Assembly (NCBI GenBank): GCA_009885795.1
Contig: VFKA01000076.1
Coordinates: 1-44,984, forward strand
Length of the DNA: 44,984 nucleotides
Reading direction: 5' to 3'
DNA from: Rhodospirillales bacterium
GTDB lineage: Bacteria; Pseudomonadota; Alphaproteobacteria; Dongiales; Dongiaceae
In this document: positions 1 through 44,984 of the stretch, in pieces
Layout: every line of letters starts with the position of its first letter
How positions within the stretch are numbered: the first letter of the stretch is position 1
Made by a program: the position numbers and the translations under genes
The notes under the pieces: model-generated
What the model was told of the DNA's origin: nothing
What the model saw: the letters and a program-made list of their open reading frames with translations, nothing else
The model's database searches: none

Positions 1-2
1 AC

Positions 3-212
3 ATCACGCTCCTGTGTCTGCCGCCCTATGCGCCCGAACTCAACCCAATCGAAAACGTGTGGGAATATTTGCGGAAGAACAAGCTCGCCCTGTCCGTCCA
101 TGAGCACTATGAGGACATCGTCGACGCCTGCTGCAAAGCTTGGAACGATCTCATCGCAATTCCAACCCGGCTCGCTTCCATCACCGCCAGAGACTGGGCA
201 ACCGTGTCATGA
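3..212 (+). mobile_element. IS630-family transposase, C-terminal fragment (runs off left edge)
   Basis: About 69 residues of the C-terminal end of a DDE transposase, open from the window edge to a TGA at 210-212. The stretch LPPYAPELNPIENVWEYLR is the family signature of the third catalytic block of IS630/Tc1-like transposases, with the catalytic Glu in NPIEN. The catalytic aspartates would lie to the left, outside the window, so intactness cannot be judged. The usual terminal inverted repeat of an IS630 element should lie just after the stop, but its partner is outside the window and I could not define it. The next 160 bases hold only a palindromic repeat before lysS. Confidence 0.85.
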
Positions 213-263
213 CTTCGGTCGATTAGTATAAGATCGAATCTCGGGTGCCCGAGACCTTTGGCC

Positions 264-350
264 CATCCTTCGAGACGCGTTCTTCGAACGCTCCTCAGGA
301 TGAGGAATGTGTCCTCATGCTGAGGAGCCGCGAAGCGGCGTCTCGAAGCA
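264..350. repeat. Dispersed palindromic repeat (hairpin-forming)
   Basis: An imperfect inverted repeat. Outer arms TCCTTCGAGACGC (266-278) and GCGTCTCGAAGCA (338-350) pair with one mismatch, and inner arms near 290-306 and 312-328 (GCTCCTCAGGATGAGGA against its complement) pair with one mismatch. Sequences of this type (CTTCGAGACGC, CTCCTCAGCATGAGGA) are abundant dispersed repeats in many alphaproteobacteria. It lies between an IS630 end and the 3' end of lysS and could act as a bidirectional terminator, which is inference. Confidence 0.75.
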
Positions 351-371
351 TTGCGGACCGCGAGCGATAGC

Positions 372-1967
372 CTACGCCGCCAGATCCTCGCCCGCGAGCG
401 CGCGGCGGATGAGTGCCGCCGTCTCGGCGCGGCCGTAGAGGGCGATGAAGGAGCCCATGCGCGGGCCGCTCGGCTGGCCCAACAGCACTTCGTAGAGCGA
501 CTGGAACCAGGCGCGCAAATCCGGGAAGGGATGGCGCTTGCCGACTTCGTACACCCGGGTCTGGATGTCCTCGGCCGAGGCGCCGGCGGGCAGGCGTTCG
601 AGTTCGCCCAGTAGATCGGCGAGCGCCTCGCGCTCCACCTCGCTCGCCGCCCGGTAGCGCTTCGCCGGGCGCACGAAATCCCGGAAATAGGCGATGGCGT
701 GGCCGACCAGGCGGTCGAGCATGGGGGCGGTCTCGGGCGTGACCTCGGGCGTGTAGCGGCTGATGAAGCCCCAGAGCACGGCCTTCTCTTCGGTGTGGCA
801 GACGCTGGCGAGATTGAGGAGCACGCTGAAGCTCAGATGCGCCGCCGGCGCCGGCGGCTGGCCGTCGTGGATGTGCCAGACGGGATTTTCGATGCGCTGG
901 GCCGGCGTCTCGGATGGAAACTTCTCCAGGTGCTGGAGATAGTCGTCCACGCTGCGCGGGATCGCGTCGAAGAACAGCTTCTTGGCCGCGCGCGGCTTGC
1001 CGTACATGAAGAGCGATAGACTTTCAGCCGGCGCGTAGGCGAGCCAATCCTCGACGCCGAGGCCATTGCCTTTCGACTTCGAGATCTTCTCGCCGTTCTC
1101 GTCCAGGAAGAGTTCGTAGTTGAACCCTTCCGGGGCCACGCCGCCGAGAACGCGGCAGATCGCCGCCCCGAGCTTCACCGAGTCGATCAAATCCTTGCCC
1201 GCCATCTCGTAGTCGACGCCGAGCGCCACCCAGCGCATGGCCCAGTCGGGCTTCCATTGCAGCTTGCAGGCCCCGCCGGTGACCGGGACTTCGACCAGGG
1301 CTTGCGTGTCGGGATCGCGGTAGCTCACCGTGCCGGCATCGGCGTCGCGCGCCACGATCGGCACCTGCAGCACGCGGCCGGTGCGCGGGCAGACGGGAAG
1401 GAACGGGCTGTAGGTCTGTTGCCGCTCGGCGCGTAAAGAGGGCAGCATCACCGCCATGACCTCGTCGTAACGCGCCAGCACCTTCAGCAACGTCGGATCG
1501 AAGCGCCCGCTCGTGTACCAATCGGTCGAGCTCTGGAAGTCGTAGTCGAAGCCGAAGCGGTCGAGGAAGCCGCGCAGCAGCGCGTTGTTGTGCTGGCCGA
1601 AACCCTCGTGGCAGCCGAAGGGATCGGGCACCTTGGTCAGCGGCATGCCCAGATGGGCTTCCATCTTGTCGGCGTTCGGGATGTTGCCCGGCACCTTGCG
1701 CAAGCCGTCCATGTCGTCGGAGAAGGCGATGAGGCGCGTCGGCACGTCGCTCAATCGCCGGAAAGCCTGGCGCACCATGGTGGTGCGCACGACCTCGCCG
1801 AACGTGCCGATGTGGGGCAGACCGGAGGGGCCGTAGCCGGTTTCGAACAGCACATGACCCTTGGCCGGAACCTTCGAGCCGATGCGCGCCAGAACCTTGC
1901 GCGCCTCCTCGAACGGCCATGCCTTCGCCGCCGCCGCCAATTCTCGCTCGCCCGCCGCCTGTTGCAT
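372..1967 (-). CDS. lysS: Lysyl-tRNA synthetase, class I
   Basis: This cytoplasmic enzyme charges tRNA-Lys with lysine for translation. The 531-residue product has a Rossmann-fold class I catalytic core. The HIGH-type motif is HIGT at residues 52-55, and the KMSKS-type motif is KISKS at 294-298 followed by KGNG. These class I signatures, with the archaeal-type LysRS1 layout, separate it from the class II LysS of E. coli. Class I LysRS is known to replace the class II enzyme in many alphaproteobacteria, so this is expected for the lineage. The length fits the family. The ATG at 1967 gives a complete N-terminus. It is divergent from the DinG-like gene across a 230-base gap that contains a hairpin repeat. 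Confidence 0.95.
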
Positions 1968-2046
1968 TCGATTCGCCCTTTGTCGCGCTCCACAATACTA
2001 TTAGATCGATTTCATGAAACCTCTCATTTCCTCGAGCAAGGATTCA

Positions 2047-2110
2047 CCACAGAGGCACAGAGACACAGAGACAGGACCAAAGGCGCCTCTGTGCCTCTGT
2101 GCCTCTGTGG
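2047..2110. repeat. Inverted repeat built of CACAGAG units
   Basis: The left arm at 2047-2070 (CCACAGAGGCACAGAGACAC...) and the right arm at 2086-2110 (CCTCTGTGCCTCTGTGCCTC...) are near-perfect complements around a short loop, and each arm is itself a tandem of an 8-base unit (CACAGAGG-like). Repeats of this kind occur dispersed in many unrelated bacterial genomes. It sits in the divergent gap between lysS and the DinG-like gene, so it would be transcribed with either leader. A role is not known. Confidence 0.8.
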
Positions 2111-2197
2111 TTCCCGCGATGGTTTTGAGCCTATGATTCGATCCTCGGAAACGATGTACTAGAGATACCCGGCTTTCATTCTACTAGGTTTCTCGTC

Positions 2198-4936
2198 ATG
2201 CCGAGCGCCATCGCCCTACCCGACGCACCAATCCTGGTCGCCCGCCACGGCGCCGCCGCCTGGCTCGACCGCGACGGCGCGATTCAAACGCTGACGCCGG
2301 CCGAGGCGGCGCGGCGCGCCAAGGGCGAGGCGCCGATCCTGGTCCATGCGCCGGCGACGGCGCGCCGGCTTGGGCTCGAGCGGTTCCCGGCGTTCGATCT
2401 CCTCGAGCTCTTCGCCTTCGTGCGCCCGGCGCGGTTCTGCCTGCCGACGCCGCGCGGCCTTGCCGAGGCGCTCGGGTTGGCGCCGCCGAGGGATTTGGAG
2501 GGCGAGGCCGCGGCGCTACACGACATCGCGCGGGAGCTGCTCGGCGAACTCGCCGCGCAAGGCCCGAACCGGAAACGCGACGCGATCGCGCTGTCGATGG
2601 CGTCCGCCGGCTGGGGTTGGGGGCGATCGGTGCTGGCGGCGCTTAGCCTTGAAGAAAGCAAGGCGCCGCTCGGGCGCGGCTGCGACGTGTGGAGCGATCT
2701 GCCGGAGTGGTCGGAGCAGGCGCCCCCGCCCCCGCCCGGCAGCGTAGCCGTCGAATCGGACGAGGCGCGAAGGCGTCTCGCCGATCTGGTTGGCCCGGCG
2801 GCCGAGGCAAGGCCGCAGCAGGCGGATTATGCCTCGGCGGCGAGCGCCGCGTTCGCCCCTCGGGAGAAACTGGGGAGCCCTCGTTTCGTCCTCGCGGAAG
2901 CGGGCACCGGCGTCGGCAAGACGCTGGGCTACATCGCGCCCGCGAGCCTGTGGGCGGAGAAGAATGGCGGCCCGGTTTGGGTCAGCACCTACACGCGCAA
3001 TTTGCAGCACCAGATCGACGGCGAGTTGGACAAGCTCTATCCCGATTCCGAGCTGAAGGCCGCCCGCGCCGTCATCCGCAAGGGGCGCGAGAACTATCTC
3101 TGCCTGCTCAATCTCGAAGAGACCATGCGCGGTTTGCCGGCGCGGCCCCAGGAAGCGGTCGCGGCCGGGTTGATGGCGAGGTGGGCCGCGGCGAGCCGCG
3201 ACGGCGACATGGTGGGCGGCGACTTTCCCGGCTGGCTCGCCGATCTGGTCGGAAGGCGGCGCAGCCTCGGCCTCGCCGACCGGCGCGGCGAATGCGTCTA
3301 TTCGGCCTGCGCGCATTATCACCGCTGCTTCATCGAGCGCAGCGTGCGCCGCGCGCGGCGCGCGCACATCGTCGTCGCCAACCACGCGCTGGTGATGATC
3401 CAGGCGGCCTTGGGCGGCGGCGATGCCGGGGGCGAGATCGCCGGCGCCGCCTTGCCGACGCGCTACGTGTTCGACGAAGGCCATCACCTGTTCGACGCCG
3501 CCGACGGCGCCTTCGCGGCGGCGCTCACGGGCCAGGAGGGCGTGGAGCTGCGGCGCTGGCTGTTAGGCCCCGAGGGCGGGCGCCAGCGCCCGAGCCGCGC
3601 GCGGGGCTTGAAACGGCGCTTCGAGGATCTGGTCGCCGGCGACGACAGGGCGGTGGCGATGCTGGACGAGGTCATGGCCGCCGCCCGGGCGCTGCCGAGC
3701 GAAGGATGGCTGCAACGGCTGGTCGACGGGCGGCCCCAAGGGCCGGCGGAGGCGTTCCTGGCGCTGGTCCGTACCCAAGTCTATGCCCGCACCGGCAAGG
3801 AGGATGGCGGCTATGGGCTGGAAGCCGCGACCAAGCCGGCGGCACCCGGCTTGATGGAGGCGGCGGCCAAGCTCGAGCGCGCGCTTAGGAAGCTCGCGGA
3901 GCCGCTGGCGGGGCTCGAATCCAGCTTGCGCCTTCGCCTCGACCGCGAGGCCGACAAGCTCGACAGCGCGACGCGGCTGCGCCTGGAGGCGGCTTCGCGC
4001 TCGATCGCGCGGCGCGCGCGCCTCGACGTCGGCGCGTGGCGGGCGATGCTGCAAGCGCTGGCGGCCGAGACGCCGGCCGAGTTCGTCGATTGGTTCGCGG
4101 TCGATCGCATCGACGGGCGCGACACCGACGTCGGCATGCACCGGCATTGGATCGACCCGACCGTTCCCTTCGCGGCCGCCGTGGGCGCGCCGGCGCATGG
4201 GATTCTGGTCACGACCGCCACCCTCATCGACGGCAGCGGCGACAGGGAGGCCGACTGGCGGGCGGCCGAGGCGCGCACCGGGGCCGCGCACCTGCCGGCG
4301 CCCATCCGCGCCCAGGTGACATCGCCCTTCGACTATCCGCGCCAGACGCGGGCCTTCGTCGTCACCGACGTGGCGAAGAACGACATGGACCAGGTGGCGG
4401 CGGCCTATCGCGAGCTGTTCCTGGCCGCCGGCGGCGGCGCGCTCGGCCTCTTCACCGCGATCAACCGCCTGAAGGCCGTGCACAAGCGCATCGCGCCGGC
4501 CATGGAGGCGGCCGGCATCGACCTCCTCGCCCAGCACGTGGACGGACTCGACACGGCGACGCTCGTCGACATCTTCCGCGCCGAGGAGGATGCGTGCCTC
4601 TTGGGCACCGACGCGGTGCGCGACGGCGTGGACGTGCCGGGGCGGAGCTTGCGGCTCATCGTCTTCGACCGGGTGCCGTGGCCCCGGCCCGACATCCTCC
4701 ACAAGGCGCGGCGCGCGCGGTTCGGCGGCGCCGGCTATGACGACCGGCTGACGCGGCTGCGGCTGAAGCAGGCCTTCGGCCGGCTGATCCGGCGGGCCGA
4801 CGACCATGGCGTGTTCGTACTCCTCGACCGGGCGTTCCCCTCGCGGCTCGAAGGCGCCTTTCCGGCGGGGGTCAAGGTCGATCGCGTCGGGCTCGCCGAG
4901 GTCGTCGCGGGGTTGCGCGAGTTTCTGCGGGCTTGA
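2198..4936 (+). CDS. dinG: DinG/YoaA-family ATP-dependent DNA helicase
   Basis: A predicted 5'-3' superfamily 2 helicase of the XPD/DinG type, 912 residues, acting on damaged or R-loop DNA in the cytoplasm. Walker A is GTGVGKT (about 236-242). The Walker B box is DEGH in the segment FDEGHHLFD. Motif V/VI is represented by GTDAVRDGVDVPG and QAFGRLIRR near the C-terminus. Cysteines in NYLCLL and in GECVYSACAHYHRC match the four-Cys iron-sulfur cluster of DinG. The first 185 residues are not helicase. They contain a stretch resembling the end of an exonuclease domain (LPTPRGLAEALGL) without clear catalytic acids, so I treat it as degenerate. The ATG at 2198 has no strong ribosome site. The symbol is by family, and orthology to E. 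coli DinG is not proven. Confidence 0.9.
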   Translation: MPSAIALPDAPILVARHGAAAWLDRDGAIQTLTPAEAARRAKGEAPILVHAPATARRLGLERFPAFDLLELFAFVRPARFCLPTPRGLAEALGLAPPRDLEGEAAALHDIARELLGELAAQGPNRKRDAIALSMASAGWGWGRSVLAALSLEESKAPLGRGCDVWSDLPEWSEQAPPPPPGSVAVESDEARRRLADLVGPAAEARPQQADYASAASAAFAPREKLGSPRFVLAEAGTGVGKTLGYIAPASLWAEKNGGPVWVSTYTRNLQHQIDGELDKLYPDSELKAARAVIRKGRENYLCLLNLEETMRGLPARPQEAVAAGLMARWAAASRDGDMVGGDFPGWLADLVGRRRSLGLADRRGECVYSACAHYHRCFIERSVRRARRAHIVVANHALVMIQAALGGGDAGGEIAGAALPTRYVFDEGHHLFDAADGAFAAALTGQEGVELRRWLLGPEGGRQRPSRARGLKRRFEDLVAGDDRAVAMLDEVMAAARALPSEGWLQRLVDGRPQGPAEAFLALVRTQVYARTGKEDGGYGLEAATKPAAPGLMEAAAKLERALRKLAEPLAGLESSLRLRLDREADKLDSATRLRLEAASRSIARRARLDVGAWRAMLQALAAETPAEFVDWFAVDRIDGRDTDVGMHRHWIDPTVPFAAAVGAPAHGILVTTATLIDGSGDREADWRAAEARTGAAHLPAPIRAQVTSPFDYPRQTRAFVVTDVAKNDMDQVAAAYRELFLAAGGGALGLFTAINRLKAVHKRIAPAMEAAGIDLLAQHVDGLDTATLVDIFRAEEDACLLGTDAVRDGVDVPGRSLRLIVFDRVPWPRPDILHKARRARFGGAGYDDRLTRLRLKQAFGRLIRRADDHGVFVLLDRAFPSRLEGAFPAGVKVDRVGLAEVVAGLREFLRA

Positions 4937-5002
4937 AGGTACGCTTGCCGCACGCCCGAGCGAACGCCTACTCTCCGCCGCCTCAGCCATCCAGGAGTCC
5001 GC

Positions 5003-5407
5003 ATGATCAATCATCACGCCGCCCTCATCTACACCATGGTCCTCGTCTCCGCCGCCGACCGCAACATGACCGACGCCGAGCTTGGCACCATCGGCGACAG
5101 CGTCCGGCATTTGCCAATCTTCGCCGACTATGACGTCCAGCAGATCGCCAGGACCGCCGCGGCTTGCGCCGAAATCCTCGCCCAAAAGGACGGGTTCGAG
5201 AAGGTCATGGGTGTCGTCAGGGAAGCGCTCCCCAAGAAACTTCGCGAGACGGCTTACGCGCTCGCCTGCGACGTGGCCGCCGCCGACGGCAAGGTCACCC
5301 AGGATGAAGCCCGGCTGCTCGAAGCCATCCGCGACCGCCTCGAATTGAGCCGCCTCATCGCCGCCGCCATCGAGCGCGGGGCGCGCGCGCGGCATCTGAC
5401 CCTGTGA
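5003..5407 (+). CDS. TerB-like (tellurite resistance-type) protein
   Basis: A 134-residue helical, probably cytoplasmic protein of the TerB superfamily. Two acidic repeats typical of the fold are visible, AADRNMTDAE (about 14-23) and AADGKVTQDE (about 91-100), which in TerB proteins bind metal ions. No other ter genes are nearby, so a role in tellurite resistance is not implied. Single TerB proteins of this kind are common in alphaproteobacteria and functionally undefined. The ATG at 5003 follows AGGAG at 4993-4997 with good spacing. Its stop overlaps the GTG start of the next gene (GTGA), so the two are probably translationally coupled. Confidence 0.8.
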   Translation: MINHHAALIYTMVLVSAADRNMTDAELGTIGDSVRHLPIFADYDVQQIARTAAACAEILAQKDGFEKVMGVVREALPKKLRETAYALACDVAAADGKVTQDEARLLEAIRDRLELSRLIAAAIERGARARHLTL

Positions 5408-6288
5408 GCGCGCTTTCCGGCCGGGCGCTCGGCTTCGTCGGCATCGGGCGCATGGGCGCGCCCATGTGCCGGCATCTGGCGGCGGCCGGCGCAAAACTGA
5501 GGCTCTTCAACCGCACTCGCGCGGCGGCCGACGCGTTGGCGGCGGCGCTGCCGGGAATCACCGTCGCCGGCAGTCCCAAGGAGGCGGCACGGGACGCCGA
5601 GGCCACGTTCATCAACGTCTCGGATACGCCGGCCGTGGAAGCGGTATTGCTGGGCGAAAGCGGCGTGCTGGCGGGGTTGAAATCGGGCGGCATCGTCATC
5701 GACATGGGCACGACCGCGGTGACGCCCACGCGCCGTTTCGCGGCCGCGGTCGAGGCCAAGGGCGGGGGTTACGTGGACGCGCCGGTCTCGGGCGGCGTCG
5801 TCGGCGCGGAAGCCGCTTCGCTCTCGATCATGGCCGGCGCGCGCCCCGACGACTTCGCGCGCGTGAAGCCGCTCCTGGAACGGCTCGGGCGGACCATCAC
5901 CCATTGCGGCGGGGTGGGCGCCGGCCAGGTCGCCAAGATCGCCAACCAGATGATCGTCGGCCTTACCATCGCCGCCGTGGCCGAAGCCTTCGCGCTATCC
6001 CGGCGCGCCGGGGTCGATCCGGGGTTGGTGCGCCAGGCGATCATGGGAGGATTTGCCCAGTCCCGCATCCTCGAGCTTCACGGCGAGCGCATGGTGACGG
6101 GAAGCTTCGAGCCCGGCGGGCGGGCGGGCCTCCAGCGCAAGGACATCGCCCAGGCGCTCGAGCTTGCCGGCGAGGTCGGCATCGAGCTCCCCAGCACCAA
6201 GGCCAATCTCGCGCTCTGGGATCGCATGATCGCGCAAGGATTTGCCGAGCTCGACCACAGCGGCCTCTACAAGATCTACGAGGGTTGA
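5404..6288 (+). CDS. NAD(P)-dependent 3-hydroxyisobutyrate dehydrogenase-family oxidoreductase
   Basis: A 294-residue beta-hydroxyacid dehydrogenase. The N-terminal Rossmann fold carries GFVGIGRMGAPMCRHL (dinucleotide-binding glycine motif). The substrate-binding motif DAPVSGGVVGAE and the catalytic-lysine segment GAGQVAKIANQM are both present. The family includes 3-hydroxyisobutyrate, tartronate semialdehyde and gamma-hydroxybutyrate reductases, and the sequence alone does not decide the substrate. The start is a GTG at 5404 overlapping the TerB-like gene's stop by four bases. No valine-degradation genes are adjacent, so naming it mmsB would be unsupported. Confidence 0.85.
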   Translation: MSALSGRALGFVGIGRMGAPMCRHLAAAGAKLRLFNRTRAAADALAAALPGITVAGSPKEAARDAEATFINVSDTPAVEAVLLGESGVLAGLKSGGIVIDMGTTAVTPTRRFAAAVEAKGGGYVDAPVSGGVVGAEAASLSIMAGARPDDFARVKPLLERLGRTITHCGGVGAGQVAKIANQMIVGLTIAAVAEAFALSRRAGVDPGLVRQAIMGGFAQSRILELHGERMVTGSFEPGGRAGLQRKDIAQALELAGEVGIELPSTKANLALWDRMIAQGFAELDHSGLYKIYEG

Positions 6289-6293
6289 ATTCG

Positions 6294-6323
6294 TTGACTG
6301 TCGTTGACCGCCAAAGGCATAAT
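6294..6323 (+). promoter_or_regulatory. Candidate sigma70 promoter for the lipoprotein pair
   Basis: TTGACT at 6294-6299 and CATAAT at 6318-6323 are separated by 18 bases. Transcription would start near 6330, leaving a leader of roughly 24 bases with AAGGAG before the ATG at 6354. This placement argues against the alternative upstream ATG at 6330. Confidence 0.5.
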
Positions 6324-6353
6324 ATTCGGATGGCGTCCAACAAGGAGACTCCC

Positions 6354-6755
6354 ATGTCGATAGGAAGAATAGCGCTTTTCGCGGCGCTTGCCGTATTGCT
6401 TGCCGCGTGCGGCACCTGGACCACATCGAGCGTGAAGCCCGTCGATTCGGCGGCCGAGGCGGCCGAGGCAACGCCAGCCCGAGAACCCACGCACCCATCC
6501 ACCATCACGCTGAGCGTCGATGACATCACGGATCGGCCGTACACCACTCTCGGCGATATCGAAGTGACCGTGCACAAGTCCAGCATCTTCGACAAGGATC
6601 CGACCCCCGCCATGGTCGATACCGCGCTCAAGGAGAAGGCTGCGGAACTTGGCGCCGACGCCGTGGTGCTGGTGCGCTATGGCACGATTGGCGTCGGATT
6701 CGCGAGTTGGGGCCAAATGGACGGAAACGGCCGCGCTGTCTTTTTCAATGAGTAG
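6354..6755 (+). CDS. Small lipoprotein, function unknown
   Basis: A 133-residue protein with a lipoprotein signal peptide: MSIGRIALFAALAVLLAAC, with a lipobox (LAAC) placing the lipidated Cys at residue 19. The mature part has an Ala/Glu-rich linker, then a compact domain (TYxTLGDIEVTVHK to GADAVVLVRYG) that resembles small bacterial domains measuring or binding at the envelope, but I do not recognise the family. The ATG at 6354 is preceded by AAGGAG at 6342-6347, which decides it over an in-frame ATG at 6330. The 3' end overlaps the start of the following lipoprotein gene. Confidence 0.75.
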   Translation: MSIGRIALFAALAVLLAACGTWTTSSVKPVDSAAEAAEATPAREPTHPSTITLSVDDITDRPYTTLGDIEVTVHKSSIFDKDPTPAMVDTALKEKAAELGADAVVLVRYGTIGVGFASWGQMDGNGRAVFFNE

Positions 6756-7149
6756 GCGGGCCGACTTAGCTTTCTTGTTGACCATCCTGGGCGCATTGGG
6801 CGGCGGTTGCGCTGCCTCGGCGCCGCCGCTGCCGCCCGACACGACGGCAACAAACCGGACCGGCAGCGTTACCATCGAGGACTTCGAACCGGCCGACCGC
6901 GCGCTTGCTTGCGCGGATATCGAGCGCGAGCGCGAGACGATCAAGGCGTCCACCATGGCCGCCAATGCGCGCGTGGCCGGCCACCGCTCGACCAACCAGG
7001 TGGCCGGATATTTCGGCGCCTTCTTTCCGCCGATCCTGCTCGCCACCGAGGGCGACTACGACGAGAAGGACGAACTCGTGCGGTTGCAGTCCCGCCGGGA
7101 CACGCTCAGCAAGCTCGCGGTCCTAAAAAACTGTCCGATGGTGCGTTGA
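6748..7149 (+). CDS. Second small putative lipoprotein, function unknown
   Basis: A 133-residue product whose start ATG (6748) lies inside the last codons of the preceding lipoprotein gene, so it is probably translated by coupling. The N-terminus MSRRADLAFLLTILGALGGGC looks like a lipoprotein signal with a poor lipobox (GGGC). The mature part contains a helical segment with two cysteines (one in ALACADIERER, one in LKNCPMV at the end). The charged stretch DYDEKDELVRLQSRRDTLSKLA could form a coiled coil. I do not recognise a family. The overlap with its neighbour suggests that the two proteins act together in the envelope. Confidence 0.65.
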   Translation: MSRRADLAFLLTILGALGGGCAASAPPLPPDTTATNRTGSVTIEDFEPADRALACADIERERETIKASTMAANARVAGHRSTNQVAGYFGAFFPPILLATEGDYDEKDELVRLQSRRDTLSKLAVLKNCPMVR

Positions 7150-7159
7150 TTGCTTGAGG

Positions 7160-7650
7160 AGATAAAAGGAAAAAAGGGAACACAACCCAAGTCGAATGGA
7201 CCATTTGTAGGCCGTACGATTGTGAACCATTCGAACACGGGTTCGATCCTGTCGTGCATCGCGAGACCCTCGCACCCGGCCTGGGCGAAAAAATACCTTC
7301 GGTGCGGTTTCAGCCGCCAGTCCCGAGTGCGGTCGCCTTCGCCCTCGTCCCAAGCGAAGGCGTTGTCGACGTTGTCGATGGGCTTCACGACGATCTCGGT
7401 GGTGCGCCAGATACACATCGGCGTTCCCGCGCCATCGAAGAGGACGATGAAATCGCCTGCCCTCGGCATCGGCTCGGCCCCAGTCGCGCAATCCCGGCGC
7501 AAGGACAAAGGTCGCCTCGCTTGCGGCCCGAAACGACGAGTGCGGCCAGTTCGTCGGCCATCGCCGCCGTATCTCGGAACGCCGCGACCGTGTAGCCGGC
7601 GGCGCCCGCGCCGGTTGACGCCGTAATCGCCGCCTAAAAATCGTTCGTCG
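7160..7650 (-). pseudogene. ASCH-domain protein, frameshifted remnant
   Basis: ASCH-type sequence is spread over shifted frames on the minus strand. Upstream, around 7510-7600, one frame reads YTVAAFRDTAAMADELAALV then VSGRK, the canonical N-terminal half. Downstream, after about 7490, another frame reads PMPRAGDFIVLFDGAGTPMC, then FAWDEGEGDRTRDW and FEWFTIVRP, the canonical C-terminal half. The Thr-rich link expected after GRK is destroyed by at least one indel, and the normal stop after the last motif is lost, the frame running on toward 7056. ASCH proteins are small RNA-binding-type domains. This copy is very probably non-functional, unless the frameshift is a sequencing error. Confidence 0.7.
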
Positions 7651-7672
7651 AAGACGTTTTTTCCAGGCTCGC

Positions 7673-8632
7673 TCAGAAGCGGATTGTCGCGGCGACGGCG
7701 CGGTGATCGGCCGGCCACGGGGTCGAAACGATGTCGGCCTCGGGCGATTTTTCGCCGACGATCCCCGCCTTCTCGACGACCAGATTTAGGCTACGCGCGA
7801 AGACGAAATCGATGCGGTCGTGATGGTCCTCGGGATCGGAGGGCTCGGTCGTGGGCGTCCAGGTGATGCCGGGCTTGGCCACCTCGTCCGGAAAAACCGC
7901 CCGGAAGGCGTCGATGAATCCCTGCTTCTCGATGGCAAGCGTGGTCGGATAGGCAACGACCGTCGGGTGACGGCCTGCCGCGACCGCGGCTTCCGTCCAG
8001 TCGCGATGCGACGGTTCGTTGAAGTCGCCGAAGACGAACGCGGCGGCGCTTCCCTCGGCTTCCTTCAAATCGTCCATCAGGAGCTTCAGCGCCGGCCCCC
8101 TCGTTTCCTCGGCGAAGCGCACCGCTTCCGCCTCGGTCTCGATGAAGGGCCAGGCGCCATACTCGATGCCCAGCAGCTGATAGGGCTGGTAGGGGGAATC
8201 GTCGAGATGGATGTTGAAGGCATGGATCGTCCGCCCTTCCACATCGATGGCGACGCCAAGATCGTTCGACGTGGCGGCGCCGATCGGATAGCGGCTGACG
8301 ATCGCGTTGGCCCAGAGCGCCGCGTTGACCTTGGTTTGATCGTAGTAATGATACCCCAGCGCCGCCGCGATCGCCTTGGCGACGCTCTCGCCGATGGGCG
8401 GGCACGCATCGGCGGTGCAGGTCTCGCCCTCGAGCCGGGTTTCCTGGATGCCGATGATGTCGGCGCCGGCCGCGCGAATGGCGGCGACGGTCTCGTCGAC
8501 GGGTTTGCCTTCGTTGGCGCCCCCGCCCCAGATGTTGAAGCTCATGACCGTCAGGGTCGTTTCGGCCAAACCAGGCCGGGCCACAAACAAAAGCGCGATC
8601 AGCAGCCCAGCGGCAATCGTGCGAATGCGCAT
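7673..8632 (-). CDS. Exported endonuclease/exonuclease/phosphatase-family hydrolase
   Basis: A 319-residue metal-dependent phosphohydrolase of the EEP fold with a cleavable signal peptide (MRIRTIAAGLLIALLFVARP, then GLAE), so it acts in the periplasm or outside the cell. The metal and catalytic motifs are in order: VMSFNIWGGG, DIIGIQET, FVFGDFNEPSH, DRIDFVF and the terminal WPADHRAV. The family covers nucleases, sphingomyelinases and inositol phosphatases, and the substrate is not predictable here. I prefer the ATG at 8632, preceded by GGAG, over one four codons upstream at 8644. It lies downstream of the dap cluster and may be the last gene of that transcript. Confidence 0.85.
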   Translation of the reverse strand: MRIRTIAAGLLIALLFVARPGLAETTLTVMSFNIWGGGANEGKPVDETVAAIRAAGADIIGIQETRLEGETCTADACPPIGESVAKAIAAALGYHYYDQTKVNAALWANAIVSRYPIGAATSNDLGVAIDVEGRTIHAFNIHLDDSPYQPYQLLGIEYGAWPFIETEAEAVRFAEETRGPALKLLMDDLKEAEGSAAAFVFGDFNEPSHRDWTEAAVAAGRHPTVVAYPTTLAIEKQGFIDAFRAVFPDEVAKPGITWTPTTEPSDPEDHHDRIDFVFARSLNLVVEKAGIVGEKSPEADIVSTPWPADHRAVAATIRF

Positions 8633-8690
8633 GTCACGCTCCATCGTCCAATCTTACGCATGGGCCGACCCCAACGATCCGGTGGCCTCC

Positions 8691-8825
8691 TTACCGCTTC
8701 TTTCCAGGCTGCGGGCCGGTCGGTCGTCCCGGCGCCGCGGCGAAGGACGACGTTGGGGCGGCGGGCTTCTTGTCCTGCTTCGGTTTCTTCTTCTCGCGGT
8801 TGCTGCGTTGTTGTCCCTTGGCCAT
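8691..8825 (-). CDS. Small basic conserved protein, 44 residues
   Basis: A short gene that length filters would drop. The product begins MAKGQQRSNREKKKPKQDKK and ends PGPQPGKKR-like, very rich in Lys, Arg, Gln and Pro. Small proteins starting MAKGQxRSNREKKKPK are a recurrent uncharacterised family in alphaproteobacteria, to my knowledge. The ATG at 8825 is preceded by AGAGGAG about six bases upstream, a strong ribosome-binding site, and the TAA is at 8691. It lies just downstream of dapE on the same strand. It is probably a nucleic acid-binding or ribosome-associated disordered protein, which is inference from composition only. Confidence 0.7.
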   Translation of the reverse strand: MAKGQQRSNREKKKPKQDKKPAAPTSSFAAAPGRPTGPQPGKKR

Positions 8826-8872
8826 TGACGTTCTCCTCTATGAGAGTTTGAGTCCCTTGAAGGCTCTCCTTG

Positions 8873-10024
8873 TTAGCCGACCGCGAAGAATCCGTCCAGC
8901 ACCGCTTCGTAGATGTCGGTCAAGGCCTCGAGGTCGGCCAAGGCCACGCGCTCGTCCGTCTTGTGCATGGTCTGGCCGACCAGGCCGAACTCGGCGACCG
9001 GGCAATGATCCTTGATGAAGCGCGCGTCGGAGGTGCCGCCGCCGGTGCCGAGGCCGGGCTTGACGCCGAGTCGGGCCGTCACCGCGCGCGCGAGGATGTC
9101 GCTCAGTCGCCCGGGCGCGGTCAGGAACGCCTCGCCGCTAACCGCGATCGAAAGCTCGTAAGCGCCGCCGGCCTTGTCGAAGGTCTCGCGCAAGCGCCGC
9201 TCCAGGCTCGCCGCCGTATGCAAGTCGTTGAAGCGGATGTTGAACACGGCGCCGGCGCGGGCCGGGATGACGTTCGCCGCCGGATTGCCGACGTCGATGG
9301 TGCTGACCTGCGCGGCGGAGGGCTGGAAATGCGCCGTGCCTTCGTCGAGCGGCTCGGCGAGCAGCGCGCCTAACATCGCCACCAATCGGTGCGCCGCGTT
9401 GTCGGCGAGTTGCGGATAGGCGGTGTGGCCCTGCACGCCCTTGACCGCGAGGCGGCCGTTGAGGCTGCCCCGGCGGCCGATCTTGATCGTCTCGCCCAGC
9501 CGTTCCGGGTTCGTGGGCTCGCCCACGACGCAGGCATCGAGCCGCCAGCCGCGCGCGGCCAGCCATTCCAGCACGCGCTTGGTGCCGTTGACGGCGGCCC
9601 CTTCCTCGTCGCCGGTGACGAGCAGGCTGATCGTGCCTCCAAACGCCGCCCCGCGGCGGGCAAGGAACCGCGCGGCGGCCGCCGCCATGCAGGCGATCGC
9701 GCCTTTCATGTCGGCGGCGCCGCGGCCATGGAGCATGCCATCGGCGATCTCGGCAGCGAACGGCGCGTGGGTCCAATCGGATTCGTCGCCCGCCGGCACC
9801 ACGTCGGTGTGGCCGGCGAAGCAGAAATTGGGGCCCGCCCCGCCGATGCGGGCATAGAGATTGTCGACCCTGTCGGCGCCTTCGCCGAAGGCCAGGCGGT
9901 GGCAGTCGAAGCCGATCGGCTTCAAGGCCCGCTCCAGGACATCGAGCGCGCCGGCGTCGGCCGGCGTGACCGAGGGACAGCGGATGAGGTCGCGGGCGAG
10001 CGCGACGGGGTCGATCGCGGTCAC
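8873..10024 (-). CDS. dapE: Succinyl-diaminopimelate desuccinylase
   Basis: A cytoplasmic zinc metallopeptidase-fold enzyme removing succinate from N-succinyl-LL-diaminopimelate in the lysine/meso-DAP pathway. Metal ligands and catalytic residues are visible in [39 protein letters not shown] and, near the C-terminus, [13 protein letters not shown] and GQTMHKTDE. The start is best placed at the GTG at 10024 ([20 protein letters not shown]), one base after the dapD stop, giving 383 residues, the usual DapE length. A longer frame into dapD has no family support. The tight spacing implies one transcript with dapD. Confidence 0.95.
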
Positions 10025-10025
10025 G

Positions 10026-10883
10026 TCAATCCCGGAGCAACTCGTTGATGGAAGTCTTCGAGCGCGTCTTTTCATCGACGCGTTTCACGATGACCGCGCA
10101 ATAGAGGCCGGGGCCCGGCGAGCCATCCGGCAAATTGCGTCCGGGCATGGTCCCGGACACGACCACGGAATAGGCCGGCACGCGCCCGTAATGCACCGCG
10201 CCGGTGGCGCGATCGACGATCTTGGTCGAGGCGCCGAGATAGACGCCCATGGAGAGGACCGAGCCTTCCTCCACGACCACACCCTCGGCCACCTCGGCGC
10301 GGGCGCCGATGAAGCAATTGTCCTCGATCACGACCGGGCCGGCCTGAAGCGGCTCCAGCACCCCGCCGATGCCGGCGCCGCCGGAGATGTGACAGTTCCC
10401 GCCGATTTGCGCGCACGATCCCACGGTTGCCCAGGTGTCGATCATGGTGCCGCGATCGACATAGGCGCCGACGTTGACGAAGCAGGGCATGAGGATGACG
10501 CCCGGCGCGACGTAGGCCGAGCGGCGCACCACGCATCCGGGCACGGCGCGAAATCCCGCTTCCTTGAACCGGCTTTCGTTCCAGCCCGCGAATTTCGACG
10601 GCACCTTGTCGTACCAGGCGGACTTGCCTTCGGCGCCGAAATCGCCGCCGCCGGGGATGGGCGATGAGTCGTTGAGCCGGAACGATAACAGCACCGCCTT
10701 CTTCAGCCATTGATGCGTGACCCAGGCGCCGCCCGCCTTCTCGGCCACGCGCAATTCGCCGCGATCCAAGGCATCGAGGGCGGCATCGACGGCGGCGCGG
10801 ACCTCGCCGCCGCTCGAGGGCGTCAGCCGGTCGCGCGTTTCCCACGCGGCGTCGATGATCGGTTGTATCCGTTCAGGTGTCAT
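10026..10883 (-). CDS. dapD: 2,3,4,5-tetrahydropyridine-2,6-dicarboxylate N-succinyltransferase
   Basis: Transfers succinyl from succinyl-CoA to tetrahydrodipicolinate, two steps before DapE in the succinylase branch of lysine synthesis. The 285-residue product has the left-handed beta-helix hexapeptide repeats typical of the family, from about residue 110 ([20 protein letters not shown]) through [20 protein letters not shown] to [10 protein letters not shown], with the family N-terminal helical domain before it. Length and termini match DapD throughout. It is immediately upstream of dapE. Confidence 0.96.
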
Positions 10884-10916
10884 GGGCCGCGACCATGGGC
10901 AAGGGAAGCCCGACTG

Positions 10917-11597
10917 TCAACGCGGCGCCGCCGCTTCCAGCCAGGCGACGAGATCGTCGGTCGTGTGATGGATGTGGGTGCTGTCGCCAACGGGCTGGGA
11001 CCATTCCTCGCCGGTCTCCACCAGCACGGTGGTCATGCCGAGCGCCGCCGCCGGCGCCAGGTTGCGCGGCAAGTCGTCGATCATCGCCGCCCTCGGCGCG
11101 TCGATCGCGTGGCGGGCGACGAGCGCATCATAGGTCGCGGGCTCGGGCTTCGGGATCCAGGCGGCCGCGCGGATGTCGAACACGTCCTCGAAATGACGAG
11201 CAACGCCCAGCCGGTTCATGACGTTGGCGGCATGGGCGACCGATCCGTTGGTGAAGATGAGTTTGCGTCCGCCCAGGCGGGCGAGCGCCGCGTCGAGCCG
11301 CGGGGATGGCTCGACGGGCGTAAGATCGATGGCGTGGACATAGTCGAGGAACTTCGCGGGATCGACGCCATGGCGCTGCATCAACCCGCTGAGCGTGGTG
11401 CCGTGTTCATGAAAGTACAGCTTCTGCAGCCGCCGCGCCTCGACGAGGTCGAGATTGAACTCCTCGGCGATGAACCGGCCGATGAGGCGGTCGACCTGAT
11501 CGAACAGGCGGCAAGACGCCGGATAGAGCGTGTTGTCGAGGTCGAACACCCAGGTCTCCGTCCGGGCGGCGAGGGCGGCGGGTGCGTTTGCGTCCAT
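10917..11597 (-). CDS. HAD-superfamily pyrimidine 5'-nucleotidase
   Basis: A 226-residue cytoplasmic HAD phosphatase of the SDT1/YjjG-like group. HAD motif I is FDLDNTLYP (nucleophile and acid Asp), motif II is FTNGS, the motif III lysine is in KPEPATYD, and motif IV is MIDDLPRN. The group dephosphorylates pyrimidine nucleotides. I start at the ATG at 11597 (MDANAPAALAART), because the longer frame needs a TTG at 11633. It is 33 bases upstream of dapD on the same strand, an arrangement found in other alphaproteobacteria, where it commonly sits between argB and dapD. Here argB is 6.4 kb away. Confidence 0.88.
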   Translation of the reverse strand: MDANAPAALAARTETWVFDLDNTLYPASCRLFDQVDRLIGRFIAEEFNLDLVEARRLQKLYFHEHGTTLSGLMQRHGVDPAKFLDYVHAIDLTPVEPSPRLDAALARLGGRKLIFTNGSVAHAANVMNRLGVARHFEDVFDIRAAAWIPKPEPATYDALVARHAIDAPRAAMIDDLPRNLAPAAALGMTTVLVETGEEWSQPVGDSTHIHHTTDDLVAWLEAAAPR

Positions 11598-11703
11598 GAC
11601 TGGGAAAGTGGCGGTTCGAGGCCCGGCTGGCAAGGAGTTAAGCCGTCCTTAAGGGGGGGTCTTGCACCTTCCGATCCTTGGTTCCGGGAACCCGAGACAT
11701 CCC

Positions 11704-13383
11704 ATGCGCCCCCAAGCGAAAGCGGCATCGACGAACTCATCCGGAGAGGCGGCGGCGGAGCGGTTGTTCGCTCCGGACGGTCCGCTTGCCTATTTCCATG
11801 GGCCGGCCGTGGCGGTAGGTCCAGGCGGGCACATTCTCGCCGGCAACGAACGGGCCGGACCGCTGATCGCGGCCATTCGATCCGCGTCATGCGAGGCGCT
11901 CGACGCGGCAATCGCCGCGGCGCTGGCGGGCGAGCCCGCGCGGCTCAATCCGGTGACGCTGGATTCCGGCGCGCGGATGCCGGCGCGCCCCGCCATCCAT
12001 GACATCGCGGTCATGCCGTTCGCCGAGGCCAATGGCGTGCTGGTGCTGGCGAGCGACGTGACCCTGGAGCGGACCTTGCACCACGCGCTGGTCGATTCGC
12101 GCCAGCGCTACAAGGATCTTGCCGAGACTTCGAGCGACTTCGTCTGGGAAGTCGGGCCGGACGGATGCTTCACCTTCGTGTCCCCCGACGGCGCGCTCGG
12201 CTATCGGCCCGACGCGCTCGTCGGCAAGGCGCCCGGCGCATTTACCGTGATCGCCGAGGGCGACGATCCCGACTATCCATTCAACGCAAGCGAACCCTTG
12301 GCCGCGGCCGAGACCTGGTTCCGCCGCGCCGATGGCGAGGCCGCCTGCCTCAGCGTCGATTGCCGGCCGCTCTTCGACCAAATGGGCACCTGGCGCGGCG
12401 CGCGCGGGCTCGCCCGCGACGTGACCGAGACGCGCGCGCTCGCGTCCGACCTTGCGCGGGCGCGGCATCGCGAAAGGCTGCTGGCCTATGTGCTGCACGC
12501 CATCCGCAACGAGGCCGAGCCGGAGAAGACGCTGGCGGTCGCCGTCGAAACGGCGGCACCGGCGCTGGCGGCGAATGGCGTACGGGTACTCCGCCACGGC
12601 CCGGACGGCGTCGAGGCGGTGGCGGGGGCCGAGGCGCCAGGCGGCGACGCCGCCATTCTCGAAGCCGTGGGCTCGGCAGGCACCGCCGACCTGACCGTAG
12701 CCGGCCATGCGCTGCTGGCGATTCCGACCCGACATCGGGGGCAAGCGAACGGCGTGTTGGCGGTGTGGCGCAACGGCGCCGACGCGGGCTGGAGCGAGGA
12801 TGACCGCTTTCTCATGGGCGAGCTCGCGGTCCAGCTTGGAGCCGTGCTGCAGCAGCTCGCCGACCGCGAGGCGCTGCGCACGCTGTCCGACAGCGACGGC
12901 CTCACCGGCCTCTTGAACCGGCGCGCCTTCGAAGCCGCCGTGACGCAGCGCCTGGCGAGCGCGGCAAGGGCGGGGCGAAGCGGCGTGCTGCTCTATGTCG
13001 ATCTCGACAACTTCAAGCTGGTGAACGACCGGCTGGGCCACGCGGCCGGCGACGAGGCGTTGAAGACCGTCGCGGCCATCCTCCGGCGCAGCGTCCGGCT
13101 GGGCGATCTCGTGGCGCGGCTCGGTGGCGATGAGTTCGCGCTCTGGCTCGACGATTTCGGGCAAAGCGACGCCGAAAGCAAAGTCGCGGAGTTGGCGCGC
13201 CAAGCCGAGGAATTGAAGCCTCTTTCGGCCGATGCCCGCCGGCCGCTCGGCTTTTCCATCGGTGTCACGCGAAGCGATCCGCGCGGCTCCGAGATCAAGA
13301 CCCTGCTACAAGCGGCCGATGCCGGCATGTACGGCGTGAAGCGCGCCCGCAAGGAAGCGGCGGCCAAGGGAGCGGCGCGATGA
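11704..13383 (+). CDS. PAS-GAF-like sensor diguanylate cyclase
   Basis: Makes cyclic di-GMP from GTP in response to an unknown cue. The 559-residue protein has no clear membrane segment. An N-terminal PAS-like region (about 25-125) is followed by a PAS domain (about 132-245, including SSDFVWEVGPDGCFTFVS), a GAF-like region (about 255-385) and a C-terminal GGDEF domain. The active site GGDEF is intact at 474-478, the DLDNFKLVND segment is present, and the inhibitory I-site RLGD is at 465-468, five residues before GGDEF, so product inhibition is expected. No EAL domain is present. Start is the ATG at 11704. The stop overlaps the DUF2336 gene's ATG (ATGA). Confidence 0.92.
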   Translation: MRPQAKAASTNSSGEAAAERLFAPDGPLAYFHGPAVAVGPGGHILAGNERAGPLIAAIRSASCEALDAAIAAALAGEPARLNPVTLDSGARMPARPAIHDIAVMPFAEANGVLVLASDVTLERTLHHALVDSRQRYKDLAETSSDFVWEVGPDGCFTFVSPDGALGYRPDALVGKAPGAFTVIAEGDDPDYPFNASEPLAAAETWFRRADGEAACLSVDCRPLFDQMGTWRGARGLARDVTETRALASDLARARHRERLLAYVLHAIRNEAEPEKTLAVAVETAAPALAANGVRVLRHGPDGVEAVAGAEAPGGDAAILEAVGSAGTADLTVAGHALLAIPTRHRGQANGVLAVWRNGADAGWSEDDRFLMGELAVQLGAVLQQLADREALRTLSDSDGLTGLLNRRAFEAAVTQRLASAARAGRSGVLLYVDLDNFKLVNDRLGHAAGDEALKTVAAILRRSVRLGDLVARLGGDEFALWLDDFGQSDAESKVAELARQAEELKPLSADARRPLGFSIGVTRSDPRGSEIKTLLQAADAGMYGVKRARKEAAAKGAAR

Positions 13384-14603
13384 ACCCACGCGCCCTTCAG
13401 GCCGATGCGCCCGGCGTCGATTACGAGACGTCGAAGGAACTGGCCCGCCACAGGGACATCGAGGTACGCCGGCGGTTGGCCGGCCGCGCCGATCTGCGCC
13501 CGGAAGTACTCTACTTTCTTGCGACCGACGCGGCACCGGAAGTACGCCGCGAGATCGCCCGCAACGACACGACGCCGCGCCAGGCCGACCTGCTGCTGGC
13601 ACGCGACAAAGCCGAGGCCGTGCGCCTCGACCTCGCCCGCAAGATCGCGCGCCTCGCGCCCGACCTCACCACCGAGCAGCGCGAGCAGGTGCGCGAGGCG
13701 ACGGTTCAGGTGATCGAGGTCTTGGCCCGCGACCAGGAAGCGCGCATCCGCCAGACCATCGCCGAATCGCTCAAGAACCTCGCCCAAGCGCCGGCCCATG
13801 TCGTCGGCGAGCTGGCCCGCGACGCGGTGCTGGCGGTCTCGGCGCCGGTGCTTCAGTTCTCGCCGCTGCTGACGGACGAGGACCTTCTCGAGATCATCGC
13901 CAGCGAGCCGGTGCAGGGCGCGCTGACCGCCATCGCCAAGCGCAGCCATGTCGCCATGAACGTGAGCGACGCGCTGGTGGCAACCGCGCTCAACGACGAA
14001 AGCGCGGCGCCGGTGGTGACCGCGCTTCTCGACAACCCGAGCGCCCAGATCCGCGAGGAGACCCTGGACCGAATCCTCGACGCGGCGCCGCGGACTGAAG
14101 CCTGGCACCGGCCGCTCGCGCGCCGGCCGCGGCTTCCGATCGGCGCTATCCGCAGGCTCGCGAGTTTCGTCGCGCAGTCGCTGCTCGACCAGCTCATGGA
14201 CCGTCCCGATCTCGACCCGGAAAGCGCCAAGGCCGTCGCCGAGGCGGTGAAGCGGCGGCTGGAAGCCGACGACGAGGATACCGAGGCGGCGATCGCCGCC
14301 GGCGCCGACCGGCCGCTCGACCAGGCGATCGCGGCCGGCGACCGGCGCGCCGCCGTGCGCGGGCTCGCCAAGGCCGCGGGGTTAGGCGAGATGCACATCG
14401 AGAAGATCCTGGATTCACGCAGCGCCAAGGGCGTGATGGCGCTGGCGTGGAAGGCGGGACTGCCGGTGCGCGTCGCGGTGCAGCTGCAGCAGCGCATCGG
14501 CGGCATCGCGCCGCGCGCCGTCCTCAATCCGCGCGCCGGCACGGAGTACCCGATGAAGGATGAGGAAATGAACTGGCAGATCGAGTTCTTCACCGGGCTT
14601 TGA
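13380..14603 (+). CDS. DUF2336 protein, HEAT-like helical repeats
   Basis: A 407-residue, probably cytoplasmic protein of the alphaproteobacterial DUF2336 family. The N-terminal half is a chain of short helical repeats (ELARHRDIEVRRRLAGR, LRPEVLYFLATDAAPEVRRE, VIEVLARDQEARIRQTIAES). The C-terminus ends in the family's characteristic YPMKDEEMNWQIEFF. No enzymatic motif is visible, so it is likely a scaffold or partner-binding protein. The ATG overlaps the stop of the diguanylate cyclase gene by four bases, indicating coupled translation and probably a shared pathway in c-di-GMP signalling, which is inference. Its last 70 bases recur at 15511-15588. Confidence 0.88.
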   Translation: MNPRALQADAPGVDYETSKELARHRDIEVRRRLAGRADLRPEVLYFLATDAAPEVRREIARNDTTPRQADLLLARDKAEAVRLDLARKIARLAPDLTTEQREQVREATVQVIEVLARDQEARIRQTIAESLKNLAQAPAHVVGELARDAVLAVSAPVLQFSPLLTDEDLLEIIASEPVQGALTAIAKRSHVAMNVSDALVATALNDESAAPVVTALLDNPSAQIREETLDRILDAAPRTEAWHRPLARRPRLPIGAIRRLASFVAQSLLDQLMDRPDLDPESAKAVAEAVKRRLEADDEDTEAAIAAGADRPLDQAIAAGDRRAAVRGLAKAAGLGEMHIEKILDSRSAKGVMALAWKAGLPVRVAVQLQQRIGGIAPRAVLNPRAGTEYPMKDEEMNWQIEFFTGL

Positions 14604-14611
14604 AGGCGGTC
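14534..14611 (+). repeat. Direct repeat, copy 1: 3' end of the DUF2336 gene
   Basis: A 78-base segment covering the last 23 codons, stop and eight bases after the stop of the DUF2336 gene. It matches 15511-15588 at 73 of 78 positions. The final 44 bases (14568-14611) are identical. Three of the five differences are synonymous and the other two change one Glu codon to Ala. Confidence 0.9.
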
Positions 14612-14989
14612 AGTTGTCAGGTTTCAGGCGATTGCCGAGCCAAGTCCTTGTCCGTAATGGGAAAAATGGCCTAAAACGCCCGAACGTAATTCTAATTTCT
14701 CGAGGAACAACCCCATGAAGAGAACTTGTCCTACGACTCAATAGCTTGGACGGCCGTCGGCCCATTCAAGAAACCCTATTCACGATGTCAAACAACGACG
14801 CCAGTTCAGCCGAAGCGGAGCCGAAGACAATATAGGAACTAGTTCCGGTAATGTCAAGGGCAATCGCCCGGGCCCGCGCCGGCGATCATCAACAGCCGTC
14901 GGCCGATGCGGCCCCTCGGTTAGATCTCGACGGTGTTAGGAAACTTCAGCAGCGCCACGCGACACTGGCCAATTTACGCCGCGATGCCG
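14604..14989. other. Non-coding stretch after the DUF2336 gene
   Basis: 386 bases of lower GC than the flanks with no convincing gene on either strand. I looked on the minus strand for a toxin gene following the antitoxin. Only a short tail reading VALLKFPNTVEI before a stop (about 14925-14960) is seen, without a start or upstream domain, so any toxin appears lost. No tRNA, terminator or clear inverted repeat was recognised. Confidence 0.6.
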
Positions 14990-15238
14990 CTATTCGAGGC
15001 CATCGGCGCCGCGTGCAATGTCGAAATCGGCCGGAACCTCGAACTTGGTCCAGTCGATGCCCCGCTCCTTCATGTACCGTCTTCCAGCGTCCCAATCGAT
15101 CGGCCTCGCCGTGCCGACCGCGGAAAGCTTTGCCACCGGCTTACCGTCCCGGCAGATGAGGATGGTCTTGCCCTTTTCAGCTTCCCGCAACAGGGCCGGC
15201 AACCGGGCCTTGGCGTCGGTGACGGAGACGGTCCGCAT
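14990..15238 (-). CDS. Phd/YefM-type antitoxin (prevent-host-death family), orphan
   Basis: An 82-residue antitoxin-type protein. The N-terminus MRTVSVTDAKARLPALLREA and the following KGKTILICRDGKPVAKL are the classic DNA-binding fold of Phd/YefM antitoxins, which repress their own operon and neutralise a cognate toxin. The C-terminal tail (RRYMKERGIDWTKFEVPADF) would be the toxin-binding part. I chose the ATG at 15238, the usual start of this family; an in-frame ATG eleven codons upstream (15271) is possible. No toxin gene follows in the downstream 386 bases, so it is an orphan or a remnant. It lies between two copies of the DUF2336 3' end. Confidence 0.85.
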   Translation of the reverse strand: MRTVSVTDAKARLPALLREAEKGKTILICRDGKPVAKLSAVGTARPIDWDAGRRYMKERGIDWTKFEVPADFDIARGADGLE

Positions 15239-15979
15239 GGGGTCGGTTCCACTATCGTCGGATTTGGCCATCAAGGTAGAGGCGGCCGCGCCGGATGTCA
15301 AAGATCGGCGCGGCTCGGTCGGTGACGCCCGAGGTGTACGCCTCTTGTAGCGCGTGAGTTGTCCATCATGTTCGCCATTGTTCCGGAGCGGGCGTGGGCA
15401 ATGCGGCGGTGTTTCCGCGGGAGTTTCGGTGCCTGTTCGGAGGCGCCACCGATCTTTAACAACGATCAGGCGGCGCAGGCTGCTATCATGAAGGCCCGCG
15501 TCGGCCGCGACGCCGGCACCGAGTATCCGATGAAGGACGAGGCGATGAACTGGCAGATCGAGTTCTTCACCGGGCTTTGAAGGCGGTCGCGGAGAACAGG
15601 GGACAGAGGACAGGGATCGGCTAAGAGCTATCTGGGCAAAGGCCCTCCCGCTGGACGGGGCGAAATAGGCGAAATTCGACGATCTACCCCATGCAAAGCG
15701 GGAACGCCGCTGGGCGTACGAGACAGCGCCGGCCCGTCCGACAAGCGACTCCTGTCCTGAAATCAATGGTGTAGACCAGCGGTTCGCTTGAGATTGCCGC
15801 TTGACGCGCCCCGGCCTCGAGCGACCGGGCTCACCAGGGCGGTCATGCCAATATGGGTGGCATCGCCGACGCCAGCCGGAACACCCAACACAACCATTTG
15901 CATTGTAGGAATGCCGGCCGGGAAAATCAAGAAGTTGGCGAAGGGCGGCGGCGTTATCGCCCTTACGACAACCGTAACT
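15239..15979. other. Gene-poor spacer with a DUF2336 3'-end copy
   Basis: 741 bases without a convincing full gene. At 15359-15580 a 73-codon frame ends in AGTEYPMKDEAMNWQIEFF plus TGL, the terminal sequence of DUF2336 proteins, but lacks the rest of the domain, so it is a remnant. From 15589 the sequence contains runs of the type GGGACAGAGGACAGGG. A minus-strand open frame at 15763-16035 is proline-rich and overlaps the nuclease gene's 3' end. I do not accept it as a gene. Confidence 0.6.
15511..15588 (+). repeat. Direct repeat, copy 2: displaced DUF2336 3' end
   Basis: The second copy of the 78-base segment, 977 bases downstream of copy 1 in the same orientation. It stays in frame over its last 23 codons to the TGA at 15578-15580. 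The identity continues eight bases past the stop, then ends. It could be a duplicated integration target or the last trace of a tandem paralogue. Confidence 0.88.
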
Positions 15980-17896
15980 TCATTTGTTCGGGGTCGGATT
16001 GACCGGCGCTGAAACATCGTGGCCACCCCCTGCAATGCCCCGTTCTTTCGAAGGTCCCTGACTGCCCGTCAACTCCCGAAGGAGAGCTTCAATATCGTTA
16101 AGCGCACTGCGATTGTTACGGATGAGCCAATCCGTCAGTTTGGGTGCGTCCCGAGTCTTGCGATACTCTTCGCAACCGTCGGAGAGTCCCGAAAAGAGGT
16201 CGGCAAGCAGCTTCGCGCCATTGACGGTTTCAATCCATCGCCTGTCTTTGAGAACGCTCTCACTGCCCGCAGCGGCGCCATAGGTACTATTGCGACCATT
16301 CTTCTCAATCCACTCGCGAACACCGGTGTCGCCAAGGTTGTTGTCCTTGAATGTGGGAAGCTCATTGAGTACAGCGGCAATGGCCGGCGGATCGCAGAGA
16401 TAGTTCTCGTACGTTCGACGCTCCAGGAATCTTGCCTTACCCGACGATGATCGCACGATGTCGTCGATAACTCCCTGCGACCGAGATTCGCGATCGAAGA
16501 TGAACCCTACTGTAGTCGGCACAAGTACAGTAGAGGTCGATAGCCGCGAATAGATATCCATGACCTGACGAGGGTCTTTGCGCTTACTTTCGAAGTCCCC
16601 CGTGTTCCGGACCGCTACAACGGCGGTTGCGGCCGCCAAGATCGGATCAATGGACCTCAGGATCGCGGGGTAGCACAACTCTTCCGTCAGACCCTCGACC
16701 CACAGGATACTATCGGCACCGAACAAGTCGGAAAGCCGCGCTCCGAGTTCGCCCAGAATCTCGCGTATAGATTGCAGATCGTTCGTGCTCACCGTGTCGA
16801 TGACGGTATCGGCGCCTTCCTTTCGTAAAGACACGACGTGACTGGCGTCAATGGCTCGAATGACTTCCGGCGAGTGAGTCGCAATGATGTATTGATGGCG
16901 AGGATGTATTGCGAGAATACCCATCAGCTTTCTCGTCGCCCCAGGGTGAAGAAAGCTGTTGGGCTCATCGATGATTATGCAGCGTGGCGTATCCGACGTG
17001 AGCACGACGTACAGGATCGCCAGGACTTGACCGACACCAGTGCCGCATTCGGAGAGCGGCATGGCAAGATCGTCTCGCTCCAAGTCCGGGTTGTAGTTCC
17101 AGATAGATACTTCGACTTTATTCGACTGCCCGGTCTTGGGGCGGGCTGTGATCGCTTCGACATTGGGGAAAACACTTCGAACATAATCGCTCAATCTCTT
17201 AAACCTGGTGGGGTTCCGACCTTGGAGGCCACTGAGAACCTCAGGAAGATTCCCGGCATGTGGCATCAGAATTTCGTTCGGACCATAGGCGCTTTCACCT
17301 ATGTTTAAGCGTTCCGCCTTGAACGAGTAGATGGAAGACACAAAGTAGTTCACAATTCGAGCGACAAAAGACTCGACGGCACGCTCCGCATCGACAGGTC
17401 TGGTAAGTCGTAGATCGTGGCCGGACAGTACCTGGAATTCCTGCGCAAAGCGGCATTCTAGGTCCATGCCCCTGAATGCCGGATGCCGCGGCACGATATT
17501 CAACGACACCTGCCCCCCATGGTTTCTTCGAAACGTAATGGGGACTTCGGTTGCCTCGAATAGCGTATTGAGAAACGCTTGGGCTTGAACGGTCCTGTCG
17601 CTGTCGTAGCGCACTGGTACAAATGCATTACCCCCACTAACCAGCGCTCTTCGGCACTCTTCCCCAGTAAGCGTGACCGTCATTTCGACCGCCGATTCTG
17701 GGTCCAAGGGGTACTCGCGCGGACGACCGAGCTTGCGGTGTGGCTTGGGCGGAAATTGTGACGAAAGAGCTTCGAGGAGCGCCGTCTTGCCGACGTTATT
17801 GGCCCCTACAACAAGATTGAATCCCGGTTTTAGACAGCACTCGACCGTCTCTTCGAAGCACTTGTAATTAAAGATTCTGAAAGAGTTAATCCACAT
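15980..17896 (-). CDS. OLD-family ATPase with TOPRIM nuclease domain
   Basis: A 638-residue overcoming-lysogenization-defect type protein, the architecture of several phage-defence nucleases. The N-terminal ABC-type ATPase has Walker A GANNVGKT (31-38), signature LSECGTGVGQVL (281-292), Walker B CIIIDE (306-311) and the His loop ATHSPEV (339-345). A TOPRIM domain follows, with metal-binding acids in WVEGLTEE (E401) and FIFDRE (D468). Length is close to class 1 OLD proteins. No GajB helicase, reverse transcriptase or other partner lies next to it, so it is best called a solitary OLD-type protein. Its GC and codon use are visibly lower than the flanking argB and DUF2336 genes, which suggests horizontal transfer. 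Targets and activation cue are unknown. Confidence 0.88.
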   Translation of the reverse strand: MWINSFRIFNYKCFEETVECCLKPGFNLVVGANNVGKTALLEALSSQFPPKPHRKLGRPREYPLDPESAVEMTVTLTGEECRRALVSGGNAFVPVRYDSDRTVQAQAFLNTLFEATEVPITFRRNHGGQVSLNIVPRHPAFRGMDLECRFAQEFQVLSGHDLRLTRPVDAERAVESFVARIVNYFVSSIYSFKAERLNIGESAYGPNEILMPHAGNLPEVLSGLQGRNPTRFKRLSDYVRSVFPNVEAITARPKTGQSNKVEVSIWNYNPDLERDDLAMPLSECGTGVGQVLAILYVVLTSDTPRCIIIDEPNSFLHPGATRKLMGILAIHPRHQYIIATHSPEVIRAIDASHVVSLRKEGADTVIDTVSTNDLQSIREILGELGARLSDLFGADSILWVEGLTEELCYPAILRSIDPILAAATAVVAVRNTGDFESKRKDPRQVMDIYSRLSTSTVLVPTTVGFIFDRESRSQGVIDDIVRSSSGKARFLERRTYENYLCDPPAIAAVLNELPTFKDNNLGDTGVREWIEKNGRNSTYGAAAGSESVLKDRRWIETVNGAKLLADLFSGLSDGCEEYRKTRDAPKLTDWLIRNNRSALNDIEALLRELTGSQGPSKERGIAGGGHDVSAPVNPTPNK

Positions 17897-17976
17897 CGAT
17901 TTGGCTTGCCGACGCGCTCATGACGCAACTGAATTGACCATCATCATCGTTTGGGGTCAGCGCCCCAACGCTTGCC

Positions 17977-18855
17977 CTACTCCCGCTTGATGAGCGTGCC
18001 GACACCGTGCGAGGTGAAGATCTCCAGCAACAGGGCGTGGGGCACGCGGCCGTCGAGAATGACCGCCGCCTCGACGCCGGCCTCGACGGCATCGATGCAG
18101 GTCTCGAGCTTTGGGATCATGCCGCCCGTGATGACGCCATCGGCCATCAGGGCGCGGACCTGGTCGAGGGTGAGCTCCGGAATGAGATTGCCGTCCTTAT
18201 CGAGCACGCCCGGCACGTCGGTGAGCAGCAGCAAGCGCGCCGCCTTGGTCGCCGCGGCGATGGCGCCGGCCGCGGTGTCGGCGTTGATGTTGTAGGTCTC
18301 GCCATCGACACCGAAGCCGACGGGGGCGATGACCGCGACGATGCCGGCGGCTTCGAGCGCCTTCAGGATCAGCGGATCGACGCGGTCGGGATCGCCGACG
18401 AAACCGAGATCTCCCTTCTCCGACAAGAGTTTCTTGGCGCGCAGGAGCCCGGCGTTCTTGCCGCTCAAGCCCGCCGCGACCCCGCCCGCCTTGTTGATGG
18501 CCGCCACGATGGTCTTGTTGATGCTGCCGGAGAGCACCATCTCGACCACCTCCATGGTGGCGGCATCGGTCACGCGCAGGCCGTCGATGAAACTGCTTGG
18601 GATGTCGAGCCGCTTCAGCAGGTCGCCGATCTGCGGCCCGCCGCCATGGACGACGACCGGGTTGATGCCAACCTGCTTGATGAGGACGATGTCGCGCGCG
18701 AAGACGGTGGCGAGCTCGCGGTCGACCATGGCGTGGCCGCCATACTTGATGACGAAGGTCTTGCCGGCGTAGCGGCGCATGTAGGGCAGCGCATCGCTAA
18801 GCGTGCGCGCCGTCCGGAGCCAGTATTTGGTCTCGCTGAAGTTCGGGGCCACCAT
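17977..18855 (-). CDS. argB: Acetylglutamate kinase
   Basis: Phosphorylates N-acetylglutamate in the second step of arginine synthesis, in the cytoplasm. Amino acid kinase signatures are present: KYGGHAM (catalytic Lys), VVHGGGPQI (substrate loop), [12 protein letters not shown] and AINKAGG, and a C-terminal [14 protein letters not shown] nucleotide-binding segment. About 292 residues, the usual length. I start at the ATG at 18855 ([12 protein letters not shown]); a TTG four codons upstream is possible. It follows engB by a few bases at the 3' end of the rpmH operon. Confidence 0.95.
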
Positions 18856-18868
18856 CGCGGGGCGCAAT

Positions 18869-19525
18869 CTATCGCAGGCGCGCCGGTACCGCTAGGTCCA
18901 CGAGCGCCCGGCGCAAATCCGCCATGCCGGCGCCGGTCAGGGCGCTGACGGCGAGAACCTCCGGGTGCGCCGCCGGGCGGCGCAGAAGTTCGGCGGCGAT
19001 CGCGGCCTGGACACGGGTCAGGTCGCTCGGCGCCAGCTTGTCCGACTTCGTCAGCACCGCCTGGTAGGAAACGGCGGCCTTCTCGAAGAGCGCCATCGCC
19101 TCGCGGTCGAAGTCCTTGAGACCGACCGCGGCATCCACCAGCAGACAGACGCGGCGCAGCGTCGGGCGATCGGCCATGTAGTCCATGACCAGCGCGCCCC
19201 AGGCGCGGGAACGCTCGCGGCCGACCTGGGCATAGCCGTAGCCCGGCAGGTCGACGAGTACGAGGCGCCGGCCAAGCTCGAAGAAGAGCAGCGATTGCGT
19301 GCGCCCGGGCGTGCGCGAAACCCGCGCCAGCTTGCGCCGGCCGACCAGCGCGTTGACCAGGCTCGACTTGCCGACATTGGAGCGGCCGGCGAAGGCGATC
19401 TCGGGAAGCCCCGGCGCGGGCACGGCCTCGACGGTTTCGGCGGCGGCGATGAAATGGCAGGGCGCGGCGAACAGCTTTTCGGCGGCGGCCGCGGACTCGC
19501 TCAGGGCTTCACTCCCATCCGCCAC
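18869..19525 (-). CDS. engB: Ribosome-biogenesis GTPase EngB (YihA/YsxC)
   Basis: A 218-residue TRAFAC-class GTPase needed for 50S subunit assembly. G1 is [10 protein letters not shown]3 is DLPGYGYA, and G4 is TKSD, followed by VSALTGAG. A longer frame runs into yidC, but the family N-terminus fits the GTG at 19525 ([19 protein letters not shown]), which overlaps the end of yidC by 25 bases in another frame. The overlap indicates coupled translation. Order yidC-engB-argB is common in alphaproteobacteria. Confidence 0.93.
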
Positions 19526-21252
19526 ATGATCATGCGCTGCTGGGCGATCGACAGCAGGTTGTTCCACGCCCAATAGATGACCAGCCCGGCGGGGAAACTG
19601 CCCAGCATGAAGGTGAAGACGATCGGCAGCATCATGAAGATCTTGGCCTGGACCGGGTCGGGCGGCGGCGGGTTGAGCTTCTGCTGGAGGAACATGGTGA
19701 TGCCCATGAGGATGGGCCACACGCCGAGGCTGAGAATCGCGAGCGGACCCAGATCCGGCACGTTCCAAGGGGCGAGGCCGAAGGCGTTCAGCCACGAGGT
19801 CGGATCGGGCACCGACAGATCGCCGATCCAGCCGAAGAACGGCGCGTGGCGCATCTCGATCGTGACGAACAGCACCTTGTAGAGGGCGAAGAAGACCGGA
19901 ATCTGAATGACGATCGGCAGGCAGCCGGCCGCCGGGTTCACCTTCTCGCGTTTGTAGAGGGCCATCGTCTCCTGCTGGATCTTGGCCCGATCGTCCTTGA
20001 AGCGCTCGCGCAGCTTGGTGATTTCCGGCGCCATGGCCTTCATGCGGCTCATCGCCCGATAGGATTTATTGGCGAGCGGATAGAACAGCAGCTTGACGCC
20101 CACCGTCAGCAGCAGGATGGCGATGCCGAAATTGCCGGTCACGCGATTCAAGTAATCGATCGCGTAGAAGATCGGCTTGGTGAGGAAATAGAACCAGCCG
20201 AAATCGACGCCACGATCGAACAAGGGTATCTCGAGGGAATCGCGATAGCGGTCGAGCAGGCGCACTTCCTTGGCGCCGGCGAAGAGGCGCGCGGTCCACT
20301 CGACCGTGCCGCCCGGCGCAATGGTCATGGCGGCGCCGCTGTAATCGGCATGGTAGATGTCGGTCGCGCCGCGCAGCGCGTGGGTAAAGCGCCCGTGAAT
20401 GGCCGCCTTCTGATCCGGAATGAGCGCGACCAGCCAGTATTTGTCGGTCATGCCGAGCCAGCCCCCGGTGCTGTCCTTGGCGATGACGCCGCCATCGGCA
20501 TCCTTGACGTCGTCGTAGCCTTCCTCCTGAAGGGTATCGTCGAACACGCCCAGCAATCCTTCGTGGAGGATGAAGAAGCCCAAGGTCGCCGGTGTGCCTT
20601 GGCGCGAAACCAGGCCGTAGGGGTGGAGCGCCGCCGGCGCGGCCCCGACGTTTTCGACCCGCTCGCCGATAGTGAAGAGGAACGAGTCGTCGAGCGCGAA
20701 GGTGCGCGTGAACCGCAGCCCCTCGCCGTTGTCCCAGGCAAGTGTCAGCGGCCGGCCGGGCGCCAGTTCCTCGCCATCGGCCGTCCACAACGTGTCCGGG
20801 CCCGGCAGGGACGGGGCCGTGCCCGACGCGGCGAGCCAGCCGAAATCGGCGTAGTAGGCGTCCGGCCCGTTTTCCGGCGAAAGCAGGACGATGTTCTTAC
20901 TGCCGGGATCGGTGGTCTCGCGATAACGCACGAAGACGAGATCGTCGAGCCGGCCGCCTTCGAGCGAAATCGAGCCCGTGAGGTCGGGCGAACGTAAGGG
21001 TACGCGCGGGGCTGCCCCAAGCGCGGTGGCGCGATCTAGTGCCACCGCCGGAGCCGGGGCGACCGCCGGAGCCGGGGCCACGAGAGCTCCCGAATCGGTC
21101 GCGCCGGCCGGAGGCTGGGCCGCCTGTTGAGCCGCCTGCCGGGCTGCCTGTTCCTGGGCCAGTTGCATGCGCGGCGCTTCGTAGAGAAACTGAAACCCGA
21201 GCAGGATGACGACCGATGCGACGATCGCCAGGATCATGTTGCGTTGTTCCAT
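19501..21252 (-). CDS. yidC: Membrane protein insertase YidC
   Basis: Inserts membrane proteins alone or with SecYEG. The 583-residue inner-membrane protein has the Gram-negative layout. TM1 (residues about 5-25, ILAIVASVVILLGFQFLY) is followed by a linker rich in Ala and Gln, a large periplasmic P1 domain (about 75-350), then the conserved five-helix core beginning FFYFLTKPIFYAIDYLNRVT. The core includes the hairpin MSRMKAMAPEITKLRERFKD and ends in TM helices such as PIVFTFMLGSFPAGLVIYWA. The stop is inside the engB start region. Confidence 0.96.
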   Translation of the reverse strand: MEQRNMILAIVASVVILLGFQFLYEAPRMQLAQEQAARQAAQQAAQPPAGATDSGALVAPAPAVAPAPAVALDRATALGAAPRVPLRSPDLTGSISLEGGRLDDLVFVRYRETTDPGSKNIVLLSPENGPDAYYADFGWLAASGTAPSLPGPDTLWTADGEELAPGRPLTLAWDNGEGLRFTRTFALDDSFLFTIGERVENVGAAPAALHPYGLVSRQGTPATLGFFILHEGLLGVFDDTLQEEGYDDVKDADGGVIAKDSTGGWLGMTDKYWLVALIPDQKAAIHGRFTHALRGATDIYHADYSGAAMTIAPGGTVEWTARLFAGAKEVRLLDRYRDSLEIPLFDRGVDFGWFYFLTKPIFYAIDYLNRVTGNFGIAILLLTVGVKLLFYPLANKSYRAMSRMKAMAPEITKLRERFKDDRAKIQQETMALYKREKVNPAAGCLPIVIQIPVFFALYKVLFVTIEMRHAPFFGWIGDLSVPDPTSWLNAFGLAPWNVPDLGPLAILSLGVWPILMGITMFLQQKLNPPPPDPVQAKIFMMLPIVFTFMLGSFPAGLVIYWAWNNLLSIAQQRMIMWRMGVKP

Positions 21253-21263
21253 GGTCGATCTCG

Positions 21264-21530
21264 TCAGCCGGCGTGGGTTTGAAGATCGTCATGCCGGCAT
21301 GGATGGCCGGAGTCCGGGACCGGATCCCAACCCCATCCGCCCCAAGGATGGCAACGCGCGATCCGCTTCAGCGCGAGCCAGCACCCTCGCGCCAATCCGT
21401 GGCGTTCGATCGCCTCGGCGGCGTAAGCCGAGCAGGTCGGCAGGTACCGGCAACTCCGCGGCAGCAGCGGCGAGAGGAACCACTGATAGAAGCGGATGGC
21501 GCCGAGGGCGATTCTCCGAAAGGCTCTCAT
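21264..21530 (-). CDS. yidD: Membrane protein insertion efficiency factor YidD
   Basis: A small membrane-associated protein of 88 residues that assists YidC-dependent insertion. The family core is clear: [20 protein letters not shown] and [10 protein letters not shown], then [17 protein letters not shown], with three conserved cysteines. It sits between rnpA and yidC with 3-11 base gaps, the standard order. Confidence 0.94.
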
Positions 21531-21533
21531 CGT

Positions 21534-21911
21534 TCAGCGTCCCATTCCCGCATCCCCGCATTCCTCCCGATAGAGCCCCAAGCGGCGCAAGGCCGTGACC
21601 AGGTCCTCGCGCAAATCCGCGAACGGCCGGGTGAGGGTGCCCCCCCGGCCGATCAGTACATAGTCATAGCCGGGCGCGGCATGGCTGGCCATCAGCCCCG
21701 CGACCGCCTTGAGGCGCCGGCGCGCCCGATTTCGCGCCACCGCGATGCCCACTTTTCGGCTGACGGTGAATCCGATCCGCACACCGGCGTTCTCCGGGGC
21801 CTTGAAATCGAGCGCCTGGAGAATGAGGCCCGGAGCCACGAATTTGCGCCGGCCGGCAGCCAGGCGCAGGAAATCGGCGCGCCGTTTCAACCGGCCCGGT
21901 CGGCTCGACAC
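21534..21911 (-). CDS. rnpA: Ribonuclease P protein component
   Basis: A basic 125-residue protein that binds RNase P RNA and pre-tRNA leaders. The N-terminal LKRRADFLRLAAGRRKF and the conserved RNR motif in GIAVARNRARRRLKAVAG are present. It starts at a GTG (21911), three bases after rpmH's stop, so translation is likely coupled to rpmH. Confidence 0.94.
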   Translation of the reverse strand: MSSRPGRLKRRADFLRLAAGRRKFVAPGLILQALDFKAPENAGVRIGFTVSRKVGIAVARNRARRRLKAVAGLMASHAAPGYDYVLIGRGGTLTRPFADLREDLVTALRRLGLYREECGDAGMGR

Positions 21912-21914
21912 CGG

Positions 21915-22049
21915 TCAGGCGCTAAGGCGCTTGCGTCCCTTCGAGCGCCGGTTGGCGACGACCTTGCGGCCGCCCACCGTCGACATGCGCGAACGGAAGC
22001 CATGCCGGCGCTTGCGGACGAGCACGCTCGGTTGATAAGTGCGCTTCAC
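21915..22049 (-). CDS. rpmH: 50S ribosomal protein L34
   Basis: A 44-residue ribosomal protein. The reading [20 protein letters not shown], then [21 protein letters not shown], is the complete invariant L34 sequence. The start is a GTG at 22049 with AGGAG about seven bases upstream. It is the first gene of the rpmH-rnpA-yidD-yidC-engB-argB transcript. Confidence 0.97.
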
Positions 22050-22095
22050 GGGAGGTCTCCTAAGGGTCGGGACGGCGACAGTGGATTGGGCAGGC

Positions 22096-22124
22096 TGTAT
22101 ATGGGGTTAGGGCCGGAGAGTCAA
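22096..22124 (-). promoter_or_regulatory. Sigma70 promoter of the rpmH operon
   Basis: On the minus strand TTGACT (22119-22124) and TATACA (22096-22101) are separated by exactly 17 bases, close to the consensus. The predicted transcript start is near 22089, about 40 bases before the rpmH GTG. Confidence 0.75.
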
Positions 22125-22146
22125 CGAGGCGGCCGGCAACCGGCCC

Positions 22147-22968
22147 TCAGCCTCCGCGCGGCTTGAAGTAGGCCTCGAGTTCGGAAAAGCCGATGGCGTC
22201 CTTCGAGAAGCGGAAGCTGCCCTGTTCGGCCATCTCGCGCGCCGCCGCGATCAGCGTGCCGTAGGCAAGACGAGCCAAGGTCGCTCCAACGCTGATGCGC
22301 TTGACGCCGGCTTCGGTCAGCTCATCGACCCCGAAGGCCGCGAACCGCAACTCCATGACGACATTGACCGGTTTGCGGATCGCGGAGCAGACCTCGCGGA
22401 TCGCGCCGAGGTCGCTAAGCCCGGGCGCGAAGAGGACGTCGGCGCCGGCCGCCTCGTAGGCCTGGAGCCTGCCGATCACGTCGTCGAGATCGGTACCGCC
22501 CCAGAGAAGACTCTCGCACCGCGCCGTCAAGACGAAGTCGGCGGCGAGGCTTCGGCAGGCCTTGGCCGCCGCGGCGATCCGCTCGACGGCGAGCGAGCGC
22601 TCGAAGATCGGCGCATCGCGCCTGCCGGTGTGATCCTCGATGGAGCAGCCGGCGAGCCCGATCGCGGCCGCGGCCCTGACGGTCTCGGCAACGTCCTCGG
22701 GAGAATCGCCAAATCCCTTCTCGAGGTCGGCCGAAACGGGCAGTTCCGTCGCCAAGACGATATCGCGGCAATGGCGCGAGACGTCGTTCCGAGCGACATG
22801 CCCATCCCGCAGGCCAAGAGAAAACGCCATGCCGGCGCTGGTCGTGGCCAGGGCCTTGAACCCGAAGGCCGCCAGTATGCGCGCCGAGCCGATATCCCAT
22901 GGGTTCGGGATGATGAAGGCGCCCTTCTGCTCGTGCAGCGCGCGGAAAATTCCGCCTCGGTCTTTCAT
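22147..22968 (-). CDS. Isocitrate lyase/PEP mutase-family enzyme
   Basis: A 273-residue TIM-barrel protein of the PEP mutase/isocitrate lyase superfamily, which makes or breaks C-C or C-P bonds in small oxo acids with Mg2+. Visible are the N-terminal IPNPWDIGSARILAAFGFKA, the metal loop SADLEKGFGDSPED, the SIEDHTG segment and a C-terminal VGATLARLAYG. The KKCGH catalytic Cys motif of isocitrate lyase is absent, so it is not glyoxylate-cycle AceA, and no phosphonate genes are nearby. It is the kind usually annotated as a PEP phosphonomutase or oxaloacetate decarboxylase-like protein. ATG at 22968. Confidence 0.88.
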   Translation of the reverse strand: MKDRGGIFRALHEQKGAFIIPNPWDIGSARILAAFGFKALATTSAGMAFSLGLRDGHVARNDVSRHCRDIVLATELPVSADLEKGFGDSPEDVAETVRAAAAIGLAGCSIEDHTGRRDAPIFERSLAVERIAAAAKACRSLAADFVLTARCESLLWGGTDLDDVIGRLQAYEAAGADVLFAPGLSDLGAIREVCSAIRKPVNVVMELRFAAFGVDELTEAGVKRISVGATLARLAYGTLIAAAREMAEQGSFRFSKDAIGFSELEAYFKPRGG

Positions 22969-23011
22969 GTTAAACCGCTCTGTTCGAGGAATGCCGATCC
23001 CCAGCAAACTT

Positions 23012-24232
23012 TCACTGCGACACAATCAGCCGCGTCTTCGCCGCGGGTAGCTTGTTTATTTGCTTGTAGAATGCCGTTTCGGTAATCTCGGTCGCCCATT
23101 CGGGGCGCACTTCGATCAGGAATTTTTCCGTTTCTTTTCTACCCTCTTTCTTCACTAGTGTCGCGCCAAGCGCACCAACCCCATTCAAGTCTCGAATGAA
23201 TGCGCGCATGGGCTCTTTGAGAGCGCGGTAGTCTGATTTCAACAGCTTATAGAGATCGCGGTATTCTATCGGCGCATCCCGATCGAGAAGGGTGTTCAGA
23301 ATCTCGCATTGACGGCGTGCCAGCGCGCGTTTTCGCGTCGACTGCAACCGTCCATACATTCTTCCCATGATATCGCGGAAAAGACTTTTCTGGACGTGTG
23401 TTCTGATTTCCCTGAGGAGTCGTTGGCATTGAAGCGCGATTCCGCCGAGCGCGAATTTCAAGAACGGAGTCAGATCATGGTGTTTCCCGCGAACGGCACT
23501 CAGCGTGCTTAGGTAGGTATTCTTTTCATCGTAATAGTAGTTGGACATCGCGATGAAAAGCGCGTCTTTGAGCTGTCCGCGCTGGAGCATCAGCGCTTCG
23601 ATGGCACGCGCCGTTCGCCCATTCCCATCATGGAAAGGATGCATGGCCCCCAAGTGATAGTGGACAGCCAGCGCCTGTATCAGTTTGTCGTGGGGGCGAA
23701 GATCTCGATTGAGCGCCGCGACGAGGCGCGTTAGCGCTTTTTCGCATTCCGCGCCGCCCTCGACGCCACGGTGTCGCGGCCGACCGAACGTGACGTTCTG
23801 CCCATTGCCGCGAAGTTCTCCGGGTGGGCAGTGGTCGTCATCGCAGCCCGTGACGATTCGGCGATGAACGTTTTTTATCAGATCGAGGTTTACCGGAACG
23901 TCCATCGGGAGCGCCGCGATCCAGCGGTAGGTATTGATCGCGGCCCGCGCTTGACGCTGCGAACGCGTCATATCCCGTTCCTTGGCCCTACCCGACAACG
24001 CATCATCGAGTTCTTTATCGGTGAAGTCGGCGCCCTCGATTTTCGATGTTCCCGCGACCTCGCGCTTCAGTTCGATTTCTTGGAGTTTTTCCGCCCAGGA
24101 TCGCTGAAACGGAATAGAGGTTAGCGATAGTACGGCGGCCTTGGCGGCGGTCAGTTCGTCCAAAATCAACGTTGGGTCGTACCGACCCCATTGATCCGGC
24201 AGCTCATACATTATCGTCATGAGGCGATACAT
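23012..24232 (-). CDS. Fic-domain protein (predicted AMPylase), N-terminal inhibitory type
   Basis: A 406-residue class II Fic protein. The catalytic motif is complete, HPFHDGNGRTAR, with His, acidic, GNGR and final Arg. The self-inhibitory helix (S/T-x3-E-G/N) is visible as TSKIEG in the N-terminal part, placing it with Fic proteins whose own alpha-inh blocks ATP until released. A winged-helix-like tail (LNTLLDRDAPIEYRDLYKLL) follows. Expected activity is AMP transfer to a hydroxyl side chain of an unknown target. The ATG is at 24232. Codon use is less GC-rich than neighbours and the upstream region is AT-rich, suggesting recent acquisition. No antitoxin-like partner is adjacent. Confidence 0.9.
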   Translation of the reverse strand: MYRLMTIMYELPDQWGRYDPTLILDELTAAKAAVLSLTSIPFQRSWAEKLQEIELKREVAGTSKIEGADFTDKELDDALSGRAKERDMTRSQRQARAAINTYRWIAALPMDVPVNLDLIKNVHRRIVTGCDDDHCPPGELRGNGQNVTFGRPRHRGVEGGAECEKALTRLVAALNRDLRPHDKLIQALAVHYHLGAMHPFHDGNGRTARAIEALMLQRGQLKDALFIAMSNYYYDEKNTYLSTLSAVRGKHHDLTPFLKFALGGIALQCQRLLREIRTHVQKSLFRDIMGRMYGRLQSTRKRALARRQCEILNTLLDRDAPIEYRDLYKLLKSDYRALKEPMRAFIRDLNGVGALGATLVKKEGRKETEKFLIEVRPEWATEITETAFYKQINKLPAAKTRLIVSQ

Positions 24233-24275
24233 ATCACCGCTTCATTTCAATGTAAACGTTGTATGAGTGCAGTGT

Positions 24276-24284
24276 ATTATATCA
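24276..24284 (-). promoter_or_regulatory. Extended -10 promoter for the Fic gene
   Basis: On the minus strand the sequence reads TGATATAAT, a perfect extended -10 element, 44 bases upstream of the Fic ATG. No good -35 box is present at 16-18 bases, which extended -10 promoters do not require. The surrounding 24233-24360 is strikingly AT-rich for this genome. Confidence 0.5.
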
Positions 24285-24402
24285 TAATAACAATGTGTTA
24301 TGATTTTTTATCATTGCTTGATTGTTAAATCATTTCAATCTCATTTCTCGCTCAATGTTACCCCGTTGCGAACCGGCTCACCTGCCCCTCACTTCCTGGT
24401 GA

Positions 24403-25149
24403 ATGGCCGGGCGGACTCCCGGCGTGGTAAGAGCCTTCATGGCTATCCCCGCCTCCCTTCGCCGCCTGCTGCCGCTGATGCTCATCGGCCTCGGCTTGGC
24501 GCTGGTGATCGCCTTCGATCTCCACCGGTATCTCGCCTTCGACAGCTTGCGCCAGCACCGCGCCTGGCTGGCGGCCGAGGTCGAGGCGAACACCGTTCTC
24601 GTGGCGTTGGCGTACATGGCCGTCTATGTCGGTGTCGTCGCCCTCTCGGTGCCCGGCGCGGCGGCGCTGACGATTGCGGGCGGCGTCCTATTCGGCGCCT
24701 GGGTGGCGGCCGCGCTCGTGGTGGTGTCGGCGACCATTGGCGCCAGCCTGTTGTTCCTCGCGGCGCGGATGGGGCTTGGCGACCTCCTGCGCCGAAAAGC
24801 CGGGCCTTGGGTCGTTAAGCTCGAACGCGGGTTCAAGGAAAACGCCTTCAACTATCTGCTAACCTTGCGCCTGGTTCCGCTGTTTCCCTTCTTCATCGTC
24901 AATCTGGTGCCGGCGCTCCTGGGCGTCCGGCTGGACGTGTTCGTGCTGGCGACATTCATCGGCATCATTCCCGGCACCATCGTCTTCGCCAATGTCGGCG
25001 CCGGCCTCGCGCAGGTCTTGGAGAGCACGGAGGTGACGCCGGCCTCGATCCTGACGCCGGAGATCCTGGCGGCGCTGATCGGGCTTGGCCTTCTCGCACT
25101 CGTGCCGGTCGCCTACAAGGCGCTGCGGCGCCGGCGGGGCGAGGGCTAG
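24403..25149 (+). CDS. TVP38/TMEM64-family membrane protein
   Basis: A 248-residue integral membrane protein of the DedA/SNARE-associated (TVP38) group with about five or six hydrophobic segments. The conserved core is visible: ALSVPGAAALTIAGGVLFGA, the re-entrant LTLRLVPLFPFFIVNLVPAL, and FIGIIPGTIVFANVGAG. Family members move or flip lipids or ions, and in this subfamily are often fused to or paired with a flavin reductase. Start may be the ATG at 24403 or 24439. The latter gives a more typical N-terminus (MAIPASLRRLLPL). The stop is three bases before the flavoprotein ATG, so they form one transcript. Confidence 0.88.
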   Translation: MAGRTPGVVRAFMAIPASLRRLLPLMLIGLGLALVIAFDLHRYLAFDSLRQHRAWLAAEVEANTVLVALAYMAVYVGVVALSVPGAAALTIAGGVLFGAWVAAALVVVSATIGASLLFLAARMGLGDLLRRKAGPWVVKLERGFKENAFNYLLTLRLVPLFPFFIVNLVPALLGVRLDVFVLATFIGIIPGTIVFANVGAGLAQVLESTEVTPASILTPEILAALIGLGLLALVPVAYKALRRRRGEG

Positions 25150-25152
25150 GCG

Positions 25153-26577
25153 ATGGCGACGACGATGGAAGCCGACATCTGCGTCATCGGCGCCGGGTCG
25201 GGAGGCTTGAGCGTCGCCGCGGGCGCCGCGCGGCTCGGCGCCGCCACGATCCTCATCGAGGAATCGAAAATGGGCGGCGACTGCCTCAATGTCGGTTGCG
25301 TGCCATCGAAGGCGCTGCTGGCGGCGGCGCACGCGGCGGCGCACGGGCGAGCGGCGGCGGCGATGGGTGTGCGCTTCGGCGCGCCCGAGATCGATTTCGC
25401 GGCCGTGCGCGCCCACGTCCAAGGCGTCATCGCCGGGATCGCGCCGCATGATTCGGTCGAACGCTTCGAGGGGCTGGGTGTGCGCGTCATCAAGGCGCAT
25501 GCGCGCTTCGTCGATCCCCGCACGGTCGAGGCCGGCGACAATCTCGTGCGGGCGCGGAGATTCGTGATCGCGACCGGTTCCTCGGCCCTGGTGCCGCCGA
25601 TCCCCGGCCTCGACGCCGCACCCTATCTTACGAACGAGACCCTATGGGATCTCGACCGCCTGCCCGCGCGTCTCGTGGTGCTGGGCGGCGGCCCCATCGG
25701 GTGCGAGCTCGCGCAAGCCTTCGCCCGGTTTGGCACGCGCGTGACACTCGTCGAGATGCAGCGCCTGTTGCCGAAGGACGACGCGGAAGCGGTCGAGGCC
25801 GTGCGCGCCAGCCTCGTGGCGGACGGGATAGAGATTCATGACGCAAGCACGGCCGAACGGGTCGAGCGCGCGTCTGCCGGGATCGCCGTCCACGCCAACG
25901 GGCCGGCCGGGCCGTTGCGCCTCGAGGGCAGCCACCTGCTGATCGCCGCCGGAAGGCGCGCGAATTTGGCCGGGCTCGGGCTCGACGCGGCCGGGATCGC
26001 GGCCACGCCTTCGGGAATCACCGTCGATCGGCGGCTACGCACGTCCAATGCGCGCGTCTTCGCCATCGGCGACGCCATCGGCCCGCCGCAATTCACCCAC
26101 CTTGCCGGCTATCATGCCGGGATCGTCATCCGCAACGCCCTCTTCCGGCTGCCGGCCAAGGTGGATTTGCGCGCCCTGCCCTGGGTCACCTTCACCGACC
26201 CGGAACTGGCGCAAGTCGGGTTGACCGAGGAAGCGGCGCGCGCGAAGCAGGCCGATGTCCGCGTCATGCGCTGGCCGTTCGCGGACAACGACCGCGCCAG
26301 GACCGAACGGCGGACAAGCGGATTCGTGAAGGCGGTGACGGATGCGCGCGGGCGCATCCTTGGCGCCACCATCGTCGGCGCCGAGGCCGGCGAACTGATT
26401 CAACCCTGGGCGCTCGCCATGGCCAATAACTTGCGCATCGGCGCGATGGCGCAAGTCATCCTGCCCTACCCGACGCTGGGCGAGGCAAACAAGCGAACGG
26501 CGGGCGAGTTCTACACCGCCAGCCTCTTCAGCCCGCGCACGCGCTGGCTGGTGCGCCTGCTGGCACGGCTCAGTTAG
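25153..26577 (+). CDS. FAD-dependent pyridine nucleotide-disulfide oxidoreductase, MerA/Lpd-like
   Basis: A 474-residue flavoenzyme of the class I disulfide reductase family. FAD-binding GAGSGGLSVAAGAARLGA, the redox-active disulfide CLNVGC (about residues 45-50), NAD(P)-binding GGGPIGCELAQAF, and FAD motif AIGDAIG are all present. The usual C-terminal His-x4-Glu dyad of lipoamide dehydrogenase is replaced by YPTLGE, with Tyr at the His position, as in mercuric reductase. There is no MerA N-terminal heavy-metal domain and no C-terminal vicinal Cys pair, so mercury detoxification is not supported. It follows the TVP38 gene by three bases. In other proteobacteria the two are known as fused proteins. 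Confidence 0.9.
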   Translation: MATTMEADICVIGAGSGGLSVAAGAARLGAATILIEESKMGGDCLNVGCVPSKALLAAAHAAAHGRAAAAMGVRFGAPEIDFAAVRAHVQGVIAGIAPHDSVERFEGLGVRVIKAHARFVDPRTVEAGDNLVRARRFVIATGSSALVPPIPGLDAAPYLTNETLWDLDRLPARLVVLGGGPIGCELAQAFARFGTRVTLVEMQRLLPKDDAEAVEAVRASLVADGIEIHDASTAERVERASAGIAVHANGPAGPLRLEGSHLLIAAGRRANLAGLGLDAAGIAATPSGITVDRRLRTSNARVFAIGDAIGPPQFTHLAGYHAGIVIRNALFRLPAKVDLRALPWVTFTDPELAQVGLTEEAARAKQADVRVMRWPFADNDRARTERRTSGFVKAVTDARGRILGATIVGAEAGELIQPWALAMANNLRIGAMAQVILPYPTLGEANKRTAGEFYTASLFSPRTRWLVRLLARLS

Positions 26578-26580
26578 AGC

Positions 26581-28011
26581 ATGAGCGACGACCGCCCCCG
26601 CCTGCCCCCGCTCGGCCGCAGCCTGTCGGCGCGGCTGCTGATCCTCACGATCGTCTTCGTCATGCTGGCGGAGGTGCTGATCTACGCGCCGTCGATCGGG
26701 CGCTTCCGCCTCGACTATCTCGAAGACCGGATCGCGGCCGGGCATCTGGCGATCCTGGCGCTGCTGGCGACGCCCGACTACATGGTGGACGCGGCGCTCG
26801 AACGCGAATTGCTCGATCACGCGCGCGCCTACGTCATCGGCCTGAAGCGCCCGGACGGAATCAAGCTGATGCTGGGCGAGGGCGCGGTGCCGCCCATTGC
26901 CGCCCAGTTCGACCTTCGGGAACAGAGTTTCCTCGGCCTCATCGCCGAGGCCTTCGCCACCCTGGCCCAGCGCGAGAACCGGGTGCTGCGCGTCGTCGGC
27001 CCTAGCCCGCGCCATCCCCAGACCATCGTCGAGATCGTGTTCGACGAGGCGCCGATGCGCATGAGCATGATCGATTTCTCGAACCGCATCCTGGCGCTCT
27101 CCGTCGGCATCTCGCTGTTCGCGGCGGCGCTGGTGTTCTTGAGCCTGCAATGGCTGATCGTCCGGCCGATACGGCGCATGACCTTGCACATGACGGAATT
27201 CCGCGACCATCCCGAGGACGCGTCGCGGCCGATGCCACCGACAAGGCGAAGCGATGAGATCGGCGTGGCCCAGCGCGAGCTTGCGCGCATGCAGGAAGCG
27301 TTGCGCGCCGCCTTGCACCAGAAGGCGCATCTGGCGGCGCTCGGCACCGCCGTCGCCAAGATCAATCACGATTTGCGCAACACGCTGGCGGTGGCGCGGT
27401 TGGCATCCGACCGCCTGGCGCGGGTCGGCGACGCCTCCATCAAGGGCACGACGCCGCAATTGCTGGCCGCGATCGACCGCGCGGTCGATCTTGCCACCGC
27501 GGTGCTGGGGTTCACCGGCGAAGGACCGCCGGCGATCGAGCGCCGGCCCTTCGGCCTCGCCGAACTGATCGACGACGTGGGGGCGCAGATCACGGCGCGC
27601 CAGCCGGCCGCGGGCGAATGGATCAACGACGTCGATCCCGCCCTCATCGTCGAGGCGGACCGCGATCAACTCTATCGGGTCGTCGCCAATCTAGGCCAGA
27701 ACGCCTATCAGGCGGGGGCGACACGGGTGACGGTTGCCGCCCGCGCCGACGGCGGGCGCCTCGTCGTTGCCATCGGGGACAATGGCCCCGGCCTGCCCCC
27801 GAGGGCGCGGGAGAAACTGTTCCAGCCCTTCGCCGGTTCGGCCCGGGCGGGCGGAACCGGGCTTGGGCTCGCCATCGCCCGCGAGATCGCGCAATCGCAT
27901 GGCGGCGATCTCGTCCTTGTCGAAAGCGCCGCCTCCGGCACCGTGTTCGAGTTTCACTTGCCGCGGACTTTACCGGCAAAGCCCGTTGCGCGCGGGAGCG
28001 ACGCGGGCTAG
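26581..28011 (+). CDS. HAMP-domain sensor histidine kinase
   Basis: A 476-residue inner-membrane sensor kinase. TM1 (about 17-38) and TM2 (about 168-190) bracket a periplasmic sensor region of about 130 residues. A HAMP domain (about 190-245) follows, then a dimerisation helix with the phospho-accepting His in KINHDLRN (H263), and an ATPase domain with NLGQNAYQAGA (N box), DNGPG (G1) and GTGLGLAIA (G2). No response regulator gene is next to it. It begins three bases after the flavoprotein stop, so it is probably in the TVP38-flavoprotein transcript, which suggests it senses or controls the same envelope redox process (inference). Confidence 0.9.
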   Translation: MSDDRPRLPPLGRSLSARLLILTIVFVMLAEVLIYAPSIGRFRLDYLEDRIAAGHLAILALLATPDYMVDAALERELLDHARAYVIGLKRPDGIKLMLGEGAVPPIAAQFDLREQSFLGLIAEAFATLAQRENRVLRVVGPSPRHPQTIVEIVFDEAPMRMSMIDFSNRILALSVGISLFAAALVFLSLQWLIVRPIRRMTLHMTEFRDHPEDASRPMPPTRRSDEIGVAQRELARMQEALRAALHQKAHLAALGTAVAKINHDLRNTLAVARLASDRLARVGDASIKGTTPQLLAAIDRAVDLATAVLGFTGEGPPAIERRPFGLAELIDDVGAQITARQPAAGEWINDVDPALIVEADRDQLYRVVANLGQNAYQAGATRVTVAARADGGRLVVAIGDNGPGLPPRAREKLFQPFAGSARAGGTGLGLAIAREIAQSHGGDLVLVESAASGTVFEFHLPRTLPAKPVARGSDAG

Positions 28012-28038
28012 AAGCGGGACAACGAGGGGAAGCGAGCC

Positions 28039-28227
28039 ATGGCGGGGACCGATAAGTGGATTTGGGGCGGCGTGGTCGGCGTGATCGGCTTTGTCGGCCT
28101 GTTCGTCGCCTCGTACTCGGATGCGGGGACGCCGGGCTATGGGGGCGGCTTGGCGATCTCGACGTTGGCCATCCTTATCGTCTTCTTTCTCGTCAAGCGG
28201 GCCCTGGATCGCGCCGACGGCCGCTAA
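28039..28227 (+). CDS. Small two-helix membrane protein, function unknown
   Basis: A 62-residue protein with two hydrophobic helices (WGGVVGVIGFVGLFVASY and GLAISTLAILIVFFLV) joined by a Gly-rich loop and ended by a basic tail. It follows the kinase gene by 27 bases with GGGGAAGCGAGCC before the ATG, so it likely belongs to that transcript. Its last four bases overlap the 3' end of the convergent methyltransferase gene. I do not recognise a family. Confidence 0.7.
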   Translation: MAGTDKWIWGGVVGVIGFVGLFVASYSDAGTPGYGGGLAISTLAILIVFFLVKRALDRADGR

Positions 28228-29435
28228 TCCACCTGCAGCAGCAGCGATTTGAGATAGGCGGTCTCAGGCAGCATCGGATGGACCGGATGATCGGGTCCGG
28301 CCCCGGCGGTCTTGAGGATGCGGCCAGCGCGGCCGGCATCGTGGAGACCGCGCGCGACCTCGGCGGCGAAGGCGGCCGGCTCGACGGCATGCGAGCAGGA
28401 GCTGAGGAACAGAAAGCCGCCCGGGGTCACCTTGCCGGCGGCCAGGCGCGCGAGCTTGCGATAGGCACGCAGGCCCTGCGGCAAACCCTTCCGCGATTTC
28501 ACGAAGGCCGGCGGGTCGGCGATCACCAGATCGAAGCGTTCGTCGATCGACCCTAGATCGCGAAACACCTCGCCGCGACGAAACGCGCATGCCCCGGCGA
28601 CGCCGTTGAGGGCGGCGGCGCGTGAGCCCAGCGCCAGCGCCGCCTCCGATTCATCGATCGCGAGCACGGACGCGGCGCCGGCCATCGCCGCCATGACGGC
28701 GAATCCGCCGGTGTAGCAATAGAGATCGAGGACCTTGAGGCCGGCGGCGAGCTTAGCCACCATCGCGCGGTTGTCGCGCTGATCGTAGAACCAGCCGGTC
28801 TTTTGCCCTTGCCCGAGATCGGCGAGAAAGCGCACGCCGTTCTCCTCGATCTCGATCGGATGATCGAGCGATCCCTTGGCCACGCGCATGTGTTGGTCGA
28901 GCCCTTCCTGGGCGCGGGCCGGACTGTCATTGCGCAGCACGATAGTCGTGGGCGCGAAGAGAGCCTCGAGCGCCGCCAGAAGCGGCGCTTCGAGCCGATC
29001 CATGCCGGCGCTGTTCAGCTGCAGGACGAAGGCGTCGCCGAACCGGTCGATGACGAGGCCCGGCAGCCCGTCGGCTTCGGCGTGAACCAGGCGGTAATAG
29101 GGCCGGTCATGGAAGCGGTCGCGCAAGGCCGCGGCGGCGCTCAGGCGCTCCGCGAGGAAGGCGCGGTCGATCGCGACCGTGGCGGACGCCGTCAACAGAC
29201 GCGCCGCGATCAGGCTATGGGGATTAAAGAAGGCCTGTCCAAGAACCCGCTTGTCGGACGCGGCGAGGCGAACGATGGAGCCGGGCGGCAGGGCCTTGGC
29301 CGCCTGGTCCATCTCGATCTCGTTGGCATAGACCCAAGGGTGCCCGGCGAAGGCCCGCCGGTGTTCGCCGGAACGAAAAACGATGGCGGGCGGCGAATCG
29401 GCCGCGATCGGTTCGGTCACCAGGGATTGCGTCAC
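28224..29435 (-). CDS. rlmI: RlmI-type 23S rRNA (cytosine-5) methyltransferase
   Basis: A 403-residue SAM-dependent RNA methyltransferase. An N-terminal PUA domain (RSGEHRRAFAGHPWVYANEI) is followed by an EEHEE-like domain and a Rossmann methyltransferase with SAM motif LDLYCYTGGFAVMAAMAG, catalytic motif IADPPAFVKSRK and Cys-containing SSCSH. This is the layout of E. coli RlmI/YccW, which methylates 23S rRNA C1962. Substrate identity here is by family only. The start is the GTG at 29435 overlapping the L,D-transpeptidase stop (GTGA), which argues for coupling and against a longer upstream frame. Confidence 0.85.
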   Translation of the reverse strand: MTQSLVTEPIAADSPPAIVFRSGEHRRAFAGHPWVYANEIEMDQAAKALPPGSIVRLAASDKRVLGQAFFNPHSLIAARLLTASATVAIDRAFLAERLSAAAALRDRFHDRPYYRLVHAEADGLPGLVIDRFGDAFVLQLNSAGMDRLEAPLLAALEALFAPTTIVLRNDSPARAQEGLDQHMRVAKGSLDHPIEIEENGVRFLADLGQGQKTGWFYDQRDNRAMVAKLAAGLKVLDLYCYTGGFAVMAAMAGAASVLAIDESEAALALGSRAAALNGVAGACAFRRGEVFRDLGSIDERFDLVIADPPAFVKSRKGLPQGLRAYRKLARLAAGKVTPGGFLFLSSCSHAVEPAAFAAEVARGLHDAGRAGRILKTAGAGPDHPVHPMLPETAYLKSLLLQVD

Positions 29436-30601
29436 GCGCCGCGGTCGAGCCCGTAGACGTCGTCGCGGAACTGCACCGCGCCGCCGGCGTCGACCCAGGA
29501 CGTCCGGTAGGCCAGCATGACGGGCACGGGCCGCGCCAGCCGGACGCCCTTGTTGCGCCCCGCCGCCACTACCCGGTCGATCTCGGCGCGGCTCCAGGCC
29601 GGATCGTCGCGCAACAGATAGGCGGCAAATCCCAGGGGGTCCGGCAGGCGGATGCAGCCGGAACTCAAGTAGCGCGCGGTTTTCGCGAACAACTCGGGAT
29701 GCGAGGTGCCGTGAAGATAGACGCTGTAGGCGTTCGGGAACAAGAACTTGGCCGGCCCCAGCGCGTTTTCGGGTCCGGGATCCTGGCGCAGCCGATACTT
29801 TTTCGCCTCGGCGCTGTACCAGTTCACCGCGCCCGGGTCGATCTCTCTCGCCGTCTCGCCATAGCTCGAATAGACGCGAAAGTTGAGGTCGTTGTAGTAG
29901 CTCTTGTTCTTCCGCACCTTGGGCAGCAGATCGACCTGGGCGATGCGGACCGGCACGTTCCAATAGGGATTGAATTCGAGACGGTCGATCTCGCTCTCCA
30001 ACAGCGGGGTCGGGCGGTCGATGCGCCCGACGATGGTCGGGCTATGCAGGGCGACCACGCCGTTCTCGATCACGTCCAGTTCGGCGCCGGCGATGTTGAC
30101 GAGCACCAGCGGGCGGGCGGGGTCGATCCGCAAGGCCCGCATGCGCTCGAGATTGAGCGCGATCGTCTTCAGGCGCTGCTCGACGGAAACATTCAGCGCG
30201 TCGATGGTCTTGAAGCCGGTGACGCCGTCGGCCTCGAGGCCATGGCGCTCCTGGAAGCGCATGACTCCTTGCGCCAAGGCGGCGTCGAAAAGGTCGGGAT
30301 CGGCGCCGGTCTCGGAAAGATCGCCCGAGGCGGCAAGCCGCGCGCGCATCGCCGCCACCCGCGAATCCCGCATGCCGAACTCGAGCTTGGGCCCGGTCGG
30401 AACCGTTCCCCAGCCACCCGTGGCGGCCAGCGCCCGATAACGATCGAAGGCCTGGAGCAGCGGCGCGTAGCCCGGATCGTTTGGCGTCTCGTCGGTGACG
30501 GTCGGGTTGGGCGCGGCGTCGATGCGCGGCATGTCGCGCTCGGCGAGAGCCGCCGGGGCGAATGACAGAATCGATAACAGGACAACGAGGACACGAACCA
30601 T
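29432..30601 (-). CDS. L,D-transpeptidase, YcbB/LdtD-like, with peptidoglycan-binding domain
   Basis: An exported enzyme forming 3-3 crosslinks in peptidoglycan, about 389 residues. The signal peptide is MVRVLVVLLSILSFAPAALA. A peptidoglycan-binding helical domain follows (about 115-175, including MRFQERHGLEADGVTGF). The YkuD catalytic domain carries VGRIDRPTPLLES, the YLHGTSH histidine and the SSGCIRLPDP motif with the nucleophilic Cys. This arrangement with the FNPYWNVP segment is typical of the YcbB group. The start is placed at the ATG at 30601 for the signal peptide; a longer frame exists upstream but is not hydrophobic. It overlaps rlmI downstream. Confidence 0.92.
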   Translation of the reverse strand: MVRVLVVLLSILSFAPAALAERDMPRIDAAPNPTVTDETPNDPGYAPLLQAFDRYRALAATGGWGTVPTGPKLEFGMRDSRVAAMRARLAASGDLSETGADPDLFDAALAQGVMRFQERHGLEADGVTGFKTIDALNVSVEQRLKTIALNLERMRALRIDPARPLVLVNIAGAELDVIENGVVALHSPTIVGRIDRPTPLLESEIDRLEFNPYWNVPVRIAQVDLLPKVRKNKSYYNDLNFRVYSSYGETAREIDPGAVNWYSAEAKKYRLRQDPGPENALGPAKFLFPNAYSVYLHGTSHPELFAKTARYLSSGCIRLPDPLGFAAYLLRDDPAWSRAEIDRVVAAGRNKGVRLARPVPVMLAYRTSWVDAGGAVQFRDDVYGLDRGA

Positions 30602-30674
30602 GGCGCTCTCCGATGCACGGCAAGGCCGGCGGCGACAAACCGCCCCACCATCGGCCACTATAGCACGCGAGAGT

Positions 30675-31277
30675 CTACCAGGAGCGAACCCGGCCGACAT
30701 CGACATGAACGAAGTCGGATCCGGGATAGTAGCCGACCCCGCCGCGCCTGAGCGAGATGGCGGCGGCTCTCAAGTCCTTGAGCCGGCGGCCGGGAATGCG
30801 GATATCGATCGCCATTCCCTTCATGTGCAGGCTCTTCTTGGCCACGCCGCCGCTGGCGGCGGCAAGCGTCGCATTGGTCTTCGGCGAGCGATAGCCGGAG
30901 ATCACGTGGAACGGCTCGTGCGTGTCCATCTCGTCATGGAGCGCGTAGAGATAGTCCAGCAGCCCGCCATCGATCGGGTGCACGTCGCCGGTACGAAAGT
31001 CGCGAAGCAAGTGGTCGATGGCGGCGAGCGCCTCGGGCTCGTAATTGCCGTCGACCCAATAGGCGGTCTTGAGAAACTCGCCGGTATGGGTGTCCTTGAA
31101 GGCGAGTTCGCGAATGTTTTTCGCGCGATTGCCAGCCAGCGCCGGCGCGCCAATGAATGCGCCGGCGGCACCCAGGCCCAATTGCAAGAATCGTCGACGG
31201 TCAAGCCCCCGATGCGTGTGCAATGGCCGATCCCCTTTTTCGGTCTCGCGCAATCCATGGCCTGGCGGAAGCCCCAT
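30675..31277 (-). CDS. DUF882 (YcbK-like) peptidase-fold protein, Tat-exported
   Basis: A 200-residue protein of the YcbK/DUF882 group related to M15 D-alanyl-D-alanine peptidases. The twin-arginine signal DRRRFLQLGLGAAGAFIGAP points to Tat export. The zinc-site region is visible in VISGYRSPKTNATL, SLHMKGMAIDIRI and the C-terminal DFVHVDVG. The family acts in peptidoglycan maturation. The start is probably the ATG at 31277 (MGLPPGHGLRETEK); GTG codons just upstream cannot be excluded. It sits 73 bases upstream of the L,D-transpeptidase, and E. coli also pairs ycbB with ycbK, so a common wall-remodelling unit is likely. Confidence 0.88.
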   Translation of the reverse strand: MGLPPGHGLRETEKGDRPLHTHRGLDRRRFLQLGLGAAGAFIGAPALAGNRAKNIRELAFKDTHTGEFLKTAYWVDGNYEPEALAAIDHLLRDFRTGDVHPIDGGLLDYLYALHDEMDTHEPFHVISGYRSPKTNATLAAASGGVAKKSLHMKGMAIDIRIPGRRLKDLRAAAISLRRGGVGYYPGSDFVHVDVGRVRSW

Positions 31278-31290
31278 GGGGGCCACCGGG

Positions 31291-31317
31291 CGATTCGGAG
31301 AATTTATGACCGAATCG
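31291..31317. promoter_or_regulatory. Perfect 8-bp inverted repeat upstream of the DUF882 gene
   Basis: CGATTCGG (31291-31298) and CCGAATCG (31310-31317) are perfect complements with an 11-base AT-rich spacer. It lies 14 bases upstream of the DUF882 start and after the cyclase stop. It could be an operator or a weak terminator. The long spacer fits a dimeric repressor site better than a terminator, which is inference. Confidence 0.35.
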
Positions 31318-31374
31318 GTACCCTTGTGGCAAGAGTTGATTAACGAGGCCCTAACGGCGGCCGGGCCGGGGACT

Positions 31375-33081
31375 CTATCCGCCCGCCCCGACCGGCAGTT
31401 CCCTGGCATCGGGAACCACCCGGATCGCCACGCGCTCCTTGCGGCCGCGAATCTCGGTTTCGTGGCGGGCGAAGGCGCCGAGATCGATTCCGGCCTTGAG
31501 GGCGACGTCCTCGGCGACGATGAGCTGGCAGGCGTAGTCCTTGCACAAGGCCTCGAGCCGGCTCGCGGCATTCACCGAATCGCCGATGGCGGTGATCGTG
31601 GTCGCGCGCCCGAACCCCATCTCGCCGACGATGGCCGCGCCGACGTTGATGCCGACGCCGATACGCAAGGGGCTATCGAGGTCGTGGGCGAGGGCGCGGT
31701 TCATCTCCTCCAAATTCTCCGACATGCGCCGCGCGGCCAGGAGCGCGTTGCGGCAGCCCTCGTTGGTCTTACCGCCGACTCCGAATAGCGCCATGACGCC
31801 GTCGCCGATGAACTTGTCGAGATGGCCCCCCGACCCCTCGATCGCGGTCCCCATGGCGCGGAAGTAGCGGTTGAGCAGGAACACGACGTCGTAGGGCAAC
31901 TTGCTCTCCGACAATTCGGTGAAGGCGCGCAAGTCCGCGAACATGATCGCGATCTCCTCCTCGTGCCCCTGGACGTAGCCGGGGCGCGGGCGCGCGTCGC
32001 GTGGGCTCGCCGTCGCCGGCAGCAGCGGCTCGACGACGACGCGCGCGGTGGGCCGGGTCTGGCAGGCCAACCTCACATTGGGCGCGGCGCCGACGCGGGC
32101 CAGGACCTTCGTCTCCTCCGCGCTCGCCGGCGGTAGCGACTGGAGATTGCCGGCGACCCTGACGCGGCAAGTCGAGCAGCGGCCCCGCCCGCCGCAAACC
32201 GAGGCATGCGGGATGCCGGCCATGCGGCTGGCATCGAGAATCGTGGTGCCGAGCGGCACGACGACTTCGCGCCCGTCCGGATAGACGATGGCGACCGCGC
32301 GCCGGCGCAACACCAAGGCCCGCGCCACGCGCGCCGCCAGAACGAGGGCGAGGATGGCGGCGTAACCCCAAAGGAACAGGGCCTCCACCCGGTAAATCTC
32401 GGCGACCGCCTCCGCGCTAGGAAAATTCACCTCGGCTTGCAGGGAAGCGAACCACGCCTCATCCTGGAACAAGCGCGCCACCTCCCTTCCGGCGGCGACG
32501 AAGCCGAGGATCGCGGCCACCGGCAGGAGCAGCACCACGGAATAAAAATAAGGCGCCCACGCCCCATACCAGGGCCGCAAGCGAAGCCAGAAGTGGAGGC
32601 CGACGCAGCCATGGCCCCAGGCGACGAGGAGGACGGCGATCTGCCGGGCGCCCGCCCAGGGCTGGAACACCCATTGGACCAGCACGACGTAGGCGTAGGT
32701 GTCGTTGGTGTCGAAGAATTCGTGGCTGAGCCGCGTGCCGAGAACGTGGATGACCAGCAGCGGCGGCACCATGAGCCCGAGAACGAGCTGAACCGCCTCC
32801 CAGACCGGCATGCGCAGGGTGCGGCGGCGATAGAGCGCCCACCACGCCAGCATCACATGCACGATCAAGGCTCCGTACAGAACGACGGTGCCCGGGACAT
32901 TGCGCCACAGCAGCAGGAACCAGCCGCGGCCCCATTCCATGTCGGCGAGCGACGCCAGCCCGAGCGCGTGATTGAGGAAATGGGTCGCGAGGTAGGCGAA
33001 CAACACCAGGCCGCTCGCCAACCTCGCCCGCCTGACAACGAACGCCGCCTGCATCGCCTGCCCCCTCGCCGGTTCGTCCAT
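31375..33081 (-). CDS. Adenylate cyclase with haem-type membrane anchor and 2Fe-2S domain
   Basis: A 568-residue redox-type class III cyclase predicted to make cAMP. Residues 1-255 are a membrane domain of about six helices with histidines H34, H38, H75, H112, H120, H157 and H163 placed within or at helix ends, like the diheme anchors of succinate dehydrogenase/fumarate reductase. Residues 262-355 are a plant-type ferredoxin with Cys 296, 302, 305 and 340 (C-x5-C-x2-C-x34-C). The C-terminal cyclase has metal aspartates D383 (FADLRAFT) and D427 (GDGVM), adenine-selecting K423 and D501, and transition-state N504 and R508, all intact. It is expected to report quinone or electron-flow state as cAMP. 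ATG at 33081. Confidence 0.9.
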   Translation of the reverse strand: MDEPARGQAMQAAFVVRRARLASGLVLFAYLATHFLNHALGLASLADMEWGRGWFLLLWRNVPGTVVLYGALIVHVMLAWWALYRRRTLRMPVWEAVQLVLGLMVPPLLVIHVLGTRLSHEFFDTNDTYAYVVLVQWVFQPWAGARQIAVLLVAWGHGCVGLHFWLRLRPWYGAWAPYFYSVVLLLPVAAILGFVAAGREVARLFQDEAWFASLQAEVNFPSAEAVAEIYRVEALFLWGYAAILALVLAARVARALVLRRRAVAIVYPDGREVVVPLGTTILDASRMAGIPHASVCGGRGRCSTCRVRVAGNLQSLPPASAEETKVLARVGAAPNVRLACQTRPTARVVVEPLLPATASPRDARPRPGYVQGHEEEIAIMFADLRAFTELSESKLPYDVVFLLNRYFRAMGTAIEGSGGHLDKFIGDGVMALFGVGGKTNEGCRNALLAARRMSENLEEMNRALAHDLDSPLRIGVGINVGAAIVGEMGFGRATTITAIGDSVNAASRLEALCKDYACQLIVAEDVALKAGIDLGAFARHETEIRGRKERVAIRVVPDARELPVGAGG

Positions 33082-33159
33082 GCCTATATACTACGGGGCA
33101 ACCGTGATAACAGTTTCGCGACATAAGGGCGCAGCCGGGGATTCGATTCAACCCAAAGC

Positions 33160-34023
33160 ATGACAGTCGCTTCTGGCCTCGATCGTCCGGTGTTCATCAG
33201 CGGCTGCGGGCGCAGCGGGACGACGCGCCTCGTCGATCTCCTGGGACTGCACCCAGGGATCTCGCCGGTCTATGAGACCGACTTCGTGCGCATCGTCGCC
33301 GGAATCGTCTTCGACCCGCGGCGCGACCCGCGCCAGGATCCTGGGACTGCCATCCGCGAGGTCATGACCGGCTGGAGCAGGGATCTGCCCTTTCGCCCCG
33401 ACGCCAAGCATGAGGGCGAGCAATACGTGCACGGGCCGCACCATATTCTGTTCACGCGCGAGGAAGCGCTCGCCGAGACCGAGCGGCTGATCCAGAGTCT
33501 CGGCCGGGGCGACCGCGAAGGCGCCATGCGCCGGTTCGTCATGGCGCTGTTCGCGCGCCACGCGGAGCGCGACGGCAAACCGGCCTGGGTGTCCAAGGCG
33601 CGGTATGTCTTGATGCTGCCGCTGCTGCACTGGCTGTTCGCCGACATGGTGTTCGTTCACATCGTGCGCGACCCCCGCGACGTTGCGCTCTCGCTTCTCG
33701 CCCGGCCCTGGGGCCATAAGACGGCCGAGGGCGCCGGGCACTACTGGCGCCATTGCGTGCAGGCGGCGCTTGCCTTCGCCGAGCGCCACCCCCGGAGTTA
33801 TGTCGAAATCCGCTTCGAGGATTTGATCGCTCGGCCGGACTCAACCCTTGGCGGCCTCATCGCCCGCCTAGGGTGCGACCCCGGCATGATGGCGGGCGTG
33901 CCCGCCCCGCCGCCGGCGGATGCATCCCGCATCGGCAGGTGGCGACAGAAAATGCCGCCGGCCGACCAGGCGTTCTTCCGCGCGGAAATGGCGCCCCTGC
34001 TCGATCGCTTCGGGTATACCTGA
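33160..34023 (+). CDS. Sulfotransferase-family protein
   Basis: A 287-residue cytosolic or membrane-facing sulfotransferase-fold protein. The 5'-phosphosulfate-binding loop is GCGRSGTTRLVDLL (about 15-28) and the 3'-phosphate motif is in IVRDPRDVALSLLARPW (about 169-185). The family transfers sulfate from PAPS to hydroxyl or amine groups, and the acceptor is unknown. The start is the ATG at 33160. The stop is six bases before the diaminopropionate ammonia-lyase ATG. It is divergent from the cyclase gene over 78 bases. Confidence 0.88.
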   Translation: MTVASGLDRPVFISGCGRSGTTRLVDLLGLHPGISPVYETDFVRIVAGIVFDPRRDPRQDPGTAIREVMTGWSRDLPFRPDAKHEGEQYVHGPHHILFTREEALAETERLIQSLGRGDREGAMRRFVMALFARHAERDGKPAWVSKARYVLMLPLLHWLFADMVFVHIVRDPRDVALSLLARPWGHKTAEGAGHYWRHCVQAALAFAERHPRSYVEIRFEDLIARPDSTLGGLIARLGCDPGMMAGVPAPPPADASRIGRWRQKMPPADQAFFRAEMAPLLDRFGYT

Positions 34024-34029
34024 GACGCC

Positions 34030-35256
34030 ATGGACCAGCCCGCGCCGATGCGAGAACCCGCCCGTCTTCACCTGAACCATGTTTCACTCGAGCATGGATC
34101 GGGCCCGGCTCCGGACGCCGTCCTTGCGCCCGAGGCCTTCGCCGCCGCCATCGGCGAGATCGCGACCTGGCCGGGCTATCGGGCGACGCCGCTCGTGCAT
34201 CTGCCCGGCCTCGCGCGCGCGGCCGGCATCGGCGATCTCTGGGTCAAGAACGAAGGCGAGCGGTTCGGGCTCGGCAGCTTCAAGGCGCTGGGCGGCGCCT
34301 ATGCGATCTTTCGCCTGCTGGTCGACAGGGTGGCCACGCGAACCGGCCGGGCGCCAAGCGCCGGCGAGCTTTCCGGCGAGCGCTTTCGAGACATCACCGG
34401 CGCCGTCACCGTGGCGACCGCGACCGACGGCAATCACGGCCGGTCGGTCGCCTGGGGCGCGCGAAGCTTCGGCTGCCGCGCCGTCATCTACATCCACGAG
34501 ACGGTGAGCCCGACGCGCGAGGCCGCCATTCGAGCCTTGGGCGCGGAGGTGCGCCGCGTCCCCGGCACCTATGACGACTCGGTCCGCCGATTGGCCGCCG
34601 ATGCGGGCGTGCATGGCTGGCAAGTCATCTCGGACACCGCCTACGAAGGCTATACCGGCGTGCCGCGCACGGTCATGGCCGGATACGGAACCATCGCCGC
34701 CGAAACGATGCGCCAACTGCCGGCCGGAAAGCGGCCGACGCATCTCTTCCTGCAAGCGGGTTGCGGCGGACTGGCGGCATCGGTCCATGCCTATCTCCGC
34801 CAGCAATGGCTGGACGACTGCCCAAGGCTCGTGGTCGTCGAACCCGTGGCGGCGGATTGTTGCTATCGCAGCGCCGTCAATGGCCGCCCGACTCGGGTCG
34901 AGGGCGATCTGCGCACTTTCATGGCGGGCTTGGCGTGCGGCGAGGTCTCCATCCTGGCATGGGACATCCTGGCCGAGGGAGCATCGGCGTTCATGGCCAT
35001 CCCCGACGAGGCGGCGGCTTCGGCCATGCGGCGATTGGCGGACCGTGCCGGCGGCGACCCCGGAATCGTGGCCGGCGAGGCGGGTGTCGGCGGACTGGCG
35101 GGCCTCTTGGCCGCGGCCGGCGACGACGCGATGCGCCGGGCCTTGGGACTCGACGCAAGCGCCGCGGTCTTGACAGTGGCGAGCGAGGCCGACACCGACC
35201 CGGCGATCTACGCCCGCATCGTCGGGCGGCCGGCGGCGGACGTGCGCGCCGCCTGA
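34030..35256 (+). CDS. dpaL: Diaminopropionate ammonia-lyase
   Basis: A fold-type II PLP enzyme of 408 residues that degrades 2,3-diaminopropionate to pyruvate and ammonia. The PLP lysine is K85 in GLGSFKALGGAYA, the phosphate-binding glycine loop is in QAGCGGLAAS, and ATDGNHGRSVAWGAR is the conserved substrate-binding stretch. The segment WQVISDTAYEGYTGVPRTVM matches DpaL. The enzyme handles D- and L-forms in E. coli. Its neighbours here are sulfotransferases and an EamA exporter rather than purine genes, so its substrate in this cell may be different. Start ATG at 34030. Confidence 0.93.
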   Translation: MDQPAPMREPARLHLNHVSLEHGSGPAPDAVLAPEAFAAAIGEIATWPGYRATPLVHLPGLARAAGIGDLWVKNEGERFGLGSFKALGGAYAIFRLLVDRVATRTGRAPSAGELSGERFRDITGAVTVATATDGNHGRSVAWGARSFGCRAVIYIHETVSPTREAAIRALGAEVRRVPGTYDDSVRRLAADAGVHGWQVISDTAYEGYTGVPRTVMAGYGTIAAETMRQLPAGKRPTHLFLQAGCGGLAASVHAYLRQQWLDDCPRLVVVEPVAADCCYRSAVNGRPTRVEGDLRTFMAGLACGEVSILAWDILAEGASAFMAIPDEAAASAMRRLADRAGGDPGIVAGEAGVGGLAGLLAAAGDDAMRRALGLDASAAVLTVASEADTDPAIYARIVGRPAADVRAA

Positions 35257-35276
35257 AACGGCGGCGGCGATATCCC

Positions 35277-35531
35277 ATGGACGCAGCAAGACAGCGCCGA
35301 TTGCTGGACCGCGAGCGCCGCCGCGCCGAGCGCCGCCGGTTGCTGGAGAGCGGCCCGCCGTCGCCTTGCATCGGCGTGTGCCGCCTCGACGATCGCACCG
35401 GCTATTGCATCGGCTGCTACCGTACCATCGACGAGATCGGCGATTGGCAGATCATGATGCCCGAGGATCGGCACGCCCTGCTGGAGGCGCTGGCGCGCCG
35501 GCGCGTCGACGGCTCGCGCACGCCGTCATGA
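35277..35531 (+). CDS. DUF1289 cysteine-motif protein
   Basis: An 84-residue protein with the DUF1289 signature: PCIGVCRLDDRTGYCIGCYR (about 31-50), a C-x3-C and C-x2-C arrangement likely to bind zinc or an iron-sulfur cluster, then TIDEIGDW. The N-terminal third is highly basic and helical (RRRLLDRERRRAERRRLLES-like). Such proteins are widespread in proteobacteria without a defined role. Start ATG at 35277. Its stop overlaps the transporter gene start by four bases (ATGA). Confidence 0.88.
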   Translation: MDAARQRRLLDRERRRAERRRLLESGPPSPCIGVCRLDDRTGYCIGCYRTIDEIGDWQIMMPEDRHALLEALARRRVDGSRTPS

Positions 35532-36469
35532 ACCCGACCGACCTCGCGGCGGCGGCGGCGCGATCCAAGGCGTTCAACACCGGCATCCTGCTGCTGGCGA
35601 TCATCTCGTTCTTCTGGGGCATCAACTGGCCGATCATGAAGGTGGCCCTGGACGAGGTACCGATCTGGATGTTCCGCGCGATCTGTCTCGCCGTCGGCGG
35701 GCTGGGGCTGCTCGGGATCGCGCATATGATGGGCCACCCCGTGCGATTGCCCCGGCGCATGCTATGGCCGATCGCTGTCGTCGGTTTCTTCAACATCACC
35801 GTCTGGCACGTCCTGTCGGCGGCCGGAATCGCGAACATGGCGGCCGGTCGGGCCTCCATCATCGCCTTCACCATGCCCTTGTGGGCGGCGCTGATGGCCG
35901 CGCCCTTGCTCGGCGAGCGCCTGACCCGGTTGACGGCTGTCGGTCTTGTTATCGGCCTTGTCGGCCTGGCGGCCTTGCTGCTGCCGGATTTGGGCGGGCT
36001 CATCGCCGACCCGATCGGCCCGGTCTTCATGCTGATCGCGGCGGCGTCATGGGCCGCCGGCACCATCGGACTAAAATACTATCGTTGGCCCATGCCGGCG
36101 ATCGTGCTGGCCGGATGGCAGGAACTGATCGGCGGCATACCGATCTTCATCGGCGCCACCATCTTCGATTCGGACTTCGTCCCATCGGCGGTAAGCACCG
36201 AGGCCTGGCTCGCCACGGCCTTCGCCGCCATCATTCCGATGATGCTGTGCCATTGGGCGTGGTTTCATATCGTGGGAACGTTTCCGGCCGTCGTCGCGGC
36301 GATCGGAACGCTGGCGATCCCTGTTGTCGGCGTCATCAGCAGCGCCATCGTGCTGGGCGAGCCGATCGGCATCGATTCGATCGCGGCGCTGGTGCTGGTG
36401 CTGACGGCGCTCACCGTCGTCCTCATCGTGCCGGCGCTGCGGCGGCGGTCGGCGGGAGCCGCGACTTGA
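35528..36469 (+). CDS. EamA/RhaT-family (drug/metabolite) transporter
   Basis: A 313-residue inner-membrane carrier with ten predicted helices in two EamA repeats. The first repeat opens with ILLLAIISFFWGINWPIMKV and includes AGRASIIAFTMPLWAALMA, and the second opens with GPVFMLIAAASWAAGTIGLK and has the matching TLAIPVVGVISSAIVLGEPI. Such carriers export amino acids or related metabolites. The ATG at 35528 overlaps the DUF1289 stop, and the TGA at 36467-36469 overlaps the next gene's TTG start, so the three genes are coupled. Context suggests export of an amino-acid-like compound handled by the ammonia-lyase, as inference. Confidence 0.9.
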   Translation: MNPTDLAAAAARSKAFNTGILLLAIISFFWGINWPIMKVALDEVPIWMFRAICLAVGGLGLLGIAHMMGHPVRLPRRMLWPIAVVGFFNITVWHVLSAAGIANMAAGRASIIAFTMPLWAALMAAPLLGERLTRLTAVGLVIGLVGLAALLLPDLGGLIADPIGPVFMLIAAASWAAGTIGLKYYRWPMPAIVLAGWQELIGGIPIFIGATIFDSDFVPSAVSTEAWLATAFAAIIPMMLCHWAWFHIVGTFPAVVAAIGTLAIPVVGVISSAIVLGEPIGIDSIAALVLVLTALTVVLIVPALRRRSAGAAT

Positions 36470-38169
36470 CGAGCGAACATGCGCGGCGCCTGCTCGATCT
36501 GCTCGATCTTGGCAATCTGGCGCGCGATGGCGGCCGCTTGGACGAGGCGGCCGAGTACTACGAGCGCGCGATCGCCCTCGACCCGGCTTGCGCGCCGGCC
36601 ATGAACAACCTCGGCAATCTGAAGCGGCGGCAGAACAACGCCGACGCGGCGGTGGCGTGGCTGGAGCGGGCTGCGGCCGCGGCGCCCGCCGACGCCACGA
36701 TCCAGAACAATCTCGCCGTGGCGCTGCAATCGGCGGGGCAACGGGACGAGGCCATCCGCCGCTATCGCACGGCCCTTGCGCTCGACCCGGACTTTGCCAG
36801 CGCGCTTGCCGGCCTCGGCACTTTGTTGGCGGAAGACGGCGAGAATGACGAAGCCATCCGACTGCTCGGACAGGCGCTCGACCGCGAACCGGGCATGGCG
36901 GATTTGCGCGCCAATCTCGCCAATGCGCTGGCCGCGCTAGGGCGCCACGAGGACGCACTGGAACACTGGCGCAGGCTGGTCGCGGAGAGACCCGACAGTG
37001 CCCGCTACCGCATCAAGCTTGGCGGCGTCTTGCGTCAGCTCGGGCGGTTCGAGGAAGCGCGCCAAGCCTATGCCGAGACCCTTACCCGCCATCCCGACAA
37101 CGCCGCGGCGCTGGCCGAGGCCGTCGGCGACAAGGGCTCGACGCCACCGGCAGGGATCGAAGCGCGCATCGCCGGCCGGCTTGGCCTTCCCGATCTCCCC
37201 TTGGCCGACCGCGCCCGCCTGCGCTTCGCCATGGTCAAGATCCATGACGCGCGCGGCGACGACGACGGCGCCTTTGCCGAACTCGCCCTTGCCAACGAGG
37301 CGCGGCGGCGGGAACGCGCCGATAAGGGGCAGGTCTTCGACGCCGGCGCGATCGCCGAGCGGTTCGACCAAATCATGGCGACGTTCGATGGCGCGCGGCT
37401 CAGGGGCCACGCCGGGTTCGGCGATCCCTCGCCCTCGCCCGTCTTCATCGTCGGCATGCCGCGGTCGGGCACCAGCCTGGTGGAGCAGATCCTCGCCAGT
37501 CATTCGCGCGTGCATGGCGCGGGAGAGCTCGGCCATATCGGACGCATCGCCTCCGGTTTGCGAGAAAGCACCGGCGCCGACGCCCCCTACCCATTTTGCG
37601 CCGACCGCCTCGACGCACGGCTTTCCCGCCAACTCGCCAAGGACTATCTCGGGCATTTGCGCCGGCGCGCGCCGGAAGCGGAGCGCGTCACCGACAAGGC
37701 GCCGCTCAACTTCCTCTATCTCGGCCTTATCGCCCTGCTGCTGCCGGGCGCGCGGATCATCCACTGCCGGCGCGACCCCATCGACACCTGCCTCTCCTGC
37801 TTCGAGCAGGATTTCCAGGGACCGATGACATGGGCCTGGGACTTGACGACGCTCGGTCGATACTATCGGCAATACGCGCGGTTGATGGCCCATTGGCGCC
37901 GCGTGCTGCCGAACGCCTTTCTCGAGATGGACTATGAGACCGTGGTCGACGATACGAGAAGGGCCGCCGAAACCATGGTCGAGTTCTGCGGCCTCGACTG
38001 GGAAGAGCGGTGTCTCGACTTCCACCGCACCGAGCGCGCCGTGCTGACATTCAGTTTGGCCCAAGTGCGCCGCCCGATCTATGCCACGTCCATTGGTAAG
38101 TGGCGGCGCTACCGGCGCCATTTGGGGCCGCTCATCGAGGCGCTGGGCGATCTCTCCGCCTTGCCATAA
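36466..38169 (+). CDS. TPR-domain sulfotransferase
   Basis: A 567-residue protein. The first 215 residues are about five tetratricopeptide repeats (EAAEYYERAIALDPACAPAM and NNLGNLKRR are typical). The C-terminal half is a sulfotransferase domain with the PAPS loop VGMPRSGTSLVEQIL (329-343), a conserved THILKAP-like segment TDKAPLNFLYLGLI and the HCRRDPIDTCLS 3'-phosphate site. The family is often a protein or glycan sulfotransferase. The start is a TTG at 36466 overlapping the transporter stop, with GGGAG upstream; a much longer frame to the left runs through the transporter and is spurious. It is the second sulfotransferase in the cluster. Confidence 0.9.
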   Translation: MTSEHARRLLDLLDLGNLARDGGRLDEAAEYYERAIALDPACAPAMNNLGNLKRRQNNADAAVAWLERAAAAAPADATIQNNLAVALQSAGQRDEAIRRYRTALALDPDFASALAGLGTLLAEDGENDEAIRLLGQALDREPGMADLRANLANALAALGRHEDALEHWRRLVAERPDSARYRIKLGGVLRQLGRFEEARQAYAETLTRHPDNAAALAEAVGDKGSTPPAGIEARIAGRLGLPDLPLADRARLRFAMVKIHDARGDDDGAFAELALANEARRRERADKGQVFDAGAIAERFDQIMATFDGARLRGHAGFGDPSPSPVFIVGMPRSGTSLVEQILASHSRVHGAGELGHIGRIASGLRESTGADAPYPFCADRLDARLSRQLAKDYLGHLRRRAPEAERVTDKAPLNFLYLGLIALLLPGARIIHCRRDPIDTCLSCFEQDFQGPMTWAWDLTTLGRYYRQYARLMAHWRRVLPNAFLEMDYETVVDDTRRAAETMVEFCGLDWEERCLDFHRTERAVLTFSLAQVRRPIYATSIGKWRRYRRHLGPLIEALGDLSALP

Positions 38170-38218
38170 CGGGCCTTGCCGGATAGCCTGCCGGCATCCA
38201 TTCGTAAGGAGCCAATCC

Positions 38219-39508
38219 ATGACCAAGAATGCCGACCTTCAGGCCCGGCGCGATGCCGCCGTGCCGCGCGGCGTCGCCTCGGCGACGAGCGTCTTCGCCG
38301 CCCGCGCCGAGAACGCGGAGATATGGGACGTCGAGGGCAAGCGCTACGTCGATTTCGCCGGCGGCATCGGCGTGCTCAACACCGGGCACCGCCACCCGAA
38401 GGTGATGGCGGCGGTGGAGAAGCAGGGCAAGATGTTCACCCACACCGCGTTCCAGGTGATGGCGTACGAATCCTACATCGCGCTGGCCGAGAAGTTGAAC
38501 AAGATCGCGCCCATCAAGGGGCCGGCCAAGACGATCTTCTTCACCACCGGCGCCGAGGCGGTCGAGAACGCCGTCAAGATCGCGCGCTCCTTCACCGGGC
38601 GTCCGGCGGTGATCTCCTTCAGCGGCGCCTTTCACGGGCGCACGCTTCTGACGCTCGGCCTCACCGGCAAGGTCGTTCCCTACAAGGCGGGGTTCGGCCC
38701 CTTCCCCGGCGACATCTACCACATCCCCTTCCCCATGGCCGCCCATGGCGTCGGCCCGGAGGCCGCCTTCGAGGCGCTCGACCGGCTGTTCAAGGCCGAT
38801 CTCGAACCCGCCCGCGTCGCCGCCATGATCATCGAACCTGTGCAGGGCGAAGGCGGATTCTACATAGCACCCGTGGAATTCCTGCGCCGCCTGCGGGCGC
38901 TCGCGGACCAGCACGGCATCATGCTGATCGCCGATGAAATCCAGTGCGGCTTTGCCCGCACCGGCAAGATGTTCGCGATCGAGCATTCCGGGGTGAAACC
39001 CGACCTCATCACCGTCGCCAAGAGCCTGGCCGGCGGGTTCCCGCTCTCGGGCGTCATCGGCCGCCAGGACGCGATGGACGCGCCGGGACCGGGCGGGCTC
39101 GGCGGCACCTATGCCGGCAGCCCGGTCGGCTGCGCCGCGGGGCTGGCCGTGCTCGAGGTGATCGAGGAAGAGAAGTTGCTCGAGCGTAGCGAGGAGCTTG
39201 GCCGGCGCGTGACCGAGCGCCTGAAGGCGATCGCCATGCGCAACGACGTTCCCCCCATCGGCGATATCCGCAACCTGGGCGGCATGATCGCGTTCGAATT
39301 GGTGAAGTCGCGAGGCTCCAGCGACCCCGATGCCGACATGACCAAGAAGGTGACGGGCAAGGCGCTCGACAACGGCTTGGTGCTGCTTTCCTGCGGCGTC
39401 TTTGCGAATACGATCCGTATCCTGGTGCCGCTGACGGCCGCGAACAAGATCGTGGACGAAGGGCTCGACATCATCGAACGGAGTTTGATCCAGGCCGCGG
39501 CCGCCTGA
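38219..39508 (+). CDS. gabT: 4-aminobutyrate aminotransferase
   Basis: A fold-type I PLP aminotransferase of 429 residues converting 4-aminobutyrate and 2-oxoglutarate to succinate semialdehyde and glutamate. The PLP lysine is K268 in ITVAKSLAGG, the FFTTGAEAVENAVKIA and GAFHGRTLLTLGLTG segments bind cofactor, and EPVQGEGGF matches GabT. The ATG at 38219 is preceded by TAAGGAG. Class III aminotransferases such as beta-alanine enzymes are alternatives. No gabD is within the window. The gap to the TPR-sulfotransferase is 49 bases, so co-transcription is possible. Confidence 0.9.
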   Translation: MTKNADLQARRDAAVPRGVASATSVFAARAENAEIWDVEGKRYVDFAGGIGVLNTGHRHPKVMAAVEKQGKMFTHTAFQVMAYESYIALAEKLNKIAPIKGPAKTIFFTTGAEAVENAVKIARSFTGRPAVISFSGAFHGRTLLTLGLTGKVVPYKAGFGPFPGDIYHIPFPMAAHGVGPEAAFEALDRLFKADLEPARVAAMIIEPVQGEGGFYIAPVEFLRRLRALADQHGIMLIADEIQCGFARTGKMFAIEHSGVKPDLITVAKSLAGGFPLSGVIGRQDAMDAPGPGGLGGTYAGSPVGCAAGLAVLEVIEEEKLLERSEELGRRVTERLKAIAMRNDVPPIGDIRNLGGMIAFELVKSRGSSDPDADMTKKVTGKALDNGLVLLSCGVFANTIRILVPLTAANKIVDEGLDIIERSLIQAAAA

Positions 39509-39515
39509 GGCGCCC

Positions 39516-39938
39516 TTGATCCGCATCGGCCCGGGAATCGCGATCGACAGCCGCGCGATCTCGCTCGTCTTCAAGCGCGCCGGCGGGCCGGGCGGCCAGA
39601 ACGTCAACAAGGTATCGACCGCGGTCGAACTGCGATGCCCGCTCGCGGCCTGCCTCGGCTTGAGCGATGCCATGCGGGAGAGGCTGGCGCGGCTGGCGGG
39701 GCGCCGGCTGAACAATGCGGGCGTTCTGGTCATCTCCCAGCGCCGGCACCGGACCCAGACCGCCAACCGGCGCCTCGCCATGGAAACCCTGGTGAATCTC
39801 GTTGCCGCCGCGGCCGATTTGCCGCCGCCGCGCCTGCCTTCGAAGACGCCGCGCGCCGAGAAACGCCGGCGGCTCGAGGCCAAGCGCCGGCGGGCGGCGC
39901 GAAAACTCGACCGGCGGCCGCCGCCCTCCCAGGATTAG
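39516..39938 (+). CDS. arfB: Peptidyl-tRNA hydrolase ArfB (ribosome rescue)
   Basis: A 140-residue rescue factor that releases stalled nascent chains from ribosomes. The catalytic GGQ lies in FKRAGGPGGQNVNKVSTAVE (about 19-38), the release-factor signature. A basic C-terminal tail (TPRAEKRRRLEAKRRRAARK) matches the part of ArfB that enters the mRNA channel. It starts at a TTG (39516) seven bases after gabT, and the short gap suggests one transcript. The stop TAG lies inside the first of three 14-base direct repeats. Confidence 0.92.
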   Translation: MIRIGPGIAIDSRAISLVFKRAGGPGGQNVNKVSTAVELRCPLAACLGLSDAMRERLARLAGRRLNNAGVLVISQRRHRTQTANRRLAMETLVNLVAAAADLPPPRLPSKTPRAEKRRRLEAKRRRAARKLDRRPPPSQD

Positions 39939-39976
39939 TAATAGTCTTTTAGTGATAATCATTTAGTAATATAGAC
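39935..39976. repeat. Three 14-bp direct repeats, TTAGTRATA core
   Basis: The core TTAGTAATA occurs at 39935-39943, TTAGTGATA at 39949-39957 and TTAGTAATA at 39963-39971, each exactly 14 bases apart. This is far more AT-rich than its surroundings. The region precedes the TTG start of the hybrid kinase by about 60-100 bases. Evenly spaced short repeats in a promoter region suggest cooperative binding of a regulator. The regulator is not identified. Confidence 0.6.
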
Positions 39977-40034
39977 GCGGCATCCTGGACCCCCGGCGCC
40001 CTCGTCGGGTGCTTGGGCCGAAAGGAGTCCCCCT

Positions 40035-42158
<2,124 letters not shown>

Positions 42159-42176
42159 GGCCCGAGACGATAGGAC

Positions 42177-42225
42177 TGGCGCGCCCGGAGAGACTCGAAC
42201 TCCCAACCCCCAGATCCGTAGTCTG
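42177..42225 (-). other. 3' half of tRNA-Arg(ACG), probable attachment site (attL)
   Basis: On the minus strand the sequence runs from the anticodon arm (CAGACTACGGATCTG, loop CTACGGA, anticodon ACG) through a normal 5-base variable region, a T arm with GGGAG/CTCTC stems and TTCGAGT loop, the acceptor strand CGGGCGC, discriminator G and an encoded CCA (CCA at 42177-42179). The expected 5' half (acceptor GCGCCCG, D arm) is absent and unrelated AT-rich sequence follows from 42226. A tRNA 3' half beside integrase genes is the standard footprint of site-specific integration, so this is the displaced 3' end, with the reconstituted tRNA expected past the right edge. Confidence 0.85.
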
Positions 42226-42253
42226 TAGTATCTAACTATATTTCAATGAGTTA

Positions 42254-42285
42254 TTGACCAGTCTATCGTTTTTGTCTATCGTTTT
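42254..42285 (+). promoter_or_regulatory. Promoter of the recombinase genes overlapped by two 13-bp repeats
   Basis: TTGACC at 42254-42259 and TATCGT at 42277-42282 are 17 bases apart, a plausible sigma70 promoter 30 bases before the serine recombinase ATG. GTCTATCGTTTT occurs at 42261-42272 and again at 42274-42285, with the second copy covering the -10 box. Protein bound there would block transcription, so autoregulation by an element protein is likely. The repeats are between the tRNA fragment and the recombinase genes, where integrase arm sites are often found. Confidence 0.5.
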
Positions 42286-42311
42286 CCTGTCATTTTTGAT
42301 AGGAGAAATCG

Positions 42312-42899
42312 ATGAAACGAGCAGTCATTTACGCGCGAGTTTCCACCTCGTCCCAGACCGAAGAGAACCAGGTTCTCCAACTGCGCGAAACAGCAAAGCG
42401 CTTCGGTTGGAACATCATAGCTGAGCTTCGCGACCACGGGATTTCGGGAACCAAGAACGAGAATGACCGTCCAGGGTTCTTGAAACTCTGGAACATGGTT
42501 CGTCAGCGCAAGGTCGATGTGGTGATGGTCTGGGGGATAGATCGTCTCTCACGATCCTTGACCGATCTTCTCCGTTTCGTATCGGAAATCCAATCTTGCA
42601 GTTGCGATCTTTTCTCGCTGTCTCAAAACATCGACACGACCACACCCAGCGGCAAACTTTGCTTCAGCGTCTTTGGTGCTTTGGCTGAATACGAGAGTAG
42701 TTTGAGACGCGACCGAATCATGGCGGGTCTTGAGCGAGCCAAAGCGGAAGGCAAAAAACTGGGTCGTCCCAGTTGCATCAACGATGCAGTCGTCACTTCA
42801 GTTCGCCTTCTTCGTGAGAAGGGGTTGAGCGTTCACAATATTGCAAAGCAACTTCGAATCGGCGTTGGAACGACCCAAAAAATTCTGACCGCTGCTTGA
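42312..42899 (+). CDS. Serine recombinase (resolvase/invertase type)
   Basis: A 195-residue small serine recombinase. The catalytic domain holds the nucleophile S11 in YARVSTSSQ, the downstream WGIDRLSRSL arginines and the FGALAEYESSL region. A C-terminal helix-turn-helix follows (GLSVHNIAKQLRIGVGTTQK). It cuts and rejoins DNA through a phosphoserine and usually resolves or inverts DNA. GATAGGAG before the ATG at 42312 is a strong ribosome site. The tyrosine integrase gene follows nine bases after its stop, so the two are co-transcribed. Third-position codon choice is less GC-rich than the chromosome left of 42177. Confidence 0.95.
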   Translation: MKRAVIYARVSTSSQTEENQVLQLRETAKRFGWNIIAELRDHGISGTKNENDRPGFLKLWNMVRQRKVDVVMVWGIDRLSRSLTDLLRFVSEIQSCSCDLFSLSQNIDTTTPSGKLCFSVFGALAEYESSLRRDRIMAGLERAKAEGKKLGRPSCINDAVVTSVRLLREKGLSVHNIAKQLRIGVGTTQKILTAA

Positions 42900-42908
42900 G
42901 AAGGTATC

Positions 42909-44135
42909 ATGCAAATGTCGCGCTCGTCGCTTGACGGCAAAATCATCATTCTCCGTCGCGGGTTAGCGATCTATAAGACGCACGCTAGCAAATACTATTG
43001 GTGCCGAATATGGCTACCTTCGAAGAAGAAGCGTGTCGTCAGGACCACGAAGATGACCACGAGAGCCGAAGCAATTTCGGTCGCCGAGGAACAATTTTCC
43101 GCGATGGGTTCCCGAGGAAACCTCGCCGCGACTCCAAAAGAGAAAACCTTTGAACATTTCGCTGACAAGCTGATCGTCCATGAAAAGCACTTGGGTGAGA
43201 ACGGAAAGATCCACCCGAAAAGCTGGAGAAACGCGATCACATACCTTCGCACTGAAGGATGGGGTGTCGTCAGATATCTCGGATCAAAAGACGTCCAAGA
43301 AATCTCCACGAGAGACTACAACGCCTATATGGACGCTATAAGGGAGCGCAACCTCTCGTCGTCAACGCTAAACCACATCACCAACTATTTTCGCAAGGTC
43401 ATGGGATTAGCTAAACGCGAAGGGCTGATTGACGCTGTACCGTTGACCCCACGAGAGAAGCGGAAGGACAACCCACGAACATTTTTTCACTTTCACCCGC
43501 TGGTGACTCATGAGAACGACGAATGGGATCGACTGAAACGCGAAGCGCTCAAACTCGCGGACGACAAGATCGAAGTCCGTGGGGTTCCGATCACCGACGA
43601 ACTCTACGACTTCATCCTGTTCATGGTGCACTCGTTCCTTCGTCCTACAGACAGCGAAGTCTACGCGCTGACCCACCGTGATGTTTCCATCGCTGTCAAC
43701 CCCAAGCGGCTTATCATCAACATTCGTAAAGGGAAGACTGGACATCGCATCTCAAACACGATGCAAGCCGCTGTTTCAATCTACGAGCGGATCAAGCGTC
43801 GCTATCCCGATCACACGCAAGAGGATTACATTTTCTTTCCGACTTATCCCAATCGCGCCCATGCAAGAAGAGTTGTCGCGAATCAATTCAACGTTTTGTT
43901 GGAGCGCTGTGGTCTCAAAGATGACCGCAACAGTCCGAACCAACACACGGTCTATTCCCTACGGCACACCGCGATCTGCATGAGACTGATCCTGAGCGAA
44001 GGTCGAGTGAACATCTTCAACCTGGCGAAGAACGCTGGGACTAGCGTCGACCAGATCGAGCGGTTCTATGCGAAAAATCTGCCGCTGAGCGCGGAGATGG
44101 CGAGGAACTTGCAGAGTTTTGGTGAGAAGGAGTGA
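42909..44135 (+). CDS. Tyrosine recombinase/phage-type integrase
   Basis: A 408-residue integrase, likely the enzyme that joins the element to the tRNA-Arg gene. A basic N-terminal arm-type segment (about 10-50) is followed by a SAM-like core-binding domain (about 80-180) and the catalytic domain. R245 (SFLRPTDSE) is the first catalytic Arg, K274/K276 in RKGKTGHR is the catalytic Lys, R352 with H353 in YSLRHT is the second Arg box (with Tyr in place of the first His, seen in other integrases), and the nucleophile is Y387 in ERFYAKN. The ATG at 42909 lies ten bases after the serine recombinase stop. Confidence 0.93.
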   Translation: MQMSRSSLDGKIIILRRGLAIYKTHASKYYWCRIWLPSKKKRVVRTTKMTTRAEAISVAEEQFSAMGSRGNLAATPKEKTFEHFADKLIVHEKHLGENGKIHPKSWRNAITYLRTEGWGVVRYLGSKDVQEISTRDYNAYMDAIRERNLSSSTLNHITNYFRKVMGLAKREGLIDAVPLTPREKRKDNPRTFFHFHPLVTHENDEWDRLKREALKLADDKIEVRGVPITDELYDFILFMVHSFLRPTDSEVYALTHRDVSIAVNPKRLIINIRKGKTGHRISNTMQAAVSIYERIKRRYPDHTQEDYIFFPTYPNRAHARRVVANQFNVLLERCGLKDDRNSPNQHTVYSLRHTAICMRLILSEGRVNIFNLAKNAGTSVDQIERFYAKNLPLSAEMARNLQSFGEKE

Positions 44136-44304
44136 CGCCGCGACCCAGAACGCTCTCGTGAAGCTAAACGATTCCGTTCGCCAAGCGGCGCGATGTCTCT
44201 ATGATCGCGGAATGAGCGTTCGGTGCATCTCGAAGGAACTGGGAATCGGGATTGGAACGGTTTATGGGTGCTTGCATCCCCGACAGAACGCGCAGGCTGC
44301 ATAG
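44122..44304 (+). CDS. Small stand-alone helix-turn-helix protein, resolvase-tail-like
   Basis: A 60-residue product whose C-terminal half resembles the helix-turn-helix tail of the adjacent serine recombinase: GMSVRCISKELGIGIGTVYG against GLSVHNIAKQLRIGVGTTQK, with about 13 identical residues in 29. There is no catalytic domain, so it is a DNA-binding protein that may recognise the same sites. The start is uncertain. GTG at 44122 overlaps the integrase stop. A GTG at 44158 or TTG at 44119 is possible. Excisionase, repressor or recombination directionality factor are possible roles, all inference. Confidence 0.55.
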   Translation: MRRSDAATQNALVKLNDSVRQAARCLYDRGMSVRCISKELGIGIGTVYGCLHPRQNAQAA

Positions 44305-44428
44305 GATCTCTCAGTCCTATTGATTCAGCCAGGGTTCGTTACCTTTCAAATCGTCACAAACCGCCATTAACGAAAAGACTTGTTCAGCCCGCTGGCTGCC
44401 AAAATAGCAACATTGTCCTGAAGTTCGA

Positions 44429-44984
44429 TCATGACGCCTTCTCCGATTTTCCCCCGCTCCAAACAAATCCCAGGTCGTCCAATCGGCGTCGCCGATCTTT
44501 CGGGAGCTTGGCTTCGCCTTGACGTTGACCACTCACCCATCGACCAAGACGAAAACCATTTTCCGAATATCCCGCTGGAACGAGACAATGCCCATCACGC
44601 TCCTTGTAGGATTTCAGATGAGCAAAACCCTTCTCCCATTGCTGTTCAAGCACCTCCCAATCAAATCCCAAATCATCCAGTCTGCGTCGGCGATCTTTCG
44701 AGAGCTTGTCTTTGTTTCGGCGTTGAACAGACACCCATTGACCAAGACGAAAACCATGTTCCGAATATCTTTGCGGAACGCGACAATGCCCCTCTCGGTC
44801 CCTGTAGGCTTTTAGAAGAGCAAAGCCTTCTTCCCATTGCTGTTCAAGCGGATCCGAAACAAATCCCAGGTCGTCCAATCGGCGTCGCCGATCTTTCGGG
44901 AGCTTGGCTTCGCCTTGACGTTGACCACTCACCCATATGCCAAGACGAAAACCATTTTCCGAATATCCTCTCGGAACGCGACAA
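44429..44984 (-). CDS. Tandem helicase-associated (HA) repeat protein, 5' end beyond right edge
   Basis: At least 185 residues of a protein made of repeats of about 66 residues, reading leftward from beyond the window to a TGA at 44429. Each unit follows the helicase-associated domain pattern: WEEGFALLKAYRDREGHCRV, then P-x2-YSENGFRLG-WVSxQR, then KLSKDRRRRLDDLGF. HA domains are small helical units with conserved Trp and are found in tandem, often after helicases, and are thought to bind nucleic acid. No helicase is seen in the window, but the N-terminal part is missing. Two units are nearly identical at DNA level and a more divergent unit lies between them. Confidence 0.85.
   Translation of the reverse strand, partial: CRVPRGYSENGFRLGIWVSGQRQGEAKLPKDRRRRLDDLGFVSDPLEQQWEEGFALLKAYRDREGHCRVPQRYSEHGFRLGQWVSVQRRNKDKLSKDRRRRLDDLGFDWEVLEQQWEKGFAHLKSYKERDGHCLVPAGYSENGFRLGRWVSGQRQGEAKLPKDRRRRLDDLGFVWSGGKSEKAS
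44461..44540. repeat. Direct repeat, copy 1, inside the HA-repeat gene
   Basis: 80 bases identical to 44857-44936, 396 bases apart (132 codons, two repeat units). The similarity continues for another 40 bases with few differences. The intervening unit (about 44659-44856) is more diverged, giving an A-B-A order that points to recent recombination between units. Confidence 0.9.
44857..44936. repeat. Direct repeat, copy 2, inside the HA-repeat gene
   Basis: The second copy of the 80-base identical segment. Its presence within a coding region at codon-preserving spacing marks it as a unit of the protein repeat rather than a mobile insertion. Confidence 0.9.

Follow-up and report, generated by a model that had tools for sequence, protein, structure and literature searches.

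A probable genomic island in tRNA-Arg(ACG) of a Rhodospirillales bacterium, with a serine recombinase gene preceding a predicted lambda-type integrase gene

The right end of the window (the whole stretch of 44,984 nucleotides analyzed here, on contig C97) carries the 3' part of a tRNA-Arg(ACG) gene, followed by two recombinase genes, a small HTH frame and part of a restriction-type gene (Table 1). The initial annotation had read this as the left end of an integrated element: a tRNA-Arg remnant, reaching from the anticodon arm to an encoded CCA and stopping at 42225, followed by AT-rich DNA and two recombinases, with a second end bearing a rebuilt tRNA predicted to the right. These features were borne out. 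The G+C fraction falls from 0.668 (positions 1-42176) to 0.511 (42226-44984), and Pfam identifies a serine and then a tyrosine recombinase to the right of the fragment. A search of the same genome returned a sole other match to the fragment (49/49 bases, E 7.6e-18), located on contig C83 at the 3' end of a minus-strand gene that ARAGORN calls a complete tRNA-Arg(ACG); over the whole window ARAGORN found no complete tRNA. The 49-bp identity is bounded on one side precisely by the encoded CCA; on the other it takes in four bases of the five-base 5' strand of the anticodon stem and breaks off where TAG in one copy faces GTG in the other. The intact gene on C83 has 4.8 kb of AT-richer, element-like DNA on its 3' side. 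Together these observations support an integrated mobile element as the source of the tRNA-Arg footprint.

Table 1. Features of the two element ends; positions are those of the window unless prefixed C83.
Feature	Position	Strand	Remarks
Displaced 3' part of tRNA-Arg(ACG), CCA to anticodon stem; left att site, 49-bp identity block	42177..42225	-	49/49 identity to C83:4821-4869
IHF-like site, TTTCAATGAGTTA	42241..42253	+	8/9 fixed positions of the consensus WATCAANNNNTTR
Arm-type repeat 1, GTCTATCGT	42261..42269	+	Same offset as GTTTATAAC-like repeats in relatives
Arm-type repeat 2, GTCTATCGT	42274..42282	+	13 bp after repeat 1
Small serine recombinase, 195 aa, resolvase/invertase type, C-terminal HTH	42312..42899	+	Pfam, PHROG and structure matches
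Tyrosine recombinase (integrase), 408 aa, predicted N-terminal arm-binding-like domain	42909..44135	+	AlphaFold2; lambda integrase fold match
Small HTH frame, 48 aa from GTG (start chosen by eye)	44157..44304	+	Resembles C-terminal end of the serine recombinase
Helicase/HA-repeat restriction-type protein, C-terminal part, cut by contig end	44429..44984	-	Pfam HA, E 2.3e-54
N-terminus of helicase/HA-repeat restriction-type gene	C83:1-158	-	
Right-end partner pair of repeats, GTCTATCAC	C83:4739 and C83:4749		Spacing 10
Complete tRNA-Arg(ACG)	C83:4821-4897	-	ARAGORN

The window end (C97:44984) and the start of C83 very probably belong to a single element about 10.3 kb long, because both contig ends interrupt a gene of one restriction type: a C-terminal part is broken off at the end of the window and an N-terminal part at the start of C83, and the two point towards each other with the polarity right for a single gene. 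A homologous second copy on C93/C8 of the same genome puts the unassembled gap at an estimated 2.7 kb. The intact tRNA gene and the fragment share an orientation (both minus), the fragment would lie 3' of the tRNA if the contigs join in this way, and a tyrosine integrase gene lies inside the interval; tRNA and fragment sit on two contigs connected solely through the halves of one gene type. Pfam detects restriction-type domains among the element proteins, and the cargo, comprising a nuclease-helicase-HA repeat protein and an MrcB_N/NOV_C protein, looks restriction-like and may have an anti-virus function.

The tyrosine recombinase matches the Pfam family Phage_integrase at E 9e-6 and 26.0 bits, below the cut-off of 27.1. 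Its AlphaFold2 model (mean pLDDT 88.2) finds its best structural match in full-length lambda integrase (Z 18.5), with the alignment beginning at residue 7. The N-terminal part of the model aligns as well, because 323 residues align to full-length lambda Int and 268 to its fragment 75-356. Residues R245, K276, R352 and Y387 are invariant in all 25 aligned rows. Integrases usually carry an HxxR motif, and a His or Trp at a further position; here the alignment places Tyr349-x-x-Arg352 and Thr378, respectively, at these places. The model therein points to a lambda-type integrase with a predicted N-terminal arm-binding domain. The recombinase is present in only this genome among 17 of the order. 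Matches at E 0.001 or better occur in 29 of 385 genomes of the class, an identity of about 47-48% being reached at only three places in two of these genomes, and five plasmid records match partially at less than 60% identity.

Paired repeats lie inside both ends of the element, spaced 13 bp on the left and 10 bp on the right, as they are in relatives. On the left, both repeats score at least 6/9 at two fixed positions in 15/21 loci, against a mean of 0.01 and a maximum of 2 in shuffles, which ignore kinship. Six loci fall below this threshold: the present one, whose repeats score 5/9 and 5/9 yet are correctly positioned; L084 (5/9 and 7/9); L081, L082 and L085, which have related repeats with at least one a base off position; and L107, whose left repeats are not recognisable. 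On the right, the best pair reaches at least 13/18 at -80 to -83 in all nine elements, while in shuffles at most 2 reach 13/18 and at most 4 coincide in place, kinship again being ignored. Candidate IHF sites were scored against the IHF consensus WATCAANNNNTTR; data and shuffles alike were scanned at all offsets, and the near copies L086 and L117 were dropped, leaving 19 left loci. The left site, at one offset from the tRNA T-arm, reaches at least 8/9 in 14 of these (shuffles, at most 2) and at least 7/9 in 16. A right site of at least 7/9 falls within three bases in 8 of 9 elements, including the present one at 7/9; at a threshold of 8/9 just 4 of 9 elements qualify. By sequence and position, the core is thus flanked on each side by arm-type repeats and IHF-like sites, as in a lambda-like attP, and the relatives share this plan, their repeat pairs standing at constant positions within each end.

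Such an arrangement provides a potential mechanism, in which the 408-aa enzyme would act like lambda integrase. Its catalytic part would carry out recombination between the core, in the anticodon arm of the tRNA gene, and the identical sequence of a circular element, its N-terminal domain would hold the paired arm repeats on both sides, and IHF would probably bend the stretches that separate core from arms. On integration, the tRNA's original 3' half would be pushed aside, becoming the fragment in the window, and the 3' half brought in by the element would complete the gene at the other end.

Among the 16 other genomes of the order, 15 contain a full-length match to the tRNA sequence (82-99% identity), and ARAGORN calls the locus tRNA-Arg(ACG) in all four relatives fetched. 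The comparison with related genomes proposed in the initial annotation held on one side: homologues of the genes right of the intact tRNA adjoin tRNA-Arg(ACG) in 4/4 relatives. Left-flank homologues are not beside the tRNA in those loci; compared with them, the present genome shows rearrangement on the left, with an apparent inversion around tRNA-Arg, and no clean empty site was obtained from the four.

Half a tRNA gene, broken off within the anticodon arm, also adjoins 25 of 28 related integrases of one clade, the exceptions being L070, L101 and the second Hyphomicrobium copy; the tRNA ends of L083 and L099 were found by eye, having been missed by a regular expression that required CGAA in the T-loop. 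Related elements with restored tRNAs span 4.7-17.5 kb. The crossover maps to the anticodon arm region, because there the otherwise differing tRNA copies of Bauldia and Hyphomicrobium are, by eye, still identical over 18 and 19 bp. The clade represents a coherent family of tRNA islands, mostly alphaproteobacterial, and it is very likely that the present element is of an ordinary kind, a genomic island in tRNA-Arg(ACG) belonging to that family.

The serine recombinase gene sits between the att site and the integrase gene, 9 bp before the latter, and the two apparently form one operon. Its product matches Pfam Resolvase (E 3.1e-42) and a PHROG DNA invertase (E 1.3e-49), and its matches include solved DNA invertases and gamma-delta resolvase. 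Its most likely role, which is a guess, would be to resolve dimeric or multimeric forms of the circle, whether excised or replicating; inspection by eye of the 86 bp upstream located no res-like site. Seven of the 28 clade members carry the gene. A single late gain does not account for this distribution: on a tree with a midpoint root chosen for drawing, three label changes are needed and the carriers branch early, so the gene may be ancestral and later lost. A short second tyrosine recombinase is encoded in 6/7 delimited elements without the serine enzyme (the exception being Hyphomicrobium). The two delimited elements that have the serine enzyme, those of Bauldia and of the present genome, both lack it, 2.7 kb of the present one being unseen; these are too few to count as replacement of one enzyme by the other. 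A stronger proposal would make the family a distinct, mainly alphaproteobacterial group of small integrative elements. Serine recombinase and lambda-type integrase would be translationally coupled as a single module acting on a fixed lambda-like attP, and the integrase would have an obligatory resolver or directionality partner: the serine enzyme or, in members that do without it, the short second tyrosine recombinase. We regard this as possible and somewhat doubtful.

The position of the serine recombinase gene, closest to the att site, could suggest that it encodes the element's actual integrase. That reading is scarcely credible: the protein is of the small resolvase/invertase type, and the gene is absent from 21 of the 28 clade members, 20 of which keep the tRNA half. 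It is very unlikely, too, that a prophage, phage satellite or conjugative element begins here and that the gap conceals its structural or transfer genes. All three typically have tyrosine integrases at tRNA genes, and some 2.7 kb is unseen; however, the restriction gene accounts for the gap, which we judge too small for a T4SS, and the integrase matches no record in the phage collection and none confirmed in IMG/VR, where 36 stretches matched a pattern. Among the visible element proteins tested, several of which are matchless, Pfam and PHROGs revealed no phage structural or packaging genes, nor were relaxase or type IV secretion genes or the primer-independent B-family DNA polymerase that marks pipolins detected. 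Nothing visible in the element points to a phage or an ICE.

The tRNA pieces might instead be the ends of a dead element, C97 and C83 having been split by a later rearrangement. The two contigs are not joined in the assembly, the gene order around tRNA-Arg, which differs from that of relatives, would fit such an event, and the second copy of the restriction gene could confuse the link between contigs. The att copies and arm pairs of the two ends are nevertheless intact, as are both recombinase frames, and the partial restriction genes face each other, making a remnant unlikely.

An island of this sort resembles the tRNA-targeted islands of Islander (PMC4383910), which have an anticodon-centred attP and a 3' fragment: the restored tRNA stands at one end and the displaced fragment at the other, with a tyrosine integrase between them and the crossover in the anticodon arm. 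It differs in the serine recombinase gene that separates the att site from the integrase, and perhaps also in the placement of the integrase, which lies next to the displaced fragment and at the far end from the restored tRNA. With the attP/Int/IHF system of bacteriophage lambda it shares the predicted Int fold with its N-terminal domain, the paired repeats flanking the core and the IHF-like sites between core and repeats, whereas its core is a tRNA anticodon arm, identity is about 15%, HxxR reads YxxR, and its visible parts show no phage genes and no identified Xis. The serine recombinase is like Tn3 and gamma-delta resolvases and DNA invertases in domain content and length, and unlike them in that its gene directly precedes a tRNA-targeting tyrosine integrase. 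Tycheposons, for which a core gene set is described from Prochlorococcus, and pipolins are likewise tyrosine recombinase elements at tRNA genes; a Thalassobacter relative encodes a DNA_pol_B_2 protein, whereas the visible parts of the present element hold no polymerase.

As a single finding, this is an ordinary and well-known kind of event; less ordinary is the serine recombinase apparently sharing an operon with the integrase. In the literature as partially surveyed, including PMC4383910, PMC10872708 and PMC8371274, we found neither the integrase family, nor a name for it, nor such a serine-tyrosine pair, which does not prove their absence from print. With many tRNA targets, one attP plan and fixed repeat spacing, the family offers a natural series for integrase target switching; the two unrelated recombinases in an apparent operon make a testable case, and the locus is a further case of a small tRNA island that bears restriction-like genes.

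A 239-aa protein of the right end (C83:3167-3886) shows HUH-like motifs by eye, as does the C-terminus of a Bauldia protein; profile comparison with the relatives' HUH replication proteins gave 4.1% probability (E 0.01) for the former and 0.5% for the latter, and HUH identity is for both an unproven lead. A single-sequence fold of the 239-aa protein was useless (mean pLDDT 34.4), and no homologues appeared in plasmids, phages or the 385 class genomes other than its own. The small HTH frame has a counterpart directly 3' of the integrase gene in the sister element L081, and is possibly an excision factor or a remnant.

The element is a tRNA island, a very well known kind, and the initial annotation, which had recognized its left end at a tRNA-Arg(ACG) truncated at 42225, with AT-rich DNA beyond and two recombinase genes to the right, was correct on fact and on reading. 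The genome assembly comprises 3.46 Mb in 103 contigs, of which the window is one entire contig (C97), and a search of it finds the 49 bases of the tRNA fragment repeated once more, at positions 4821-4869 of contig C83. Here they belong to an intact minus-strand gene, the rebuilt tRNA-Arg(ACG) predicted for the other end. The bases flanking this identity are unlike on both sides. At the fragment G+C drops abruptly from 0.668 to 0.511; at the intact gene it climbs from 0.506 to 0.644. We infer that C83:1-4820 is the other end of the element, joined to the window across an assembly break. Islands with an anticodon-centered site are known, the Islander report giving 2083 of them (PMC4383910), and this element adds a variant layout.

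Features of the element from left to right, in the window and on contig C83 of the same genome
Feature	Position	Strand	Remarks
Displaced tRNA-Arg(ACG) 3' part	window 42177-42225	minus	encoded CCA to four of five bases of the anticodon-stem 5' strand
IHF-like site, then two arm repeats	window		
Serine recombinase	window		195 aa
Tyrosine recombinase	window		408 aa; starts nine bases later
Small HTH frame	window 44157-44304		similar to the serine recombinase C-terminus
HA-repeat restriction-type gene, C-terminal part	window 44429-44984	minus	cut by window end
HA-repeat restriction-type gene, N-terminal part	C83:1-158	minus	cut by C83 start
335-aa protein	C83		no match
MrcB_N/NOV_C protein	C83		
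239-aa protein, plus small frames	C83		no match to the 239-aa protein
Two arm repeats	C83		
Restored, intact tRNA-Arg(ACG)	C83:4821-4897	minus	contains the second copy of the 49 bases

The restriction-type gene probably bridges the two contigs. A second copy of it crosses from contig C8 into C93, which overlap exactly over 109 bp, and its N-terminus (C8:432-648) is matched at 96% identity by C83:1-217. This copy is 3405 bp at full length; the window has the counterpart of 556 bp and C83 that of 158 bp, so that about 2.7 kb of the element is unseen and its total length is about 10.3 kb. No phage structural or conjugation genes were found among the proteins tested from the visible part of the element. 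The HTH frame, which has a counterpart 3' of the integrase in the sister element L081 (~11250-11430), may represent either an excision factor or a remnant. A full homolog of the restriction-type gene in a Bauldia relative carries Mrr nuclease, ResIII/DEAD helicase and HA domains, and restriction enzymes are the best PADLOC matches of both this homolog and the C93 copy. The second helicase-HA gene (C8:1-589 and C93:1-2925; loci L146 and L008) is located outside the tRNA element, in surroundings that read as chromosomal genes, and its homology to the element copy ends ~60-90 bp past the gene on both sides, as if the gene had moved as a unit.

The locus was also compared with related genomes, as the initial annotation proposed. 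Among 17 genomes of the order the integrase is found only in this one. The tRNA sequence has a match in each of the 17, and of the 16 other genomes 15 match it over its full length; homologs of the genes right of the restored tRNA adjoin tRNA-Arg(ACG) in all four relatives fetched. A clean empty site was not demonstrable, the flank being rearranged relative to these relatives. In two of the three relatives compared for gene order, the homolog of the C83 gene at 16.4-18.6 kb, which we read as ggt, has as its neighbors the genes found at 24.4-29.4 kb of the window, pointing to rearrangement in the present genome; the region next to tRNA-Arg was apparently reshaped by inversion. Relatives with differing gene order include L075 and L078, compared with window 24400-29400 and C83 (L007) 16300-18600.

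To place the integrase, we aligned three integrases and used the alignment to scan 84,980 genomes, one for each species, which yielded 47 loci. Most carry alphaproteobacterial labels; the others are Flavobacteriaceae (L093, L112), a beta-proteobacterium (L109), Dehalococcoidia (L116), Oxalobacteraceae (L122) and three labelled Proteobacteria with no finer rank. The integrase and att region of L093, from a MAG with the Flavobacteriaceae label, are nearly identical to those of a Rhodobacteraceae MAG (L117), and L093 may be a binning error. The tree was built from 34 integrases, namely the window's own, 30 of those at the 47 loci and three found by other searches; the 17 loci omitted were mostly partial or distant. 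One clade of 28 rows, near copies included (L093/L117, L086/L087), contains the window. Twenty-three members lie just past a tRNA 3' part with its T-arm, on the opposite strand (L083 and L099 read by eye), and L098 follows a 3' part that the end of the contig truncates. A further integrase, on G407:C62, lies past a 5' half that reads as tRNA-Gln (L135 3750-3820), which suggests that integrases of this type may be able to insert either way round, and three (L070, L101 and a second Hyphomicrobium copy) have no tRNA part beside them. Where ARAGORN recognizes the restored gene, the targets are tRNAs for Arg, Ala, Asn, Lys and Thr; our own reading of the sequences adds Gly and Met. Six relatives bounded by direct repeats, with the restored tRNA on the right, span 4.7 to 16.5 kb. 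The Bauldia and Hyphomicrobium elements (17.3 and 17.5 kb) each have two unlike tRNA copies that nevertheless agree over 18 and 19 bp of the anticodon arm region, which maps the crossover. At the more distant loci L105 and L106, an intact tRNA immediately precedes the integrase and shares its strand, placing the integrase of the window's clade on the opposite side of the core.

The attachment sites share a common plan. In the left arm of relatives, two direct repeats of GTTTATAAC stand 13 bp apart at a fixed distance from the T-arm; in 15 of 21 loci both copies score at least 6/9 at the exact places (shuffles, kinship ignored: mean 0.01, maximum 2). Among the other six, our element has GTCTATCGT twice at exactly the two expected places, but each copy scores just 5/9; the scores in L084 are 5/9 and 7/9; L081, L082 and L085 have related repeats, at least one displaced by a base; and L107 has no recognizable left repeat. 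On the right, a pair 10 bp apart occurs at -80 to -83 before the restored tRNA in 9/9 elements examined, scoring 13 to 18 of 18 (1000 shuffles, kinship ignored: at most 2/9 score 13 and at most 4/9 coincide in place). IHF-like sites, scored against the IHF consensus, lie between core and arms. The left site keeps one offset, scoring at least 7/9 in 16 of 19 loci and at least 8/9 in 14, and the right site, on the minus strand, falls within three bases in eight of nine elements at 7/9 and four at 8/9; shuffles, kinship ignored and the left offset chosen as best each time, give at most 4 and 2 at these thresholds on either side. An integrase model from a 25-row alignment (mean pLDDT 88.2) has full-length lambda integrase as its best match (Z 18.5, rmsd 5.7, 323 residues, model 7-396). 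The aligned length is 268 residues with a lambda fragment that lacks the N-terminal domain, so this domain takes part in the match. The likeness to lambda, comprising the modelled fold with its N-terminal domain, arm repeats on both sides and IHF-like sites, indicates a lambda-type integrase system acting on the tRNA anticodon arm, with putative arm binding, IHF bending and excision.

A serine recombinase of resolvase/invertase type directly precedes the integrase in seven of the 28 (window, L081, L082, L085, L070, G407:C62 and, truncated, L101). The two frames are probably co-translated, judging from a 9-bp gap in the window and overlaps of 4 bases in L069 (the contig of L085) and 1 in G407:C62. 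The serine recombinase itself is not the integrase, since the tRNA layout is preserved in 20 of the 21 clade members that lack it. Its presence widens the distance from T-arm to integrase to 694-735 bp (four loci measured) versus 117-154 bp without it (17 loci), the att signals remaining on the tRNA side. Three changes are needed on the tree, and the position of carriers on early branches suggests that the gene may be ancestral. Of the seven delimited elements without the serine recombinase, six encode an additional tyrosine recombinase (188-221 aa), which is absent from Bauldia and from the visible part of our element, both of them carriers of the serine enzyme; the pattern is suggestive of a common resolver function, but the numbers are too small for more. 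The shared attP plan and two-recombinase arrangement make the element a good test object.

In the related tRNA-Asn island of Thalassobacter stenotrophicus (L133), a DNA_pol_B_2 domain occurs in a protein of 900 aa (10409-13111), a possible link to polymerase-encoding elements, and there are frames reading as a type I restriction set. Replication proteins of REP_ORF2-G2P type in small relatives (L095 11394-11831, L089 11312-11776 and L087 4446-4973; above the Pfam cut-off in L095 only) suggest that some family members replicate as circles. In the tRNA-Lys island of Rhodosalinus sediminis (L102 4914-15764), an insert of ~4.3 kb splits the integrase gene.
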